Positions 1 through 64,000 of a DNA stretch of 64,000 bases are shown here, piece after piece; position 1 is the stretch's first letter; every line of letters starts with the position of its first letter. A program made the position numbers and the translations under genes. The notes under the pieces were generated by a model. It saw only the letters and a list, made by a program, of their open reading frames with translations. It had not been told where the DNA came from and ran no database searches. Source of the stretch: Bacteroidota bacterium (GTDB lineage Bacteria > Bacteroidota > Ignavibacteria > Kapaibacteriales > UBA2268). The stretch covers positions 1 through 64,000 of the forward strand of contig SCSM01000016.1 of assembly GCA_004322215.1 (NCBI GenBank), written 5' to 3'.

Positions 1-620
1 TGCAAATAACAGTGTTCTTAAATCAAACGGCAGCGTGCCTTCATGGGGAACTATATCTGCATCTAATATGTCGGCAGGTGATTATACATCTGTTATAACA
101 TCCGGCTCATACACTATTGATATATCTGGTAATGCAGGTACAGTAACGAATGGTGTTTACACAACCGGTTCTTACGCTGACCCGGCGTGGATAACTACAC
201 TCTCCGGCTCAAAAATCACAGGTACAATTTTAGCAGATACAGTCATTACTTTTGATAAGATAACAAGTGCTACTAATTTAGGACAAGCTTTGCTTGTTGG
301 CAACGGGTCAACTTTAGGTCCGACAGGGACAGGAATAATTACAGCAAATTCTATTTCATCCGGGACTTATACAATTGATATTTCAGGTAATGCTGGGACG
401 TCAACAAGTCTTGCCGGAAATGTAGCCGGAGATTTGCCTTATCAGTCTGCTCCGGGAACAACTTCTTTTTTAAATATCGGGGTTAATAACAGTGTACTGA
501 AATCTAACGGAAGTTTACCTTCATGGGGAACTATTTCCGCATCGAACATGTCGGCAGGTGATTACTCAAGTATAATGACATCGGGTTCATATACAATTAA
601 TATTGCAGGTAATGCGGAAA
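1..620 (+). repeat. 480-bp-period internal repeat in the fibre-like gene
   Basis: The stretch from 2 to about 140 is repeated from 482 to about 620, an offset of exactly 480 bp (160 codons). The two copies encode nearly the same 45 residues, while many third positions differ. That pattern suggests an old duplication kept at the protein level. A shorter copy of the DISGNAGT motif sits near 375-400. More units probably lie upstream of the window. Confidence 0.75.
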
Positions 621-1234
621 CAGCAGTTAAAGTAAATAATACATTAACAAATGGCTCAGGAATATCTTCACTGTCTTTCGATGGTTCAGCCAATCAATCA
701 GTTGCAATTGATTATACATCAGCAGGAACCTGGACAGGATTGCAAACTTTCAATTCTCCGGGAGTTGATATTAATGCCGGAAATATTGATGGTACGACCA
801 TTGGCGGGACGACACCGGCAGCCGGGTCATTTACGAGTGTAACAATTTCGAGTTCGGTTGCATCACCAGGAAAAGTTTTATCATTGGATAATACTGGAAC
901 AGGAATAGCCGCAAGTATTACGGATAATGGTGGTGGTGTGAAATTAGGGTATGGAACAGGTACTATCGTAACAAATGCAGTTACTATAGATGCTGATCGA
1001 AATTCTGTTTATTATGTAACATCAGATAATAATAATACGGCTGATGTAATTACTGTTAGCAATGGAACCAACGGACAAGTATTATATATTGTCTATTACA
1101 GAGCAACCGGTACTGAACAAGTTTCAATTACCGGAGCCGTCGGTAATGTTACACCGGGTGGTAATGGATATGTTGGATTTTCCTTAGTATATGTTAATGG
1201 TGGCTGGCATGGTACAGGTTCTCGAACATATTAA
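2..1234 (+). CDS. Repetitive fibre-like surface protein, C-terminal part (5' end outside window)
   Basis: The reading frame is open from the first full codon of the window, so the true start lies upstream. The sequence is Gly/Ser/Thr/Asn-rich with few charged residues and recurrent motifs: NNSVLKSNGS, SWGTISASNMSAGDY and SGSYTIDISGNAGT. These recur with an offset of exactly 160 residues. Near residue 255 it carries TTIGGTTPAAGSFTSV, a motif familiar from phage tail-fibre-like and bacterial surface proteins of low complexity. The last 120 residues are non-repetitive and may be a terminal head domain. There is no T9SS-type sorting domain at the C-terminus, which ends in GTGSRTY. I infer an extended extracellular beta-rich fibre. 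No phage genes lie downstream, so a bacterial surface protein is more likely than a prophage fibre. Binding partner and secretion route cannot be read from this fragment. Confidence 0.7.
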   Translation, partial: ANNSVLKSNGSVPSWGTISASNMSAGDYTSVITSGSYTIDISGNAGTVTNGVYTTGSYADPAWITTLSGSKITGTILADTVITFDKITSATNLGQALLVGNGSTLGPTGTGIITANSISSGTYTIDISGNAGTSTSLAGNVAGDLPYQSAPGTTSFLNIGVNNSVLKSNGSLPSWGTISASNMSAGDYSSIMTSGSYTINIAGNAETAVKVNNTLTNGSGISSLSFDGSANQSVAIDYTSAGTWTGLQTFNSPGVDINAGNIDGTTIGGTTPAAGSFTSVTISSSVASPGKVLSLDNTGTGIAASITDNGGGVKLGYGTGTIVTNAVTIDADRNSVYYVTSDNNNTADVITVSNGTNGQVLYIVYYRATGTEQVSITGAVGNVTPGGNGYVGFSLVYVNGGWHGTGSRTY

Positions 1235-1287
1235 AATATGATAATAAATAAAAGAAATTCTATTAATACATTTAAGATTTTTCTAAC

Positions 1288-1857
1288 CTATGCTTGTTTA
1301 GTCTCACTCTCTTCGGGTGCATTAAGTGAAATTACATCAGTTTCGTGCCTGATACCATTCATATAAATTTCCGGAATAACAATTTTACAACTTACAAAAT
1401 ACACTTCGACCCCCGCCTCCTTTAACATTTCAAGTGTACGTTTATGCGAATCTTCCCATTGACCGTTAGTATGTTTATTGTAAAATTCCTGTCCGTTTCT
1501 GTGAACAACAACTTCGGCAATTCCGGTCTGAATAATAGCCCTGGCACAATCGGTACAAGGAAGCCATGGGACATAAATCTTACAACCTTTTAATTGCGTA
1601 CCTCTTCTGGCTGCATTATAAATTGCATTTCTTTCGGCATGTTCTATCCAGTAATATTTCTCTCCCCCATCTCGTGAAAGCCGTTTACCTTGCATGTCAT
1701 TTTCAATTCCCCGGGAAAGAGAATTATAGCCAGTCGAAACTAAAACATTATCAGCATCGACGACAATCGAGCCGACATGTGTATGTTCGTCTTTACTTCT
1801 CATTCCAATCAAATAGCACATAGTTATATAAAGCTGGTCCCATGATGGTCTTTTCAT
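1288..1857 (-). CDS. dCMP/cytidine deaminase family zinc enzyme
   Basis: This is a cytidine/deoxycytidylate deaminase-fold protein of 189 residues. The zinc site is visible: H73-A-E75 (ligand and proton shuttle) and P100-C101-T-D-C104 (two cysteine ligands). The N-terminal part (residues 5-50) resembles deoxycytidylate deaminases, which convert dCMP to dUMP for thymidylate synthesis, including the NSLSRGIEND stretch where dCMP deaminases bind substrate. The ATG follows an aggag-type ribosome binding site. It lies 23 bp downstream of the cobalamin adenosyltransferase on the same strand, so the two are probably co-transcribed. It converges on the fibre-like gene. Family assignment is firm; dCMP specificity over another nucleotide is inferred. 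Confidence 0.88.
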   Translation of the reverse strand: MKRPSWDQLYITMCYLIGMRSKDEHTHVGSIVVDADNVLVSTGYNSLSRGIENDMQGKRLSRDGGEKYYWIEHAERNAIYNAARRGTQLKGCKIYVPWLPCTDCARAIIQTGIAEVVVHRNGQEFYNKHTNGQWEDSHKRTLEMLKEAGVEVYFVSCKIVIPEIYMNGIRHETDVISLNAPEESETKQA

Positions 1858-1880
1858 CTAATATACTCCTAATTTTAAAA

Positions 1881-2426
1881 TTATTTTTCCCATTTAACAT
1901 CTTCAACAGCAGCAAGATGATTTGCATATCTTGCCATAACAAATAACAAATCCGATAAACGATTTAAAAATTTTATCAGGACATCATTTAATTTCTCTTC
2001 CTGGGATAATTTTACAGCAAGCCGCTCAGCTCTCCTGCAAACAGTTCTTGCATTGTGAAAATAAGCAGAAATGATTGTGCCCCCAGGTAAAATAAAATTT
2101 TTCAGTGAAGGTAATTCATTTTCATAATCGTCAATCTGATTTTCAAGCCACTCGATATCTTCATTTTTTATCCTGACAATTTTATTACTCATTTTTGAAT
2201 GAAAAGGTGTTGCGAGGTCAGAACCGAGATTAAAAAGAAGATTCTGAATTTTTCTTACCGGTTCTTTCATTTTATTTTCAGTTTCAAATGATGATATTAT
2301 ACCTAAAACAGAATTGAGTTCATCAATTGTGCCGTATGCTTCTACTCTCAATGAAGATTTCAAAACTCTATCACCGCTGAACAAGCCCGTAGTTCCGTCA
2401 TCTCCGGTTTTAGTATATATTTTCAT
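1881..2426 (-). CDS. PduO-type ATP:cob(I)alamin adenosyltransferase
   Basis: This enzyme transfers the adenosyl group of ATP to cob(I)alamin to make adenosylcobalamin (coenzyme B12). The N-terminus KIYTKTGDDGTTGLFSGDRV is the ATP-binding signature of the PduO/MMAB family. GTIDELNSVLG, the RRAER motif and the C-terminal LNRLSDLLFVMAR complete the five-helix-bundle pattern. At 181 residues it is typical for the family. The start is an ATG at 2426. It is the first gene of a two-gene unit with the downstream deaminase and is divergent from the YmdB-like gene, sharing a 149-bp promoter region. No cobalamin riboswitch was recognised upstream. Confidence 0.93.
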   Translation of the reverse strand: MKIYTKTGDDGTTGLFSGDRVLKSSLRVEAYGTIDELNSVLGIISSFETENKMKEPVRKIQNLLFNLGSDLATPFHSKMSNKIVRIKNEDIEWLENQIDDYENELPSLKNFILPGGTIISAYFHNARTVCRRAERLAVKLSQEEKLNDVLIKFLNRLSDLLFVMARYANHLAAVEDVKWEK

Positions 2427-2537
2427 TATTAATTTATTATCGAATACAATTGAAAGATTTTATTTTTTTCAAAAATACTTTCTTTTCTGAAATTAATCAA
2501 AGTAAATGTAAGGTTTTAAAAAGTTTGATTTTTATGT

Positions 2538-2558
2538 TAATTTGAAAAAATTTATTAA
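2538..2558 (+). promoter_or_regulatory. 21-bp AT-rich element shared with the transketolase upstream region
   Basis: The 21 bases here are identical to 18040..18060 upstream of the transketolase gene. In both places the element precedes a start codon (by 17 bp here, 31 bp there) and contains a TTTG followed by an A-run. It may be part of a promoter or early transcribed region. Low complexity makes chance similarity possible. Confidence 0.3.
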
Positions 2559-2575
2559 CTCAAAGGGAAATTAAA

Positions 2576-3403
2576 TTGAATAATAAACTAAATGTGCTGT
2601 TTATTGGTGACGTAGTCGGCGAACCGGGAATGAATTGCATAAAAAAATATTTACCGGAATTAATACGGAAATACAAATCTGAATTTGTAATAGTCAACGG
2701 TGAAAATGCAGATAAAGGAAAGGGTTTGACCGAAAAGGAAGTGAATGAGCTATTCGAACTTGGAACTCATGTTATCACAACAGGCAATCATATCTGGGAC
2801 AACTGGAAATCTAAGCCGATACTTGCAGCTAATCAGCGGGTTATCAGGCCACTGAATTATCCTCCCGGGAATGTTGGCTTGGGCTACACATTTCATACAT
2901 CCGAAGATGAAACACAAATTTGCGTCCTTCAGCTCCAGGGAAGGACATTCATGCAGACAATTGACTGCCCTTTCAGAGCAGCCGATTTTGCGCTAAAATC
3001 TATTCAGGAAAAAACAAAAAACATTATAGTTGATTTTCATGCAGATGCAACTGCAGAGAAAATCGCCATGGGATGGCATCTCGACGGAAGAGTCAGTGCC
3101 ATTGTCGGAACTCATACTCATGTGCAAACTGCAGATGCATGTATTTTGCCAAACGGCACCGCTTATATAACAGATTCCGGGATGACAGGACCTTATAATT
3201 CTGTCGTCGGTCTTAAAAAAGAAATCGCTTTGAAACGTCTTTTACAACAAATCCCTTATAAATATGAAATGGGTGCGGGTGATGAACGAATCGCAGGTGT
3301 AAATATAATTATTGATACGACTACAGGACAAGCGTTGAAAATAGAACCATTCATTTTACCCGAATTTGTGAAATCGGTTTTTGAACAATTTGAAAGTGAA
3401 TAA
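2576..3403 (+). CDS. YmdB-like metallophosphoesterase (TIGR00282 family)
   Basis: This is a calcineurin-like di-metal phosphoesterase of the YmdB family, whose studied members hydrolyse 2',3'-cyclic nucleotides and influence RNA turnover. The metal ligands are all visible: D12 (FIGDVVG), E43-N44 (NGEN), N71-H72 (TGNHIWD), H155 (DFHADAT) and H180/H182 (GTHTHVQT). Length (275) fits the family. The start appears to be TTG at 2576, preceded at good spacing by aaaggg (2563-2568); no ATG fits in frame nearby. The stop overlaps the start of asd in the form TAATG, indicating translational coupling. The physiological substrate here is unknown. Confidence 0.92.
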   Translation: MNNKLNVLFIGDVVGEPGMNCIKKYLPELIRKYKSEFVIVNGENADKGKGLTEKEVNELFELGTHVITTGNHIWDNWKSKPILAANQRVIRPLNYPPGNVGLGYTFHTSEDETQICVLQLQGRTFMQTIDCPFRAADFALKSIQEKTKNIIVDFHADATAEKIAMGWHLDGRVSAIVGTHTHVQTADACILPNGTAYITDSGMTGPYNSVVGLKKEIALKRLLQQIPYKYEMGAGDERIAGVNIIIDTTTGQALKIEPFILPEFVKSVFEQFESE

Positions 3404-4422
3404 TGTCGGATAAAAAATATAATGTAGCAGTTGTCGGAGCGGGTGGTTTGGTCGGCAGGACGATGGTAAAAGTTCTCGAAGAAAGAAATTTTCCAATGAA
3501 TGAATTATTTCTTTTTGCAACAGAACGTTCTGCAGGAAAAAAAGTATTATTCGACGGGAAAGAAATCGAAATAAAAACAATTAACGAAGATTCTTTCAAA
3601 AATATTGATATTGCCTTATTTTCCGCAGGTAAGCAGGCAAGCATGGTTGAAGCACCATTAGCAGCATTGAACGGATGCATTGTTATTGATAATGGAAGTT
3701 ATTGGAGGATGCATGAGCAGGTTCCCCTTATTGTTCCTGAAGTAAATCCTGATGCTGTTATTAATCACAAAGGTATAATAGCTAACCCGAATTGTTCGAC
3801 TATACAACTTGTAGTTGCTTTGAAACCAATTCAGGAAAATTTCGGATTGAAAAGAGTTATCGTTTCGACCTATCAATCTATCAGCGGAGCAGGTCAAAAA
3901 GGTGTTGACAGAATGTTGAACGAATTAAATGATAAAAATTTTATTTCGGAACACAAGCATAAAGTTGCATTCAATACAATATTTCATGAGTTCGTAGATG
4001 ATTCGGGTTTTTCAGTTGAAGAAACAAAAATGCTGAATGAAATAAGGAAAATTATGCAGCTTCCCGAATTACCATTAGCAGTTACTTGTGTACGGCTTCC
4101 TACTCTCGGAGGACACAGCGAATCAGTAAATATTGAAACCGATAAACCGCTCTCAGTGGTCGATTTAAGGAATTGTCTTTCATCGCAAAAAGGAATTACA
4201 GTAATTGATAATCCTACGAAAGAAGAATACCCCACTCCTCAAATCGCAGGTAATACTGATGATGTTTATGTCGGTCGAATACGGCTTGACAATTCTGTAA
4301 AGAACGGTGCTTACTTATGGGTTGTATCAGATAATCTAAGAAAAGGTGCAGCGACAAATGCCGTACAGATTGCCGAATTAATTGTTGAAAAAAAATTATT
4401 TGAATTTAAAACTTTCGTATAA
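3403..4422 (+). CDS. asd: Aspartate-semialdehyde dehydrogenase
   Basis: NADP-dependent reduction of L-aspartyl-4-phosphate to aspartate semialdehyde, the branch point for lysine, threonine, methionine and diaminopimelate. Residues 7-18 form the dinucleotide loop (VGAGGLVG). The catalytic cysteine is C131 in NPNCSTIQ, the STYQSISGAGQKG segment follows, and the catalytic histidine is H238 in LGGHSES. At 339 residues it matches the bacterial family. The ATG shares one base with the stop of the upstream phosphodiesterase gene, so translation is likely coupled. Two hairpins lie downstream. The pairing with a YmdB-like gene has no obvious metabolic logic. Confidence 0.96.
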   Translation: MSDKKYNVAVVGAGGLVGRTMVKVLEERNFPMNELFLFATERSAGKKVLFDGKEIEIKTINEDSFKNIDIALFSAGKQASMVEAPLAALNGCIVIDNGSYWRMHEQVPLIVPEVNPDAVINHKGIIANPNCSTIQLVVALKPIQENFGLKRVIVSTYQSISGAGQKGVDRMLNELNDKNFISEHKHKVAFNTIFHEFVDDSGFSVEETKMLNEIRKIMQLPELPLAVTCVRLPTLGGHSESVNIETDKPLSVVDLRNCLSSQKGITVIDNPTKEEYPTPQIAGNTDDVYVGRIRLDNSVKNGAYLWVVSDNLRKGAATNAVQIAELIVEKKLFEFKTFV

Positions 4423-4471
4423 TATGCAACATTTTTTCGATTAATGTGTTAATAGTATTGTTGTAACTGTC

Positions 4472-4530
4472 ATGTTGAATTTTTTCAACATAAATGATAG
4501 AAACTGTGTCAGGATTTTATCCTGACACAG
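4472..4530 (+). terminator. Two tandem hairpins after asd
   Basis: The first hairpin pairs 4472-4479 with 4484-4491 (8 bp, four-T loop). The second pairs 4504-4514 with 4520-4530 (11 perfect bp, 5-nt loop). Neither is followed by a strong T-run, so these may be transcript-end structures or short interspersed palindromes rather than a classical intrinsic terminator. Confidence 0.45.
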
Positions 4531-4575
4531 TATTATTTGAAAATAATTATTTTTGAATAAAATCTTTGGTGAATT

Positions 4576-7119
4576 ATGCGTTCACTTTTACTTGCTTTTT
4601 TGATTATCAATTCATTTTCATTTCTTAATGCTCAGATATACGGCTGGGAGCCAAGAGGAATAGGCGGTGGAGGAGCTTTTTATGCACCGAGTATAAATCC
4701 TGCGAATAACAATGAATATTATGTTTCGAGCGACATGAGCGGGATGTATCATACTTCAGATTTTGGAAAATCGTATAACCTTATTGATTTCAGAACAATT
4801 CAGGGTAGTACAAATACTTTCGTAAGATTTACAAATGTTCCGAATTTACTTTATGCACTGAAACGTTCGGGCGATTCACTCTACCCTGCTAAAAGCACTA
4901 ATAATGGTTCAAGCTGGACTATGCTTCCGGGAAATCCAATCGGAGTTTTTGATGAACCATTCTATTTTTATGTTGATTATAACAATCCTTCCAGAATTAT
5001 TCTCTCATCATATACTGATATTTATTTTTCTGGAGATGGAGGTAACAGATTCAAAAATATACATACATCTATTGATGGATATTCAGGTATAGTAATCGGA
5101 GGTGTATTTTTCGATGGGTATAATATTTACATCGGAACAAATGATGGATTAATAGTTTCAAGAGATGGAGGTATTAAATTTCTTATCGTATCAACAAATG
5201 GCATACCTGAAAATGAAAAAATCTATTCATTTGCAGGGGCAAGAGAAGGAACAAGAGTCCGCCTGTTTTGTATAACGGGAGTAGAACCTTGGGGTGGAAT
5301 TAAGGGCTCAGATTATTATAATTTTGCAAAAGGTATATATTCTCTCGATATTGGAACAAACACATGGACTTCAAAATCAAACGGGCTCGATTTCATTATG
5401 GATTTTCCTATGTACATATCAACTGCTGAAAATAACATTAGTACAGTATATATTGCAGGAAGTAATTTTTATGGAACTCCATCCATTATGAAATCAACAA
5501 ACGATGGTGTTACATGGAATGAAACATTTTTAACCAATAACAATCAAAATATTTATACCGGTTGGTGCGGAGACGGAGGCGACAGAGATTGGACCTATGC
5601 AGAATGTGTTTTCGGTTTTGTAGTTGCTCCAAATGACCCGAACCATCTTGTATTCACTGATTATGGATTTGTCCATACTTCATCCGATGGTGGAACTACA
5701 TGGCACGAAGCATATACAAGCACTGAAAATCCTGCAGGACAGCAAACACCGAAAGGAAAATCTTACAGAAGTATCGGTCTTGAAAATACATCATGCTGGC
5801 AGGTTTATTGTATTGATGAAAATAATTTATTTGCTGCATTTTCAGATATAAGAGGATTACGAAGTACTGATGGCGGCGATTCCTGGTCTTTCGATTATAC
5901 CGGATTGACTGCAAATACTGTTTACAGAATTACTGGTAATCAGAATAATAGTATTATTTATGCCGGAACTTCCGATATTCACGATTTGTATCAAAGTACT
6001 TATATAGATGACAAGGCAGATACTAATGACACTCAGGGGAAAATAATATATTCAACTGACAAAGGAGCAAGCTGGAGTGACCTTCACTATTTCGGTCATC
6101 CTGTGTTTTGGGTTGCAATGGACCCGTCAAATCCGAACAGGATGTATGCAAGTGTGGTACATTCAACACAAGGTGGAATTTATGTTACCGATGATTTAGA
6201 TAAAGGTCCTGCTTCTACATGGACAAAGCTACCTAATCCACCAAGAACTCAAGGGCATCCTGCCACAGTAGAAGTACTGAATGACGGAACTGTTGTCTGC
6301 ACTTACTCAGGAAGAATTGTAAACGGTCAATTCACGGCAAGCTCAGGATGTTTTACTTATAATCCCACAACTCAGCAATGGACAGATGTTTCACATCCTG
6401 ATATGTATTATTGGTGTAAGGATGTGGTGGTCGATTCAAGTATATATGAAACTGAAACATGGTACGTTGGTATATTCAGTGGATGGGGTGGTTCAGCTAA
6501 TGGGAAAGGAGGACTTTTAAGAACAAGAAATAGAGGCATTGATTGGATAAAAACAAGTAATCTAGATCGTGTAACATCAGTAACACATTTCCCTGGATTT
6601 TTATCAACAGCAGATAAAAATGATAAAGAAAAAAAATTAGATTGGGATCCCCCTGAATCTCTTTTTCTTTCAACTGAGATAAATGGATTATTTTTGGAGT
6701 ATGGTTCGAACCAAGATTTTGAAGAAGTAGACAATTATCCTTTTAGACAACCTGAAAGAATATTTATAAATAATAATCCATATTCAGTTTGGGTAGCAAA
6801 TTTCGGTGCTGGTATTATGTATATAGAAATTCCAACATCAGTCGAAGATGTAACAAATTATTCAGAAAACAAAATAATTATTTCCCCAAATCCGGCATCA
6901 GAACTTGTGAAAATAAGCTTAAAAAATATTGAGGAAACAAAATTACAAATAAAAATATATGATGTTCTGGGAAATGAAATCAAGGCAGTTGATTGTGGAA
7001 ATTATGATAACGAAAAGCCAGTAACAATAGATACAAAGCAATTTCATGATGGTATTTATTATGTTCGTGCAATTACAAATAAAAGGATTTTTACAACGAA
7101 TTTTGTGATAATGAGATGA
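4576..7119 (+). CDS. Secreted beta-propeller (sialidase/GH74-like) protein with T9SS sorting domain
   Basis: The signal peptide is residues 1-19, ending before QIYGW. The body (about 20-745) has many Asp-box/BNR-type turns (STNNGSSW, SRDGG, SSDGGTTWHE, STDGGDSW, STDKGASW), as in sortilin-type and GH74 (xyloglucanase-like) seven-bladed propellers. The N-terminal GIGGGGAFYAPSINP followed by a D-x-S-G-M turn resembles GH74 starts. The last 75-80 residues (from IIISPNPASE to the terminal NFVIMR) are a type A T9SS C-terminal sorting domain, so I expect export across the outer membrane and surface anchoring or release. GH74 activity is only a possibility because the catalytic aspartates could not be confirmed by eye. 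It forms a monocistronic unit between asd and a hairpin-rich spacer. Confidence 0.85.
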   Translation: MRSLLLAFLIINSFSFLNAQIYGWEPRGIGGGGAFYAPSINPANNNEYYVSSDMSGMYHTSDFGKSYNLIDFRTIQGSTNTFVRFTNVPNLLYALKRSGDSLYPAKSTNNGSSWTMLPGNPIGVFDEPFYFYVDYNNPSRIILSSYTDIYFSGDGGNRFKNIHTSIDGYSGIVIGGVFFDGYNIYIGTNDGLIVSRDGGIKFLIVSTNGIPENEKIYSFAGAREGTRVRLFCITGVEPWGGIKGSDYYNFAKGIYSLDIGTNTWTSKSNGLDFIMDFPMYISTAENNISTVYIAGSNFYGTPSIMKSTNDGVTWNETFLTNNNQNIYTGWCGDGGDRDWTYAECVFGFVVAPNDPNHLVFTDYGFVHTSSDGGTTWHEAYTSTENPAGQQTPKGKSYRSIGLENTSCWQVYCIDENNLFAAFSDIRGLRSTDGGDSWSFDYTGLTANTVYRITGNQNNSIIYAGTSDIHDLYQSTYIDDKADTNDTQGKIIYSTDKGASWSDLHYFGHPVFWVAMDPSNPNRMYASVVHSTQGGIYVTDDLDKGPASTWTKLPNPPRTQGHPATVEVLNDGTVVCTYSGRIVNGQFTASSGCFTYNPTTQQWTDVSHPDMYYWCKDVVVDSSIYETETWYVGIFSGWGGSANGKGGLLRTRNRGIDWIKTSNLDRVTSVTHFPGFLSTADKNDKEKKLDWDPPESLFLSTEINGLFLEYGSNQDFEEVDNYPFRQPERIFINNNPYSVWVANFGAGIMYIEIPTSVEDVTNYSENKIIISPNPASELVKISLKNIEETKLQIKIYDVLGNEIKAVDCGNYDNEKPVTIDTKQFHDGIYYVRAITNKRIFTTNFVIMR

Positions 7120-7121
7120 AA

Positions 7122-7257
7122 TTGAATAGCCACTATCTTTAAATAGTGGAAGTATCAAACCATATAGTTTAGACTTTAGTCACTTATTTTGATAAGTGGA
7201 TAAATCCCGATTTGTTTGAGGAACATCCACCCCTACTTGAAAGTAGGGGCTATTCAA
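7122..7257. repeat. 136-bp inverted-repeat element made of three hairpins (REP/MITE-like)
   Basis: Terminal 10-bp perfect inverted repeats ttgaatagcc (7122-7131) and ggctattcaa (7248-7257) bound the element. Each arm runs into its own hairpin: 7130-7149 (7-bp stem) on the left and 7230-7249 (8-bp stem, tgaa loop) on the right. A central hairpin lies at 7181-7198. The arrangement resembles paired REP sequences mobilised by RAYT/IS200-type transposases. No transposase is present, and the copy number in the genome cannot be judged from here. Confidence 0.5.
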
Positions 7258-7275
7258 ATTATATATTAATCGAAA

Positions 7276-7310
7276 ATAAAAAAAACAGGGGTACAAAATT
7301 TTGTACCCCT
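7276..7310 (-). terminator. Rho-independent terminator of the korAB operon
   Basis: A perfect 24-bp palindrome (7287-7310) with core ggggtacaaaa/ttttgtacccc is followed, on the minus strand, by a run of eight T's (complement of 7278-7285). It lies 26 bp past the korB stop. The flanks read GTAGGGG/CCCCTAC, shared with other short hairpins in this window, so a repeat may have been co-opted as terminator. Confidence 0.75.
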
Positions 7311-7335
7311 ACAAATAATATAATAAAAATTATTT

Positions 7336-8385
7336 TTATTTAATCTCCCAGGAATCCTCGTCTATTAGCAGATTTTCGAGTTTACCCGCACCGGGTTTAC
7401 CTGAATAATATGCTATCTGGTCTTCGACTTTCTGTTCGTAAGTTGTTCTCTCGATTGCCTGGAATACTCCCATAGGCCTCGGCAGTTCCTGATTGTATGT
7501 CATATTTGCCAAAATGAATGCGAGTGTAGAATCCTTTTCATTATGCACAAGCAAATCATCAACAGAATATTTTCCATCAGTCAAAGAAACAACTTTAGGA
7601 GTGAATCCATCGAGCTTAATACCTTTATCTTTATTATCACCGAAAATCAGCGGTTTCCCATGTTCAAGCATTACAGAATGTTCATTCCTTGTGTCTTTCC
7701 TTGTGAACAAATCAAATGCTCCGTCATTATAAATTACGCAGTTTGTATAAATTTCAACGAAAGAGAATCCGTTATGTTTCGCAGCTCTTTCAAAAAGATA
7801 TTGCAAATACTTCGGGTCACCGTCATATCCGCGTGCTACAAAAGAAGCACCCGAACCAAGTGCAAGCGATGCAGGATTGAACGGGTCATCAAGAACACCA
7901 AGAGGAGAAGATTTAGTCACCTGCCCCTGCTGTGATGTCGGCGAATACTGCCCTTTCGTTAAGCTGTAAACTTCATTATTGAACATAAGAACATTCAAAT
8001 TTATATTTCTTCTGCATGCATGAATAAAATGATTTCCACCAATGCTCATGCAGTCACCGTCACCTGTTGCTATCCATAAAGACAAATCAGGTCTTGCTAC
8101 TTTTAATCCCGAAGCAATTGCAATTGCTCTTCCGTGTAATGAGTGTACTCCGAACACATCCATATAATAAGGGAATCTACTCGAACAACCTATACCCGAT
8201 ATAAAAGCAATTTTTTCTTTTGGTATTCCAAGCGTAGGCATAATTCTCTGTACCTGTGCAAGTATGGAGTATCCCCCGCAACCCGCACACCACCTCACAT
8301 CTATCCCGGCTTTGAAGTCTTTCGGAGTATATTCGACAGTTCCTTCGTGCTGCCTGAATCTAATTTCATCAACTACTGTATTCAT
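7336..8385 (-). CDS. korB: 2-oxoglutarate (2-oxoacid):ferredoxin oxidoreductase, beta subunit
   Basis: This is the TPP-binding subunit of a 2-oxoacid:ferredoxin oxidoreductase, which decarboxylates a 2-oxoacid to acyl-CoA with reduction of ferredoxin, or runs in reverse. C33 and C36 (WCAGCG), C67 (GIGCSSR) and C216 (YTNC) match the ligands of the single [4Fe-4S] cluster of KorB-type subunits. The TPP/Mg motif is GDGD (108-111) with N137. At 349 residues it is normal for the family. The ATG lies 5 bp downstream of the korA stop. Substrate is inferred as 2-oxoglutarate from overall KorB-type features and because a separate single-chain pyruvate enzyme is encoded nearby. Confidence 0.92.
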   Translation of the reverse strand: MNTVVDEIRFRQHEGTVEYTPKDFKAGIDVRWCAGCGGYSILAQVQRIMPTLGIPKEKIAFISGIGCSSRFPYYMDVFGVHSLHGRAIAIASGLKVARPDLSLWIATGDGDCMSIGGNHFIHACRRNINLNVLMFNNEVYSLTKGQYSPTSQQGQVTKSSPLGVLDDPFNPASLALGSGASFVARGYDGDPKYLQYLFERAAKHNGFSFVEIYTNCVIYNDGAFDLFTRKDTRNEHSVMLEHGKPLIFGDNKDKGIKLDGFTPKVVSLTDGKYSVDDLLVHNEKDSTLAFILANMTYNQELPRPMGVFQAIERTTYEQKVEDQIAYYSGKPGAGKLENLLIDEDSWEIK

Positions 8386-8390
8386 CTGTC

Positions 8391-10229
8391 CTACTCCTTT
8401 ACTTTCAATAATTCATTAACTTTATCTTCTACTTCATAAGCTTTGAGCGGCAAACCCTGTACTTTATTCAACCCAATAGAATCAATCATGTAAGTTGACC
8501 GAATGATAGATTTCAATTGCCCCATATTCAACTCAGGAATCAGTATCCGTTTGAAACTCTTAAGAATTTGCTCCAAATTTTTTGGAAATGGATTTAAATG
8601 TTTCAGATGGCAATAAGAAACTTTCTTTCCTTCGGAACGAAGTTTATCAAAAGCATCCTTGATTGCTCCGTAAGTTCCGCCCCATCCTAATATAAGCAAA
8701 TCACCCTGCTGTTCTCCTTCGACCACAGCCAAAGGAATATCATTTGCTATACCTTCAATCTTCTTTGCTCTAATGTTTACCATTTTCTGATGATTTGCAG
8801 GGTCCTGGCTGACTAAACCGGTAATATCCTCTTTTTCAAGTCCGCCAATTCTATGTTCTAACCCCTGAGTACCCGGAATAGCCCACAATCTTGCAAGTGT
8901 TTGCGGGTCTCTCTTGTAAGGAGCGAATCCTTCGGGATTAGTAACAAATTTTGGCTTTATGTCAGGCAGTTCATCAAGATTAGGTATCCTCCAGGGATTT
9001 GTTCCTTGTGCAATATAACCGTCTGTTAAAAGTATAACAGGAGTCATATATTTGATTGCAATTCGTGCCGCTTCGATTGTCATATCAAAACAATCTGATG
9101 CACTTGTAGCTGCTACAATCGGTAATGGTGCTTCGCCATGTCTTCCATACATTGCCATGAATAAATCCGATTGCTCGGGTTTTGTTGGTAATCCTGTACT
9201 GGGACCACCCCTCTGCACATCTATTATTACTAATGGTAATTCCAATATAACTGCTAATCCTATTGCTTCTACTTTAAGAGATAAACCGGGACCGCTTGTT
9301 GTTGTAGCAGCTAAGTATCCACCATAAGAAGCACCGATGGCACTGCATACGCCAGCAATTTCATCTTCGGCTTGCAGATGTTTTACCTTAAATTGTTTGT
9401 ATCCGGAAATAAAATGCAAAATCTCAGTAGCAGGTGTAATAGGATACGAGCCAAGGAATAAAGGCATATTCGCCTTATGTGCTGCAACAACCAATCCGAT
9501 GGCAGCAGCGTTGTTACCAGTAATATTCCTGTAATGACCTGGTTTCATATCCGAACGTTTGATTTTATACTGCGTTTTAAAAACTTCGGATTTATTTGCA
9601 AATTCCCAACCTGCTTTTAATACCTTTTTATTTGATGCAAGAATGTCTGCTTTTTTTCCGAATTTACCTTCAAGCCATTTTTCGGTGTGATTCAGAGGTC
9701 TGTCATAAAGCCAGTAAGTCATTCCAAGAGCAAATATATTCTTTGTCCTGTCAACATGCTTTGGAGAAATTGTCGAATCTTTAAGTTCTTCCTTAACGAT
9801 ATTGGAAATGTTAAGAGGAACAATATGATAATCACTTAAAGAATTATCTTCGAGAGGATTCTTTTCATATCTTGCAAGTTTCAGATTCTTATCATCGAAT
9901 CCTGCCGAATTGGCAATAATTAATCCCCCCTTTTTAACATGAGGTAAATTTACTTTTAACGATGAGGCATTCATTGCCACGAGCAAGTCAATCTTATTTC
10001 CCGGAGTATTAACTCTTTTCTGACCGAATTGAATCTGATAGGCGCTTACTCCGTAGAGAGTCCCTTCGGGGGCTCTGATTTCCGATGGGTAATCGGGGAA
10101 TGTATTAACATCATTGCCAACACTACCCGATGTGTTTGAAAAGAGAGTGCCAACCAGTTGCATTCCGTCGCCAGAATCCCCGGCAAATCTTATAACCGCT
10201 TCATCCAAATATTGAACTTGTTTTTCCAT
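8391..10229 (-). CDS. korA: 2-oxoglutarate (2-oxoacid):ferredoxin oxidoreductase, fused gamma-alpha subunit
   Basis: This is a 612-residue fusion. Residues about 10-195 are the gamma (CoA-associated) domain starting at IRFAGDSGDGMQLVG. Residues about 225-605 are the alpha domain with the pyrimidine-binding core (GSYPITPATEILH, QAEDEIAGVCSAIGASYGG, TTTSGPGLSLK). With KorB it forms the usual two-gene enzyme. The RGGPSTGLPTKPEQSD segment is typical of KorA. The ATG at 10229 is the first gene of a korA-korB operon that ends at the hairpin terminator near 7300. The 152-bp spacer upstream is AT-rich and may hold the promoter. Together with nifJ it indicates a strongly ferredoxin-based central metabolism. 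Confidence 0.93.
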   Translation of the reverse strand: MEKQVQYLDEAVIRFAGDSGDGMQLVGTLFSNTSGSVGNDVNTFPDYPSEIRAPEGTLYGVSAYQIQFGQKRVNTPGNKIDLLVAMNASSLKVNLPHVKKGGLIIANSAGFDDKNLKLARYEKNPLEDNSLSDYHIVPLNISNIVKEELKDSTISPKHVDRTKNIFALGMTYWLYDRPLNHTEKWLEGKFGKKADILASNKKVLKAGWEFANKSEVFKTQYKIKRSDMKPGHYRNITGNNAAAIGLVVAAHKANMPLFLGSYPITPATEILHFISGYKQFKVKHLQAEDEIAGVCSAIGASYGGYLAATTTSGPGLSLKVEAIGLAVILELPLVIIDVQRGGPSTGLPTKPEQSDLFMAMYGRHGEAPLPIVAATSASDCFDMTIEAARIAIKYMTPVILLTDGYIAQGTNPWRIPNLDELPDIKPKFVTNPEGFAPYKRDPQTLARLWAIPGTQGLEHRIGGLEKEDITGLVSQDPANHQKMVNIRAKKIEGIANDIPLAVVEGEQQGDLLILGWGGTYGAIKDAFDKLRSEGKKVSYCHLKHLNPFPKNLEQILKSFKRILIPELNMGQLKSIIRSTYMIDSIGLNKVQGLPLKAYEVEDKVNELLKVKE

Positions 10230-10381
10230 TGTACTGGTGGTTTCATTTGTTAATGTTCAGTTAATTAATTTAAATTAAATTACCATTGAAAAATTTAATT
10301 ATCTCGTTATAATCAATATTTGTAAATAATATGTACTTTAAAATTGTTTTTTCTTCGGGCAATTATTCTTTAACCTTGCAA

Positions 10382-11371
10382 TTAAAATTTATATTTTGAT
10401 AATGCCTTCATGTACTGCGCCCTTTCAAATGAACTCGGGTCGGCATTTCTCAATTGACTCATACTTCCTACTAATTGATTTACCGATTCGTATTCTTTTT
10501 GTTCGAGCCAATCGGTCATCTGCTTTTCGATAACTTTCAGATATTCAATTCCGTTCTTCAGTAAAATTGAACACAACATAGAAACATTTGCTCCAGCCAT
10601 CAGCATTTTAATCGCATCGGTACCGCTGTGAATACCACTCGTAGCTGCAATGTCTGCCTGGATTCTGCCCTTTAAAATGGCTATCCATCTTAAAGGAAGT
10701 CTTGCAGAACTTGCATTACTTAATATGATATTCGGCTTAACTTCAAGATTTTCCAAATCAATATCGGGCTGGTAAAACCTGTTGAATAAAACTAAAGCAT
10801 CGGCACCTGCATTATCTAATTGATGAGCCATATTTGCCATATTGGAAAAATAAGGACTAATCTTTACTGCGACAGGTATTTTTACTGCTGATTTTACACT
10901 CTTAAGAATCTCAATATATGTGTGTTCGACATCACTACCGGATAAACCGAGTTCCGTCGGAATATAATATATATTCAATTCAATGGCATTGGCTCCTGCT
11001 TCCTGCATTTTCTTTGCAAAATTTATCCAGCCACCGGTTGTTGAACCATTTAAACTTGCTATCACAGGAATCTTTACTGACTCCTTGGCTTTCCTTATAT
11101 GTTTTAGATATTCATCCGGACCTAACCTATATTCACTTTGCTCCGGGAAAAAAGATTGTGCTTCGGGAGATATATCACCTAATGATGAATAATAATATAA
11201 ATCCTTCTGTTCGCTGACAATCTGTTCTTCGAATAAAGAATATAATACGACTGCACCTGCTCCGGAATCTTCTATTTTTTTAATGTTATCTATATTTTCT
11301 GACAAGGGTGAAGCCGACACTACAAGTGGCGAGCGAAGCTCCATCCCGAGATACTTGGTTGTTATATCCAT
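10382..11371 (-). CDS. Dihydroorotate dehydrogenase-like protein (PFOR-associated)
   Basis: This FMN-binding TIM-barrel protein of the DHOD family (329 residues) starts with a typical MDITTKYLGMELRSPLVVSASP strand-loop. In true class 1 DHODs an ELN segment leads into an S-C-P-N motif next to the active-site loop. Here the segment is ELNIYYIPTE (131-140), so SCPN is missing. The phosphate-binding end (ATSGIHSGTDAIKMLMAGA) is present. I therefore doubt pyrimidine synthesis and prefer the neutral label. A DHOD-like gene next to nifJ recurs in several anaerobes, which suggests a redox role linked to pyruvate:ferredoxin oxidoreductase. It lies 157 bp downstream of nifJ on the same strand. Confidence 0.85.
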   Translation of the reverse strand: MDITTKYLGMELRSPLVVSASPLSENIDNIKKIEDSGAGAVVLYSLFEEQIVSEQKDLYYYSSLGDISPEAQSFFPEQSEYRLGPDEYLKHIRKAKESVKIPVIASLNGSTTGGWINFAKKMQEAGANAIELNIYYIPTELGLSGSDVEHTYIEILKSVKSAVKIPVAVKISPYFSNMANMAHQLDNAGADALVLFNRFYQPDIDLENLEVKPNIILSNASSARLPLRWIAILKGRIQADIAATSGIHSGTDAIKMLMAGANVSMLCSILLKNGIEYLKVIEKQMTDWLEQKEYESVNQLVGSMSQLRNADPSSFERAQYMKALSKYKF

Positions 11372-11479
11372 ATATCACCTCTTATTTGATTATTACCAAT
11401 TTTTAAATTATTTGACATAATCATTTTAACTTTAAGGGCAGACACTCAGTTTGCACCTACAATTTTACATTTCACAAAA

Positions 11480-11494
11480 TGAATATCATATTCA
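11480..11494. promoter_or_regulatory. 15-bp perfect palindrome upstream of the DHOD-like gene
   Basis: tgaatat-c-atattca is a 7+1+7 symmetric site about 110 bp upstream of the DHOD-like start and 35 bp past the nifJ stop. The shape suits a dimeric repressor operator. No cognate regulator can be named. Confidence 0.25.
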
Positions 11495-11509
11495 TTCAAC
11501 TTTAAAATT

Positions 11510-11537
11510 CAACAATCAAAATTGAATTTTATTGTTG
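11510..11537 (-). terminator. Possible terminator at the nifJ stop
   Basis: On the minus strand CAACAAT (complement of 11531-11537) pairs with ATTGTTG (complement of 11510-11516). An inner near-perfect AAATT/AATTT pairing extends the stem, and the sequence then runs into AATTTTAAA. The stem includes the nifJ stop codon. The T-run is weak. Confidence 0.4.
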
Positions 11538-14500
11538 TTCTCCGTCAAATTTTCTATCAGCAAGATATTGATACATCTTGTACCTGTCATTTGCAATTTC
11601 CTGAGCCATCTCGTATAATACTTTAGCAACTTCCGGTTTACTCTTCTTTAACATTCTGAACCTGTTTTCAGAGTCCATATATTGAGCGACAGGAATCTTA
11701 GGTGGTTTGGAATCGAGTAATAGAGGATTCTTGCCTTCTTTTGCTAAATCAGGATTATACCTGTAAAGAATCCATTGACCTGAATCCACTGCCATCTTCT
11801 GTTGATTTAAAGGATTCTCCATATCAATACCATGTGCAATACAATGGCTATATGCTATAATGATAGATGGACCATTATATGCTTCTGCCTCTAAAAATGC
11901 TTTTAATGTCTGGTCATCCTTAGCACCCATAGCAACGACAGCAACATATACAGAACCATAAGCCATCGCCATCATCCCAAGGTCTTTCTTTCCTGTAACT
12001 TTTCCTCCGGCTGAGAATTTGGCAACTGCACTTACAGGCGTCGCCTTTGATGTTTGACCACCAGTATTCGAATACACTTCAGTGTCAAGAACAAGAATAT
12101 TAACATTCTTACCCGTTGCGATTACATGGTCTAATCCTCCATATCCAATGTCATAAGCCCATCCGTCGCCGCCGATAATCCATACGCTCTTCTTCACCAG
12201 ATAATCTACGACCGTCATCAAACGTCGCGACTCATACATATCAATTTTTTGCAGTTTTTCTTTTAATAATGCAACTCGTTTTCTCTGCTCGAGAATTTCC
12301 GGTTCATTTACCTGTTTCGCATTTATAATTTCATTAACAAATTCGTTCCCTAATTTATCCTGAAGTTTAATTAATAATCCTTCGGCAATTTCTTTTTGTT
12401 TATCAATTGCGACTCTGTATCCTAATCCGAATTCGGCATTATCTTCAAATAATGAATTCGACCAGGCAGGTCCTCTTCCGTCATTATTCTTAGCCCAGGG
12501 AGTAGTCGGAAGATTTCCACCGTAAATCGAGGAACATCCTGTCGCATTAGCAACTACTGCCCTGTCGCCGAATAATTGAGAAACGAGCTTAACATAAGGT
12601 GTTTCGCCGCAACCTGCACAAGCACCCGAAAACTCAAACAATGGTTGTTGAATCTGCTGCTGTCTTACAGTATTTACTTTCAATATATTCCTGTCTGTTT
12701 CGGGTAATCTTAAGAAGTAGTCCCAATTCTGAGTTTCAGTATCTCTGAGTGGAATCTGAGGAGATAAATTTAATGCCTTCAAGCTTGTATTTGTTTTATT
12801 TTTAACTGGACAAACTTCGACACAAACTCCGCATCCTGTGCAATCCTCCGGGGCTATCTGAACAGTATATTTCATTCCAGCAAATTCCTTGTCTTTAGCG
12901 TCAATTGTTTTAAAAGTCGCTGGAGCATTTGCTAATTCTTTAGGGTCAAAAACTTTAATTCTTATTGATGCATGCGGACAAACCATGGGGCATTTTCCGC
13001 ACTGGATACAAATTGATTCATCCCAAACAGGTATTTGCAATGCGATGTTTCGTTTTTCGAATTGTGTAGTCCCTGTAGGATAAGTACCGTCAACAGGGAA
13101 TTTACTAACCGGAAGGTCATCCCCCCTTCCTGCGATTATTTCACCTAAAACATCCTTTACGAATTCCGGTGCATGTTCGGGTACTGCTTCACGTATATCA
13201 TATTTAGCTGAAATTTGAGCAGGAACAGCTATTTCGAATAAATTATCTAAAGTGTTATCAACAGCTTTTAGATTCATTTTAACTACTTCGTCGCCTTTTT
13301 TACCATAAGTTTTTTTGATTGAATCCTTGATAGCTCCAATTGCTTGTTCTCTCGGCAATACACCTGATATTGCAAAGAAGCAAACCTGCATGACTGTATT
13401 AATACGACGCCCCATTCCGCTTGATTCGGCTACGCTTTGGGCATCAATGGAAAATAATTTTACTTTTTTATCGATTATATGTTTTTGAACTTTCTTCGGT
13501 AAATTATCCCAGACATCTTCTTTTTTCCAGGGGGCATTAATAAGGAATGTACCCCCATTACTAATATCTTTCAGCATATCATATTTTTCAATAAATACCG
13601 TTTGATGGCATGCAATAAAATTTGCCTTTGTAATCAAATAAGCCGAACGAATAGGTTTGGGACCAAACCTCAAATGTGATGCTGTTAAAGTTCCCGCTTT
13701 TTTTGAATCATAAACATAATAGCCCTGAGCATAATGTTCAGTATTTTCACCAATGATTTTGATTGAATTTTTGTTCGCACCAACTGTTCCGTCTGAACCT
13801 AATCCAAAAAATAAAGCACGTATTACATCCGGCGGTTCAATATCAAATTCCGGGTCAAAGTCAATGCTTGTATGTGTGACATCATCATTGATACCGATCG
13901 TAAAATGATTTTTCGGTTTTTGTGTTTTTAGATTATCAAAAACTGCTTTAACCATAGAAGGAGTAAATTCCTTTGATGATAAACCATATCTTCCTCCAAC
14001 CACTTTTGGCATCGTTTTAATCTTGCCATATCCCTCAGAAATTCCTTCATGAAGTGCATTGATGACATCCATATATAATGGCTCACCTGTTGCACCGGGT
14101 TCTTTTGTTCTGTCGAGGACACCTATTACTTTTGCCGATGAAGGAATCGCTTCCATAAATTTTTGAATATCGAAGGGCCTGTATAATCTAACTTTTATCA
14201 ATCCGACTTTTTCACCTTTTGACAGGAGATAATCAATTGTTTCATGGGCTGTATCGCCTCCGGAACCCATAATTACAATGACTTGTTCAGCATCCGGTGC
14301 TCCTACATAATCAAACAAATGGTATTGCCTTCCGACAATCTTCGCATATTTATCCATAACCTTCTGTACGATGCCGGGTGCAGCATTATAGAAAGGATTT
14401 ATCGTTTCCCTGTTTTGGAAGAAAACATCTGGATTCTGTGCAGTGCCTCTTAATACCGGATGGTCAGGGGATAAAGCCCTCTGGCGGTGTTTCATTACCA

Positions 14501-15098
14501 GTTCGTCATCAATCATCTCTTTTATTTGTTCGTCTGGAACAAGCTCGATTTTCGATTCTTCATGTGAGGTACGGAAACCGTCAAAAAAGTGAATGAAAGG
14601 CAATCTCGATTCGAGAGCAGATGCTTGCGCAATAATACCCATATCCATAACTTCCTGAACAGAACCGGCACAAAGCATTGCAAATCCGGTTGTCTTTGCA
14701 GTCATTACGTCACTGTGGTCGCCGAAAATTGAAAGTGCGTGAGTGGCAAGAGTTCTTGCACTTATATTAAAAACAGTAGGAGTTAATTCCCCTGCGATTT
14801 TAAACATATTCGGAATCTTTAACAGTAATCCCTGTGAGGCAGTAAAAGTCGTTGTTAAAGCACCCGCCTGCAATGAACCATGTACAGCACCTGCAGCACC
14901 ACCTTCGCTCTGCATTTCTACAACAGTAGGGACATTTCCCCATAAATTCTTTATTCCTTTGGAAGCCCATTCGTCAGCCCATTCACCCATATTCGAGGAG
15001 GGAGTTATCGGGTAGATTGCACATACTTCGTTCATTCGATACATTACGTGGGCAGCAGCTTCATTTCCGTCAATTGTAACAAAAACCTTATCTTTCAT
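11529..15098 (-). CDS. nifJ: Pyruvate:ferredoxin (flavodoxin) oxidoreductase, single chain
   Basis: Oxidative decarboxylation of pyruvate to acetyl-CoA with electrons to ferredoxin, or reductive pyruvate synthesis. The 1189-residue chain has every domain of homodimeric PFOR. The pyrimidine-binding domain is near residues 1-250 (ITPSS at 31-35; E65 in the QSEGGAAG segment activates TPP). The CoA/gamma domain is near 420-640. Two [4Fe-4S] clusters sit at C697/C700/C703/C707 and C753/C756/C759/C763. The TPP domain is near 815-1160, with C827/C830/C855 for the proximal cluster, GGDGWAYDIG (977-986) and NTGGQTSKAT (1011-1020). The start is ATG with aggag 6-7 bp upstream. A TAAATTTG hexamer-like box (complement of 15174-15181), resembling the Bacteroidota -7 element, lies about 75 bp upstream. 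Confidence 0.97.
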   Translation of the reverse strand: MKDKVFVTIDGNEAAAHVMYRMNEVCAIYPITPSSNMGEWADEWASKGIKNLWGNVPTVVEMQSEGGAAGAVHGSLQAGALTTTFTASQGLLLKIPNMFKIAGELTPTVFNISARTLATHALSIFGDHSDVMTAKTTGFAMLCAGSVQEVMDMGIIAQASALESRLPFIHFFDGFRTSHEESKIELVPDEQIKEMIDDELVMKHRQRALSPDHPVLRGTAQNPDVFFQNRETINPFYNAAPGIVQKVMDKYAKIVGRQYHLFDYVGAPDAEQVIVIMGSGGDTAHETIDYLLSKGEKVGLIKVRLYRPFDIQKFMEAIPSSAKVIGVLDRTKEPGATGEPLYMDVINALHEGISEGYGKIKTMPKVVGGRYGLSSKEFTPSMVKAVFDNLKTQKPKNHFTIGINDDVTHTSIDFDPEFDIEPPDVIRALFFGLGSDGTVGANKNSIKIIGENTEHYAQGYYVYDSKKAGTLTASHLRFGPKPIRSAYLITKANFIACHQTVFIEKYDMLKDISNGGTFLINAPWKKEDVWDNLPKKVQKHIIDKKVKLFSIDAQSVAESSGMGRRINTVMQVCFFAISGVLPREQAIGAIKDSIKKTYGKKGDEVVKMNLKAVDNTLDNLFEIAVPAQISAKYDIREAVPEHAPEFVKDVLGEIIAGRGDDLPVSKFPVDGTYPTGTTQFEKRNIALQIPVWDESICIQCGKCPMVCPHASIRIKVFDPKELANAPATFKTIDAKDKEFAGMKYTVQIAPEDCTGCGVCVEVCPVKNKTNTSLKALNLSPQIPLRDTETQNWDYFLRLPETDRNILKVNTVRQQQIQQPLFEFSGACAGCGETPYVKLVSQLFGDRAVVANATGCSSIYGGNLPTTPWAKNNDGRGPAWSNSLFEDNAEFGLGYRVAIDKQKEIAEGLLIKLQDKLGNEFVNEIINAKQVNEPEILEQRKRVALLKEKLQKIDMYESRRLMTVVDYLVKKSVWIIGGDGWAYDIGYGGLDHVIATGKNVNILVLDTEVYSNTGGQTSKATPVSAVAKFSAGGKVTGKKDLGMMAMAYGSVYVAVVAMGAKDDQTLKAFLEAEAYNGPSIIIAYSHCIAHGIDMENPLNQQKMAVDSGQWILYRYNPDLAKEGKNPLLLDSKPPKIPVAQYMDSENRFRMLKKSKPEVAKVLYEMAQEIANDRYKMYQYLADRKFDGEQQ

Positions 15099-15380
15099 CT
15101 AATTCTCCTAATCATAAATTCTATTAATTCACTTATTCCGGGGTTACTGTAGTAATCACACACAATAAGATTACAAATTTACAAAAGAAACTTTTATGAT
15201 GTTGTAGTGTGTATAAAAAAATGTGAAGTTTTAACATCTGTAACCACAATTAAATTAAAGATTTAATTTAGTTTAAACTAATAAGAAATGTATAAGTTTT
15301 TCGTAATTTTTATAAAAATAACAATGTTGTGAATGAAATGCTTTTACAGAGACAGAATAAATTTCCGGCTCTGTAATATC

Positions 15381-15833
15381 CTAATTCTCAGTCAGAATTT
15401 CTTCATCGTATAATGATTCGAGCTGGAATTTATGATTAGTTTCTTCATTAGCTAATCTTATAAACAGATTTTTTGCTTCCATATCTGTAAATTCCTTCGC
15501 CAAATCTGTATATAATTTTGTTGATGCTTTTTCCCTTTTCATAGCCAGGATAATTGCATCCTGATAAGTCATTCCTTCCTTGACGTCAGGTGTTTCCATG
15601 TAATCGCTGATTTTCAGGTCCGGAATATTTGGTAAATCGAGTTTATCCCATCCTTCATTTTTGAATTTCTTCAGTGTTTCTGCATGTCCCATTTCCATTT
15701 TTTCCAATTCAAGGAAGAGAATTATATTTGCCTCGAACTTAGTTTTGTTTGCCATATCTTTGTAAAAATTTGCCGCTTCAAGCTCTCTTTCAATTGCAAA
15801 TTTAATTATATCATTAAATGTCTCTTTATTCAT
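15381..15833 (-). CDS. Ferritin-like/rubrerythrin-type di-iron protein
   Basis: This is a four-helix protein of about 150 residues with the paired-helix pattern of rubrerythrin-type di-iron carriers. Helix A contains ERELEAANFY, helix B carries an E-x-x-H (EMGHAE), helix C has KREKASTKLY, and helix D carries a second E-x-x-H (ETNHKF). No rubredoxin-type Cys pair is present at either end. Members of this group act in peroxide reduction or iron handling in anaerobes, and position beside nifJ fits protection of oxygen-sensitive enzymes. I start it at the ATG at 15833; an in-frame TTG at 15884 adds 17 residues before the domain and has no support. It is followed by a 20-bp spacing from ubiE on the same strand. 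Confidence 0.82.
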   Translation of the reverse strand: MNKETFNDIIKFAIERELEAANFYKDMANKTKFEANIILFLELEKMEMGHAETLKKFKNEGWDKLDLPNIPDLKISDYMETPDVKEGMTYQDAIILAMKREKASTKLYTDLAKEFTDMEAKNLFIRLANEETNHKFQLESLYDEEILTEN

Positions 15834-15904
15834 AAAACTCTCTATTATTAAATTTATCTTTTCTTCAAAAATAATAATTTCCAATCATTGAAAAAATTAT
15901 AATA

Positions 15905-16594
15905 TTATTTGACAGTTCCAATATATAAATATACAATTCCAAATACCAGTTTAAAAGTTTTATATTCACTGAATTCTTCAGTTTGTTTCATCAATTTAAT
16001 GAAATCCTCTCCGTAAGGAAATTTCGAAATGCTATGTATTAAATATTGATATGCCTTTTTATCATACGAAATTAATTTCGCTATTATTGGTATAAATAAA
16101 TTTGAATATATTCTGTAAAATAATTTGAATATACCCGAAGGAGTTCCAAACTCAAGAATAACAACTTTCCCCCCGGGTTTAACTACACGAGCCATTTCCA
16201 TTAAACATTTATCAATATCATCCATGTTCCTGATCCCGAAAGCAATTGAGGATATATTAAATGAATCATTTTCATAATCTAAATTCAATGCATCGGCATT
16301 AACGAATTCAACATCAATTTTTCTTAATTTCGCCTTTTTTCTTGCTAATTCTAACATATTTTCAGAAAAATCTGCTCCAATTACTTTTCCGGTTGTCCCT
16401 ACTGCCTTTTTGAATTCAAAAGACAAATCACCCGTTCCACAAGCCAAATCCAGGACATCCATTCCCTCTTTTACTCCCGATTTCCTGACTGTTTTATTCC
16501 TCCATCGTCTGTGTAAACCGAATGACAGAAGGTCGTTTATTAAATCATATTTCCCGGATATACCGGAAAACATATTCTTAATTTTTTCACTCAT
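15905..16594 (-). CDS. ubiE: Demethylmenaquinone methyltransferase (UbiE/MenG)
   Basis: SAM-dependent C-methylation of demethylmenaquinone to menaquinone, the last step of quinone synthesis. The N-terminal family signature is GKYDLINDLLSFGLHRRWR (residues 14-32). SAM motif I is D49-LACGTGD, followed by GADFSENML and FGIRNMDD. The C-terminus (FKLVFGIVYLYIGTVK) is the usual UbiE end, here one or two dozen residues shorter than some homologues at 229 aa. Since this group usually uses menaquinone, MenG function is expected. The ATG overlaps the stop of a small membrane-protein gene by 8 bp, so translation is probably coupled. Confidence 0.94.
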   Translation of the reverse strand: MSEKIKNMFSGISGKYDLINDLLSFGLHRRWRNKTVRKSGVKEGMDVLDLACGTGDLSFEFKKAVGTTGKVIGADFSENMLELARKKAKLRKIDVEFVNADALNLDYENDSFNISSIAFGIRNMDDIDKCLMEMARVVKPGGKVVILEFGTPSGIFKLFYRIYSNLFIPIIAKLISYDKKAYQYLIHSISKFPYGEDFIKLMKQTEEFSEYKTFKLVFGIVYLYIGTVK

Positions 16595-16781
16595 CTTTTT
16601 TCCTTAAAGTTAAATATATAAGTAAAACAGGAGACCCGATAAACAATGCCGAAATTAATAAGAAAATCCTTGTTAGTAAATTCAATCTTCTTCTTGCACT
16701 GTCATTAATCATCCATATTATTGCTATTATCGAGAACACAAGCAAGTCGGCAAAAATAACTAATGAAAACATATTGCTCAT
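16587..16781 (-). CDS. Small two-helix membrane protein
   Basis: This 64-residue protein has two hydrophobic segments (about 5-23 and 38-58) joined by a basic loop (NDSARRRLNLLTR) and ends in a charged RKKDE tail. The pattern W-x-x-x-D-x-x-R-R between two helices resembles small inner-membrane proteins of unknown function. Its stop overlaps the ubiE start by 8 bp. It may form a small operon with the 45-residue membrane peptide gene upstream. I do not recognise a family. Confidence 0.6.
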   Translation of the reverse strand: MSNMFSLVIFADLLVFSIIAIIWMINDSARRRLNLLTRIFLLISALFIGSPVLLIYLTLRKKDE

Positions 16782-16799
16782 AATGCTTTCATAAAATTT

Positions 16800-16937
16800 T
16801 CATAAATCCTTAAAAACATCAATAGATTTTGACAGCCAGTAAATTAATGCCGCTGAATCAATAATTAGCAGTACTACTGCTATTATTAAGAATAGTGATT
16901 TATATATTTTCATAATCCAGCTCATAATATTTTTCAT
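16800..16937 (-). CDS. Candidate 45-residue single-helix membrane peptide
   Basis: An open frame starts at ATG 16937 and ends TGA at 16800-16802. Its product begins MKNIMSWIMK, has one hydrophobic stretch (about residues 13-33) and ends SKSIDVFKDL. It sits 18 bp upstream of the 64-residue membrane protein and in the same direction, consistent with an operon ending in ubiE. There is no strong Shine-Dalgarno sequence, and in AT-rich DNA a frame of this size can arise by chance. Confidence is therefore limited. Confidence 0.35.
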   Translation of the reverse strand: MKNIMSWIMKIYKSLFLIIAVVLLIIDSAALIYWLSKSIDVFKDL

Positions 16938-16993
16938 AATTGTTTGATTTAAATTCTTAAAATTATAATTTAATAAAAAATAGATTTAAAGGT

Positions 16994-17644
16994 ATGATAA
17001 AGATGATAAATGAAACAGAAAAAATTAACTTCCTAAAGGAATTTTTTTTCGAGAAAGAATTGATTCAGGAATTTTCCGATTGTCCAGTGGTTGACCTGGA
17101 TGAAAATTATTTTCTTCTAAAAGAAGGAGAATATGTCTCTGCTATACCAATAGTGATTAATGGTTCAATAAAAGTAATACGCACAGATGAATCCGGGAAA
17201 GAAATATTAATGTATTTTATTGAAAAAGGTGAAAGTTGTGCATTATCAATTTCTGCATGCCTGACTAACAGTAAGAGTAAAGCATTGGCACAGGTCGAGG
17301 AAAGAGCAACTGTTATCATTATTTCTGACGATAAACTAAAAAAATGGATTGAAAAATATAATAGTTTTAAAACTTACATATTCAAGTTATATCATAACCG
17401 TTTCACCGAATTGATTAATGTTTTTGAAGCAATTGCTTTCAAAAACATTGATACAAGATTAATCGAAAAACTAAAGGAAAAAATGGCACATCAAAATACA
17501 GATTTAATTAATATTACCCATCAACAGCTCGCCAAAGAATTAGGTACTGCAAGAGAAGTTGTTTCCCGGCTTCTGAAACAACTCGAAAAGCAAGGAAAAA
17601 TCGAAAGCCGAAGAGGAAAAATAAAAATTTTACAGCATTTGTAA
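16994..17644 (+). CDS. Crp/Fnr-family transcriptional regulator
   Basis: Residues about 20-145 form the cyclic-nucleotide-binding-like beta-roll (LLKEGEYVSAIPIVINGSIK, then GKEILMYFIEKGESC). Residues about 150-216 are the winged helix-turn-helix, with recognition segment HQQLAKELGTAREVVSRLLK. The SCALSISACL stretch is common in this family among Bacteroidota; there is no N-terminal cysteine cluster of the Fnr [4Fe-4S] type. Of two nearby ATGs, 17003 has the better spacing from the aaagg at 16988-16992; 16994 is kept as the longer option. A Crp-type box overlaps its stop codon. It is divergent from the ubiE/small membrane gene cluster. Effector unknown. Confidence 0.9.
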   Translation: MIKMINETEKINFLKEFFFEKELIQEFSDCPVVDLDENYFLLKEGEYVSAIPIVINGSIKVIRTDESGKEILMYFIEKGESCALSISACLTNSKSKALAQVEERATVIIISDDKLKKWIEKYNSFKTYIFKLYHNRFTELINVFEAIAFKNIDTRLIEKLKEKMAHQNTDLINITHQQLAKELGTAREVVSRLLKQLEKQGKIESRRGKIKILQHL

Positions 17645-17655
17645 CAAAAGTCACA
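17640..17655 (+). promoter_or_regulatory. Putative Crp/Fnr-type operator upstream of the DUF2892 gene
   Basis: TGTAA-N6-TCACA differs by one base from the classical symmetric TGTGA-N6-TCACA. It overlaps the stop codon of a Crp-family regulator and lies 72 bp before the next gene, a plausible distance for activation. A separate 7-bp hairpin (17645-17663) overlaps it, so a transcript-end role is an alternative. Confidence 0.4.
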
Positions 17656-17727
17656 TACTTTTGCTTATCATACCATATAATTTTGTACCGTATTAATTAA
17701 TTTATTTAATAAAATTTAGGTGTTGAT

Positions 17728-17910
17728 ATGAAATGCAATGTAGGGGAAAATGATAAATTGATTAGAATATTGCTCGGGATCAGTATGATAGCAACAGGTA
17801 TTATTTTAAAAAGTTGGATAGGATATATCGGTATCATTCCGATTTTTACAGCAGTCATTGGTTTTTGCCCATTATATCCAATTGCAAAAGTAAATACTTG
17901 TAAGAGATAA
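17728..17910 (+). CDS. DUF2892 (YgaP transmembrane-like) membrane protein
   Basis: A 60-residue protein with the DUF2892 pattern: an N-terminal CNVGENDKLIRILLG segment, two membrane helices (about 12-28 and 31-48), and GFCPLYPIAKVNT at the end with the conserved cysteine. In YgaP this region anchors a rhodanese, but here it stands alone. It directly follows a Crp-family regulator with a possible operator between them and is closed by an intrinsic terminator. Such stand-alone proteins are often linked to Crp/Fnr and sulfur or redox genes. Function not known. Confidence 0.85.
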   Translation: MKCNVGENDKLIRILLGISMIATGIILKSWIGYIGIIPIFTAVIGFCPLYPIAKVNTCKR

Positions 17911-17930
17911 GATTATTAATTACTTAATTA

Positions 17931-17964
17931 ATAGGATGGTGTAACCACCCCATCCTATTTTTTT
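17931..17964 (+). terminator. Rho-independent terminator after the DUF2892 gene
   Basis: The 9-bp stem ataggatgg (17931-17939)/ccatcctat (17950-17958) is followed directly by a T-run to 17964. Confidence 0.85.
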
Positions 17965-18039
17965 ATTTCTAATTGAACTTGTTTAGAAAATGTTAACAAT
18001 TCCTAATTGTTTCGTTAATGCCGAAAAGATTTAATTTCG

Positions 18040-18060
18040 TAATTTGAAAAAATTTATTAA
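18040..18060 (+). promoter_or_regulatory. Second copy of the shared 21-bp upstream element
   Basis: Identical over 21 bases to 2538..2558, here 31 bp before the transketolase start. A candidate promoter-associated motif, not proven. Confidence 0.3.
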
Positions 18061-18091
18061 TTGAATTTTTGAAAAATATAAATAATTTGTA

Positions 18092-18970
18092 ATGGCTCTT
18101 GAAATTACATTTTCCGACAAAACATTTGAAAATAAGAAAAGAAATCCCGAAGAATTTTCCGAAATAGCACTCGAAATCCGAAGGGATATAATTAAAAGTC
18201 TTTATTTAGCTAAATCCGGTCATAGTGGAGGGACACTCGGAACATCAGATATTTTTTCCGTCTTGTTTTTCGGTGGCGTAATGAAATATAATCCAAATGA
18301 CCCGGAATGGAAAGAAAGAGACAGATTCGTTCTGAGTGCGGGACATCTATGCCCTGTATTGTATTCCACACTTGCAAGAGCAGGATATTTCTCTACTGAG
18401 GAGCTTTATCGTTTACGAAAATACGGCAGCCGTCTGCAAGGTCATCCGGGATATGACATGAAACTTCCCGGCATCGAAAGCTCCACTGGTTCACTCGGAC
18501 AAGGTGTTTCAATCGCAGTCGGGATGGCAATGTCTGATAAATTAGTAGATAAAAATAACAGGAAAATTTTTGCGTTAACCGGCGATGGCGAAATTGAAGA
18601 AGGTACTGTTTGGGAAGCTGCAATGGCTGCGGCAAATTATAAACTGGATAATTTCTGCTGGATTCTCGACAACAACGATTGCCAGATTGACGGCAGAGTG
18701 AGAGATGTGATGAGCATTTATCCCATTGCTCAAAAGTTTGAAGCATTCGGTTTTGATGTAATAAATATTGACGGACATAATTATAGCGAAATAATTAAAG
18801 CATTTGAGAAGTTCAAATCGAACCATGAATCGAAAATCGGTAAACCGACAGCAATAATTGCCCGAACTATTATGGGTAAAGGTGTGTCATTCATGGAAGA
18901 TAATTATATCTGGCACGGAAATCCGCCAAATGAAGAACAGGCAAAAATTGCATTACATGATTTGAAGTAA
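18092..18970 (+). CDS. Transketolase, N-terminal (TPP-binding) subunit
   Basis: First half of a split transketolase, which moves two-carbon ketol units in the pentose phosphate pathway. Active-site histidines are at H44 (SGHSGG), H85 (AGHLCP) and H118 (GHPG). The TPP/Mg motif is GDG (164-166) followed by DNND (193-196). At 292 residues it matches the N-terminal chain of two-subunit enzymes. It lacks the pyrimidine and C-terminal domains, which are encoded at 19663-20670. The two halves are normally adjacent, but here a secreted-protein gene lies between them, 28 bp downstream of this stop. Confidence 0.93.
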   Translation: MALEITFSDKTFENKKRNPEEFSEIALEIRRDIIKSLYLAKSGHSGGTLGTSDIFSVLFFGGVMKYNPNDPEWKERDRFVLSAGHLCPVLYSTLARAGYFSTEELYRLRKYGSRLQGHPGYDMKLPGIESSTGSLGQGVSIAVGMAMSDKLVDKNNRKIFALTGDGEIEEGTVWEAAMAAANYKLDNFCWILDNNDCQIDGRVRDVMSIYPIAQKFEAFGFDVINIDGHNYSEIIKAFEKFKSNHESKIGKPTAIIARTIMGKGVSFMEDNYIWHGNPPNEEQAKIALHDLK

Positions 18971-18998
18971 TTGTTATGAATATTATAGGAATAATCAA

Positions 18999-19634
18999 AT
19001 GAAATTGAAAATTTTTATTCTATTCGTTCTGGTGATTTTCTTAATCACTGAAAATTCTTATTCCGTTACATCTGTGGCTTCAAATAAAAGAAAAAATATA
19101 AAAATTATAAAAAGAGCAAATAAGAAAATTGTTTCAAATAAAGAAACTAAATGCAACATTAACATACAAACAACAATTCCTTATACGATTGAAGAACTGC
19201 AAAAATTCTTTCCTGACACTGTCCTGAATGCCATAGCTTCACCACCATCAACAGGAAGAAGAGACGGGAAACTTAATCAAATTACGACATGTGCGATTGA
19301 GTACCCGCTATCAGGAAGATGCTTTTTTACAATCACACTCACTGATTACGGTTCCTATGATAATATACCATCCAATGAGCTTCGTGATTATTTGGTCCTG
19401 CCAAAAGCATCAGATAAATCAACTGTAGCATATAAAATTCCATGTGGCGATGGATATTATATGTGGCATGATAAATCTAACAACGGTGAAATCAGTTTCT
19501 TATATTGCTACAGGTTTGTACTGAAATTTGAAATTTTAAATTGGGACAATTCATTACCCAAATTGGAAGAATTTGTTAAATTTTTTAACCTGAATAAATT
19601 ACTTGAGGATTCTAAAAACAGATTGAACAGGTAA
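18999..19634 (+). CDS. Unrecognised exported protein between the transketolase halves
   Basis: A 211-residue protein with a clear N-terminal signal peptide (hydrophobic residues 5-17, probable cleavage after NSYS), then a Lys/Asn-rich stretch. The mature part contains five cysteines (TKC, TTC, GRC, PCGDG, LYC). Motifs include YTIEELQKFFPDT and GYYMWHDKSNNGEISF. I do not recognise a family. It is probably periplasmic and could be disulfide-bonded. Spacing to both neighbours is small (28 bp each side), so it is likely co-transcribed with them. No link to sugar metabolism can be inferred from its sequence. Confidence 0.75.
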   Translation: MKLKIFILFVLVIFLITENSYSVTSVASNKRKNIKIIKRANKKIVSNKETKCNINIQTTIPYTIEELQKFFPDTVLNAIASPPSTGRRDGKLNQITTCAIEYPLSGRCFFTITLTDYGSYDNIPSNELRDYLVLPKASDKSTVAYKIPCGDGYYMWHDKSNNGEISFLYCYRFVLKFEILNWDNSLPKLEEFVKFFNLNKLLEDSKNRLNR

Positions 19635-19662
19635 AGAAATAATTGAATTTTTATTAAAGATA

Positions 19663-20670
19663 ATGAGCGAAATAAAACTACTTGGAAAAAAACCCACCCG
19701 TCACGGCTTTGGCGAAGGGCTTGTGATGCTTGGTGAAAGATATGACAATGTAATAGTTCTTGGGGGGGACATAACCGGTTCTGTTATGACCTCTTATTTC
19801 AAAGAAAGATTTCCCGAAAGATTTTTCTCGATTGGTGTCGCCGAACAGAATGCAACAACGATTGCAGCAGGTTTTGCCCTGTCCGGTAAAATCGCATTTT
19901 TTGCAAGTTACAGTGCTTTTTCTGCATTCCGCAATGCTGACCAGCTTAGAATTTCAGTTGCCTACAATGATATAAATGTAAAAATCGGCGGCGGACACGC
20001 AGGCATTACTGTTGGTCCCGATGGAGCGACACACCAGGCATTGGAAGAAATTGCTTTTGTCCGCACACTTCCCAATATGACTCTCGTTGTTCCTTGTGAT
20101 TACTTAGAAGCTAAGAAAGCAACAATTGCTATTGGTGAGAAATTCGGTCCCTGCTTCATCAGGTTTGGCAGGTCTGCCGTGCCTATGTTTACTACTGATG
20201 AAACTCCATTTGAAATCGGAAAAGCGAATGAGTTAAGAGATGGAAAAGATGTAGCAATCGTTGCCTGTGGTCTTATGGTCTGGGAGGCACTCCTTGCCGC
20301 AGAGGAACTGAGCAAAAAAGGAATCAATGCAAGAGTCATCAACAATTCCTCAATAAAGCCGATTGATGTCGAAACGTTAGTCAATGCTGCTCGTGATTGC
20401 GGTTGTATAGTTACTGCCGAAGAACACCAGGTTCACGGTGGATTGGGTGGTGCTGTCGCAGAAGTTACTGCAAAGAACTACCCTGTTCCAATTGAATTTG
20501 TAGGGGTGAGGGATAAATTCGGATGCAGTGGCGAACCTGAAGAACTGATGGTAAAATTTGGCTTGACATGGAAAGAAATTTATGCTTCTGCACTGAAAGC
20601 CATAGAACGCAGAGACAAGGGATTCAGAGGTCTCAGACAGGTTAAGGATGTTGAAGACTACAAGGAATAA
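19663..20670 (+). CDS. Transketolase, C-terminal subunit
   Basis: Second half of the split transketolase (335 residues). The pyrimidine-binding domain (about 8-170) has FSIGVAEQNATTIAAGFALSG, whose glutamate activates TPP, then GGGHAGITVGPDGATHQALEE and DYLEAKKA. The transketolase C-terminal domain (about 190-310) includes AEEHQVHGGLGGAVAEV. It must pair with the TPP-binding subunit at 18092-18970 to be active. Downstream there is only a repetitive AT-rich spacer before a nucleotidyltransferase gene. Confidence 0.93.
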   Translation: MSEIKLLGKKPTRHGFGEGLVMLGERYDNVIVLGGDITGSVMTSYFKERFPERFFSIGVAEQNATTIAAGFALSGKIAFFASYSAFSAFRNADQLRISVAYNDINVKIGGGHAGITVGPDGATHQALEEIAFVRTLPNMTLVVPCDYLEAKKATIAIGEKFGPCFIRFGRSAVPMFTTDETPFEIGKANELRDGKDVAIVACGLMVWEALLAAEELSKKGINARVINNSSIKPIDVETLVNAARDCGCIVTAEEHQVHGGLGGAVAEVTAKNYPVPIEFVGVRDKFGCSGEPEELMVKFGLTWKEIYASALKAIERRDKGFRGLRQVKDVEDYKE

Positions 20671-20766
20671 TTTTAAATTTTGAATGTTGAATTTTGAATG
20701 AATTATCAATTTTCAATTATCAATTTTTCAAAAAATATAAGAAACCTTGATTCGTACAAATCCAAT

Positions 20767-21120
20767 ATGGGTAAATCAAAAAGAAATAGTGCAAATAAAA
20801 TAAGAAAGGAAGAGGCAATCAGGAATGAAATCAGGGAGCTCATTTCCCGAATAGAACCGGATTCTGAGGTTTATCTCTTTGGTTCAAGGGCAAGAGGCAC
20901 ACACAAAAGAAACTCAGATTGGGATTTACTAATCCTTGTTGATGGAAAAGTGGATTGGCCTCGAAAAGAAAAACTTAACAATGACTTATTCGAATTTGAA
21001 TTAGAAAATAATTTAGACTTAAATACGATTATCAGAAACAAATTATACTGGAAAAAAGACATATTAATAAAGCAAACACCTTTCTATAATAATATCCAAA
21101 GAGAAAGAGTAGCTTTGTAA
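20767..21120 (+). CDS. MNT-type minimal nucleotidyltransferase
   Basis: A small nucleotidyltransferase with the polymerase-beta core GSRARGTHKRNSDWDLLIL: the G-S loop followed by the D-x-D metal site. MNT proteins usually pair with a HEPN protein in toxin-antitoxin-like modules, where the MNT adenylylates the toxin. No HEPN gene lies next to it. I place the start at ATG 20767; an in-frame ATG at 20698 adds 23 residues encoded by low-complexity spacer repeats and is less convincing. Low-complexity upstream DNA and the AT-rich flank mark the left border of the accessory island that contains the ABC-3C genes. It may be a solitary remnant. Confidence 0.8.
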   Translation: MGKSKRNSANKIRKEEAIRNEIRELISRIEPDSEVYLFGSRARGTHKRNSDWDLLILVDGKVDWPRKEKLNNDLFEFELENNLDLNTIIRNKLYWKKDILIKQTPFYNNIQRERVAL

Positions 21121-21291
21121 ATATGAAAGAACTATAAATTTCTTATATTTAATAGATAATCAATAATTTTTTATATTTTATAAAATTTGAAATTTTAGAG
21201 AACTAGGGCGTAAATATGGGATAGATAAAATTAATTATTTGAAAATTAATATAACCTGATTGTTGATGATATTCAAGAAAGTAAAATTAAA

Positions 21292-23004
21292 TTATGAATT
21301 TTCAATTCTAAATAATTTATCATTTTGAGAAAGTTTAACAATAAAATAATCTTCATGTTTCAATTCATCTGGTAGTTTATCTTTTAATATAGAAGCAACA
21401 AATTGTATGTTATTATTATTGACAAATTCGACTATTTTTACTAATTGATTATTATGCATTAATTCTTTCTTATCATTCAATAAAAAGTGTAGACAAGGAA
21501 TATTCTCATTATCTGCAAATAAAGTATATGCTATGTCAAAACAAGATATTTCACCTTGCTTTTTCCCAGAGCTAAGATTAGTATTGAATGCACTGAATTT
21601 ATAAAGGCGTTGATTTTTTTTATTATTAACAATATCATACTTCAATGCATATTTTTCACCATATAGAATATCTGAGATGGAAGCAAAATATTTATTGAAC
21701 TTATTAAGTTGAATTTTTACTATCTTTTCAAATTCATTGGAAAATAATTCATCATCAATTTCAGACAATTGTTTATTGTAATCTTTAATATTACTTTCAA
21801 CCTCATCTAATTGTTGAATTATACTTTCATACTCACCTTTTTTCCTAAACATTTCATTTAACTCTATAATAATATTTTCCAAATCTTCAAATGAGTCGCT
21901 TTTGGAAATTTTTATCGTCAAATTATTTTCTTCTTTTAATAAATTTTTTAAATATTCTTTTTTTTCAGAGATTTTCTGTTCTAAAACTGGTAATTCTTTT
22001 ATAATAAACTTTACTTTTTCATTTATCATTTGATTATGATAGTTAACCAATTCTTCAAATGATTTTTGAATACCACTAATTTGATTGGTAGCTTGCTGAT
22101 AAATTAATTGTAGTTGCTTAAGGTCAATTTCTGATTTGTTAGAATTTAATTCTGTTTTTGCTTCAATAATTATATCCTTACGAATATTAAAATTGCTTAT
22201 TTCAGAACTTGTTTTATTTATTTGATATTTAAGATTATTCAATTTTCCTAAATCTGCTTCAAAATTCTCGTTTAAATTTAGATGGGATTTTTTTTGATTA
22301 AGTAATTCAATTTCATTATTAATTAGAGAAAGTGTGGTTTCATATGCCATTTTTGTTTGTTGTTTTTCAAGTCTATTTTTATAATTATCTTCCTGTTTTA
22401 ATTTTGCTAAAATTTCTTGTTTTGAATTACCTTTAGTAAATTCGCAACCCAATAAATACAAATACAAAGTTTCATATTCCGCATCTGTGGTATAAACATC
22501 AAGTGTTTTTAATGTATTGTTCATATTTAAATCTTTGTAACGAATATTGTGAGAAATAATTTGTCTAAAAGTAGGCTTTTCAGCAAAATGGTCAGGGAAA
22601 AATAATTTCAGAAGTTCAATTTCAAATTCTTCTTCTGTAAATGAAGTTTTATTGATTTTACGAATAATTTCTTTTCTAGATAAAAAATTTCTTTCGATAA
22701 CTGTTTCATTTGCTTTATCATTATCTAAGTTGTCAGTAATTACAAGGGTAATTAATACTTTGTTATTAATTAAAAATTCTTTTACAAGCTTGTATTCATT
22801 TTTTTTTGTTTCAGGATCAACATAAATATTCTTATGGTTTGCCCCTAAACAAAAATCTATTAACTTCAATACAGTAGTTTTACCAACATTATTTCCAGTA
22901 ATTTGTTCTTCACTTTCATCAATAATTAAATTAATTCCTTTACGGAATAAAATTTCGCGGATTATTTTTTTTCCACTTGATATAGTCAATGATTTCAGGA
23001 ACAT
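21292..23004 (-). CDS. ABC-3C system DUF2326 ATPase (SMC/Rad50-like)
   Basis: A 570-residue ATPase with DUF2326-type features. The Walker A motif is GNNVGKTT (37-44), followed by the characteristic LIDFCLGANH (48-57). A long region of coiled coil spans about 190-440. The C-terminal ATPase half starts near FSAFNTNLSSGKKQGE, with a Walker-B-like HFLLNDKKEL. Such proteins are the ATPase of ABC three-component (ABC-3C) systems, predicted to sense nucleoprotein or phage-related signals and license an effector. Its ATG overlaps the end of the middle-component gene by 10 bp. Base composition is clearly more AT-rich than the flanking housekeeping genes, consistent with horizontal transfer. Confidence 0.85.
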   Translation of the reverse strand: MFLKSLTISSGKKIIREILFRKGINLIIDESEEQITGNNVGKTTVLKLIDFCLGANHKNIYVDPETKKNEYKLVKEFLINNKVLITLVITDNLDNDKANETVIERNFLSRKEIIRKINKTSFTEEEFEIELLKLFFPDHFAEKPTFRQIISHNIRYKDLNMNNTLKTLDVYTTDAEYETLYLYLLGCEFTKGNSKQEILAKLKQEDNYKNRLEKQQTKMAYETTLSLINNEIELLNQKKSHLNLNENFEADLGKLNNLKYQINKTSSEISNFNIRKDIIIEAKTELNSNKSEIDLKQLQLIYQQATNQISGIQKSFEELVNYHNQMINEKVKFIIKELPVLEQKISEKKEYLKNLLKEENNLTIKISKSDSFEDLENIIIELNEMFRKKGEYESIIQQLDEVESNIKDYNKQLSEIDDELFSNEFEKIVKIQLNKFNKYFASISDILYGEKYALKYDIVNNKKNQRLYKFSAFNTNLSSGKKQGEISCFDIAYTLFADNENIPCLHFLLNDKKELMHNNQLVKIVEFVNNNNIQFVASILKDKLPDELKHEDYFIVKLSQNDKLFRIENS

Positions 23005-23222
23005 AATACTACTTCTCCTTCATTGTTTAAATTTGCTACATTTAAAAGGTAAAGCCAATCTAGACACAAAATAAAAACGGGAAAAGTTAAATTATGTTTT
23101 TTCTTTACATTATGATATAAATCTAATAAATTTTGGTTAGCTTTGTTTTGCAATTCCTTTAAAACAAAAGCACCATTATAATAAATACTATTTTCAGGAT
23201 GTATATTATCAGGTAGTAACAT
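22995..23222 (-). CDS. ABC-3C system middle component 6 (MC6)
   Basis: A 75-residue protein starting MLLPDNIHPENSIYYNGAFV with ALDWLYLL-type hydrophobic strands later (ILCLDWLYLLNVANLN). This matches the winged-helix-like MC6 middle component of ABC-3C systems, in which the conserved start (M-x-x-P, then S-x-x-x-x-G-A) and the L-D-x-L-Y segment recur. I take ATG 23222, not the upstream in-frame ATG at 23270, because the family begins at MLLPD. It overlaps the SMEK gene by 14 bp and the ATPase gene by 10 bp, so all three are translationally coupled. It is thought to bridge ATPase and effector. Confidence 0.82.
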   Translation of the reverse strand: MLLPDNIHPENSIYYNGAFVLKELQNKANQNLLDLYHNVKKKHNLTFPVFILCLDWLYLLNVANLNNEGEVVLCS

Positions 23223-24177
23223 AATTATAATTTTCAGGATTTTTAAAAATTTTACAACGAATAAAAGCATCTACCACAAAAATATTTACACAAATTTCTA
23301 ATTCATCAATTGGAATTTGAACATAGTTTGCACTTTGAATAACTTTTTCCTTGATATTATCAATAACAAGATAAAACAGTTCATCATCTGTAATAGCCTT
23401 CATATTTTTTATATATTCTGTTCTAATTGTAGCTAATACAGCACTACTCTTGTTAACTCCTAAAGCGTCAAATTCCGAATATTTTTTATCAACTCGATTA
23501 TAATGTATCTTATAATCCTCAATAACAAGTTTTGCAGTATTTAGATTATTAAAAGAAATCTTTCTCTCTATTTCAAAACTATTAGTTGATATTGGTTGGT
23601 CATTTTTATCCCAATTTTCAACTGATAAAATATTTATGATAGTGGCTAAATTCGAATCTAACTTTATAATATCGACCTCATTCCCCAATTCTTTTTTTAT
23701 AAGCTGATAAATACTTTTTTGTTTCTCAATTTTTAAAGATTTAATATTATTTAGTATCGATGCTATATCATAAATATCATTTGAAGGGTTGAAATTAATC
23801 CCATGAGGATTAGTATATGTAATTATTCTTAAATTATTGGCTTCTTTTGAGATAGAAATAAACTTAAAATTATAATCAGAGTATTTTTTTAAAATATCTT
23901 TCTTCAGAGCAGATTCAATTTTTGCTTTTGTGTTAGTTGCAGAAACTTGAATAATGATCTTATTTTCATGGTCAATTAAGTCAATAGCTTCAACATTTTG
24001 TAAATTAGTATTTAAATTTTCTAAATTCCATCCAAAAAGTTCATTAAAGAAATGCAAAAAGAAATTTTCCGAATGTACATGTAAATCTAATACATTTAGT
24101 TTACCTCTGGTATAAATCCTAGCTGCAAGAATATTTAGTTTTTCTTCAATATAGTTAAAATATTTTGTACGATTCAT
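23209..24177 (-). CDS. ABC-3C system effector-type protein with SMEK domain
   Basis: A 322-residue protein, first gene of the three-gene cassette. Residues about 5-145 match the SMEK domain: LNVLDLHVHSENFFLHFFN, then GWNLENLNTNLQNVEAIDLID and KIIIQVSATNTKAKIESAL. The acidic D-L-x-D followed by I-Q-V-S-A-T-x-T-K resembles a restriction-endonuclease-like strand pair, though catalysis is not established. Residues about 195-322 look like the conserved ABC-3C C-terminal domain (FDALGVNKSSAVLATI, ELEICVNIFVVDAFIRCKIF). In ABC-3C systems this type of protein carries the effector or sensor function. No HNH, TIR or protease motif is visible. The start is ATG 24177. Confidence 0.82.
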   Translation of the reverse strand: MNRTKYFNYIEEKLNILAARIYTRGKLNVLDLHVHSENFFLHFFNELFGWNLENLNTNLQNVEAIDLIDHENKIIIQVSATNTKAKIESALKKDILKKYSDYNFKFISISKEANNLRIITYTNPHGINFNPSNDIYDIASILNNIKSLKIEKQKSIYQLIKKELGNEVDIIKLDSNLATIINILSVENWDKNDQPISTNSFEIERKISFNNLNTAKLVIEDYKIHYNRVDKKYSEFDALGVNKSSAVLATIRTEYIKNMKAITDDELFYLVIDNIKEKVIQSANYVQIPIDELEICVNIFVVDAFIRCKIFKNPENYNYVTT

Positions 24178-24422
24178 TATTACATATCAAATTAAATTTC
24201 TAGAAAATAGTTTAATTTCTCTTATCTTTGAAATCATACTTGGATATTGTTTACATTCACAAAAATATTTTAATTCTTGATCAAATTTACGTAATAAAAT
24301 TTTTGTTTTAGCTATAATTATAAAATAATTAAAAAATAATTTTTCCCATTCACATTTTCCTATTGCTTTTAACCCAAATCTTATTAATTTAATATGATTT
24401 TTTTTAGCGTTTCAAATTAGAA

Positions 24423-25931
24423 ATGAGAACTATTCTTATGAAATATCTTGGATTAATAATTCTTATGGTTGCACTATCCAACACATTCTGCCAGGACAGC
24501 CCCGACACTGACAAAATCACGCACCGTCCTCCGACTGTTGCGGGGGCTTTTTATCCTGCTCAAGCCGACACTATTAAAAAGTGGATTAATGAATATCTCT
24601 CTTTAGATGAGCCGCTCGAGGTAAAGGGTGATATAATTGGAATTGCCGTTCCCCACGCCGGCTATGTTTACAGCGGCTGGGTAGCGGGCAAGGCATTCCG
24701 CGAACTGAAGGGAAGAAAATATGACGCTGTGATTATTATTTCTCCGAGCCATACTAAAGCATTTCGCGGTGCTTCAGTTTTCAAGGGTGATGCTTATGTA
24801 ACACCTCTCGGAGTAGCAAAGGTTGACCTTGAACTGTCGAAGGAAATAGCTGATGTTTTTCCCGATGTAAAATTTTCAATGGATGGTCATAGCTGGACTG
24901 ATGCAAGGTCTGAACACGCATTGGAAGTACAGATACCATTCCTGCAAATAGTACAGTCAGGAACACCGATTGTCCCTATTGTAATGGGGACACAGGATTT
25001 CGAAACAACGGATGAATTAGTCAAAGCGATTGTGAAATCAGTAAAGAAGCTGAACCGGAAAGTATTGCTTGTAGCAAGTTCTGATTTATCACATTTTCAT
25101 AATCAAAAGCAGGCGGAAAAAATTGATTCTCCATTAGTAAAAGCATTCTCAAAACTGGATTATTTCAAAATGGCTATGAATCTATATCAGAACAAGTGGG
25201 AAGCATGCGGAGGAGCGCCGATAACTGTAGTAATGATGGCATCAGAACAGCTCGGAGCAAATTCTGCAAATTCATTTTTATATGCTACATCTGCGACTTC
25301 ACCATACACTGCGACTGATACCTCGAAGGTTGTTGGCTATTTCAGCGGTTGCTTATATAATGACAACAGCGGTCAACTGAAGATATTGCCGGAATTGACA
25401 GAGGATGATAGAAAAGTCATCTTGGACTATGCGAAGAAATCTGTTAAGTCAGCTGTACTCAATAACCCAATTGAAATTGATAACAGCATAATCTCAGATA
25501 GATTGAATGATGAATACGCCTCTTTTGTTACTTTAAAAGTAGATGGGATGTTAAGAGGATGTATGGGACAAACCTTCACTACTTCATCATTGCTCAATTC
25601 AGTTATAGAAGCCGGTCGTCTATCTGCTACACGTGACCCGAGATTCAGCCCGGTAAGTGAAAAGGAACTCGATAAACTTGAATACGAAGTAACTGTGCTT
25701 TCGAGAATGAAGAAAATACTCGACCCGGAGGAAGTAGTTGTCGGGAGGGATGGGGTGTATTTTCGGCTGGAAAATTCAGGTGCCTTATTTCTTCCACAGG
25801 TAGCACCTGAACAAAAATGGGACAGAACTGAGCTTCTCGAAAACCTTTGCAGGAAGGCACGATTGCCAATGGATGCTTATAAATCAACAAAAGCAGAGTT
25901 ATACGTCTTTCAGGCAATGATAATTGATTAG
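24423..25931 (+). CDS. Exported MEMO1-AMMECR1 fusion (AmmeMemoRadiSam B+A)
   Basis: A 502-residue fusion. A signal peptide (hydrophobic residues 8-19, mature part from about C23/Q24) precedes a MEMO1/AmmeMemoRadiSam B domain (about 34-315) and an AMMECR1/AmmeMemoRadiSam A domain (about 325-500). Likely metal ligands in the MEMO1 part are H78 (VPHAGYVYSG), H110 (SPSHTKAFRG) and C262 (EACGGAP), with spacing like human MEMO1. The AMMECR1 part has its hallmark LRGCMG (377-382). Most homologues are cytosolic and sit near a radical SAM enzyme; here there is a signal peptide and no radical SAM gene adjacent. The start may be ATG 24423 or 24441. The reaction is unknown. Confidence 0.88.
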   Translation: MRTILMKYLGLIILMVALSNTFCQDSPDTDKITHRPPTVAGAFYPAQADTIKKWINEYLSLDEPLEVKGDIIGIAVPHAGYVYSGWVAGKAFRELKGRKYDAVIIISPSHTKAFRGASVFKGDAYVTPLGVAKVDLELSKEIADVFPDVKFSMDGHSWTDARSEHALEVQIPFLQIVQSGTPIVPIVMGTQDFETTDELVKAIVKSVKKLNRKVLLVASSDLSHFHNQKQAEKIDSPLVKAFSKLDYFKMAMNLYQNKWEACGGAPITVVMMASEQLGANSANSFLYATSATSPYTATDTSKVVGYFSGCLYNDNSGQLKILPELTEDDRKVILDYAKKSVKSAVLNNPIEIDNSIISDRLNDEYASFVTLKVDGMLRGCMGQTFTTSSLLNSVIEAGRLSATRDPRFSPVSEKELDKLEYEVTVLSRMKKILDPEEVVVGRDGVYFRLENSGALFLPQVAPEQKWDRTELLENLCRKARLPMDAYKSTKAELYVFQAMIID

Positions 25932-25952
25932 TTTCAAATAATTATTTATAGA

Positions 25953-27458
25953 GTGGAAAAAATAAAGAGTAAAAATACTTCAGTAACAAAGAAAAAGAAA
26001 ATCAAAATAAGCGAGTCAATCGTTAAACAAATCGGTCAGCTTGCAGATGAGCTGGGTGTAGAGCTATACATTGTCGGAGGATACGTTCGTGATTATTTTC
26101 TCGGGAGAAATAGGATTGATTTTGATTTCACCGTCGTTGGTGACTCGATTGCATTTGCTAAGGAGGTAGCGAGGAAATTCAATTCGAAGCCGGTTATTTA
26201 CCAGAAATTCAGGACCGCACTCGTTCCTGTTGGCGGGCATAAAATCGAATTTGTCGGAACGAGAAAAGAAGAGTATAATCTAAATTCACGTAAACCTGTC
26301 GTTACAGAAGGAACTCTCGAAGATGATTTGAGAAGGCGGGATTTCACAATCAATGCTATGGCTGTTTGTGTAAATGAAAAATCTTTCGGTTCGGTGATTG
26401 ATTTATTCAATGGCTTCTCTGATTTAAATGGAAATATACTCAAAACACCATTAAATCCCGAAATTACTTTTTCTGATGACCCTTTGAGAATGATGAGGGC
26501 TGCAAGGTTTGCTTCTCAGCTTAACTTTAAGATTCATCATGAAACATTATCAGGAATTATGAAAACTGCAGTTAGGATAAAAATCATTTCGCAGGAAAGA
26601 ATAACAGATGAATTTATTAAAATCATTTCTTCAGCTAAACCAAGTGGCGGACTGAAGGTATTGAATGATACCGGCTTATTGAAATACATTTTCCCGGAAC
26701 TTCACAGATTGAACGGAATTGAATTTATTAAAGAAGAAGATAAAGTTTATGGACATAAGGATGTTTTTCTACATTCGTTGCAAGTGCTTGATAATATCTG
26801 CGAAGTAACAAATAATCCATGGCTGCGTTTTGCCGCTCTGACACATGATATTGCAAAATCTGTTACAAAAAAGTACATGCCCGGCACCGGTTGGACATTT
26901 CACGGACATGAAGAATTGGGTGCAAGACGTATGAGTGAATTATTCCGTCGAATGAAATTCCCGATGGAACATTTACCTTATGTTGAAAAGCTGGTTCGTC
27001 TCCACCAAAGACCAATGGTTCTCGTTGATGATGGTGTAACAGATTCTGCTGTTCGGAGATTAGCTTTCCAGGCAGGTGAAGTTTTAGAAGATCTGTTTAT
27101 TCTATGCAAAGCTGATATAACAACAAAAAATCCTATACTTTCTGTAAAATATTTGAAGAACTATGATAAAGTTGCAAAGAAAGTTATGGATGTTCAGGAA
27201 AAGGATAAGCTGAGAGAATTTCAAGCTCCTGTTCGGGGAGAAGAAATAATGGATATTTGCGGTATTAAACCATCACCTGTAGTCGGTTTTATAAAATCAG
27301 CAATTGAAGAGGCGATTTTGGATAATTTAATCCCGAATGAATATGAACCGGCAAAAGAATATTTTCTGAAACATAAAGATGAATGGTTAAAAGAAGCGGA
27401 AAGTATTGAACTCTCCTCTAAAAAAAAGGAAATTAAAGGTAAGGATATATATGATTGA
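25953..27458 (+). CDS. CCA tRNA nucleotidyltransferase / poly(A) polymerase family, with HD domain
   Basis: Class II tRNA nucleotidyltransferase-family enzyme that adds or repairs the 3' CCA of tRNAs. The catalytic head shows G42-G43 in VGGYVRD, the metal aspartates D56 and D58 in DFDF, and the RRRDFTINAMA motif. Residues about 265-370 form an HD domain (H in FLHSLQVLD, then HD in ALTHDIAKS) that could act as phosphohydrolase. The proposed start is GTG 25953, 21 bp after the MEMO1-AMMECR1 stop; the first 20 residues are Lys-rich and not conserved-looking. Its end overlaps the start of an MlaF-like ATPase gene by 8 bp. CCA versus poly(A) activity cannot be separated by eye. Confidence 0.9.
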   Translation: MEKIKSKNTSVTKKKKIKISESIVKQIGQLADELGVELYIVGGYVRDYFLGRNRIDFDFTVVGDSIAFAKEVARKFNSKPVIYQKFRTALVPVGGHKIEFVGTRKEEYNLNSRKPVVTEGTLEDDLRRRDFTINAMAVCVNEKSFGSVIDLFNGFSDLNGNILKTPLNPEITFSDDPLRMMRAARFASQLNFKIHHETLSGIMKTAVRIKIISQERITDEFIKIISSAKPSGGLKVLNDTGLLKYIFPELHRLNGIEFIKEEDKVYGHKDVFLHSLQVLDNICEVTNNPWLRFAALTHDIAKSVTKKYMPGTGWTFHGHEELGARRMSELFRRMKFPMEHLPYVEKLVRLHQRPMVLVDDGVTDSAVRRLAFQAGEVLEDLFILCKADITTKNPILSVKYLKNYDKVAKKVMDVQEKDKLREFQAPVRGEEIMDICGIKPSPVVGFIKSAIEEAILDNLIPNEYEPAKEYFLKHKDEWLKEAESIELSSKKKEIKGKDIYD

Positions 27459-28230
27459 AATAATAGACCTGCATAAATCCTTTGGTCTAAAGACGGTTCT
27501 AAATGGTGTGAACCTCACAATTCCATCGGGCGAATCAAAATGTATCATCGGTAAATCAGGTTGTGGCAAAAGTGTTCTAATCAAACACATTGTCGGACTT
27601 CTTGCACCTGATAAAGGAAAGGTATTAGTTGATGGTATGGAAATTGAATCATTATCGAAAGAGGATTTATTCAAATTAAGGCAGAATATCGGATTCGTAT
27701 TCCAGGGTTCAGCTTTATTTGATTCTTATAATGTTTTTGAAAATATCGTCGTTGGCTTATATGAGCATGGTTTAAGAAATTTTAAGGATTTGGAGGAAGA
27801 AGCCGTCAGAGTTCTATCCTCGGTAGGATTATTGCCTGATAAAAGCGAGAACGAGACAAATAATTTTAATAAGGAATGGCAAATCTTAAGGAATAAGAAA
27901 CCATCCGACTTATCAGGTGGTATGAGAAAAAGAGTTGGTGTTGCACGTGCATTGGTTGGTAATCCCTCATACATTATATATGATGAGCCGACAACAGGTC
28001 TTGACCCGGTAACATCTGAACAAATAGATAAATTAATCGCTGACCTGACAAAAAAAATGAATGTTACTTCTATCATAATAACTCACGATATGTTCTCGGT
28101 ATTGAGAATAGCACATACTGTGACAATGCTCGACGATGGCAGGGTTCATTTCGATGGCACACCTGATGAATTCTATAAATCAGATGACCCAATCAATCAG
28201 GAATTTTTAGAAAGATACATGAAAAAGTAA
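27451..28230 (+). CDS. ABC transporter ATP-binding protein, MlaF-like
   Basis: A 259-residue ATPase of the Mla/lipid-transport type. Walker A is GKSGCGKS (34-41), followed by VLIKHIVGLL as in MlaF; the Q-loop is VFQGSALFDS. The signature is LSGGMRKRV, Walker B IIYDEPTTGLDP, and the switch ITHD. I start at ATG 27451, which has aagga just upstream and overlaps the cca stop; an in-frame ATG at 27406 lies inside the cca gene. The MlaE permease and MlaD substrate-binding partners are not adjacent in this window. A role in phospholipid movement between membranes is inferred. Confidence 0.9.
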   Translation: MIEIIDLHKSFGLKTVLNGVNLTIPSGESKCIIGKSGCGKSVLIKHIVGLLAPDKGKVLVDGMEIESLSKEDLFKLRQNIGFVFQGSALFDSYNVFENIVVGLYEHGLRNFKDLEEEAVRVLSSVGLLPDKSENETNNFNKEWQILRNKKPSDLSGGMRKRVGVARALVGNPSYIIYDEPTTGLDPVTSEQIDKLIADLTKKMNVTSIIITHDMFSVLRIAHTVTMLDDGRVHFDGTPDEFYKSDDPINQEFLERYMKK

Positions 28231-28264
28231 ATGTATAATGAAAAATGAAGAATGAAATTTAAAG

Positions 28265-28290
28265 TGTAGGAGCAGAATACCCTCTGCCCC
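28265..28290. repeat. Short hairpin of the GTAGGnGCAGA type between convergent genes
   Basis: 28269-28276 pairs with 28283-28290 (7 of 8 bp), giving a hairpin between the convergent MlaF-like and lysine aminotransferase genes. Its flank GTAGGAGCAGA resembles the GTAGGGG hairpins near 7287 and 53838. It may also serve as a bidirectional transcript end. Confidence 0.4.
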
Positions 28291-28301
28291 GGCACATTGT
28301 A

Positions 28302-29651
28302 TCAATGAAATGTATGTTCAGCCGCAGATTCGATTATTGAAAATCCCTCGTTTAGATGTTCTTCATTCAAATTAAGCGGAGGTCTGAATCTGATAGACTT
28401 TTCGCCACACGGAAGAATAAGCAATCCTTCCTTAAAGCAGTTTTGCTTTAATTTATTTCTTAATTCACTGTTGATAACATCGAAAGCACAAAATAGACCC
28501 CTGCCTCTTGCATTTGTCAAATAATTCGGATGATTGTTCACAAGATTAGTGATTTTTTTCTGAAGAACTTTACTGATTGAATTAACATTTTCCAAAAGAT
28601 TATCCTCTTCGATGATTTCCAGGTAACGTGCAGAACGTACCATATCAACGAGACTTCCTCCCCATGTCGAGTTAATCCTGCTGGAAACCTGAAATACATT
28701 ATCGGATACTTCATCAATTCTCTTTCCGGCAATAATGCCGCAAATCTGCATTTTCTTACCGAAAACCATGATATCCGGCTCGACATCCAATTGCTGAAAT
28801 GCCCACATCGTTCCGGTAATACCTACACCTGTCTGCACTTCATCAAAAATCAGTAAAGAATGATTTTCAATTGTTAACTCTTTTAACTTTTTCAGAAATT
28901 CAGGTCTGAAATGGTTATCTCCACCCTCGCCCTGAATCGGTTCAATTATGATTGCTGCAATATCATCAGGATTGTTTAAATATGCTTGTTTAATCTCGTA
29001 AATGGCTATTTCCTCCAGTTTGATTACTTTCTCCAGATTTTTCTCATTCAAAGGGAACTCAATTTTGGGATTTGTAATCCTGGGCCATTTGAATTTCGGA
29101 TAATACATCGTCTTTGCCGGCTCTGTATTTGTCAAAGACATTGTATATCCGCTTCTTCCGTGAAATGCCTGTCTGAAATGAATTATCAGATGTCCTTTCT
29201 CTTCCCTGTATCCCTTTCTGAAATTCTTCCTTACTTTCCAGTCAAAAGCTGCTTTAAGAGCATTCTCCACAGCCAAAGCTCCGCCTGAAATAAAGAAATA
29301 ATGCCCGAATCCGGCTGGGGCAGCAACTTTTTCAAATGTTTTAACAAAGGTTGCCATTTCGGATGTATATAAATCTGAATTTGACGGCTTATTAATTGCT
29401 ACTTCCGTTAAATAATTCAAAAAATCTTCATCGAGTACCTTGGGATGATTCAGTCCAAGCGGTAATGATGCAAAACATGTAAAAAAATCTTTAAACTGCC
29501 TTCCCGTAATGGCATCAGTAAAATACGGATTTGTGCTGTTTTTTAAGTCAAGGACAAAGTCAAATCCGTCCACCAGCAAATGTTTTTTAAGTTCACTTAA
29601 TACAGAGACAGGTTCAACTTCATACTTTGGTTTGAATTGTAAATTTTTCAT
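28302..29651 (-). CDS. lat: L-lysine 6-aminotransferase
   Basis: PLP-dependent class III aminotransferase that moves the epsilon-amino group of lysine to 2-oxoglutarate, giving aminoadipate semialdehyde. The 449-residue chain follows the LAT pattern: TNPYFTDAITGRQFKDFFTCF near the N-terminus, SGGALAVENALKAAFDW, IIIEPIQGEGGDNHFRP and FDEVQTGVGITG. The PLP lysine is K300 in FGKKMQICG, the LAT-type version of the motif. No downstream aminoadipate semialdehyde dehydrogenase is adjacent, although an aldehyde dehydrogenase is encoded at 62071. It is monocistronic and convergent with the MlaF-like gene. Confidence 0.92.
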   Translation of the reverse strand: MKNLQFKPKYEVEPVSVLSELKKHLLVDGFDFVLDLKNSTNPYFTDAITGRQFKDFFTCFASLPLGLNHPKVLDEDFLNYLTEVAINKPSNSDLYTSEMATFVKTFEKVAAPAGFGHYFFISGGALAVENALKAAFDWKVRKNFRKGYREEKGHLIIHFRQAFHGRSGYTMSLTNTEPAKTMYYPKFKWPRITNPKIEFPLNEKNLEKVIKLEEIAIYEIKQAYLNNPDDIAAIIIEPIQGEGGDNHFRPEFLKKLKELTIENHSLLIFDEVQTGVGITGTMWAFQQLDVEPDIMVFGKKMQICGIIAGKRIDEVSDNVFQVSSRINSTWGGSLVDMVRSARYLEIIEEDNLLENVNSISKVLQKKITNLVNNHPNYLTNARGRGLFCAFDVINSELRNKLKQNCFKEGLLILPCGEKSIRFRPPLNLNEEHLNEGFSIIESAAEHTFH

Positions 29652-30158
29652 TATTTTTTCCTTTAATAAATTGTTAAAAAAACTTAAATAATAATCACCA
29701 CACTTGATGATTTAATTAATTTTTTAAGTAATTTAACAGGGTATTTCGCTGGTTATATAAAGGAAATAAATGAGTTTGGATTTGGCTTTTAGACAAGAAA
29801 TAAAAGTTCCCCCTCGGATAGTGCCTTTATCCGATAATTTTAGATTCGCTGTCAAAGTCCTGCTTCTCATAAAGAGCAAATTAAAAATTTTAAATGACTT
29901 ATAAAAATTGAAAAAAAATAATATGATTTTTCTTGATAAAATATTAAATTATAAATCGTTATATTGCTTTGTTTTAATAATTATTATTATACCTTATATT
30001 TTAAAATGCTTTTTATATCGGTAAATAATCATAATTAGAATCAATATATTTTTATTATAATTTGTACTTTTTTTGTAAGTTTATAGATTAAATAGAAACA
30101 ATATTAATAAAGAATATTAAAATAAAATTATATTACAAATTCAGGAGATGAGTTAGAT
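29652..30158. other. 507-bp intergenic region between divergent lat and a membrane-protein gene
   Basis: AT-rich DNA with no supportable gene or RNA. It must hold both divergent promoters. A small hairpin is visible (29815-29820 pairs with 29828-29833). A good aggag ribosome binding site ends the region before 30159. No repeated family was recognised here. Confidence 0.5.
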
Positions 30159-31499
30159 ATGGCAAAAACGGGCTATTCACAGACAAGAAAGAACTCACAC
30201 ACAGGAATTCAACATTACCTCCTATGGGCAATTCTGGCAGTAGCTTTCTATGTATTTTTCTTTTTCAAAGTTATTCCTTGGGGTGTAGCAAACTTCGTTG
30301 TTCCGCTATTTCAACCAAGTGGCGAAAGAATGTTAAAAACCGGTTTCGTGAAATTCGACGGTTTGGTTTGGGCATCTGTTCCAAAAGATAAGGAATATTT
30401 ATATAAAGGAAAAGACATTGAAATTAAAAGAGAATATATAAACAGGGAATTTATATTCGATTTTACCTACAGTCAACGTAATGAAAATGAACATGGTTAT
30501 GTAAAAGGTTCAACTGAGTTCTATGCAAAAACCGAAACCCTCGGTGAAAATCCAATTATATTGGAACCATGGATTGGATTCTGGATTCTCGCCTTGGTAT
30601 TATCACTGCTATGTGCATCTCTGGTGACAATTGTCTTGCCCACCAATATCGGCTTGCTTGCCATTTTATTTGACAGGCAGGTTGATAATACAAGAGCAAA
30701 AATTCGTCTTCAGACAGGTTTCACTGATGATATTGTTGATATTTTAATTATGCCGGACGAACAATTACGCGAAAGGGATTGGGGTGAAATCGAAAGAGCA
30801 TTTAAAACCGTTTGGGACAGGACTTATATTGAAGAAGCATCGGTGGGTAAACACCACACTAAATTTGAAGACCTGTTCAATGAAGCAACAGATATTATTA
30901 TTTATAGAAAAGAAGTAGCTTACGGCAGAATTAAAGAGTATTTCTCAGATTTCGTCGTAAAAGAAATTGAAGATACAAAAGACGGTTTGATTTGGAGAAA
31001 AAATCATTTCCTCATCGGGAAAGGCCTTCGGGTTTATATGGCTCATCACTTTACCGAGAAATATTCAAATAATGTAACAGGTATGGCTTACGGCGGTGCT
31101 GCATTCCTTATCGTTGCAATCGGTATCAGAGGTTTGAAATTTATTCCACCGACTAAACCATCATTCATTCTTCTTGCTATTTTCCTGGAATTTTCAATGC
31201 TTCTACTTCTTGCCGTAACTCTTTTCTACACTGAAGAAGAAGAACGTATGGACAGGATGTTGAAAAAAATGGAGGATGCAAACAGGAGTCAGCTTGAAAC
31301 TTTGAAGGGACAACAGCATGACATTCATCAATTAACTAATGCCCTTGTCGGACAGACTGCTGAAATTATAAAATCAAGAGTTGAAAAAGCAATTTCGGAA
31401 TATATGACAAGCGATTCAAACGTACACAAAGTCGTTGCCGAAGAAATCAGCAAAAAGATTATGATTGGCATCAAAGAATCCTTTGTAGAGAAAAAGTAA
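30159..31499 (+). CDS. Unrecognised four-helix membrane protein with C-terminal coiled coil
   Basis: A 446-residue protein with four likely membrane helices (about 21-44, 138-163, 308-327 and 334-353). A sizeable domain between helices 1 and 2 (about 50-135) is probably extracytoplasmic. A larger soluble domain lies between helices 2 and 3 (about 170-300, with RERDWGEIERAFKTVW and FEDLFNEATDIIIYRKEVAYG). The C-terminal 90 residues form a charged coiled coil (EEEERMDRMLKKMEDANR). The start is preceded by caggagatgag. It stands alone, with a strong terminator behind. I do not recognise a family; the layout would suit a membrane sensor or scaffold, but nothing catalytic is visible. Confidence 0.8.
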   Translation: MAKTGYSQTRKNSHTGIQHYLLWAILAVAFYVFFFFKVIPWGVANFVVPLFQPSGERMLKTGFVKFDGLVWASVPKDKEYLYKGKDIEIKREYINREFIFDFTYSQRNENEHGYVKGSTEFYAKTETLGENPIILEPWIGFWILALVLSLLCASLVTIVLPTNIGLLAILFDRQVDNTRAKIRLQTGFTDDIVDILIMPDEQLRERDWGEIERAFKTVWDRTYIEEASVGKHHTKFEDLFNEATDIIIYRKEVAYGRIKEYFSDFVVKEIEDTKDGLIWRKNHFLIGKGLRVYMAHHFTEKYSNNVTGMAYGGAAFLIVAIGIRGLKFIPPTKPSFILLAIFLEFSMLLLLAVTLFYTEEEERMDRMLKKMEDANRSQLETLKGQQHDIHQLTNALVGQTAEIIKSRVEKAISEYMTSDSNVHKVVAEEISKKIMIGIKESFVEKK

Positions 31500-31520
31500 T
31501 TTATAATAATTAATAATTAA

Positions 31521-31556
31521 AACCGCATTAACTTAAAGTTTTTGCGGTTTTTTTTT
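31521..31556 (+). terminator. Rho-independent terminator after the four-helix membrane protein gene
   Basis: Stem aaccgca (31521-31527) pairs with tgcggtt (31543-31549), followed by nine T's. Confidence 0.85.
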
Positions 31557-31637
31557 AGCAAAATATCAATTTACAATGTTTATCGGGAATATTAGTCTTA
31601 ATGTTATAAATATGTTTTGTTTGAGAATAATATTTTA

Positions 31638-34600
31638 ATGGTCGTTAAAAAATTTTCATATTGGCTTGTTCTATTCTCTGCAATTTTCCTGATTATCACA
31701 AATCTATTGGCTTTTGCAGAAATTATCGAAACCGTCTGCCATCCTGATAAAATTGTTATCACAATCAACAATCTCAGAACTCATTCCGAAAAGGATATCA
31801 CAGGAAAATTAACTTTGAAGATTGACAATTTATTAAATACATATCAATACAAAAGTGATATTAATTCAGATGTTATTCATTTAAATTTAGCTTTAGAAAA
31901 TGAATCATACAGCAGTATAACCTTTGACCAAATTAAATTCTCTACTATTGGAAAAACAAACAAGAATTACATATCTGATTTGAAAATTAAAGCTGAGATT
32001 GTCAATACAGGAATTTTAAGAGGTGTTCCCGTTTCAATATTGAATATCCAGCCATTCGAAATTGATAATAAAAGCAATGATATTAAGGTAATTCAATCTG
32101 CAGAAATAATTATTCATTTGAAAAGAACGATACCCTTATCAAAACCGAATATCAGTGAGTCGGAAAAAGGATTTTTCGCTTCAATTGCTAATAATACTCA
32201 ACTGAATTATTTTCTTGAGCATAGGTATTCGAATAAAAAAAATACTGATAAAATTCTTGCATTGGATAGCTGGTACTCACCGACTCAGACATATTTGAAA
32301 ATTACAACCTCGAAAGACGGAATAGCATACATTATCGGTAGTGATTCTCTTGTCATTACAAGTCCTTTCATTGGCAAGGAAACCAAATTTTTACACCTGG
32401 TGCATAAAGGTGTGGAGCAGCCGATTTATATATTAAATGATAAAAATGGTATATTCGATGAATCCGATACAATTATTTTTGTCGGTTTAAGACCAATCGG
32501 CGATACCACATGGTTCAATGTATTTACGAATGATAATGTCTTTTTCCTTTTTTATGATGAAAGTAAACAAGGAGAAAGAATTGCTTTATTCCCTTCTGCC
32601 GGCTCATCACTTGAACAAATAGAAAATGTCGGGATTGATAACCATATCGAATATGAGAAAATATATTCCCATGGTTATGAAAATAATCAAATCGGAACAG
32701 AGGTTGTCGATGGTGAAGGTTGTTTTTGGGATTTCATTACACCCTGGCCCGATGATAAATTAAAAAATCCTTATGAAAAGGAAACCTTCACATTTTCTAC
32801 ATTATTAAATACTGATTTAAATTCATCCGATTCGATTAAATTTACACTTTACATTAGAAGTAAATCTTTTTTAAAAGACGGCAGTGTTCCTTTTCATAAA
32901 ATAAAAAGTATCATCAATTTTGATACTATGGATACATATCTTGTACCACATGCCAAAGCTGATACAATTGAAATAAAGTATGCCCGGAGCAAATTAAATC
33001 TGGGCATGAATAAAATTATGTTAAGAGCTTTTTTTACAAAAGACCAATTAAACAGATTACAAAAACCTGATGATATATGGCTGGACTATATAATTGTAGA
33101 GGGTACAATCAAACCCTACGCTTTCAAAGGAATTTTGGATTTTGAATTAAATAATTTAAATAAAGATACTGAAGTAAAATCAAAAGGATTCAGTTCTGAT
33201 AAAATTTTTGTCCTTGATACAGTAAAAAAAATAATACAGTTTCCCGAATCAGGAAGGGGCTCTTTCGTTAGAGCTACATCAGTAAACGGCAGAAACCCCA
33301 CAACAAGCTTTATTATGAACGACTCTATCTTATGTGATTCGACAGGGAAAGGTTTACATATTGGCGTTCTTCGCTATCCTGATTATTCACCGGAATATAA
33401 ACTTTATACTGTTTACGACAAAGAGGTTGACAATTATTTACAAAATATTCCTGACAGCAGTATAATATGCTTAGCCAACAACTCAGATGAGCCACTCCCC
33501 TACAGTACGAGAAAAAATATACAAGACTTGGGCAGTAAGGAAATAAATACAAGGGTGAATGGTCAATCATGGATATTTCTTGTGAGAAAGGGAAATTTAA
33601 ATTCAATAACGGAAAAGAGAATTACAAACGGAACAGCTCAACTCGAAAAATATATAGAACATCCGGATGGTAAATCCTATACGGCAAATATTATACTGCC
33701 AAAAGGCTCATCTTATAAATTGTTATGCAGGGATGAAAGTTCAATAGAGCATGCACGTATATACAACGTTACACAATCTTATTTAAGAGACAGCAATAAT
33801 CAATCGGATTTAATTATTATTACGCATAATAAATTCAAAGAAACAGCAGACACACTTGCCCGTTATAGGGAAAGGACACATCATATTAAAGCTACAGTAG
33901 TTGATGTTGATGATATATATAAAGAATTTAATTATGGTATAAAATCCCCCCATGCAATTAAAAAATTTTTGGAATCCGCATATTATAACTGGCAAAAACC
34001 TGCTCCCTCATATTTAACATTAATAGGCGATGCATGCTGGGATTACAGGGGGTTATCAGAAGGTGCAATAAATAAGGATTATGTGCCAAGTTATGGTTGG
34101 CCAGTAAGCGACCATTGGTACACAAAATTAGACGGCAATGATTATCTAAGCGATATCGTAATCGGCAGAATTCCGATAATGGACAACGAGGCAGGATTAA
34201 AGTATATTCAAAAATTAAAAGAATACGATTCTATTCCTTTGAGACCATGGATGAAGAATTTCCTGTTTCTTTCAGGAGGTGTGGATGAATGGGAAAATTT
34301 TGAATTTTGGGACCTGATAACTCTTTGCATAGAAAACATTCAATATCCTGATTTATGCGGTGATACTACAACTGTAAGAAAACGCAACAAAATTACCGGG
34401 GGCGAAGTCGAAGGTCCGGAGATTATTTCGAAAATAAACAGTGGTGCTGTTTGGGTTAGTTTTTTTGGCCATTCTGCACCAACAGTTTTTGATATGGACG
34501 GTTGGCATGCCTACAAACTAAACAATAAACCGAAATATAATTTCTTGACAACATGGGGTTGTAACACCGGCGCATATTCTGAACCGAACCTAACCTGCCG

Positions 34601-37472
34601 AAATGAAGAATACCTGCTTGAACCGGAACGTGCGAGCATAGGAGTAGTTGGTCCTTCAAATGCAGGGATAGTAACGTCTGATAAAAAAATGATGGCTATT
34701 CTAATCAATGGACTTGCTAAAACTTCTCTGAATCTCAGACAAATTGGAGATATAGTAAATTATGGGATATCTGAAATCGGCTATAATGGCGAGGATACTA
34801 CTACTGTAAATCAACTGACCATTCTCGGTGACCCACTGGTAAAATTGAAAATTAAGACACAACCGGATTTATATTTAGTTCCTGAAGAAATCAGGATTAC
34901 TAATAAAAACGATGAAACTGTTATTACGGAATCGGACTCAACAATAGTAATTTCCGGATTTATTTATAATGGCGGTATCGGGCAAGCTGATTCGATTGAA
35001 TTCCGGCTTATCAGGGAATTTGAAAATTACAGCGATACCGTTTTTATTACACTTCCCGGTATTTGCATGAAAGCACCTTTTCATATTGAAATTCCTATTG
35101 CAGGAATGCCTGGAAAACATATAATAACTTTGGAAATTGACCCTTATAAGATGTTGAAAGATGCAGATTTGAATAATAATAACGCAACTCTGGCATTTGA
35201 AGTCTATACCCAGGGACTTGTTCCTCTCGAACCTCTCCCGTTTTGGGATTCGAGGGCTACAGGTCCTGATTTCAGGGTTATTGACCCTGCCTGCAATAAA
35301 GACATCGTTTATAATTTTGAAATTCGTAAAAAAAGGTCTTTATCGGATTCAATTGTTTATAGTTCACAAAAAAATGAAATTACCGATTATGGTACTCACA
35401 TAGAATGGAAACCGATAACACGGCTTGTCCCACCCAACACACCTTATTGGTTGGCCGCCTATAAAAAGAGTATCAGCGGTTCCACTGAGAGCAATATTTT
35501 ATGGCTTCCGTTTACTACAAACCCATCATTTGACAACGGAGTTGTAAAATATACAATCAATGGCAAAGACCAATTACAGTTATTACAACTGGATAGTCTT
35601 AGGGTTATATCTGAAAAAGATTCTTCACATATCGGGTTTGATATAAACAAAATACCCTATAAATTGATAAGTGTTCATGGTATCCAGGGTATTCTGGATA
35701 GGGATGTTGAGATACAATTAAATGGTAAAATCTATATTAATTCAGACGAAGCCGGGCAGGCACCAATCGGCTTTAACATCGTTGTCGCTTCAGGTGTTGA
35801 CGGCAGCTACAAAATGAAACGTAATTTTGATACCTGGGGAAACGGAAAACCTTATGAGGGCGTTAATTTCGTCAAATTCTTAAAAGATTCTGTAGAACGC
35901 GGCGATTATATTTTAATTGCTACTTGCGGTGCGTCTTTCAGACTATTCGTTGACAGTATGAATCACAACCCCACAAGCATCGGCTCACTTGATTCATTAA
36001 GATACTATCTCAGGCAGTATGGTTCAAAACTTGCTGATTCAATAACATCAAAAACTACTTATGACCCGAATTCCTTCGTCATGGTCGGTAGGTGGGGGTC
36101 TCCTGTCGGGTCAATCCCTGAATTGCTCGATACTACAGGTAAAATTGCTGAGATGATCGACACTATCGAAATAAAATATCGTTCCGGACATTTTATTACA
36201 CCTATTATCGGACCTGCAAAACAATGGATAAATTTAAAAATTAACGCTAATTTAAATCCTGTTGTTACAAAAAATTCTATTATTGTTTATGGTTTGCCCT
36301 ATGAGAAAAATGATTATATTAAATTAATTGAAAATGATACATCAACTTATGTTGATTTATCGGGCATATCGGCAGCAGACTACCCATATTTAAAAATTGA
36401 GGATTACCTTGCAAGTAACAATGACTCATTATTGAGTCATATTAATTCATTTTCTATTTATTTCATTCCTTTAGCTGAATTATCTTTTGTAAAAGATAAT
36501 TGCACAAACATAACAGATTCGGTAATGAGAGCCGATTCCATTACAGAAACCTTTACGGTTCGTAACATATCATACAGAACAGTCTCCGAATTGTCTCCTA
36601 TGGAATTGAGTTTATATTCTTCAGGTATACCTCCGATAATCAGTACAAAAGATGTAGACAAATTGGATATTGACAAAGAAGAACAAAAGCCCTTTATAAT
36701 AGAAACCGAATCCCTCGAATCAAATACTAATGTTCTCGCTTCATTATCATTAGACAAAAACCAAAAAGATATTTATACATTTAATAACAGCGAAAGAAGA
36801 TTTCTGCATATTAATGAAGATACCACAATGCCGTATATTAAAGTTAAAATTGACAGTGTGGTTGTTTTCGACAGCATTTTAGTAAAAGATGGTGAGTACG
36901 TTTCGATACAGCCGAAAATTGAAATTTCTTTATATGATAATTCATACAAGCCAGTACCTGATGATGCAATAAAAGTTAGAATTAATGCAATCTTCAAAAA
37001 ATTTACACATGATAACGATACGCTGGTAAATTTTGGAAAAAACAGACCTCTGAAGGAATATTTGAGTTTTATCAGCGATTCTTTGGACATCGGAGAAAAT
37101 ATCATTACAATTATTTATTCAGACGGAACAGGTAATAAAGACACAAGCAGGATTACTGTATTTGTTTCATTGAACGGATTTGTCGAGGATGTGAAAAATG
37201 TTCCGAATCCACTGAATAACCACACAACATTCAGTTTTTATTTTAAAGCACCCCACCAGGGAATGACTGCCAATATATTAGTATATAATGTATCCGGGCA
37301 AAAAGTACGTACATTGAAAAAAGAAATAAAAATCGGTGAAAATAAAATTGATATGGAAGCAATTGATGATTATGGAACATTACTTCCAATTGGAATGTAC
37401 TTCTATCGCATAAACATCGAATCGGATTTCTACGTTGACCCGTATTTCGGGAAATTCGTAATAATGAGATAA
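31638..37472 (+). CDS. Giant secreted C25 (gingipain-type) protein with ILEI-like domain and T9SS sorting domain
   Basis: A protein of about 1944 residues. The start is ATG 31638; an upstream in-frame TTG is unsupported. The signal peptide is residues 1-27. After a beta-rich prodomain, residues about 720-1080 are a C25 cysteine-peptidase domain with catalytic-pair candidates H945 (FFGHS) and C975 (WGCNTG). A CARDB-like Ig region follows (about 1085-1190). Residues about 1376-1490 resemble an ILEI/FAM3-type carbohydrate-binding domain (GFNIVVASG, NFDTW, GDYILIATCG, VMVGRWGS). The last about 90 residues (from NVPNPLNNHTTFSF to KFVIMR) form a T9SS/FlgD-like C-terminal sorting domain. It is probably a surface or secreted peptidase. 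It is much longer than the T9SS sortase PorU, so that label is not used. Confidence 0.88.
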   Translation: MVVKKFSYWLVLFSAIFLIITNLLAFAEIIETVCHPDKIVITINNLRTHSEKDITGKLTLKIDNLLNTYQYKSDINSDVIHLNLALENESYSSITFDQIKFSTIGKTNKNYISDLKIKAEIVNTGILRGVPVSILNIQPFEIDNKSNDIKVIQSAEIIIHLKRTIPLSKPNISESEKGFFASIANNTQLNYFLEHRYSNKKNTDKILALDSWYSPTQTYLKITTSKDGIAYIIGSDSLVITSPFIGKETKFLHLVHKGVEQPIYILNDKNGIFDESDTIIFVGLRPIGDTTWFNVFTNDNVFFLFYDESKQGERIALFPSAGSSLEQIENVGIDNHIEYEKIYSHGYENNQIGTEVVDGEGCFWDFITPWPDDKLKNPYEKETFTFSTLLNTDLNSSDSIKFTLYIRSKSFLKDGSVPFHKIKSIINFDTMDTYLVPHAKADTIEIKYARSKLNLGMNKIMLRAFFTKDQLNRLQKPDDIWLDYIIVEGTIKPYAFKGILDFELNNLNKDTEVKSKGFSSDKIFVLDTVKKIIQFPESGRGSFVRATSVNGRNPTTSFIMNDSILCDSTGKGLHIGVLRYPDYSPEYKLYTVYDKEVDNYLQNIPDSSIICLANNSDEPLPYSTRKNIQDLGSKEINTRVNGQSWIFLVRKGNLNSITEKRITNGTAQLEKYIEHPDGKSYTANIILPKGSSYKLLCRDESSIEHARIYNVTQSYLRDSNNQSDLIIITHNKFKETADTLARYRERTHHIKATVVDVDDIYKEFNYGIKSPHAIKKFLESAYYNWQKPAPSYLTLIGDACWDYRGLSEGAINKDYVPSYGWPVSDHWYTKLDGNDYLSDIVIGRIPIMDNEAGLKYIQKLKEYDSIPLRPWMKNFLFLSGGVDEWENFEFWDLITLCIENIQYPDLCGDTTTVRKRNKITGGEVEGPEIISKINSGAVWVSFFGHSAPTVFDMDGWHAYKLNNKPKYNFLTTWGCNTGAYSEPNLTCRNEEYLLEPERASIGVVGPSNAGIVTSDKKMMAILINGLAKTSLNLRQIGDIVNYGISEIGYNGEDTTTVNQLTILGDPLVKLKIKTQPDLYLVPEEIRITNKNDETVITESDSTIVISGFIYNGGIGQADSIEFRLIREFENYSDTVFITLPGICMKAPFHIEIPIAGMPGKHIITLEIDPYKMLKDADLNNNNATLAFEVYTQGLVPLEPLPFWDSRATGPDFRVIDPACNKDIVYNFEIRKKRSLSDSIVYSSQKNEITDYGTHIEWKPITRLVPPNTPYWLAAYKKSISGSTESNILWLPFTTNPSFDNGVVKYTINGKDQLQLLQLDSLRVISEKDSSHIGFDINKIPYKLISVHGIQGILDRDVEIQLNGKIYINSDEAGQAPIGFNIVVASGVDGSYKMKRNFDTWGNGKPYEGVNFVKFLKDSVERGDYILIATCGASFRLFVDSMNHNPTSIGSLDSLRYYLRQYGSKLADSITSKTTYDPNSFVMVGRWGSPVGSIPELLDTTGKIAEMIDTIEIKYRSGHFITPIIGPAKQWINLKINANLNPVVTKNSIIVYGLPYEKNDYIKLIENDTSTYVDLSGISAADYPYLKIEDYLASNNDSLLSHINSFSIYFIPLAELSFVKDNCTNITDSVMRADSITETFTVRNISYRTVSELSPMELSLYSSGIPPIISTKDVDKLDIDKEEQKPFIIETESLESNTNVLASLSLDKNQKDIYTFNNSERRFLHINEDTTMPYIKVKIDSVVVFDSILVKDGEYVSIQPKIEISLYDNSYKPVPDDAIKVRINAIFKKFTHDNDTLVNFGKNRPLKEYLSFISDSLDIGENIITIIYSDGTGNKDTSRITVFVSLNGFVEDVKNVPNPLNNHTTFSFYFKAPHQGMTANILVYNVSGQKVRTLKKEIKIGENKIDMEAIDDYGTLLPIGMYFYRINIESDFYVDPYFGKFVIMR

Positions 37473-37672
37473 TACCAAGCAACAATCGCATTACAAATAT
37501 TTCCGAAATTATACCTTTTTTATTCTATTAAATAAATTTTCTTGGCATTATTATCTTTTTTTTCATATTTTACTAATCGGGTGAATGAAGATAATTGTTA
37601 ATCGGAAAAATAATTGGTTTTTTATAAATTAATACACAATCAATTCATTATTAACAAATCAAAGGAGGTAAA

Positions 37673-38914
37673 ATGAAATTTAAAATTACCTGTTTAATTG
37701 CACTATTTTTGTTAGCAGCAATTTCAACTTCATTCGGAAACGGTTTAAGTTTAAACAGTATTGGACCCAAATCCCTCGGTATGGGAGGAGCATTTATCGG
37801 TTTAGCAGATGATTATACTGCAGTTTACTGGAATCCCGCAGGAATAACAAACCTTGACAAAATCCAGATAGCCGCTTTTGTTACAGACGTTATTCCTACT
37901 TCAACTTACAAATCTGAACAGTATGGAATTGATGCAAAATCAAAATCCAATCATTATATCAGCCCTAATATCGCAGGTTATATACCTTTGATGAAAGGTG
38001 ACCTCGTTGTTGGATTAGGTGCTTATGTCCCTGCAGGACTTGGAACAGAATGGAATGGTGACGAGTTGAAAAATCTTACCGGTCAAGTAGCTTATGATTG
38101 GGAAACAAAAATAGGTGTATTCGATTTATCTCCCGTTATTGCATATAAAATTAATAATATGTTTTCAGTAGGTGCTTCGTTAGATATACATTTTGGTATG
38201 TTTGATTTGAAACAATTTGGCCCTTTGCAATATACCGAATCAAGTACCGGTATAGGATTAGGAGCAAGTGCCGGTATTTTAATAAAACCTGATAAACTTT
38301 TAAATATTGGACTTTCATTTAAAACCGAAAACAATATTAAATTTAAAGGTACAGCTGAGAATCCTGCTATGCAGGCAGCCGGTGCACCTAAATCTGATTT
38401 TACTAGAGATGTTGCCTGGCCAATGTGGTTTGGTGGTGGAATAGCATTGTTCCCGATAGAAAATTTGACTATTACTTTTGACGTCCAGTTCAGTATGTGG
38501 AGTAATACAGAAGATTCATTAATTACTGTGTATGATTCTCCTGCATGGAAACAAAGGGTTGGTGATCCTAAAGTCATGTATTTATATTGGGTAGATGCGA
38601 TGCAAATAAGATTCGGTGCTCAATATGAGTTCAGTAAAGAATTTGCACTTAGATTAGGATATTATAATGACCCTGCTCCTGCGCCTGATAGTACATTAAG
38701 TATACTATTTCCAAGCATATCATATAATGCCTTTACAATAGGTGCCAGTTATAAATTAATGAAGTTTCTGAATTTGGATTTTGGTTTAGAATATTTGTTA
38801 GGTAAGGAAAGAAATGTTACCCAAGATACACATCAGGTTCCACGTAACAATGGTGGTTTGCATAACACTAACATTTTGGCTATCAGTCTTGGTTTGTGTT
38901 ACACATTAGATTAA
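37673..38914 (+). CDS. OMPP1/FadL/TodX-family outer-membrane transport protein
   Basis: A 413-residue beta-barrel of the FadL family, which takes up hydrophobic compounds such as fatty acids. The signal peptide is residues 1-22 (cleavage after SFG). The mature start NGLSLNSIGPKSLGMGGAFI then DDYTAVYWNPAGIT is the N-terminal plug signature. Alternating beta strands follow, and the chain ends in a YTLD strand. It has a perfect aaaggagg ribosome binding site and a strong terminator behind, suggesting a well-expressed single gene. Substrate is unknown. PorV of T9SS is a distant relative, but the sequence reads as a general FadL-type protein. Confidence 0.88.
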   Translation: MKFKITCLIALFLLAAISTSFGNGLSLNSIGPKSLGMGGAFIGLADDYTAVYWNPAGITNLDKIQIAAFVTDVIPTSTYKSEQYGIDAKSKSNHYISPNIAGYIPLMKGDLVVGLGAYVPAGLGTEWNGDELKNLTGQVAYDWETKIGVFDLSPVIAYKINNMFSVGASLDIHFGMFDLKQFGPLQYTESSTGIGLGASAGILIKPDKLLNIGLSFKTENNIKFKGTAENPAMQAAGAPKSDFTRDVAWPMWFGGGIALFPIENLTITFDVQFSMWSNTEDSLITVYDSPAWKQRVGDPKVMYLYWVDAMQIRFGAQYEFSKEFALRLGYYNDPAPAPDSTLSILFPSISYNAFTIGASYKLMKFLNLDFGLEYLLGKERNVTQDTHQVPRNNGGLHNTNILAISLGLCYTLD

Positions 38915-38938
38915 TTTTAATATTATATGAAATTTCAG

Positions 38939-38964
38939 ACCCACGAATTTTCGTGGGTTTTTTA
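38939..38964 (+). terminator. Rho-independent terminator after the FadL-family gene
   Basis: acccacga (38939-38946) pairs with tcgtgggt (38951-38958), followed by a T-run. Confidence 0.88.
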
Positions 38965-38990
38965 TTTTATTTTAAATGTCATGGTTATGT

Positions 38991-39110
38991 TCAAATGGAT
39001 TAGATTCAATTAGAAGTATTTTCCTGCTAAGTATTTGATTTTATTTAATTAATAGAAAAATAAATTTAAATTAATTTTTTTCAAATGGATTAAATTCCTT
39101 AGTTTAGAAG
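38991..39110 (+). repeat. Imperfect 90-bp-spaced direct repeat upstream of lpxC-fabZ
   Basis: tcaaatggatta begins at 38991 and again at 39081, each followed by attc and, a few bases later, ttagaag. The two copies are 90 bp apart in the spacer before the lipid A genes. It may be a regulatory repeat or chance in AT-rich DNA. Confidence 0.35.
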
Positions 39111-39213
39111 ATTTGAATTTCTGATAAAACAGAAAATATTTAATATAGAATTAAAAAATGCACGGTTAATTTAAAATCGTAATTCTTAATTCGTAATTTG
39201 TAATTAATTAAAA

Positions 39214-40611
39214 ATGGCAGATAAACAAAGAACTATAAAAAAACCGGTATCATTATCGGGAGTTGGCTTACATACGGGACAGGAATCAACAATTACTTTC
39301 CATCCTGCACCCTCAGATTATGGATTTAGATTTATAAGGACAGACCTCGCCGAACCGGTAGAAATTCCCGCATTAGTTGACCATGTTGTTGATTTATCGA
39401 GGGGAACAACGCTCGGAATTAACGGATTCCAGGTTCACACTGTCGAACATGTTCTTGCGGCTTTGACCGGCTTGAAAATTGATAATTGTAAAATAGAATT
39501 GTCTGGCTTAGAACCTCCGGTTGGTGACGGCAGTTCCATGCCTTATGTGGATGTTCTGCTTAAAGCGGAATTCGATGAGCAGACTGAAGACCGTAAATAT
39601 TTTGTCATAGATGAAACAATTCACTATACGAATGAAGAAAAACAAGTTGACATAGTTGCACTTCCTACAGATGATTACAGGGTTACTGTTATGATTGACT
39701 ATCACAATCCTGCCCTTGGAAGTCAACATTCCGGCTTGTTCAATATGGACAAGGAATTTGTCTCTGAGTTTGCACCTGCTCGTACATTCTGTTTTCTCGC
39801 AGAAATACAGATGTTAATCGAACAGGGATTGATAAAGGGCGGCAATCTCGATAATGCAATTGTAATTGTTGACAAAGAAATGACAAAAGTTGAACTGGAT
39901 AAGATGAGGGATTTGTTCAGCTTGAAAAAAGCACCTCATATAGGAACAACAGGCATACTAAACGATATTGAATTAAGATACAAAAATGAACCTGCGAGGC
40001 ATAAGGTTCTCGATATGCTTGGTGATTTGACGCTCGTAGGCGTTCCGTTAAAAGCTCAAATCCTGGCTGCAAGACCTGGGCATGCAAGTAATATTGAATT
40101 CGCAAAAAAAATCAGGAAAGAATATCTGAAAAAAATGGCATTAAAAAAGCACAAGATTAGTGTTTCTAATGATGTTGCTTTCGATATTTATGATTTATTA
40201 AAAATCATGCCGCACAGGTATCCGTTCCTTATGATAGACAAGCTGGTTGAATATGATGCTGAACATAACAGTGTTGTTGGTATAAAAAACGTAACTGTCA
40301 ATGAACCTTACTTTATGGGTCATTTTCCTGAGAAACCGATTATGCCGGGGGTCTTGATTTGTGAAGCCATGGCACAGACCGGTTGTTTGCTTTTACTAAA
40401 AGTGATGAACGATTTTAAAAATCAGCTCGTTCTTTTCATGGGTATAAAGGAAGCCAAATTTCGCAAGCCGGTTATACCCGGTGACCAGCTTGTTATGAAA
40501 GTAAAAATGACAGGAAAAAAATTCAATACCTATACTTTAAAAGGTACGGCTTATGTCAATGGGCAAATCGTTGCCGAAGCAGAATTATCAACAGCAGTTG
40601 TAAACAAATAG
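39214..40611 (+). CDS. lpxC/fabZ: Bifunctional LpxC deacetylase / FabZ 3-hydroxyacyl-ACP dehydratase
   Basis: A 465-residue fusion. Residues 1-300 are UDP-3-O-acyl-GlcNAc deacetylase, the committed step of lipid A synthesis. The zinc ligands are H79 (HTVEH), H263 and D267 (RHKVLDMLGD), and the general acid is H290. Residues about 315-465 are FabZ, with H334 (MPHRYPFLMID), GHFPEKPIMPG (H370) and E384. This fusion is widespread in Bacteroidota and Chlorobiota and couples a 3-hydroxyacyl-ACP user with its competing dehydratase. It lies 111 bp upstream of lpxA in the same direction. Confidence 0.97.
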   Translation: MADKQRTIKKPVSLSGVGLHTGQESTITFHPAPSDYGFRFIRTDLAEPVEIPALVDHVVDLSRGTTLGINGFQVHTVEHVLAALTGLKIDNCKIELSGLEPPVGDGSSMPYVDVLLKAEFDEQTEDRKYFVIDETIHYTNEEKQVDIVALPTDDYRVTVMIDYHNPALGSQHSGLFNMDKEFVSEFAPARTFCFLAEIQMLIEQGLIKGGNLDNAIVIVDKEMTKVELDKMRDLFSLKKAPHIGTTGILNDIELRYKNEPARHKVLDMLGDLTLVGVPLKAQILAARPGHASNIEFAKKIRKEYLKKMALKKHKISVSNDVAFDIYDLLKIMPHRYPFLMIDKLVEYDAEHNSVVGIKNVTVNEPYFMGHFPEKPIMPGVLICEAMAQTGCLLLLKVMNDFKNQLVLFMGIKEAKFRKPVIPGDQLVMKVKMTGKKFNTYTLKGTAYVNGQIVAEAELSTAVVNK

Positions 40612-40722
40612 TTGCATATTACGAATTAAATGATTTTGAAAATTTATAATATATTGTACGGATTGAATAATATAAATCCCATCGAAAATTTAGAAATAGT
40701 TATAGGAAATTTAAAATAAAAC

Positions 40723-41502
40723 ATGAGTGAATTATTACATCATCCCACAGCTATAATATCAAAAAAAGCAAAAATTGGAAATAATGTAAAAATTGGTCCT
40801 TATACAATAATACATGACGACGTCGAAATCGGCGATAACACGGAAATACGTTCCTCTGTTGTGATTGCAGACGGTGCAAGGATTGGTAACGATTGCAGGA
40901 TTTATACCGGTACTGTAATTGCCACAGAACCGCAGGATTTAAAATTCTCCGGTGAGAAAACCTTTGCCCACGTTGGAGACAGAACCGTTCTCAGGGAATA
41001 TGTTACAGTGAACAGGGCGACAAAATCTACAATGCATACCGAAGTCGGAACCGATTGTTTCATTATGGCATATTGCCATGTTGCACATGATTGCAAAGTA
41101 GGTAACAATGTTGTTATAGCCAACACAACACAGATGGCAGGACATGTACACATAGAAGATTGGGCTACAATCGGCGGAGTTGTAAAGATTCATCAATTCT
41201 GCAAAGTCGGAATGCATACAATGATAGGGACTGATGTCAGAATCACAAAAGATATTGCTCCTTTTACACTTGTAGGAACAAATCCTCCGAAAATTGATGG
41301 TATTAATAAAATCGGTCTCAAAAGACGTGGTTTCTCAGATGAACTAATAAAAGAAATAGATGATTTTTATAGATTACTTATACATTCGGGTCTAAATAAT
41401 TCCGATGGAATATCTAAATTCAAAGAGCGAGGCATTATATCCCCCGAAGTTTCTCATTGCATTGAGTTTATAGAAAATTCGCAAAGAGGAATTTATAGGT
41501 GA
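40723..41502 (+). CDS. lpxA: Acyl-ACP--UDP-N-acetylglucosamine O-acyltransferase
   Basis: First step of lipid A synthesis: transfer of a 3-hydroxyacyl chain from ACP to UDP-GlcNAc. The left-handed beta-helix hexapeptide repeats are clear (IGNNVKIGPY, VEIGDNTEI, IGNDCRI). The catalytic histidine is H122 in AYCHVAHDCKVGNNV. The C-terminal helical region runs from about residue 195 (GLKRRGFSDELI). At 259 residues it is normal. It follows lpxC-fabZ, as in most Bacteroidota, giving a lipid A mini-operon. Confidence 0.96.
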   Translation: MSELLHHPTAIISKKAKIGNNVKIGPYTIIHDDVEIGDNTEIRSSVVIADGARIGNDCRIYTGTVIATEPQDLKFSGEKTFAHVGDRTVLREYVTVNRATKSTMHTEVGTDCFIMAYCHVAHDCKVGNNVVIANTTQMAGHVHIEDWATIGGVVKIHQFCKVGMHTMIGTDVRITKDIAPFTLVGTNPPKIDGINKIGLKRRGFSDELIKEIDDFYRLLIHSGLNNSDGISKFKERGIISPEVSHCIEFIENSQRGIYR

Positions 41503-41858
41503 ATTGAGGGAATCGGGAAAAAAATTTAATTATTTTTATTTTTTTCTTTCGTTTTTTCAGAAAAGAGTTTATATTTGTATTTGAAATAACGAATTATTAA
41601 TTAATAAAATAATGAATGCCCGAAATTCCTACCATTTAACATAAATTTAAACAGGGTTTATTATATATAAATTTTTCTACAATTTATCATTTTATAAAAA
41701 ATGCATTGACAGTGTTTAGGCATAGCATTTGCATTTGGATAATTTTTAAACTTTATCATATTAAAGTGATATTTTGGAAAATAATTTATTAACATTTTTT
41801 GGAAAACTATTTGAGGATTGGTACTGCAGGATTTTGTTGAACTTTAAGAAAAATATTG
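41503..41858. other. 356-bp AT-rich intergenic region before the sugar transferase
   Basis: No gene or RNA seen. It has long A/T tracts and probably holds the promoter of the sugar transferase gene. A TTGACA lies at 41706-41711, but no well-spaced -10 box accompanies it. The start of the next gene lacks a clear Shine-Dalgarno sequence. Confidence 0.45.
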
Positions 41859-43337
41859 ATGGAAGTACTCGATTTAAAGGAACTGACTAAGCTCCTTGCA
41901 GCACCAAAAGTAGAGCCGATTAACCGAAGAAATATTTTTTTCAGGAGATTATCGGCGGGCATAATTCTCTTTTTAGTTGATACAACGGTTCTTTCACTAA
42001 CCATGTTTCTTTCACTTTTCCTGAGAGACATTATTTGGGCAGGAGAAGTAGATTTGCGGTATTATGTTAATATTGTCCCCGTCATCATATTTTTATTTCC
42101 TATTGCTTTTTACTTCAGGGGATTATATCCGGCATTCGGAGTGGATGTCATTGACGAGCTCAAAAATCTGACTTACAGTATTACAATCGTTTATGCGATT
42201 GTTGCTGCCATGAGTTTTCTGTTAAAAGGTTCGTGGGAGTATTCAAGGATTGCCTTTTTGTTATCATGGCTTCTTTCACTTGCATTAGTTCCCATCGGTA
42301 GGTCAGCCACCAGAAAAATTTGTTCATCGAAATCCTGGTGGGGTATTCCTGTTTTCGTAATTGGTGCAGGGGAAGCCGGTGAAAAAGTGATTAAATCTTT
42401 GATGAAGCATAAACAAATAGGATTAAGGCCACTCGTTGCTGTGGACGACGATATCAATCGCTGGGGCTACATCGAAGGAATACCTGTTGTCGGTGGTTTG
42501 GAGACTATTCCCGAACTTGCCCACCGGCTCAAAGTCGACCATTCGATTATTGCTATGCCTAAAGTACCAAGAATAAGGCAAAAAGAAATAATCGAAAAAT
42601 ATTCTAAGTACTTTGCTCAAACAACCGTAATCCCGGACTTGTTCGGTTTAACGAGCTTATGGGTTTCTACGAGGGATTTGGGTGGTATTCTCGGTCTGGA
42701 GGTTCAGCAGCGTCTGATTAGAAAATCATCGAGAATTAAGAAAAGGATTTTCGATTTGGTTCTATCAATTACTTTGGGTTTGTTTGCTTTCCCGATTTGC
42801 TTGTTTATATCGGCTATGATATGGCTCGATTCGAAAGGTAAAGTTTTCTTCCGACAAGAAAGAATGGGGTTAGGTGACAGCAGATTCGATATTGTAAAAT
42901 TCAGGACTATGCACATTGATGCTGAAGACAGATTGACACATCTGTTGAAAAACGATAATGATTTGAAATGCGAATATGAGGTTTATCACAAACTTAGAAA
43001 TGACCCCCGAATGACAAGAGTTGGTAAATTTCTCAGAAAATTCAGTTTGGATGAACTTCCACAATTTATAAATGTAATAAAAGGTGAGATGAGCTTGATT
43101 GGTCCCCGTGCTTATATGCCCTGGGAAAAGTACAAAATGAACGGGCATGAAGAAATGATTCTCAATGTTAAACCCGGCATCAGCGGTTTATGGCAGGTTA
43201 CCGACAGAAACGCTTCAAGTTTCGAAGAAAGAAATATTATTGATGTTTATTACATTCGCAACTGGTCAATGTTTCTCGATTTATATATTCTTGCAAGAAC
43301 CATAGCAGTTGTATTTTCAGGTAAAGGCGCTTATTAG
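41859..43337 (+). CDS. WbaP/exopolysaccharide-type polyprenyl glycosylphosphotransferase
   Basis: This enzyme moves a sugar-1-phosphate from UDP-sugar to undecaprenyl phosphate to start O-antigen or capsule repeat synthesis. Residues about 30-145 contain four membrane helices, 160-260 a nucleotide-binding-like (CoA-binding) domain with VIGAGEAGEKVI. The C-terminal catalytic domain (about 295-492) has KRIFDLVLS, VFFRQERMG, FDIVKFRTMH, SLDELPQFINVIKGEMSLIG and KPGISGLWQV. Start at ATG 41859; the preceding TTG is ignored. At about 492 residues it fits the WbaP class. No other glycosyltransferase or export genes lie next to it, and a terminator follows. Confidence 0.93.
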   Translation: MEVLDLKELTKLLAAPKVEPINRRNIFFRRLSAGIILFLVDTTVLSLTMFLSLFLRDIIWAGEVDLRYYVNIVPVIIFLFPIAFYFRGLYPAFGVDVIDELKNLTYSITIVYAIVAAMSFLLKGSWEYSRIAFLLSWLLSLALVPIGRSATRKICSSKSWWGIPVFVIGAGEAGEKVIKSLMKHKQIGLRPLVAVDDDINRWGYIEGIPVVGGLETIPELAHRLKVDHSIIAMPKVPRIRQKEIIEKYSKYFAQTTVIPDLFGLTSLWVSTRDLGGILGLEVQQRLIRKSSRIKKRIFDLVLSITLGLFAFPICLFISAMIWLDSKGKVFFRQERMGLGDSRFDIVKFRTMHIDAEDRLTHLLKNDNDLKCEYEVYHKLRNDPRMTRVGKFLRKFSLDELPQFINVIKGEMSLIGPRAYMPWEKYKMNGHEEMILNVKPGISGLWQVTDRNASSFEERNIIDVYYIRNWSMFLDLYILARTIAVVFSGKGAY

Positions 43338-43357
43338 AAATTAATTATTTTAAAATT

Positions 43358-43408
43358 CCCGAAAAACATCAGAACAGGAATTGTTAATTTTGTTTTTCGG
43401 GTTTTTTT
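43358..43408 (+). terminator. Rho-independent terminator after the sugar transferase
   Basis: cccgaaaaac (43358-43367) pairs perfectly with gtttttcggg (43392-43401), followed by seven T's. Confidence 0.85.
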
Positions 43409-43426
43409 ATTATTAAAAATGATTCT

Positions 43427-44233
43427 ATGAGTAAAATTATTATATCATTTTATAAGTTATTTCTATTTCTTTTACTTTTTAATTTCACAAAAGCAATGGA
43501 TGGACATCTGTTCCTATCGCCGGTTGCAAATATTCTCGAACCGCGAATCGGAGCCATATTCGAATTATCAGTAAAAAAGCTACGACTCGACATTGGCACA
43601 AGTGTGGATTTGCTTGAATTCAAGACCGGAGAAAACAGCATTATGAGAATCGGCACTGACTTTTTTACACTTTCCCGTTTAAGGTCAGAAGGAAATATGA
43701 AATTCCCTGTTGAAACCGCTGATTATTTCTTTGGAATAAATTCAACTGCAAAAGGAATTGTTTTTGGTTATGATTACTCTGCAAGATTACGGCTGGCTCA
43801 TATCTCATCCCACATCGTTGACGGAATGGCAAACGATACCATTTTAAAAGTAGAGCCATTTGTTTACAGCAGGGAATTTGCGGAATTAATAGGTGCCGTC
43901 AATATTAATGATATTAGATTTTATGCCGGCTTAACCTATGTTTTTTCGAGACAGCCAAAAATAACAAATTCTTTAATTCCTCAACTCGGATTTGATTCGA
44001 GAATCAAGATAAATAATTTCATGGATTTTTGCATTGGATATGACCTAAGATTAACAGGATTGGACAATACATACAGCGCATTACACTCATTTGTGGCAGG
44101 AACAGATATATTAATAACCGGGGATACATGCATCAGATTGTTTTTAAGTGTGGTTGAAGGTAAAAGCATTCACGGAATGTTTTATAAAAACAATGAATCC
44201 TTCAAGGGAATTGGATTCCAGGTTGTATATTAA
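43427..44233 (+). CDS. DUF1207-like outer-membrane protein
   Basis: A 268-residue protein with a signal peptide (about 1-23, FTKA before MDG). The rest is amphipathic beta-strand-rich. The segment YSARLRLAHISSHIVDGM followed by VEPFVYSREFAEL resembles the DUF1207 family, where an H-x-S-S-H-x-x-D motif is followed by a YSRE motif. It ends in an aromatic residue (GFQVVY), as expected of a beta-barrel outer-membrane protein. Function is unknown. It is preceded by a terminator and followed by ssb. Confidence 0.72.
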   Translation: MSKIIISFYKLFLFLLLFNFTKAMDGHLFLSPVANILEPRIGAIFELSVKKLRLDIGTSVDLLEFKTGENSIMRIGTDFFTLSRLRSEGNMKFPVETADYFFGINSTAKGIVFGYDYSARLRLAHISSHIVDGMANDTILKVEPFVYSREFAELIGAVNINDIRFYAGLTYVFSRQPKITNSLIPQLGFDSRIKINNFMDFCIGYDLRLTGLDNTYSALHSFVAGTDILITGDTCIRLFLSVVEGKSIHGMFYKNNESFKGIGFQVVY

Positions 44234-44313
44234 TTAAAAAATATTTTTTTGTATAATAAGGAAATTTTAATAACTTAGTTTTTATTTTTTTCCAAATCAT
44301 AATTGGGGTTAAA

Positions 44314-44751
44314 ATGGCATTTAGTTTAAACAGAGTTACTTTAATCGGAAATTTGGGAGCAGACCCCGAATTAAGGTCAACACCGCAGGGGACTCAGGTT
44401 TGTACAGTTAACATAGCTACAACTGAAAGATACAAAGACAAATCAGGTGAATTTAAAGATTCAACCGAATGGCATAGAATTGTCTTTTGGGACCGGCTTG
44501 CCGATACAGTATCGAAGTATCTTAAAAAAGGCAGCAAAATTTATGTAGAAGGTAAACTCAAATCACGCCAATACGAGAAAGACGGCATTACGAGATATAT
44601 GACTGAAATATATGCTCAATCCATGATTATGCTTAGCAAGGATGTAGAAGGTTCTTCATCTCAGAAAAGTGCCCCTGCTGAGCCAGATTCATTCGATGAT
44701 GCAGCTTTCTCGGATACGACCGGTTCCGGTGAAGATGATATACCATTTTAA
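44314..44751 (+). CDS. ssb: Single-stranded DNA-binding protein
   Basis: A 145-residue SSB. The OB-fold (about 4-105) starts SLNRVTLIGNLGADPELRST with FKDSTEWHRIVFWDRLA and VEGKLKSRQY. A flexible acidic tail ends in DDIPF, the tip that binds partner repair and replication proteins. It protects single-stranded DNA during replication, recombination and repair. It has its own spacing on both sides and a plausible aattgggg ribosome binding site. Confidence 0.97.
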   Translation: MAFSLNRVTLIGNLGADPELRSTPQGTQVCTVNIATTERYKDKSGEFKDSTEWHRIVFWDRLADTVSKYLKKGSKIYVEGKLKSRQYEKDGITRYMTEIYAQSMIMLSKDVEGSSSQKSAPAEPDSFDDAAFSDTTGSGEDDIPF

Positions 44752-44826
44752 TTACGAATTATGAATTTCGAATTTAAAATATTCATCTCTCCTTTTATCT
44801 CATAGAATGGATTGAGGTAAAATGAA

Positions 44827-45549
44827 ATGATTAAGCAAAATCTTAATAGGAAACATCAACTTGTTTTATTTGATATAGACGGAACAATTCTGATTTACAG
44901 GAAATATTTTTCCAAACAAGTTTTTATATCAATCATAAAAGAAATTTTCGGCAAAGATATATCTTCGACACAGCTGCCAAGCTTTGCCGGAATGACCGAT
45001 CTACAAATACTCAAAAATATTTGCTCTGAAATCAACATCTCAGAATCCGAACTCAACAACTTACTCCCTGAATTATGGAAAAAGCTTTTGAACGAGTTTA
45101 AAAAATTAAGCAACCCGGATTGTATTGAATTATTACCCGGAGTATCCGAACTCATAAATCTACTCGATGAAGATGATATGATTCAACTCGGATTGTTAAC
45201 AGGTAACTTCAGGGAGAATGCTTATCTTAAACTCAGCGTCTTCGATTTAGACGATTATTTTCCCTTTGGGGCTTTCGGTTGTGAATCCGACAACAGAAAT
45301 AATTTACCCGAAATTGCAATCGAGAGAGCAAATATTTTTGCCAATAAAATGAGTTTCTCAACAGCTAATACGATTATTATCGGTGACTCCCCTAAGGACA
45401 TTGAATGTGCAAAATCAAATAACATGCATATTTTATCGGTCGCAACCGGCTCATTCACAAAAAATCAATTGTCTGAATATGACCCTGATATTATTTTTGA
45501 AAATCTGTCTGATTATTATAATGTATTTAATACAATAATTAATTTTTAA
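44827..45549 (+). CDS. HAD-family phosphatase (phosphoglycolate phosphatase-like)
   Basis: A 240-residue haloacid dehalogenase hydrolase. Motif I is LFDIDGTIL with nucleophile D16 and acid/base D18. A helical cap (about 25-100) follows. Motif II is GLLTGNF, and motif III/IV is TIIIGDSPKDIECAK. The cap type and spacing suggest phosphoglycolate phosphatase-like or beta-phosphoglucomutase-like members; substrate cannot be fixed. It lies 10 bp upstream of pyruvate kinase and probably forms an operon with it. Confidence 0.88.
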   Translation: MIKQNLNRKHQLVLFDIDGTILIYRKYFSKQVFISIIKEIFGKDISSTQLPSFAGMTDLQILKNICSEINISESELNNLLPELWKKLLNEFKKLSNPDCIELLPGVSELINLLDEDDMIQLGLLTGNFRENAYLKLSVFDLDDYFPFGAFGCESDNRNNLPEIAIERANIFANKMSFSTANTIIIGDSPKDIECAKSNNMHILSVATGSFTKNQLSEYDPDIIFENLSDYYNVFNTIINF

Positions 45550-45559
45550 CATAAATATT

Positions 45560-46987
45560 ATGGATATATTTCCAAGAAAAACGAAAATAATTTGCACGAT
45601 TGGACCTTCGACTTCTTCAGTTGAATGGCTAATCAAATTAATAAATGCAGGAATGGATGCTGCGAGAATCAATTTCTCTCACGGCAGCCATGAACAACAC
45701 GCACAAACTATTAAAAACATCAAATCCGCTGCCGAAACCACAGGTAAACCGGTGGCTATTCTCCAGGACCTGCAGGGACCAAAAATCAGAACTGGAAAAG
45801 TTCAAAATGGTGCTGTTCAACTTAACGATGACAGTCAATTCATTATCACCGTTGATGATGTCCCATTCGGCAATTCGGAAAGAGTAGGCACTACATACAA
45901 GGATTTAATCAATGAAGTGAAACCCGGTAATACGATTCTCCTCGATGACGGTTATATAATTTTGAATATCGAAAAAATTTCAAAGAATGATATAATTACT
46001 AAAGTTATCAAGGGAGGACTGCTTAAGGACAATAAAGGAATAATAGCACCCGGAGTCTCGAGCAAAGCACCTTCGATGAGTGAAAAAGACATAGATGATT
46101 TGAAATTCGGTCTGAGTGCAGGTGTTGACGCTGTTGGACTTTCCTTTGTGCGTTCCGAAACCGATGTTATAGAACTCAAGGCGGCTATGAAAATTTTCGG
46201 AAGGGTTATCCCCGTTATTTCTAAAATTGAACGCTACGAAGGTTATGAAGACATCGAAGATATAATAATGGAATCCGATGCAATCATGGTTGCCCGCGGC
46301 GACCTCGGTTTGGAGCTTCCCGCTGAAACGGTTCCTGTACTCCAAAAAGAAATAATCAAGAAATGCAATTATCACGGTAAGCCGGTTATCATTGCAACTC
46401 AAATGCTCGAGTCAATGATTGAAAATCCCAGGCCTACTCGTGCCGAAGCCAGCGACGTTGCAAATGCTGTTCTCGACGGCAGCGATTGCGTAATGCTCAG
46501 CGGCGAGACCAGCACCGGCAAATATCCTTTCGAGGCAGTTGATTATATGAGAAGAATAATCAGTGTTACCGAGGAAAAATATGATGGCGGAAACAAGGTA
46601 GGTAGCTTACCCGAAGAGCTCAACGATATTGGAGATGCACTCGGTCGTGCCTCCTGTGTGATTGCCGAACAAATCAAAGCTGCTGCAATTGTGCCTCTTA
46701 CAAGTTCCGGCTTCACTGCAAAAAACATTGCTAAATACAGGCCTAAAATTCCAATCGTTGCTTTGACTGAGAATGACCACACACAGCGACGACTCAATTC
46801 ATTCATCTGGGGAATCCAGGCAAAGCTCGTACCTGCTGACATTTCACCTGAAGACATTTTCAACAAGCTGAAGGATTATTTAATCGGTCTCGATTACATT
46901 AAATCGGGCAACTATGTCGTGTTCGTTGCGGGTTTATCCGCAGGCAGCATCATGCCCGAAAATATGCTGAAAGTTTATCAACTTTAA
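45560..46987 (+). CDS. pyk: Pyruvate kinase
   Basis: Last step of glycolysis, phosphoenolpyruvate plus ADP to pyruvate plus ATP. The N-terminal KTKIICTIGPSTSS and AARINFSHGSHEQH, the catalytic segment VISKIERYEGYEDIEDI, the signature MVARGDLGLELP, and SGETSTGKYPFEAV are all present. A C-terminal domain of about 130 residues follows. At 475 residues it is full length. It lies immediately after a HAD phosphatase gene. The pyruvate made here could feed the nifJ enzyme encoded at 11.5-15.1 kb. Confidence 0.97.
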   Translation: MDIFPRKTKIICTIGPSTSSVEWLIKLINAGMDAARINFSHGSHEQHAQTIKNIKSAAETTGKPVAILQDLQGPKIRTGKVQNGAVQLNDDSQFIITVDDVPFGNSERVGTTYKDLINEVKPGNTILLDDGYIILNIEKISKNDIITKVIKGGLLKDNKGIIAPGVSSKAPSMSEKDIDDLKFGLSAGVDAVGLSFVRSETDVIELKAAMKIFGRVIPVISKIERYEGYEDIEDIIMESDAIMVARGDLGLELPAETVPVLQKEIIKKCNYHGKPVIIATQMLESMIENPRPTRAEASDVANAVLDGSDCVMLSGETSTGKYPFEAVDYMRRIISVTEEKYDGGNKVGSLPEELNDIGDALGRASCVIAEQIKAAAIVPLTSSGFTAKNIAKYRPKIPIVALTENDHTQRRLNSFIWGIQAKLVPADISPEDIFNKLKDYLIGLDYIKSGNYVVFVAGLSAGSIMPENMLKVYQL

Positions 46988-47097
46988 TTAATAATTGTGG
47001 TTATGATTCTGAGTCCCAAATCAAATACGGGATAAACTCCACTAAGAATCTTCTTAAATCATAAATCGTTAATCTTTATTCTCAAATCATGGTTGTC

Positions 47098-47117
47098 ATT
47101 CCTGCGAATGCAGGAAT
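47098..47117. repeat. REP-like hairpin ATTCCTGC-GAAT-GCAGGAAT
   Basis: An 8-bp perfect stem with a four-base loop, set in TTGTC...CCATAG flanks. Hairpins of this type (GTCATTCC...GGAATCC) are common interspersed repeats in many bacterial genomes. Confidence 0.6.
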
Positions 47118-47156
47118 CCATAGCGTTCAACCCCATCAAATCAACACAACAATTCT

Positions 47157-47275
47157 ATCCCGTAGGGATTGCATATCTTTAGAAAAAAATGTATCCCACC
47201 GCCACTACTCTTATCCTGTAGGGATTATATAGCGGTTACATATCAATTACTACAACCACCATTTCCAGTAGGGAA
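47157..47275 (+). repeat. Three degenerate ATCCC-GTA-GGGAT hairpins
   Basis: Perfect at 47157-47169, one mismatch at 47213-47225, and ttcca-gta-gggaa at 47263-47275. Start-to-start distances are 56 and 50 bp. They look like successive insertions or decayed tandem copies of one short palindromic unit. Confidence 0.5.
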
Positions 47276-47412
47276 TAAATATTAATTATATACATTAAAT
47301 TTTTTCCCTTTCTCGGGGAAGGGAAATTTATTTTGATATAGGTTAATGCTATGGATTCTGTGTCATACACAGAACGACAATCAGGAAAACAATTTGAATT
47401 TTAAAAAACTAA

Positions 47413-47679
47413 TTATTCTTTCGGTTTAACCTTGTATTTTTCAAGTGCAGACAATTCAATTTCTTTTAAATTATGATTGGTGGTTATTATCTGCATATCT
47501 TCATGGTCTTTCCCGCCGGGTACAAATTTTGGATTAAAATCATAATTGAGCAGGATTTTTCTTTCAGGTGTATGAATTTCAATATAATTCTCGCCTATTG
47601 AATAAAAAACATTTTGTGAATCAAATTGGTATATACCTCCCTGTAAATTCGGAGTTATAATTTTATGAGTCATAATCAT
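47413..47679 (-). CDS. Small hypothetical protein
   Basis: An 88-residue soluble protein with alternating hydrophobic beta-like segments (KIITPNLQGGIYQFDSQNVF, NYIEIHTPERKILLNYDF) and a Lys/Glu-rich end. Two Met codons (47679 and 47673) are possible starts, the first just after a ggaatg stretch. No signal peptide, membrane helix or known motif is visible. It is separated by about 210 bp from the next gene upstream on the same strand. I do not recognise it. Confidence 0.6.
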   Translation of the reverse strand: MIMTHKIITPNLQGGIYQFDSQNVFYSIGENYIEIHTPERKILLNYDFNPKFVPGGKDHEDMQIITTNHNLKEIELSALEKYKVKPKE

Positions 47680-47889
47680 TCCTTAAATTTATTAGCATTT
47701 CATTTCTTTGTGCATGAATTATCTTTCCGAATACACTTGAATAATTTGCTCAGCAAAGATAAATCGGTTTACATAAAGATAATGCAAATATAAGGAAATT
47801 CGAATAAATCACTCATATCGCCGCTCAGTTAATATTGATATTAATTCTGAGCGGAGTTTTGAATGACATTATCCGGATTTTCAATTAAT

Positions 47890-48540
47890 TTATGAAAATG
47901 AGGACTGGGAACTGTATCCGCGGCTCATGCGGCGCTTGTTGCGAATTATTACATATATGATATAAACAATAGCTCCAACAATTAAAACTGTGAAGAATAA
48001 TCTGCCAAAATCGAATGTCGGCGGATAGACCGAAACAGTGCCGTCTGGATTGTCAACATAATATGGACGGGAGTAATAGAATGCAGGATGGAAAGGCATC
48101 ATCCACATCCACGAGGTATGTCCCATCATGTAACCCATCATCAATCCATTGCCGTAGCCGCCGTAGTTATTAATAATGTAATTCTGACGCATTCCGGATG
48201 CATTGGTACCAGTGAATGGTTGTGCTTTACGTGGAATACCGTACTTTGCGGTGTAATCTCTCGATGAACCCAAACTTCTGCCGCCGAAACTGCTGGCAGC
48301 CCTTTGAGAAGGAGACATACGCATAGGATTGGATGTCATGCTTCTCGTCCTTCCGAATGATGAACGGGGTGCTGAACGCCCGAAGCTTCTGCCGCCGAAA
48401 CTGCGACCAAAGCTGCGACCGAATCCCCTGCCTCCAAAACTGCCCCTTGCTTCCGCAATGTCGGGTGATAATAACAGCAAAGTTGCAGTTGTCAATATAA
48501 TCAGAGCCCATAAGTTGAGCAGATTAATTTTCGTTTTCAT
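47890..48540 (-). CDS. Exported/membrane protein with Arg-Gly-Ser-Phe repeats
   Basis: A 216-residue protein with an N-terminal signal or anchor (hydrophobic about 9-26). Then a low-complexity stretch (about 33-95) is built on SFGGRSFGRS-type units, rich in Gly, Arg, Ser and Phe. A Gly/Met/Trp-rich middle follows (GYGNGLMMGYMMGHTSWMW). A second membrane helix (about 180-200) ends in a basic tail. The RG/F-rich segment resembles sticky low-complexity regions. Its ATG shares one base with the stop of the upstream gene (TAATG), so the pair is translationally coupled. Function unknown. Confidence 0.75.
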   Translation of the reverse strand: MKTKINLLNLWALIILTTATLLLLSPDIAEARGSFGGRGFGRSFGRSFGGRSFGRSAPRSSFGRTRSMTSNPMRMSPSQRAASSFGGRSLGSSRDYTAKYGIPRKAQPFTGTNASGMRQNYIINNYGGYGNGLMMGYMMGHTSWMWMMPFHPAFYYSRPYYVDNPDGTVSVYPPTFDFGRLFFTVLIVGAIVYIIYVIIRNKRRMSRGYSSQSSFS

Positions 48541-49013
48541 TAAAATATTTCCTCCGTTTCTGTTGTATCGTCTTCATTTCTGAATGTAATTTCCGCTTTA
48601 AATTCCACATGGTCGGGAATCTTGTTTTTCGAGAATAATGAACTGATTCCGTTTTTATTTTCTGCCGATTTAATATGAACGAATAAACTCACGATTCCTT
48701 CCAACTCTTCATCGTTGATTGTAACGATTGTATCTTCGATGTCGCCTTCGCTGTCAATTTTCAATTGTTGGAGTTCCGTAGCTTCTTCCTCGGTGAAAGA
48801 CGGTTCAACTATTTTCAAATTTTCGAGATATTCGCTGAAAATCTGTTTTGTTCTGATTTGCTTGTCGGTTCCTTCATATTGAAGAATACCATCGAATGTT
48901 CCCTCCTCGTCGAGATTCAGGAAAATTTCTTTAATTCCCCCAAGCTGCTGACCGTTGAAATACACCACAGTTTTTTCAATTCTTCCGTTACTTTCAATTG
49001 CAAAAGTTGCCAT
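48540..49013 (-). CDS. Hypothetical protein with an internal two-fold repeat
   Basis: A 157-residue acidic cytosolic protein. Residues 4-43 and 84-123 are related (both have I-x-S-x-G-x-I-E-x-T and L-x-G-I segments), an offset of exactly 80 residues. It therefore looks like a duplicated beta-rich unit. The tail DDTTETEEIF is strongly acidic. No catalytic motif or known family is recognised. It overlaps the start of the RG-rich membrane protein gene by one base, which suggests the two products act together. Confidence 0.72.
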   Translation of the reverse strand: MATFAIESNGRIEKTVVYFNGQQLGGIKEIFLNLDEEGTFDGILQYEGTDKQIRTKQIFSEYLENLKIVEPSFTEEEATELQQLKIDSEGDIEDTIVTINDEELEGIVSLFVHIKSAENKNGISSLFSKNKIPDHVEFKAEITFRNEDDTTETEEIF

Positions 49014-49053
49014 AAACCAAATACGTATTTTTTTCTAAAAAGTTATAAATTAT

Positions 49054-49611
49054 TCATTTTGCTTTGAATGCATCAAATAACCTGTTCCCGATACTATAAT
49101 ATGCTCTTGTTGAAGAATCATAAATATAGGGTTTAATTTTATCAATCATTAATGTGCCGTCAGGGTTAATAATTTCTTCATCAACAATCACATCCATGAT
49201 TTCGCCAATGAATTGAGTATGGACGCCGATTTCCACTATCTTAAGAAGATTGCAATGCAATGAAACAGGAAATTCCTTAACATAAGGTGCTTTCACTATT
49301 TCACTGTCGAGCGAAGTTAAACCAGTTTTCTGAAATTTATTCACATATTTACCGGAATAAATTCCAATGTAATCAACCTGTTCTACATAATCTTCGGAAG
49401 GGATATTAACTGTGAATGCTTTATTATGCAGAATATTGTTATATGAATATCGTGCTTTCCTCAATGATACAGCAATACAAGGCGGCTCGCTACAACAAAT
49501 ACCCGACCAGGATGCAGTCATAATATTCGGCAGACCGTCCACATCATAAGAGCCGATAACAAATACCGGGTGTGGATAAACGATAGTTTTTTTTGCTATT
49601 GATTTTTTCAT
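49054..49611 (-). CDS. Flavin reductase-like FMN-binding protein
   Basis: A 185-residue protein of the flavin reductase/DIM6-NTAB family. The FMN-binding split barrel shows PHPVFVIGSYDVDGLPNIMTASW, SGICCSEPPCIAVSL and AFTVNIPSED. Family members use NAD(P)H to reduce FMN or bind FMN as a cofactor. The C-terminus (IYDSSTRAYYSIGNRLFDAF) is typical of a subgroup in anaerobes. Substrate is not known. It lies 40 bp from the two-fold repeat protein gene and 32 bp from the membrane protein gene upstream, so it may be in the same transcription unit. Confidence 0.9.
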   Translation of the reverse strand: MKKSIAKKTIVYPHPVFVIGSYDVDGLPNIMTASWSGICCSEPPCIAVSLRKARYSYNNILHNKAFTVNIPSEDYVEQVDYIGIYSGKYVNKFQKTGLTSLDSEIVKAPYVKEFPVSLHCNLLKIVEIGVHTQFIGEIMDVIVDEEIINPDGTLMIDKIKPYIYDSSTRAYYSIGNRLFDAFKAK

Positions 49612-49643
49612 TCAAATCAAATTTATATTAAAATCAATTAATG

Positions 49644-50453
49644 TCATTTTGGAATTTTTGTAAAATCTATTTCAGAACCCAACAAGCTATGAGGAATAAA
49701 GAATACAATCAGCATTACAATCGCAGCAGCTATACCCCAACCATAAGCATTGGGATTTTTCTTAATCCTCCACATTGCAATTAGCCACATAATCAGAGCC
49801 ACTGCGGTTTTATTGTCAGTCAGGTCATGCCCGAAGGGCCAGCCGGTCCATAAGGCACCGAAAGCATATTCCTGCATTAAAGGACCGATAATCAAACCCC
49901 CGATAAATAGAGTTATACAAGTCATCAATGCAATTGAAAATAATTTTTCACCTTTATAAATTGCTTCGAATCCAGCCCTGATGGATAAAGTAAATGAACT
50001 GAACAGGAAAAATAAATGGAGTATGATAACTAACGCAGGTACTTCACCTTTATAACGTACAATGACAGGTTCTTTAGTAACAGGAGTTGAATTACCACCA
50101 TTAGAAACAAGTTTGACCTGGTAAATCATTTTTCCTGCAGGAGGAAGATGCCTCAGTACATATTTCAATGTGTCGCCTGCTCTAATCATAGGAGCAGTAG
50201 TCCATTCGTCGTAACTCCGGAATCTCCGAAATTTGATTTCCCCTGATACATTCCTATCCTTCACAATCATCTGTATCTCAGCACCACGCTTTCCTCCGTG
50301 ACTTCGTGGAAATTCATATTTATATGTTTGAGTATTAAATTCTACTTTACCGCTTACGGGATATGTTGGTCCGGTCATCCTCTGGAAAATAACAATACCG
50401 AGCATCAGCAGTATCGAAACAATCCAGAGTACTAATGATTTTTGTTTTGACAT
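49644..50453 (-). CDS. Conserved-looking multi-pass membrane protein of unknown function
   Basis: A 269-residue protein. One N-terminal helix (about 7-24) is followed by a periplasmic beta-rich domain (about 28-135; GPTYPVSGKVEFNTQTYKYE, then a RYKGEVPA turn). Four membrane helices follow (about 139-160, 170-192, 213-227 and 236-255). Residues WTGWPFGHDLTDNKTA lie in a loop between helices. I do not recognise an enzymatic motif. It sits 32 bp upstream of the flavin reductase gene and 46 bp downstream of the TPR membrane protein. A possible redox- or cytochrome-related role is only a guess from layout. Confidence 0.72.
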   Translation of the reverse strand: MSKQKSLVLWIVSILLMLGIVIFQRMTGPTYPVSGKVEFNTQTYKYEFPRSHGGKRGAEIQMIVKDRNVSGEIKFRRFRSYDEWTTAPMIRAGDTLKYVLRHLPPAGKMIYQVKLVSNGGNSTPVTKEPVIVRYKGEVPALVIILHLFFLFSSFTLSIRAGFEAIYKGEKLFSIALMTCITLFIGGLIIGPLMQEYAFGALWTGWPFGHDLTDNKTAVALIMWLIAMWRIKKNPNAYGWGIAAAIVMLIVFFIPHSLLGSEIDFTKIPK

Positions 50454-50499
50454 AATTTATTCCTTAATTAATTAAATACAATTAATATTGATATTCAAA

Positions 50500-52521
50500 T
50501 TATCGTTTAACGGGACTAATAATTTTACCGGTTTTCAAAAAATTAATGATATCAGGGGCGAGAGAGCCGCCGTTTTGTTCTAATTTTTTAATGTAAATAT
50601 CTGCAAGGTCCGGTCTTCCTACTCGGAAATAAAACCTTATTAAATTTTGACAGGCGTCATAGCTTTTTCCATCTAATTCTATTGCCTTTTGCCAGCTTGA
50701 AACAGCTTCCTGCTCCTTTTGAAGACGAGCAAATGATGCACCCATATTTGAATAAGCAAGTGCAAAGTTCGGATACATAGTAATTGCTTTCTGGAACGAT
50801 TCAATAGATTTTTCATATAATCCGTTATGATAATAGGCAACACCAATATCGAGATACCATTGAGGGAATCCGGGATTTTTCAGGACAGCATTTTCAAAAT
50901 ATTTCAGTGATTCTGCATGTTTTGCCTGCATTTGTAGTGCCTTACCTAAATTATAATTGGCGAGTGGGTCATTCGGGTCAATTGAAAACGCTTTTCTTGC
51001 AAACTGCTCTGCTTTCCCGAGTTGATTCCAACGCAGATAAATTACAGAAACATCAATATAAAGGTTCTTATTTCTCGGATTGAGTTCAATGCCGCGTAAA
51101 TACATTTTTTCTGCGGTTTTCAAATCATTTTCTGCAAAATATGCTTTGCCCAAATCGAGATAACCTCTCGGTTTCAATGGATAAATATCAGTCATGTGAC
51201 TCCAGAATGTCTTCCTGTTTTCGAAGTGCTGTTCGTAAACATAAGAACGCACACCGAGGGCAATCAATATTGCTATCGCAGGTATTAGAATCGCCGGCTT
51301 TTTGAAATCCACTTTCAAATCTTTAAGAATTTCTATTAAAATGATAATGATTCCGACCATTGGTAAAAAAGCCCGGTGTTCGGCATAATCGAAAAAGTCT
51401 TCTACATAAATTATTCTTACAAGGAAAGTCGGCAGAAGAAACAATGCAAACCACAGGACACCAAAAAATGCTTTTTTCTTATCGAGTTTTTTCGATTTAA
51501 TAAAATAAAAAGTTATCAATAATATTACGATGATACCTGATACAATCGAAAACATTTCGAAGCTTGAAAGTGCAATCATTTTCACCGGCAAAAATATTTT
51601 CCCGAGCATCGCAGGTAGTGTTGGAAGATTTGTCAGTATAGGATGCAAGCCGATTTCATCGGGGTTCTTGACATTTTCTATTGCCTTCAGACGCATGAAA
51701 AACCATATAAATCCGACGACAAGCCACCCGATTCCTGCTATTATATATCTTTTTCTGAACAAATTTTTATCTTTCCTGAAAAAGAAAACATAAGAAATAC
51801 ATAAAGCCGGGAAGACGAAGGCAATTTCTTTTGTGAAAATGCTCGCAGCAAAGAATACTAAATGCAGTGGCAGTAAAATGATTTTCCATTGAATATTTGC
51901 ATCTATATAAAATAGAAATAAAATAAATGACAGAGCCACAAAAATTGTAATCATCGAATCATTCCTCCCGGATATCCAAGCTGCAGAAGGAGTGATAATC
52001 GGATGTATCATTAAAAATAATCCGAAAAGAAATGAGGGTAATACCGGGTATTTTAATTTTATTAAAAGTAAAAAGACTAAGCAAGCTCCTAACAAATGTA
52101 AAATCAGGTTCGTCTGGTGATATACATAAGGTTCCATTCCGCCTCGTACAGCATCTAATATAAATGATACATTTAACAGTGGACGGTAATAAGTTGTTCC
52201 GACTGTTTTTTCGAATGAAGTTTTTATGTTGTGTATATCGCTGTTGAAACCATAGAAATTATTAACAAAAATATTATCATCGCAAAATACAAGGTTGTAT
52301 TTAAGGACTCCATTATATAATACAAATCCGGCGATTATCAAAAGTAAAGCCGAGCCAATTACGATTAATACTTTTTTTCGGTCAGTTTCCTTTTTTTCCG
52401 TTTTTTGCTTAAAAATCAGTTTTGAAGAATCTGAATTTCTTTTTTTCCCCGACTGATTCTTTTGTGAAGCATTAGTTTGCTTAAAATCGGACTTTTGATT
52501 ACTTTTCTTCTTATTACTCAT
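50500..52521 (-). CDS. Polytopic membrane protein with C-terminal TPR repeats (TMTC/PMT-like)
   Basis: A protein of about 673 residues, started at ATG 52521 (MSNKKKSNQ); an in-frame TTG at 52575 is not convincing. A Lys/Ser/Asn-rich cytosolic leader (about 1-55) precedes a block of about ten membrane helices (about 60-440) resembling GT-C/PMT-type glycosyltransferases. Signatures are FCDDNIFVNN (acidic pair in the first loop) and HLLGACLVFLL. The last 200 residues contain about five TPR units (such as ARKAFSIDPNDPLANYNLGK and AITMYPNFALAYSNMGASFA). This combination resembles TMTC-type O-glycosyltransferases, which use lipid-linked sugar donors. Substrate unknown. Confidence 0.8.
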   Translation of the reverse strand: MSNKKKSNQKSDFKQTNASQKNQSGKKRNSDSSKLIFKQKTEKKETDRKKVLIVIGSALLLIIAGFVLYNGVLKYNLVFCDDNIFVNNFYGFNSDIHNIKTSFEKTVGTTYYRPLLNVSFILDAVRGGMEPYVYHQTNLILHLLGACLVFLLLIKLKYPVLPSFLFGLFLMIHPIITPSAAWISGRNDSMITIFVALSFILFLFYIDANIQWKIILLPLHLVFFAASIFTKEIAFVFPALCISYVFFFRKDKNLFRKRYIIAGIGWLVVGFIWFFMRLKAIENVKNPDEIGLHPILTNLPTLPAMLGKIFLPVKMIALSSFEMFSIVSGIIVILLITFYFIKSKKLDKKKAFFGVLWFALFLLPTFLVRIIYVEDFFDYAEHRAFLPMVGIIIILIEILKDLKVDFKKPAILIPAIAILIALGVRSYVYEQHFENRKTFWSHMTDIYPLKPRGYLDLGKAYFAENDLKTAEKMYLRGIELNPRNKNLYIDVSVIYLRWNQLGKAEQFARKAFSIDPNDPLANYNLGKALQMQAKHAESLKYFENAVLKNPGFPQWYLDIGVAYYHNGLYEKSIESFQKAITMYPNFALAYSNMGASFARLQKEQEAVSSWQKAIELDGKSYDACQNLIRFYFRVGRPDLADIYIKKLEQNGGSLAPDIINFLKTGKIISPVKR

Positions 52522-52655
52522 AAATATTAATATTATAACCCAATAAATCAAGCAAAAATAAATATTATTTTCCAATTTGTCAGAACGAATTTGTGCTAAT
52601 AATAAATTTGATTAATTTTGCCGATTGATATTTTAATTAAGTATGAGAAATTGAA

Positions 52656-53162
52656 TTGAATCTGACATTTATTTTCTTTGGAATTCTCGGCATTTTGGCT
52701 ATTGCAAGCGGTATTGTTACCATCAGCAGTAAGCATCCCGTAACTTCGGCAATAGCTCTTGTCTTTCATTTCTTTATGTTAGCCGGTTTATATCTTGTTT
52801 TACAAGCTCAGTTGATAGCTGTTATACAGGTGCTTGTTTATGCAGGAGCCATAATGGTTTTAGTGATTTTTGTGATAATGCTTCTCAATCTTGGTGATGA
52901 AGAAAAGCTTAAAGAGAAATTCAACATTCGCAAAGGAGCCGGATTTCTTCTGGCATGTGTTTTACTTATGCAATTAATTATGGTATTTTTGGCGCAGCCG
53001 TACGGCACAAAAAAATCACCTGCAAGTATTAATCAAGGCACTATCGAATTTATCGGTAAAGAACTTTTCACAAATTACTTATTCCCATTCGAAGCAATAT
53101 CGCTGTTATTACTTGCAGCAATAGTAGGCGCGGTTATTTTAGCAAAAAGAAAAATTGATTAA
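52656..53162 (+). CDS. nuoJ: NADH-quinone oxidoreductase subunit J
   Basis: Membrane subunit of the proton-pumping arm of complex I. A 168-residue protein with five hydrophobic helices; the segment [24 protein letters not shown] and the following [17 protein letters not shown] are the NuoJ hallmarks. No ATG fits the first helix; TTG 52656 is the probable start. It is 10 bp upstream of nuoK. The remaining nuo genes are not in the window: upstream is a divergent TPR gene, downstream a 468-bp spacer. Confidence 0.93.
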
Positions 53163-53172
53163 CGGAGAAACA

Positions 53173-53481
53173 ATGGAAACAATACCTTTAGAATATTTTC
53201 TGGGACTTTCTGCAGTTCTTTTTATTATCGGTGCAATAGGAGTAGTTACACGCAGAAATGCAATTATAATATTTATGTCAATCGAGATTATGCTGAATGC
53301 TGTGAATGTTACTCTTGTTGCATTCTCAAGATATATGAATGACCCAGCAGGACAAATCTTCGTATTCTTCGTTATGACTGTTGCTGCGGCAGAAGCGGCT
53401 GTGGGACTTGCCATCGTGCTTTCTCTGTTCAGGAATAAACAGACCGTCTATGTTGATGAAGTCAATATTATGAAATGGTAG
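53173..53481 (+). CDS. nuoK: NADH-quinone oxidoreductase subunit K
   Basis: Small antiporter-like membrane subunit of complex I, 102 residues from ATG 53173, which has ggaga upstream. Three helices are clear. The conserved glutamate lies in [18 protein letters not shown], and a second in [17 protein letters not shown]. An in-frame TTG at 53155 is not needed. It always pairs with NuoJ, which precedes it. No nuoL, M or N follows. Confidence 0.94.
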
Positions 53482-53515
53482 TTCTTGAAGTGTTAAATGT
53501 TGAGTGTTAAATTGT

Positions 53516-53657
53516 AAAACCTTATTATATAACCTTTTTACCTTAGTAATAAAAGTTCAGTAGATTACCCAACCTCATTACCTTATTAGAGTGCTAATAA
53601 GATTGAATGAACTGGTTAGGGTATGTTACTGAGGTTATGTGGTTTTTATAAGGTTTT
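53516..53657. repeat. 142-bp imperfect inverted repeat
   Basis: Outer 10-bp perfect arms aaaaccttat (53516-53525) and ataaggtttt (53648-53657). The inner perfect 8-bp hairpin is cttattag/ctaataag (53582-53589 and 53594-53601, four-base loop). Between these, AACC- and GGTT-rich words face each other with gaps. It may be a decayed miniature transposable element or a large RNA hairpin. Confidence 0.5.
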
Positions 53658-53837
53658 GTTTAGATTATTGAAAAAAAAATTTCAATTCCGCTGTAACATT
53701 TTCCCATTTTATTTGTTTTTACAATAAATAATATGTAAATTTTCTGAGACTTTTTATAGTTTCATGTGTCATTACATTTATAGATGATGCAAAAATAAAA
53801 ATTGTTTGCAAAATTGAAATTTCGGTATTTAATTTTT

Positions 53838-53861
53838 GTAGGGGCAATTCACGAATTGCCC
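53838..53861. repeat. GTAGGGGCAATTC hairpin repeat
   Basis: gggcaatt (53842-53849) pairs with aattgccc (53854-53861) around a cacg loop. It is preceded by gtag, like the hairpin near 7287. Such GTAGGGGCAATTC/GAATTGCCC units are known as interspersed repeats in several bacterial groups. Confidence 0.55.
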
Positions 53862-53949
53862 TAAAAATATATAATCGCATCATAAATTAAAACGAAGAAT
53901 ATATTTTAAAATAAATAAATATTTTTAAAATAAAAATCAAGGTGCGACA

Positions 53950-56205
53950 ATGAAAAAGATTGTTTTGTTATTCTTTGTTTTTGCTATTCTAATAAGCATA
54001 TCTTATTCACAGGAAAAAAATGTTACCGTATCTGGTTCGGTTGTTTTAAGCAATTTGGCTGATTATTCGGGGGTTACTATTACTTTCAATCGAACTGCCC
54101 CATCGAGCCAACAATACACACTTGAAACAGAAAGTTCTGGAGAATTTCAACTTGAAATCAAGGAAGGTATGTATAATATCATTTTTACTAAAGAATTTTA
54201 TAAAGACAGTATTCTCTATGATGTAAATTTATTCGATAACCGGGACATCGGGACAATTACACTTACTTATTTGGGGATGTTTCTTAAGGGTGAATTATCC
54301 GGTGTTTTAAAAACAGGAGTATATGAAGTAAGAGACACAATTTTTGTTCCAACAAATAAAAGTTTAACAATAGAAAAAGGAACAACTTTAAAATTTCATA
54401 ATGATGCATATTTTCTTGTTGAGGGTGATTTAACTGCTGAAGGTACCGAGACTGAAAAAATTATTTTTACAAGATCTGTTCAGAATGAGTACTGGAGAGG
54501 GATGAGGTTTATTAAATACAATGAAAATGATAATGTCCTTACTTCAATAAAATATTTAATTTTTGAATATGCACAAGGAGGAAAAAGCATGTGCGCGATG
54601 GACATTCAGCTAATAGATATTAAAATTGATAATCTAATTTATCAAAATAATAAGTCTCGTGTTGAAATTTTTGGTACATCAAGAGGTTCTCAAATAATAA
54701 ATTCATCTTTCATTAATAACACTGATACTGGTGATGCTCAATTGGTAATAAGTGGAAATGTTTTAATTGAAAACTGTCTGATTGCTAATAATACAAATAA
54801 CAGACCAGATGAAGTTGATAACAATTATTTTGATAATTCAACAGCAGGAGGAGTAAGAGTAGTTACTATCAATCCTTTTTATTCAATTATTTTTAAAAAT
54901 ACAATAATTTTAAATAATAAATCTAATTTAAATGCTGGTATTTTAATTGGTTCCGGAACCAGCTTAATAAACTGCGTAGTTGTAAATAATACTTCTAAAT
55001 GGAATGGTTCAGGAATTGGAGTTGATATAGACCCTTGGGACACTACACTTAATACTGGGTTAATTAATAATATTATAGTAAATAATCATTGTGAAAATTT
55101 TAATGATGTTAAACATTATGGTTACCAAATTACAGGTGGATATAAAAAGTTAACAATTAAGAATAATATTATTTATTCAACCGATGGTAGAAATTGGGAT
55201 TTCCCACCACCATATTTTGGGAAATATGTTAGGACTAACTTCAATGGTGATTCGACTGATGCCTATGGAAATATATTCAAAGCACCTGATTTTGTGGATG
55301 AAGCAAATGGTGATTTCCACCTGATGCCGGGAAGTCCTGCAATTGATGCCGGATTTAATTCTGATGATTTACCCGAAAAGGATTTAGATGGCAATGTCCG
55401 GCTTTGGGATGGTAATAACGACAACTTTGCAATCGTTGATATCGGAGCTTATGAATATAATGCTCCTGTATTTTTCATGATAAGTTCCATTTTGTCAAAT
55501 AATTTCGATTCAGGAAGCGATGATTTCACGAATCCGAATGAAAATACTTACAAGAAAACTAATGAAGATTCCCATTCGGGAACTTATTCACTTTTGCTCG
55601 ATAATAGTAATGGAGACAACGGGAATAGTTGGTTATTGTCGAAGAAATTCAAAACATTATCAAATAAAAAATATTATTTAAGCTTTTGGGTCAAATTATC
55701 GGGTGATGAATTTGGTAATGAAGATAAATTGCAAATTCATTTCTGCAGTGATAACGGGGATATATCAAATGGCAATTATAAAATCAAAGAAATTCAGAAT
55801 TTTGATAAACTCTGGCAAAAAATCATGATTGAAGTCGAAGGCGATGGTTCTGAAAATGCACAATTTGCAGTATCAACAGCAATTAACAGTAAACTAAAAC
55901 TCTATTTTGACGATTTTAAAATAGAGTCAAACCAGCCGACTTCAATAGATGAACCGATTAAGCCGGGTGATATTATCCAGGTCTATCCGAATCCATCGAA
56001 TGGTATAATTACTGTCGCCGTAATAAAAGAATTAATCCATCCACCGTTTAATTTTGAAATATTTGATATGAATGGGAGGATGATTAATAGTTTGAGCACA
56101 AATGATATCGTTACAAGAATCGAGGGCTTTAATTCAGGAACTTATTATTTAAGATTTAATAATAAAGATTTCACTATAATTAAGAAGATTGTTATTGTGA
56201 AGTAA
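53950..56205 (+). CDS. Secreted beta-helix protein with T9SS sorting domain
   Basis: A 751-residue protein. The signal peptide is residues 1-20 (SYSQ). Residues about 24-100 form a carboxypeptidase-regulatory-like beta sandwich (VTVSGSVVLSNL). From about 115-475 a right-handed parallel beta-helix has many asparagine-ladder turns (SLINCVVVNN, NNIIVNNHCEN) and ends in the SPAIDAGF and DIGAYEYNAP motifs common to such proteins. Residues about 500-655 look like a carbohydrate-binding-type jelly roll (THSG-like SHSGTYSLLLD, YYLSFWVKL). The last 75 residues (VYPNPSNGIITV to KIVIVK) are a type A T9SS sorting domain. It is probably a surface polysaccharide-binding or lyase-like protein; no catalytic residues identified. 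Confidence 0.85.
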   Translation: MKKIVLLFFVFAILISISYSQEKNVTVSGSVVLSNLADYSGVTITFNRTAPSSQQYTLETESSGEFQLEIKEGMYNIIFTKEFYKDSILYDVNLFDNRDIGTITLTYLGMFLKGELSGVLKTGVYEVRDTIFVPTNKSLTIEKGTTLKFHNDAYFLVEGDLTAEGTETEKIIFTRSVQNEYWRGMRFIKYNENDNVLTSIKYLIFEYAQGGKSMCAMDIQLIDIKIDNLIYQNNKSRVEIFGTSRGSQIINSSFINNTDTGDAQLVISGNVLIENCLIANNTNNRPDEVDNNYFDNSTAGGVRVVTINPFYSIIFKNTIILNNKSNLNAGILIGSGTSLINCVVVNNTSKWNGSGIGVDIDPWDTTLNTGLINNIIVNNHCENFNDVKHYGYQITGGYKKLTIKNNIIYSTDGRNWDFPPPYFGKYVRTNFNGDSTDAYGNIFKAPDFVDEANGDFHLMPGSPAIDAGFNSDDLPEKDLDGNVRLWDGNNDNFAIVDIGAYEYNAPVFFMISSILSNNFDSGSDDFTNPNENTYKKTNEDSHSGTYSLLLDNSNGDNGNSWLLSKKFKTLSNKKYYLSFWVKLSGDEFGNEDKLQIHFCSDNGDISNGNYKIKEIQNFDKLWQKIMIEVEGDGSENAQFAVSTAINSKLKLYFDDFKIESNQPTSIDEPIKPGDIIQVYPNPSNGIITVAVIKELIHPPFNFEIFDMNGRMINSLSTNDIVTRIEGFNSGTYYLRFNNKDFTIIKKIVIVK

Positions 56206-56267
56206 TTACAATTAAATCTTTTAATTATTTGATGATAACTTATTAAATTTAAATTATAAATTATTAA

Positions 56268-57557
56268 TTATTTAAGAGTTCCCATTGCTCTTTGCAAGCC
56301 GGCAAAGGCGACCTGGTAATTGTAGAGTGATTGAATATATGATGTTTTTGCATTGTAATATACAACTCTCGCATCGGTGATTTCGAGCGGACTGCCGACA
56401 CCTTCCCTGTACCTTGCTTCAGCCAATTTCAAAGTTTCTTCTGCCTGTCTTACGAGTTGTTGAGTGGCATTGATTTTTTCCTTTGCTTCCCGGAGGTTTG
56501 AATATTTCTGTTGAACATCCAGAGTAACTGATTGAGTGAGCATTTCTAATGATGCTTCCGAAGCCCTCAAAAATGATTTTTGCTGGTCAATGGCTGCATC
56601 CACAGCAAATCCCTGGAAAAGAGGTATGCTGAAATTTAATCCCAGACTCCATGAATTTAAAAATGGAGTATCGAGAGAATAGCTCCTCCAGTTATATCCT
56701 GCTGTTCCACTTAATGTAGGAAGGTTTGCATCCCACGCTGAGGTAACCATTGACTTATTTGCTTCAACGATATATTGACCGGATTTGATTTCGTGCCTGT
56801 TGTTTAATGCGATTTGTAAAGCTGAATTATAATCAATGCTGTCTTGGTTTACTTCGAGATTGTCAACCAATTCGAAATCATCGCTTATTTTGGTATTGAG
56901 TATGTTTTTTAATTGAAGAATTGCAATTCTAACATCATTTTCAGCAGAAATCAGATTCACTCTTGCGTTTGCTACATCGGTTTTTGCCTTCAATAAATCG
57001 TATTGAGAGCTTTTACCAACATTATAAATCCCCTGTGCCTGCTTTTCATGTTCTTCGGATTGTTTGACAATTTCCAAAGCAACTTCCCTGATTCTTCTTG
57101 CCTGCAACAATTTGAAATAAACAATATTTGTATTCAGAATCAGATTTTGCTTTATGCTTTGGTAATCTTCTTCGGATGCATTTCTTTGGTTTTCGGTTGC
57201 GGAAATCCTTGAATAGCTTTTACCGAAATCGAATAATAGCTGCTGCATTTGCAAGCCGGCTGAATAATTTTCATAGTTTGCAGGTCTCGACGTAGGACCG
57301 AAAAAGAATGTTCCTCCGTTCCTAATCCAATTTGATTGAAGAGAAAGTTGAGGATATAATACAGATTTTGATGATGTGTAAGATGCTTCGGAAGCACCTA
57401 ATGTGCTTTCTGCAATTTTTAATTGAGGATTATTATTAATTGCAGTTTCGATGCAATAACTTAGATTAAGAGTATCTTTCTGTGCATAGCCAAAGTATAA
57501 AACACAAAAAAAGAATAAAATAAAATTAACAAGTATTTTAATCGGTTTCAATTTCAT
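56268..57557 (-). CDS. TolC-family outer-membrane efflux channel
   Basis: Outer-membrane factor of a tripartite efflux system. A signal peptide (about 1-25, FGYA before QKD) is followed by the two-fold OEP repeat with long helices (ASEASYTSSKSVLYPQLSLQ, ARYREGVGSPLEITDARVVY). About 429 residues. Start is ATG 57557, within the last codons of the pump gene (overlap of 20 bp); an in-frame TTG at 57575 is not preferred. It forms the end of the three-gene adaptor-pump-channel operon. Confidence 0.92.
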   Translation of the reverse strand: MKLKPIKILVNFILFFFCVLYFGYAQKDTLNLSYCIETAINNNPQLKIAESTLGASEASYTSSKSVLYPQLSLQSNWIRNGGTFFFGPTSRPANYENYSAGLQMQQLLFDFGKSYSRISATENQRNASEEDYQSIKQNLILNTNIVYFKLLQARRIREVALEIVKQSEEHEKQAQGIYNVGKSSQYDLLKAKTDVANARVNLISAENDVRIAILQLKNILNTKISDDFELVDNLEVNQDSIDYNSALQIALNNRHEIKSGQYIVEANKSMVTSAWDANLPTLSGTAGYNWRSYSLDTPFLNSWSLGLNFSIPLFQGFAVDAAIDQQKSFLRASEASLEMLTQSVTLDVQQKYSNLREAKEKINATQQLVRQAEETLKLAEARYREGVGSPLEITDARVVYYNAKTSYIQSLYNYQVAFAGLQRAMGTLK

Positions 57558-60500
57558 TTCCATTTTCCGGAACAATTATTTTCTTTCTGGATCTTTCTTC
57601 AAATACTGTATAAAGAGTAGGAATAAATATTAAAGTTAATAACGAAGAAACACTTAAGCCGCCAATCACTGCAATCGCCAAAGGACCCTGTGAAGTTTCT
57701 CCGCCTATACCCAAAGCAAGTGGAATAAGCCCCAGAACTGTTGCAAGGGTTGTCATCATTATCGGCTTCAGTCTTGTTTTTCCTGCTAATATAACTGCCT
57801 CATGCAATTCGATTCCTGTTTTCCGAAGACGGTTTGTGTAATCAACAAGCAAAATTCCATTTGATACGACTATACCAATCATCACGATTACACCTTCGAA
57901 GGAAGTTACTGACAATGTTGTATTTGTAAAGAATAAAGCCCAGACAACTCCAACCATCCCCAAGGGAACCGTAAACATTATTATGAATGGGTCAATCAAT
58001 GATTGGAATTGGGACGCCATCACCATGTAAACAAGAATTATAGCAAGGAATAAAACAAGGGTCAAATCGCCAAAAGTTTTTTGCTGTTGTTCGATGCTAC
58101 CGCTCAGTTGAACGGTGAAGCCGGAAGGAATATTTATTCCTGCTAATTTTGATTTAATATCATTAGTTATGCTGCCGAGGTCTCTGCCCTGTGTATTGGC
58201 AGTAACCTCGACAATTCTTTCTAAGTATTTCCTGTCAATCTGAATCGGTGCTTTTGCCAATTTAACATCAATCAAATTACGAAGTTGAATGATTTGTCCC
58301 TGTGCATTTTGAACTGATAAATTCTTTATATCCTCAATTTTATTCCTGTAATCCTCCGAAAGCCGGACAAGTATATTATATTGATTGCCTGTTGCAGGGT
58401 CAGTGAAAACTGAGGCAACACTTCCGCTAATCGCTGTGGAAATTGTGTTCGATATTTGCTGAACGCTGATACCGAGAGCTCCGGCTTTCTCACGGTCAAT
58501 GCTAACAAACAATTCAGGCAGGTTTAGCTCGCGTGTAACCAGAACATCGGTAGCACCCGGAGTAGATTTTACAATCTCGGAAATCTTTTGTGCAAGGTCA
58601 TTCGCTTTTTCAAAATCCTGACCGCTAATCACTACATCAATAGGTGCAGATGAACCGAAATTCAAAAGAAATTTTAAGAATCCGCCTGTATTCACGAAAA
58701 TTTGAGCGCCGGGTATTCTCACTAACTTTGGCCTTAATGTTTTAATTATATCGAATACAGACCTGTCTCTCTCATCGGGCGGTTTTATTGCAACCTGAAT
58801 GTTAGCAGAATGGCTGCCTGAATTTTGTCCAAATAAGTTCCCACTTCTGACAGATGGAACTCCTATGTCCGAAACAACTGTCTGTACTTCGGGAACATTT
58901 TTCTTTATTATTGTTTCAATTCTTTCAACGAAATTGATAGTCTTTTCAATTCTCGTACCAACAGGCATCCTTACCTGCACAGTGAATTGACTCTCATCCG
59001 AATCCGGGAAAAACTCAGTACCGACAAATTTGAACATAAGGAAGGATAATACTGCAAATCCTAAAACACCGAATACAACAACCCTTCTGTGTTTAAGTAT
59101 ATACGTTAATGTTCTTTCATAAAATTCATCTAATTTTTGTAATCCGTTTTTAGCTGTTATTTGCAATCTGTGCGATAATTTTTTAGAATTCTGGTCTGGC
59201 TCACGTTCTGCATGCAGATATTTATAACACATCAATGGAGTTATTGTTCTCGAAACGAAGAATGATGCGAATAAGGCAATAGTAATTGTAACAACGAGCG
59301 GAACAAAAAGGAGTTGAGCAATACCTGTTAAAAAGACAACCGGGAGAAAAACTATTACTGTTGATAAAGTCGAAATAAAAATCGGCGAAGCAACTTCACG
59401 GGCAGCGTCCAGGGTTGCCTGCATTTTACCGATATTATCGCGCTTCATTATAGCATAATGCCTGGATATTGCCTCAAGTTCCACAATCGAATCATCAACC
59501 AATCTGCCTATTCCGAGAGCTAAGCCGCCGAATGTCATTATATTGAGCGATGTATTGCTGAATCTGAAAAATATAAATGTAACAAAAATTGACAGTGGAA
59601 TAGCAATGAAAATAATAATTGCACTTTTTGTATTTCTCAGGAAAAGAATTATGATTAGCATCGCAAGGAATGCTCCAAGTAATGCCTCCTGCTGTAAACC
59701 CGAAATTGATTGCCTGATGTATTTGCTTTGGTCAACCGCCATACTTGCTTTTACGCTTGGAGGAACATCTCTAAGGTTGGTTAATGCTTTGATAAGCGCA
59801 TCAACAATTGCGACAGTATTACTCCCCGATGTCTTTTGCACTCTCAGAATCACACCCGGCTTGCCGTTGTTCCTTATTATTTCTGTCTGCTCCTGGTACG
59901 AATCCTCGACCCGTGCAACGTCTCTTACCCTTATTGGTACATTATTTATTGTCTTAATCACAATATTGCCCATCGGCTCGACGACATTAAATTGGCTCTC
60001 CGTTTTTAAAGAATAATCGAACACACCGGATTTAAGGTCCCCTGAAGGAATTATTAGATTTGAGCTTGAAACCTGCTGAAGCACCTGCTGTATACTCAGA
60101 TTCAATGCATCGAGCCGGTTCCTGTCAATTGTAATATGAATTTCCCTGATTTTTCCGCCAACTACCTGGGCAAATGCTACTCCGGGCAAATGTTCAATCT
60201 GTGGTTCGATAACATTATATGCCAAATCATACAAAGCCCTCTCGTCAATGTTTCCGCTTAGTGCTACTGTCGCTATCGGTACATTTGTTATATCAAATCT
60301 AAGGACTAATGGTTGCGATGCTGCTGTTGGGAGCAAATTCAGCACCCTGTTCACCTTTTGTATTACATCTATCAATCCGATATTAGTATTTGCATCCCAA
60401 TTAAAATAGACCCTTACCTGTGAAACTCCTTCACGTGTTACCGACTGTATGTAATTCACATCATTTGTCGAGCTGACCCCCCTTTCGAGTGGCACTGTAA

Positions 60501-60687
60501 CTGTTTGTTCCATGTCAATCGGACCGGCACCATTGTTAAAAGTAATAACAGATACGACAGGTATCTGGATGTTTGGAAGCATATCAATAGGAAGCTGGAA
60601 AAAAGATACGAATCCAAGTACAAGAATGGCTATTGCAGCCATCAATGTCGTTATCGGGTATTTCAGTGCAAATCTTGTTAACCACAT
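57538..60687 (-). CDS. RND-family efflux pump permease (HAE1/AcrB-like)
   Basis: A 1049-residue inner-membrane proton-driven exporter with twelve expected helices. The N-terminal FQLPIDMLPNIQIPVVSV and PLERGVSST segments and the TM4 motif GIGRLVDDSIVELEAI with its proton-relay aspartates match HAE1-type pumps. The second repeat has the usual MVMASQFQSLIDPFIIMF and GIVVSNGILLVDYTN. Two periplasmic loops lie at about 40-335 and 560-870. The start is 3 bp past the adaptor stop, and the end overlaps the TolC gene. Substrates (drugs, lipids or metabolites) cannot be predicted. Confidence 0.96.
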   Translation of the reverse strand: MWLTRFALKYPITTLMAAIAILVLGFVSFFQLPIDMLPNIQIPVVSVITFNNGAGPIDMEQTVTVPLERGVSSTNDVNYIQSVTREGVSQVRVYFNWDANTNIGLIDVIQKVNRVLNLLPTAASQPLVLRFDITNVPIATVALSGNIDERALYDLAYNVIEPQIEHLPGVAFAQVVGGKIREIHITIDRNRLDALNLSIQQVLQQVSSSNLIIPSGDLKSGVFDYSLKTESQFNVVEPMGNIVIKTINNVPIRVRDVARVEDSYQEQTEIIRNNGKPGVILRVQKTSGSNTVAIVDALIKALTNLRDVPPSVKASMAVDQSKYIRQSISGLQQEALLGAFLAMLIIILFLRNTKSAIIIFIAIPLSIFVTFIFFRFSNTSLNIMTFGGLALGIGRLVDDSIVELEAISRHYAIMKRDNIGKMQATLDAAREVASPIFISTLSTVIVFLPVVFLTGIAQLLFVPLVVTITIALFASFFVSRTITPLMCYKYLHAEREPDQNSKKLSHRLQITAKNGLQKLDEFYERTLTYILKHRRVVVFGVLGFAVLSFLMFKFVGTEFFPDSDESQFTVQVRMPVGTRIEKTINFVERIETIIKKNVPEVQTVVSDIGVPSVRSGNLFGQNSGSHSANIQVAIKPPDERDRSVFDIIKTLRPKLVRIPGAQIFVNTGGFLKFLLNFGSSAPIDVVISGQDFEKANDLAQKISEIVKSTPGATDVLVTRELNLPELFVSIDREKAGALGISVQQISNTISTAISGSVASVFTDPATGNQYNILVRLSEDYRNKIEDIKNLSVQNAQGQIIQLRNLIDVKLAKAPIQIDRKYLERIVEVTANTQGRDLGSITNDIKSKLAGINIPSGFTVQLSGSIEQQQKTFGDLTLVLFLAIILVYMVMASQFQSLIDPFIIMFTVPLGMVGVVWALFFTNTTLSVTSFEGVIVMIGIVVSNGILLVDYTNRLRKTGIELHEAVILAGKTRLKPIMMTTLATVLGLIPLALGIGGETSQGPLAIAVIGGLSVSSLLTLIFIPTLYTVFEERSRKKIIVPENGNEIETD

Positions 60688-60690
60688 AAT

Positions 60691-61803
60691 CTATTTTATT
60701 ATCCTCACCTTTGAACCATCTTTTACCAGTTGCTGACCTGTAATAACAATCCTGTCAGATTCGCTAATCCCTGATTTGATTTCATATTTGTTATCGTGCG
60801 ATATTCCAGTCTCCACGTAAGATTTATGTGCTGAAGAATCGCTTTTGACCACAAATACAAAATTTCCTTTTTCATCGCTCTGTACAACATCATTTGGTAA
60901 AATCATAACATTATTTTTCCTGTCGAGAATAATTTCAATATTGGCAAACATTCCCGGTTTGAGTTCCTTATTTGGATTTTCGATGAAAATTTCAATCTGC
61001 ATCGTCCTTGTTGAAAGGTCAACTGCTTCGCTGACTTTATTAATTTTAGCTTTGAATTGTTCGCCGGGCAAAGCATCGGCTGAAACCAAAATATCCTGTA
61101 CTTTCGGTAATAATCTGACATCTTTCTCTGGTAAATTCACTATTGCTTTTAATTGGTCACTTGACATTAATATAAACAATGTCGAGCCGGGAGAATTTGC
61201 CGATGAGGCAACATAAACTCCTGCATCAAAATATCTCTTTGTAATATATCCCGAAAACGGTGCTTTTATTTTACAATAGCTCAACAGTGTTTTTGCATTA
61301 AGATAATTTGCATACGCGGCATCCTTCTGTGACTGTGCTACATCGAAAGAGGTTTTGGAATTGTCGGCTTCCTGTTTGGAAATAAGATTTTGCTCCAAAA
61401 GAGATTTATTTCTTTCATAATTCAATTTCGCATTAGCAAAATTAGCAAGTTGCTGATTGTAATTTGCATTTGCGAGGTTAGCATTTTGCGAATAAATCGT
61501 AGTGTCAATTAATGCTAATATCTGTCCATCTTTAACAAAATCACCGATATTAACATAAACCATTTCGATGTTCCCGCTAACCTTGGAATAAATATTTGCC
61601 TGTTGTATCGGAAGTATGTCTCCTGTGAGTGATTCGGTCTGAATCATTTCTCCATAACTGACTTTTCCGAGAACAACGTTTGTTATTTGAGGTGGACGTT
61701 TTGAAATTTCACTGTTATTCTGTCTTATTCTTAAATATACTACTACAATCAGAATGATTAATAAAACAAGTCCTGAAATTATAATTTTCTTCTTTCTCTG
61801 CAT
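60691..61803 (-). CDS. RND efflux periplasmic adaptor (membrane fusion protein)
   Basis: A 370-residue adaptor. One N-terminal helix (about 6-25) anchors it, with no lipobox. A biotinyl-lipoyl-like half (SGNIEMVYVNIGDFVKDGQI) is followed by an alpha-helical hairpin (about 105-165, NANLANANYNQQLANFANAK), the second lipoyl half (IKAPFSGYITKRYFDAGVYV) and beta-barrel/membrane-proximal domains (LKPGMFANIEI). It joins the pump and the TolC channel. It is the first gene of the operon. Confidence 0.95.
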   Translation of the reverse strand: MQRKKKIIISGLVLLIILIVVVYLRIRQNNSEISKRPPQITNVVLGKVSYGEMIQTESLTGDILPIQQANIYSKVSGNIEMVYVNIGDFVKDGQILALIDTTIYSQNANLANANYNQQLANFANAKLNYERNKSLLEQNLISKQEADNSKTSFDVAQSQKDAAYANYLNAKTLLSYCKIKAPFSGYITKRYFDAGVYVASSANSPGSTLFILMSSDQLKAIVNLPEKDVRLLPKVQDILVSADALPGEQFKAKINKVSEAVDLSTRTMQIEIFIENPNKELKPGMFANIEIILDRKNNVMILPNDVVQSDEKGNFVFVVKSDSSAHKSYVETGISHDNKYEIKSGISESDRIVITGQQLVKDGSKVRIIK

Positions 61804-62070
61804 TTATTTTCTCAATTAAAATGAAAGACTATCAATATAATATAATCAAAAATAACAATTGATGATTCAAATTATTAATTATTGTATTTTGTAATAATTA
61901 TATATTGATTTGTTGTATAACGTTATTAAATAATGGTAATTATAAATTAATTACATACAAACAATTATCATCTGATTTCATTTTTTTATTTCTAATAGAA
62001 TTTCAAAAAATATTTTGCAATTTTATGGTGCTTAAATTTAAATATTTTTGAATTTATTTATGAGAATGTT

Positions 62071-63438
62071 ATGTCAATCATCACAATAAATCCGGTTACC
62101 GAAGAAATACTTAAAGAGTATAAGGAAGATTCAGACGAACAGATTGATGTGAAAATTAAAAAAGCATCGATGGCTCAGAAGGAATGGAAAGAAACTACTT
62201 ATTCAGAACGTGCAAAATTAATGCTCATTGCTGCCTCAATTCTAAAAAACAAAAGAAATGAATTTGCCGAACTTATGGCTCTGGAAATGGGAAAACCGAT
62301 TGCACAAGGTTTGGCAGAAGCAGATAAATGTGCATTGGTTTGCGAGTATTATGCCGGGAATGCAGAACATCAACTGCAGGATGAGCATATCAAAACCGAA
62401 ATGTCTAAGAGCTACGTAACTTTCAATCCACTTGGTGTTGTACTCGCTATTATGCCCTGGAATTTCCCTTTCTGGCAGGTATTCCGTTTTGCTGCTCCTG
62501 CACTCATGGCAGGAAATGCGGGAATCCTCAAACATTCGAGAAATACTATGAGTTGTGGGATCGCCATTGAAAATATATTTAGGGAAGCAGATTTCCCGGA
62601 TGGTTTATTTGTAAATCTCGTTGTGGGTTCTTCTGTGATAGACAAAGTTATAGAACATCATTTAATAGCTGCGGTAACATTAACTGGAAGCACACCTGTC
62701 GGTCAGCAGGTTGCGGCTAAAGCCGGCTCATTGATTAAAAAAACAGTTTTGGAACTCGGAGGTAGCGACCCATATATAATTTTGGAAGATGCTGATTTGG
62801 AGCAATCTGCAGAAACCTGTGTAAATGCCCGTCTAATCAACAGTGGGCAAAGTTGTATTGCTGCAAAAAGATTTATTGTTGTAAAGTCTGTTCTGAAACA
62901 ATTTGAAGATTTGTTTGTCGAGAAAATGAAATTGAGAAAAATGGGTAATCCGTTTGAATCTGATGTAACGGTTGGTCCTCAGGCACGAAATGATTTACAA
63001 ATTGATTTACACAGACAGGTAACTGATAGCATATCAAAAGGTGCTAAACTTATGCTTGGCGGCTACATCCCGGAGGGTAAAGGATATTTCTATCCACCGA
63101 CAGTTTTAACAAATGTCGTTAAAGGTATGCCTGCTTATGATGAGGAATTATTCGGTCCTGTTGCCGCAATAATTCCTGCTGAAAATGAATCCGATGCAAT
63201 CGAAATTGCGAATGATACAATCTTCGGATTAGGTGCTGCAGTGTTTACAAAAGATTTGGAACGTGGTGAAAGAATCGCATCAAAAATGCTCAAAGCAGGA
63301 TGTTGTTTTGTCAATGAATTTGTAAAATCAGACCCGCGACTTCCATTCGGCGGAATCAAGCAATCCGGCTATGGAAGAGAGCTTTCAAACTACGGCATAA
63401 AAGAATTTGTAAATATCAAAACCGTTTGTGTGAAATAA
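62071..63438 (+). CDS. NAD(P)-dependent succinate-semialdehyde dehydrogenase (Sad/GabD-like)
   Basis: A 455-residue aldehyde dehydrogenase. The MPWNFPFWQVFRFAAPALMAGN segment carries the conserved Asn, the catalytic glutamate lies in LELGGSDPY, and the nucleophilic cysteine in NSGQSCIAAKRF. The N-terminus (ITINPVTEEILKEY) and the length are like the short succinate-semialdehyde dehydrogenases of the E. coli Sad (YneI) type. Product succinate would enter the TCA cycle. Substrate could also be another semialdehyde, such as aminoadipate semialdehyde from the lysine aminotransferase at 28.3 kb. A GTCATTCTGAACGAAG-type repeat follows the stop. Confidence 0.9.
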   Translation: MSIITINPVTEEILKEYKEDSDEQIDVKIKKASMAQKEWKETTYSERAKLMLIAASILKNKRNEFAELMALEMGKPIAQGLAEADKCALVCEYYAGNAEHQLQDEHIKTEMSKSYVTFNPLGVVLAIMPWNFPFWQVFRFAAPALMAGNAGILKHSRNTMSCGIAIENIFREADFPDGLFVNLVVGSSVIDKVIEHHLIAAVTLTGSTPVGQQVAAKAGSLIKKTVLELGGSDPYIILEDADLEQSAETCVNARLINSGQSCIAAKRFIVVKSVLKQFEDLFVEKMKLRKMGNPFESDVTVGPQARNDLQIDLHRQVTDSISKGAKLMLGGYIPEGKGYFYPPTVLTNVVKGMPAYDEELFGPVAAIIPAENESDAIEIANDTIFGLGAAVFTKDLERGERIASKMLKAGCCFVNEFVKSDPRLPFGGIKQSGYGRELSNYGIKEFVNIKTVCVK

Positions 63439-63445
63439 TATTATT

Positions 63446-63472
63446 GTCATTCTGAACGAAGTGAAGAATCCC
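63446..63472. repeat. Interspersed GTCATTCTGAACGAAGTGAAGAAT repeat copy
   Basis: A short sequence starting gtcattctgaacgaagtga at 63446, just after the aldehyde dehydrogenase stop. Motifs of this form are widespread interspersed repeats in bacteria. Only one clear copy is present in this window. Confidence 0.5.
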
Positions 63473-63591
63473 CTCACCATTTGCCCTTTCATATAATAAA
63501 TTTTAAATTGATATATTCAAAATAAAATACTAAATTTGAAGGTAAAATATAAAAAAAGTTACCGTGTATATAATGAAACAGCAGGTATAAA

Positions 63592-64000
63592 ATGACAGAC
63601 GAAATAAGTCAAATCAGAGAGTTGCTAGACAAAATCGAAAATCCTAAAATAGATGTTACTGAAAAATCATTCAAGGAAAGTTTTGAACTTTTTGAATTGC
63701 CAGAGATTATATCGTCAGTTATTGACTTTTTGCAACCACTATTATTACCATATGAATCTGCTATTTATTGGTATATGTTTAGACATAGCATATTGTATAA
63801 TGGAGAAAATTATATTAGAGTAAGTACAAGACGTCTTGGTAAACCAAAGACAGTTATCAAATCATCATCTGGTCAATCGGAAGGATTAAGCTACAGTGCA
63901 GTTCAAGACGCTTTAATAGGACTTGAACAAAAAGATATTATTAAGAAAGTTGGGGACACAAATAGAGATGGAACATTGTATCAAATATTTTTACCGGAAG
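63592..64000 (+). CDS. Unrecognised protein with possible winged-helix domain (3' end outside window)
   Basis: An ATG at 63592 opens a frame that stays open to the window end (136 codons). The product begins MTDEISQIRELLDKIENPKI, has a hydrophobic amphipathic stretch (EIISSVIDFLQPLLLPYESA), then IYWYMFRHSILYNGENYIRV followed by SYSAVQDALIGLEQKDIIKK and DGTLYQIFLPE. The last part reads like a winged helix-turn-helix: entry helix, recognition helix near YSAVQDAL and wing near GTLYQIF. Such domains occur in replication initiators and in DNA-binding parts of mobile-element or defence proteins. The rest of the gene is not visible, so the function cannot be named. Confidence 0.65.
   Translation, partial: MTDEISQIRELLDKIENPKIDVTEKSFKESFELFELPEIISSVIDFLQPLLLPYESAIYWYMFRHSILYNGENYIRVSTRRLGKPKTVIKSSSGQSEGLSYSAVQDALIGLEQKDIIKKVGDTNRDGTLYQIFLPE

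Follow-up and report, generated by a model that had tools for sequence, protein, structure and literature searches.

The open reading frame at 31638-37472 of the 64-kb stretch of DNA analyzed here (hereafter, the window) encodes a peptidase C25 protein that carries two ILEI domains, one before and one after the catalytic domain. Judged by sequence, it belongs to a family that spans Ignavibacteria/Kapabacteria, other Bacteroidota, KSB1, and Calditrichota, and that is related to PorU2 and separate from canonical PorU. We infer from this relatedness that the window protein most likely serves in PorU2-type processing. Specifically, we assign a probability of roughly 0.45, i.e., a little under even, to its being a processing enzyme or sortase of the PorU2 type that is exported by the type IX secretion system (T9SS) and whose ILEI domains have diverged. 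For the family, a link to glycans is supported by neighboring glycosyltransferase (GT) genes and by sugar-contact residues that are kept in part of the members. Sugar recognition by the window protein itself is not supported by its residues at these positions.

Domain anatomy of the window protein

The domain anatomy of the window protein is established (Table 1). Counted from the ATG, the protein has 1944 residues (an upstream TTG start would give 1951), arranged as a hydrophobic leader, a PorU-like N-terminal region, an ILEI domain, the C25 domain, beta-sandwiches, a second ILEI domain, and a marginal T9SS tail. The window protein's own best model stretch covers residues 683-1181; its N-terminal region is probably PorU-like, as the same region of two relatives (L062 and L072) matches the PorU and PorU2 models from near the model N-terminus. 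The T9SS tail announced by a first-pass annotation of this DNA is borderline, lying just above the TIGR04183 cut-off and just below that of Pfam Por_Secre_tail.

Table 1. Features of the C25-ILEI gene and its upstream neighbor, in window coordinates
Feature	Position	Strand	Residues and basis
Upstream neighbor, 446-aa polytopic membrane protein	30159..31499	+	in 20/28 Kapabacteria loci
Signal peptide (putative)	31638..31718	+	~1-27; hydrophobic N-terminus, translation judged by eye
PorU-like N-terminal region (probable)	32265..33197	+	~210-520; aligned with relatives
N-terminal ILEI (FAM3/POMGnT1-stem fold) domain	33249..33668	+	538-677; PF15711 35.7 bits (cut-off 27)
Peptidase C25 catalytic domain	33813..34847	+	726-1070; PF01364 213 bits (cut-off 23), E 8e-63
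Catalytic His945	34470..34472	+	H in 104/104 ILEI-bearing C25 domains
Catalytic Cys975	34560..34562	+	C in 104/104 ILEI-bearing C25 domains
Beta-sandwich domain (CARDB/Ig-like) after C25	34890..35213	+	1085-1192; predicted model, VIA Z 9.6 to CARDB domain 3idu
C-terminal ILEI domain (that of the first-pass annotation)	35640..36179	+	1335-1514; PF15711 36.2 bits (cut-off 27)
T9SS C-terminal sorting domain (marginal)	37203..37469	+	1856-1944; TIGR04183 24.0 bits (cut-off 23), Pfam Por_Secre_tail 22.3 (cut-off 27)

The gingipain-type C25 domain and its H945/C975 pair, both proposed earlier, were borne out. His945 and Cys975 are invariant in a 25-sequence alignment, and the catalytic columns hold H and C throughout the 104 C25 domains of ILEI-bearing proteins (the window's counted, duplicates and short C25 stretches removed beforehand); thus, no loss of the pair was seen in close homologs. 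Across these 104 proteins, seven other C25 positions vary little or not at all. The two catalytic columns hold H and C in the genome's own PorU (L052) as well, and PorU 6za2, weakly aligned, also matches the pair. Another C25 protein of this genome, short and with a good T9SS tail (L053, 4692-6116, contig C5), has Thr in the catalytic Cys column and is possibly inactive.

PF15711 recognizes the window protein twice, once on each side of the C25 domain. The ILEI-like stretch previously placed at about residues 1376-1490 agrees with the second match and with an envelope of about 1378-1488 from an iterated lineage profile; the ILEI domain just before C25 (about 538-677) had been overlooked. Since the lineage profile was iterated on these same sequences, the membership cut-offs quoted are those of Pfam. 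An ILEI search of the window's own 4.2-Mb genome gave two matches, both within the window protein, and the same search gave no match in any of 14 control genomes, which puts the C-terminal match above chance.

AlphaFold2 modeling of two segments, residues 525-1110 and 1085-1620 (34 sequences each; mean pLDDT 89.0 and 87.9, respectively), predicts the ILEI fold for both domains. By VIA, the predicted N-terminal domain matches the POMGnT1 stem 5ggj with Z 18.0 (rmsd 2.0, 134 aligned) and FAM3C 5lc2 with Z 17.4, and the predicted C-terminal domain matches FAM3C 5lc2 with Z 19.7 (rmsd 2.1, 152 aligned) and POMGnT1 5ggf with Z 19.6. Foldseek returned the same families for these models. Furthermore, a profile of 22 bacterial ILEI domains (the window counted) searched against PDB sequences found FAM3C (2.6e-25), POMGnT1 (1.8e-24), and TMEM2 (1.5e-20). 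ILEI similarity is therefore strong both by profile and by predicted fold. Elsewhere, the FAM3-fold domain is known from sugar-binding and hormone-like proteins of humans.

Relation to PorU2, PorU, and the gingipains

The best whole-protein model for the window protein is NF052324 (putative PorU2; 298 bits against a cut-off of 450), followed by NF033707 (PorU; 202 against 420). One Bacteroidota protein with both C25 and ILEI (L182) exceeds the PorU2 cut-off with 464.5 bits, the sole pass among five relatives scanned, and the NF052324 cut-off was reached in none of the 149 genomes of the class. In the literature searched, we found no mention of the PorU2 name.

The genome has a canonical PorU of its own (L052; 1353 aa, about 836 bits), adjoined by a PorV-family gene, together with a PorZ (348 bits) and at least 150 T9SS tail matches. 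Across the class, canonical PorU is over cut-off in 139/149 genomes and PorZ in 127/149. The presence of separate PorU and PorZ genes makes the window protein an additional PorU-like protein, far longer than PorU as the first-pass annotation had said; the lineage ILEI profile found no domain in the PorU of this genome. Three assignments were tried and set aside. The window protein as the genome's PorU was ruled out, as L052 fills that role (about 835 bits). As a stand-in for a missing PorZ it was rejected in view of the PorZ counts just given. The FadL-family gene downstream (37673-38914) was rejected as a PorV partner, scoring 52.7 against 90 for PorV_fam and 30.6 against 325 for PorV2; it is present in 3 of the 28 Kapabacteria loci, those of the closest relatives.

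A FastTree phylogeny of 117 C25 domains grouped all the ILEI-bearing ones (support 0.60) and placed the window inside a Kapabacteria clade (0.82). ILEI matches occur in 87/149 genomes of the class and in 77/296 of a phylum sample. At E 0.001, 62 of the 149 class genomes gave no ILEI match, including 6/22 of the window's order; some of the 62 do show PorU2-model matches of similar length. The domain follows C25 in 62/62 ILEI-bearing C25 proteins of the first fetched set (loci picked by ILEI match), with 257-386 residues between the C25 end and the ILEI start (median 295; 115 proteins, duplicates counted). Loci L037-L096 and L178-L197 were taken for an ILEI match (L052-L054 for a C25 match), so the share of ILEI among them is conditional on this choice. 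A further 80 loci were found through C25-region stretches; 32 of them hold 33 proteins with both domains, and the C25 reading frames in many of the remaining ones (Poribacteria, Omnitrophota, Chloroflexota, and others) showed no ILEI domain. An N-terminal ILEI domain (E < 0.001) is present in 24 proteins, duplicates counted, many of them from Kapabacteria, others from KSB1 and Calditrichota, and a few from elsewhere. For the row counts below, nine duplicate loci were removed, and Kapabacteria rows were assigned from sequence kinship and tree clade.

The family shows some variation in layout. One 2398-aa C25 protein (L056, 169-7365) has two C-terminal ILEI domains, and a 585-aa reading frame (L179, 6845-8599) carries an ILEI domain but gave no match to C25. 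Five loci (L082, L089, L090, L092, and L188) hold two C25-ILEI genes each, directly in tandem except in L090, and in some of them the paired genes differ at the sugar-contact positions.

The predicted C25 part lies closer in VIA-align to the gingipains (Z 41.6 to RgpB 4ief and 38.1 to Kgp) than to PorU 6za2 (21.2); this gap is not decisive because PorU was solved in its latent state. It does speak for a gingipain-like secreted surface protease that degrades an external protein or glycoprotein with the ILEI domains as substrate-binding modules, a reading in line with the first-pass annotation, and the intact catalytic pair and the marginal T9SS tail would suit such an enzyme as well. We nevertheless regard this reading as unlikely, since PorU2 and PorU rank first among whole-protein models and the similarity of L062 and L072 to PorU begins near the N-terminus of the PorU model. 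Furthermore, the conserved place of the gene near the 446-aa membrane protein in Kapabacteria and the GT neighbors elsewhere would suit an envelope-building enzyme better.

Gene neighborhoods and the sugar-contact site

Outside Kapabacteria, the C25-ILEI genes frequently lie beside GT genes. Among 115 immediate neighbors, Pfam found 18 Glycos_transf_1, 13 WecG, 7 Glycos_transf_2, and 5 Wzy_C domains. Among 118 control genes (of 120, the two longest omitted), there were 2 Glycos_transf_2, and Glycos_transf_1 and WecG fell outside the 25 families listed, i.e., at most one each; the control regions lay mostly 65 to 95 kb away on the same contigs, with one genome (G016) outside the test loci. With GT profiles built here, an adjacent GT was found in 34/58 loci. 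Co-directional upstream genes within 100 bases were GTs in 20 of 34 cases, eight of the 20 overlapping. In 18 of 23 kinship families, at least one member had a GT near it. Of the 70 non-Kapabacteria rows whose flank reached 4 kb or more, 48 had a GT inside about 6 kb; of 40 control regions, 6 did. We also hand-picked 20 genomes and, in each, a single C25-ILEI locus: a GT was within about 6 kb of 18 of these loci against 3 of the 20 PorU loci from the same genomes (p 3e-6). L077 and L089, additional C25-ILEI loci in two of the genomes, have no GT near.

Some other neighbors are Wzi capsule-assembly or heparinase-like proteins. T9SS tails next to the gene were not clearly enriched (9/115 neighbors against 5/118 controls). 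Twelve bases upstream of one Bacteroidota C25-ILEI gene, a reading frame (L191, 2501-3688) looks PorV/FadL-family-like by eye.

The Kapabacteria loci have a different setting. No GT profile match was found anywhere in the 64-kb window, nor within 6 kb in any of the 28 Kapabacteria loci (27 of them flanked by 4 kb or more); these profiles were built from the studied loci and are silent in every Kapabacteria locus, so their reach in Kapabacteria is unproven. An independent Pfam scan of 52 immediate neighbors from 27 of the 28 loci returned no GT among the 25 families listed of 37. Housekeeping genes are common among these neighbors, with gyrase A in 9/52 and frequent tRNA synthetases, and an L-lysine 6-aminotransferase gene is nearby in 18/28 loci. 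The 446-aa membrane protein gave no Pfam family at E 0.001 and no Pfam or NCBIfam family above cut-off. Farther downstream, the translation of 39214-40611 resembles a fused LpxC-FabZ protein, with an LpxA-like gene after it.

In POMGnT1, GlcNAc is held via R129, D179, and R207, residues that are conserved in FAM3 proteins and in the Fam3L2 domain of FAMP-1 (PMC9802357). Sugar was bound by FAM3C, FAM3A, and Fam3L2 of Caenorhabditis elegans FAMP-1, and the Fam3L1 domain, which lacks equivalents of D179 and R207, bound none in the assay described there (PMC9802357). The window protein has I/G/K at these positions in its C-terminal ILEI domain and K/S/G in the N-terminal one, and the residue at the R207 position hinges on gap placement (Lys or Pro). 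Outside Kapabacteria, the complete R/D/R triad is kept in the C-terminal ILEI domain of 29/76 rows and Asp plus Arg in 40/76; many of the 36 rows that lack Asp plus Arg nonetheless have GT neighbors. In Kapabacteria, Asp plus Arg is kept in none of 28 rows, and Arg129 plus Asp179 in four. Retention of the site and presence of GT neighbors were associated over 97 rows (Fisher p 5e-5; rows with less than 4 kb of flank removed, either ILEI domain counted), and p rose to 0.20 without Kapabacteria. We therefore discarded a general correlation as strong evidence: the joint loss rests on one clade and may be one event rather than a rule.

These results divide the earlier proposal of a surface protease targeted to glycans. 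For the family, GT neighbors and contact residues support the glycan part, while the window protein lacks both the contact residues and a GT nearby; as for the protease part, the relation to PorU speaks no less for a processing enzyme or sortase than for a free protease. The accompanying statement that bacterial ILEI domains are associated with carbohydrate recognition found no backing in the literature searched, where no tie of bacterial ILEI domains to carbohydrates was seen and the binding evidence concerns POMGnT1, FAM3C, FAM3A, and FAMP-1 (PMC9802357). Nor did we find there anything joining ILEI with peptidase C25, or anything on PF15711.

The absence of the sugar site from both window ILEI domains would fit a surface-assembly or adhesion protein whose ILEI domains are protein-binding or structural and whose C25 domain serves self-processing only. 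The protein is also less conserved than most of its neighbors: over the three nearest relatives, identity is 63-68% for the C25 protein, 66-79% for the FadL gene, and 82-93% for the other named neighbors. Low conservation is frequent in surface proteins. We consider this account quite unlikely, given that H, C, and the seven further C25 positions are conserved beyond what self-processing would lead one to expect, and that Asp plus Arg is kept in more than half of the rows outside Kapabacteria. Improbable, finally, is a glycan-coupled sortase like that proposed for the relatives in which the window ILEI domains would still bind sugar via a shifted site: both predicted folds are well kept, a Lys (alignment dependent) lies near the R207 position of the C-terminal domain, and four Kapabacteria rows keep R129 and D179, but in the published assay Fam3L1, which has no D179/R207 equivalents, showed no sugar binding (PMC9802357), and no GT is near in the 28 Kapabacteria rows.

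Proposed role and comparison with known systems

As a PorU2-type enzyme, the window protein would be exported by the type IX system, remain on the external side of the outer membrane, and act there as a second PorU-like enzyme beside canonical PorU. Using Cys975, it would cleave some of the surface proteins and transfer the acyl group to an acceptor or to water. Where a lineage has the gene beside GTs, the acceptor would probably be the glycan that those GTs make, with the ILEI domain holding it, in some members by way of the Arg/Asp/Arg site. The window's lineage keeps the ILEI folds without the known sugar site; a different ligand is therefore more likely there, e.g., another glycan via another site, or a protein partner. 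The case for a glycan acceptor is good for the family and weak for the window protein.

A broader idea, which we hold to be possible and on balance doubtful, is that a second sortase system of the PorU2 type operates beside canonical PorU across Bacteroidota, KSB1, and Calditrichota. In such a system, a C25 enzyme from exopolysaccharide operons, with its own FAM3-fold glycan-reading domain, would join chosen surface proteins to the exopolysaccharide of the strain, an outer-surface counterpart of exosortase, and the window protein would represent a branch in which the domain was doubled and re-purposed.

Beyond Porphyromonas and its near relatives, which glycan the T9SS sortases use is, to our knowledge, still mostly an open question. 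A PorU-like enzyme whose gene adjoins GTs, with a built-in domain whose fold binds sugar in animals and whose contact residues are kept in part of the bacterial members, makes this question testable. The relatives that lie beside GT genes hint at a way in which such bacteria may fix proteins to their glycan coat. Furthermore, the family places the FAM3/ILEI fold in a broad bacterial context that is relevant to the ligands of FAM3 proteins.

The ILEI fold is common to the window protein, the POMGnT1 stem, FAM3A-C (ILEI, PANDER), and TMEM2. In contrast to those proteins, the window ILEI domains are joined to a cysteine peptidase, and the sugar-contact triad is lost there and kept in part of the relatives. 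With the gingipains RgpB and Kgp, the window protein shares the predicted C25 catalytic fold, and it differs from them in its flanking ILEI domains and probable PorU-like N-terminal region.

In Porphyromonas gingivalis, PorU acts as a transpeptidase that removes the sorting tail and links A-LPS to the C-terminus so formed, and PorZ binds both A-LPS and PorU and delivers A-LPS (PMC11285876, PMC8545088, PMC7468200). The window protein shares with this sortase (6za2; NF033707) the C25 domain, the His/Cys columns, and, as seen in relatives, the PorU-like N-terminal region, whereas it scores under the PorU cut-off, is 1944 rather than 1353 aa long, and occurs in a genome with a separate PorU. Its best whole-protein match is PorU2 (NF052324, "putative type IX secretion system sortase PorU2"), a function putative by name, for which an ILEI-bearing relative (L182) qualifies; the window protein itself differs by its sub-cut-off score and its extra N-terminal ILEI domain. 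As an analogy only, the exosortase/EpsH-PEP-CTERM system likewise has a C-terminal protein-sorting enzyme encoded with exopolysaccharide genes (PMC7468200). Exosortases are inner-membrane enzymes, whereas the window protein is a predicted secreted C25 protein, and no homology between the two is claimed.
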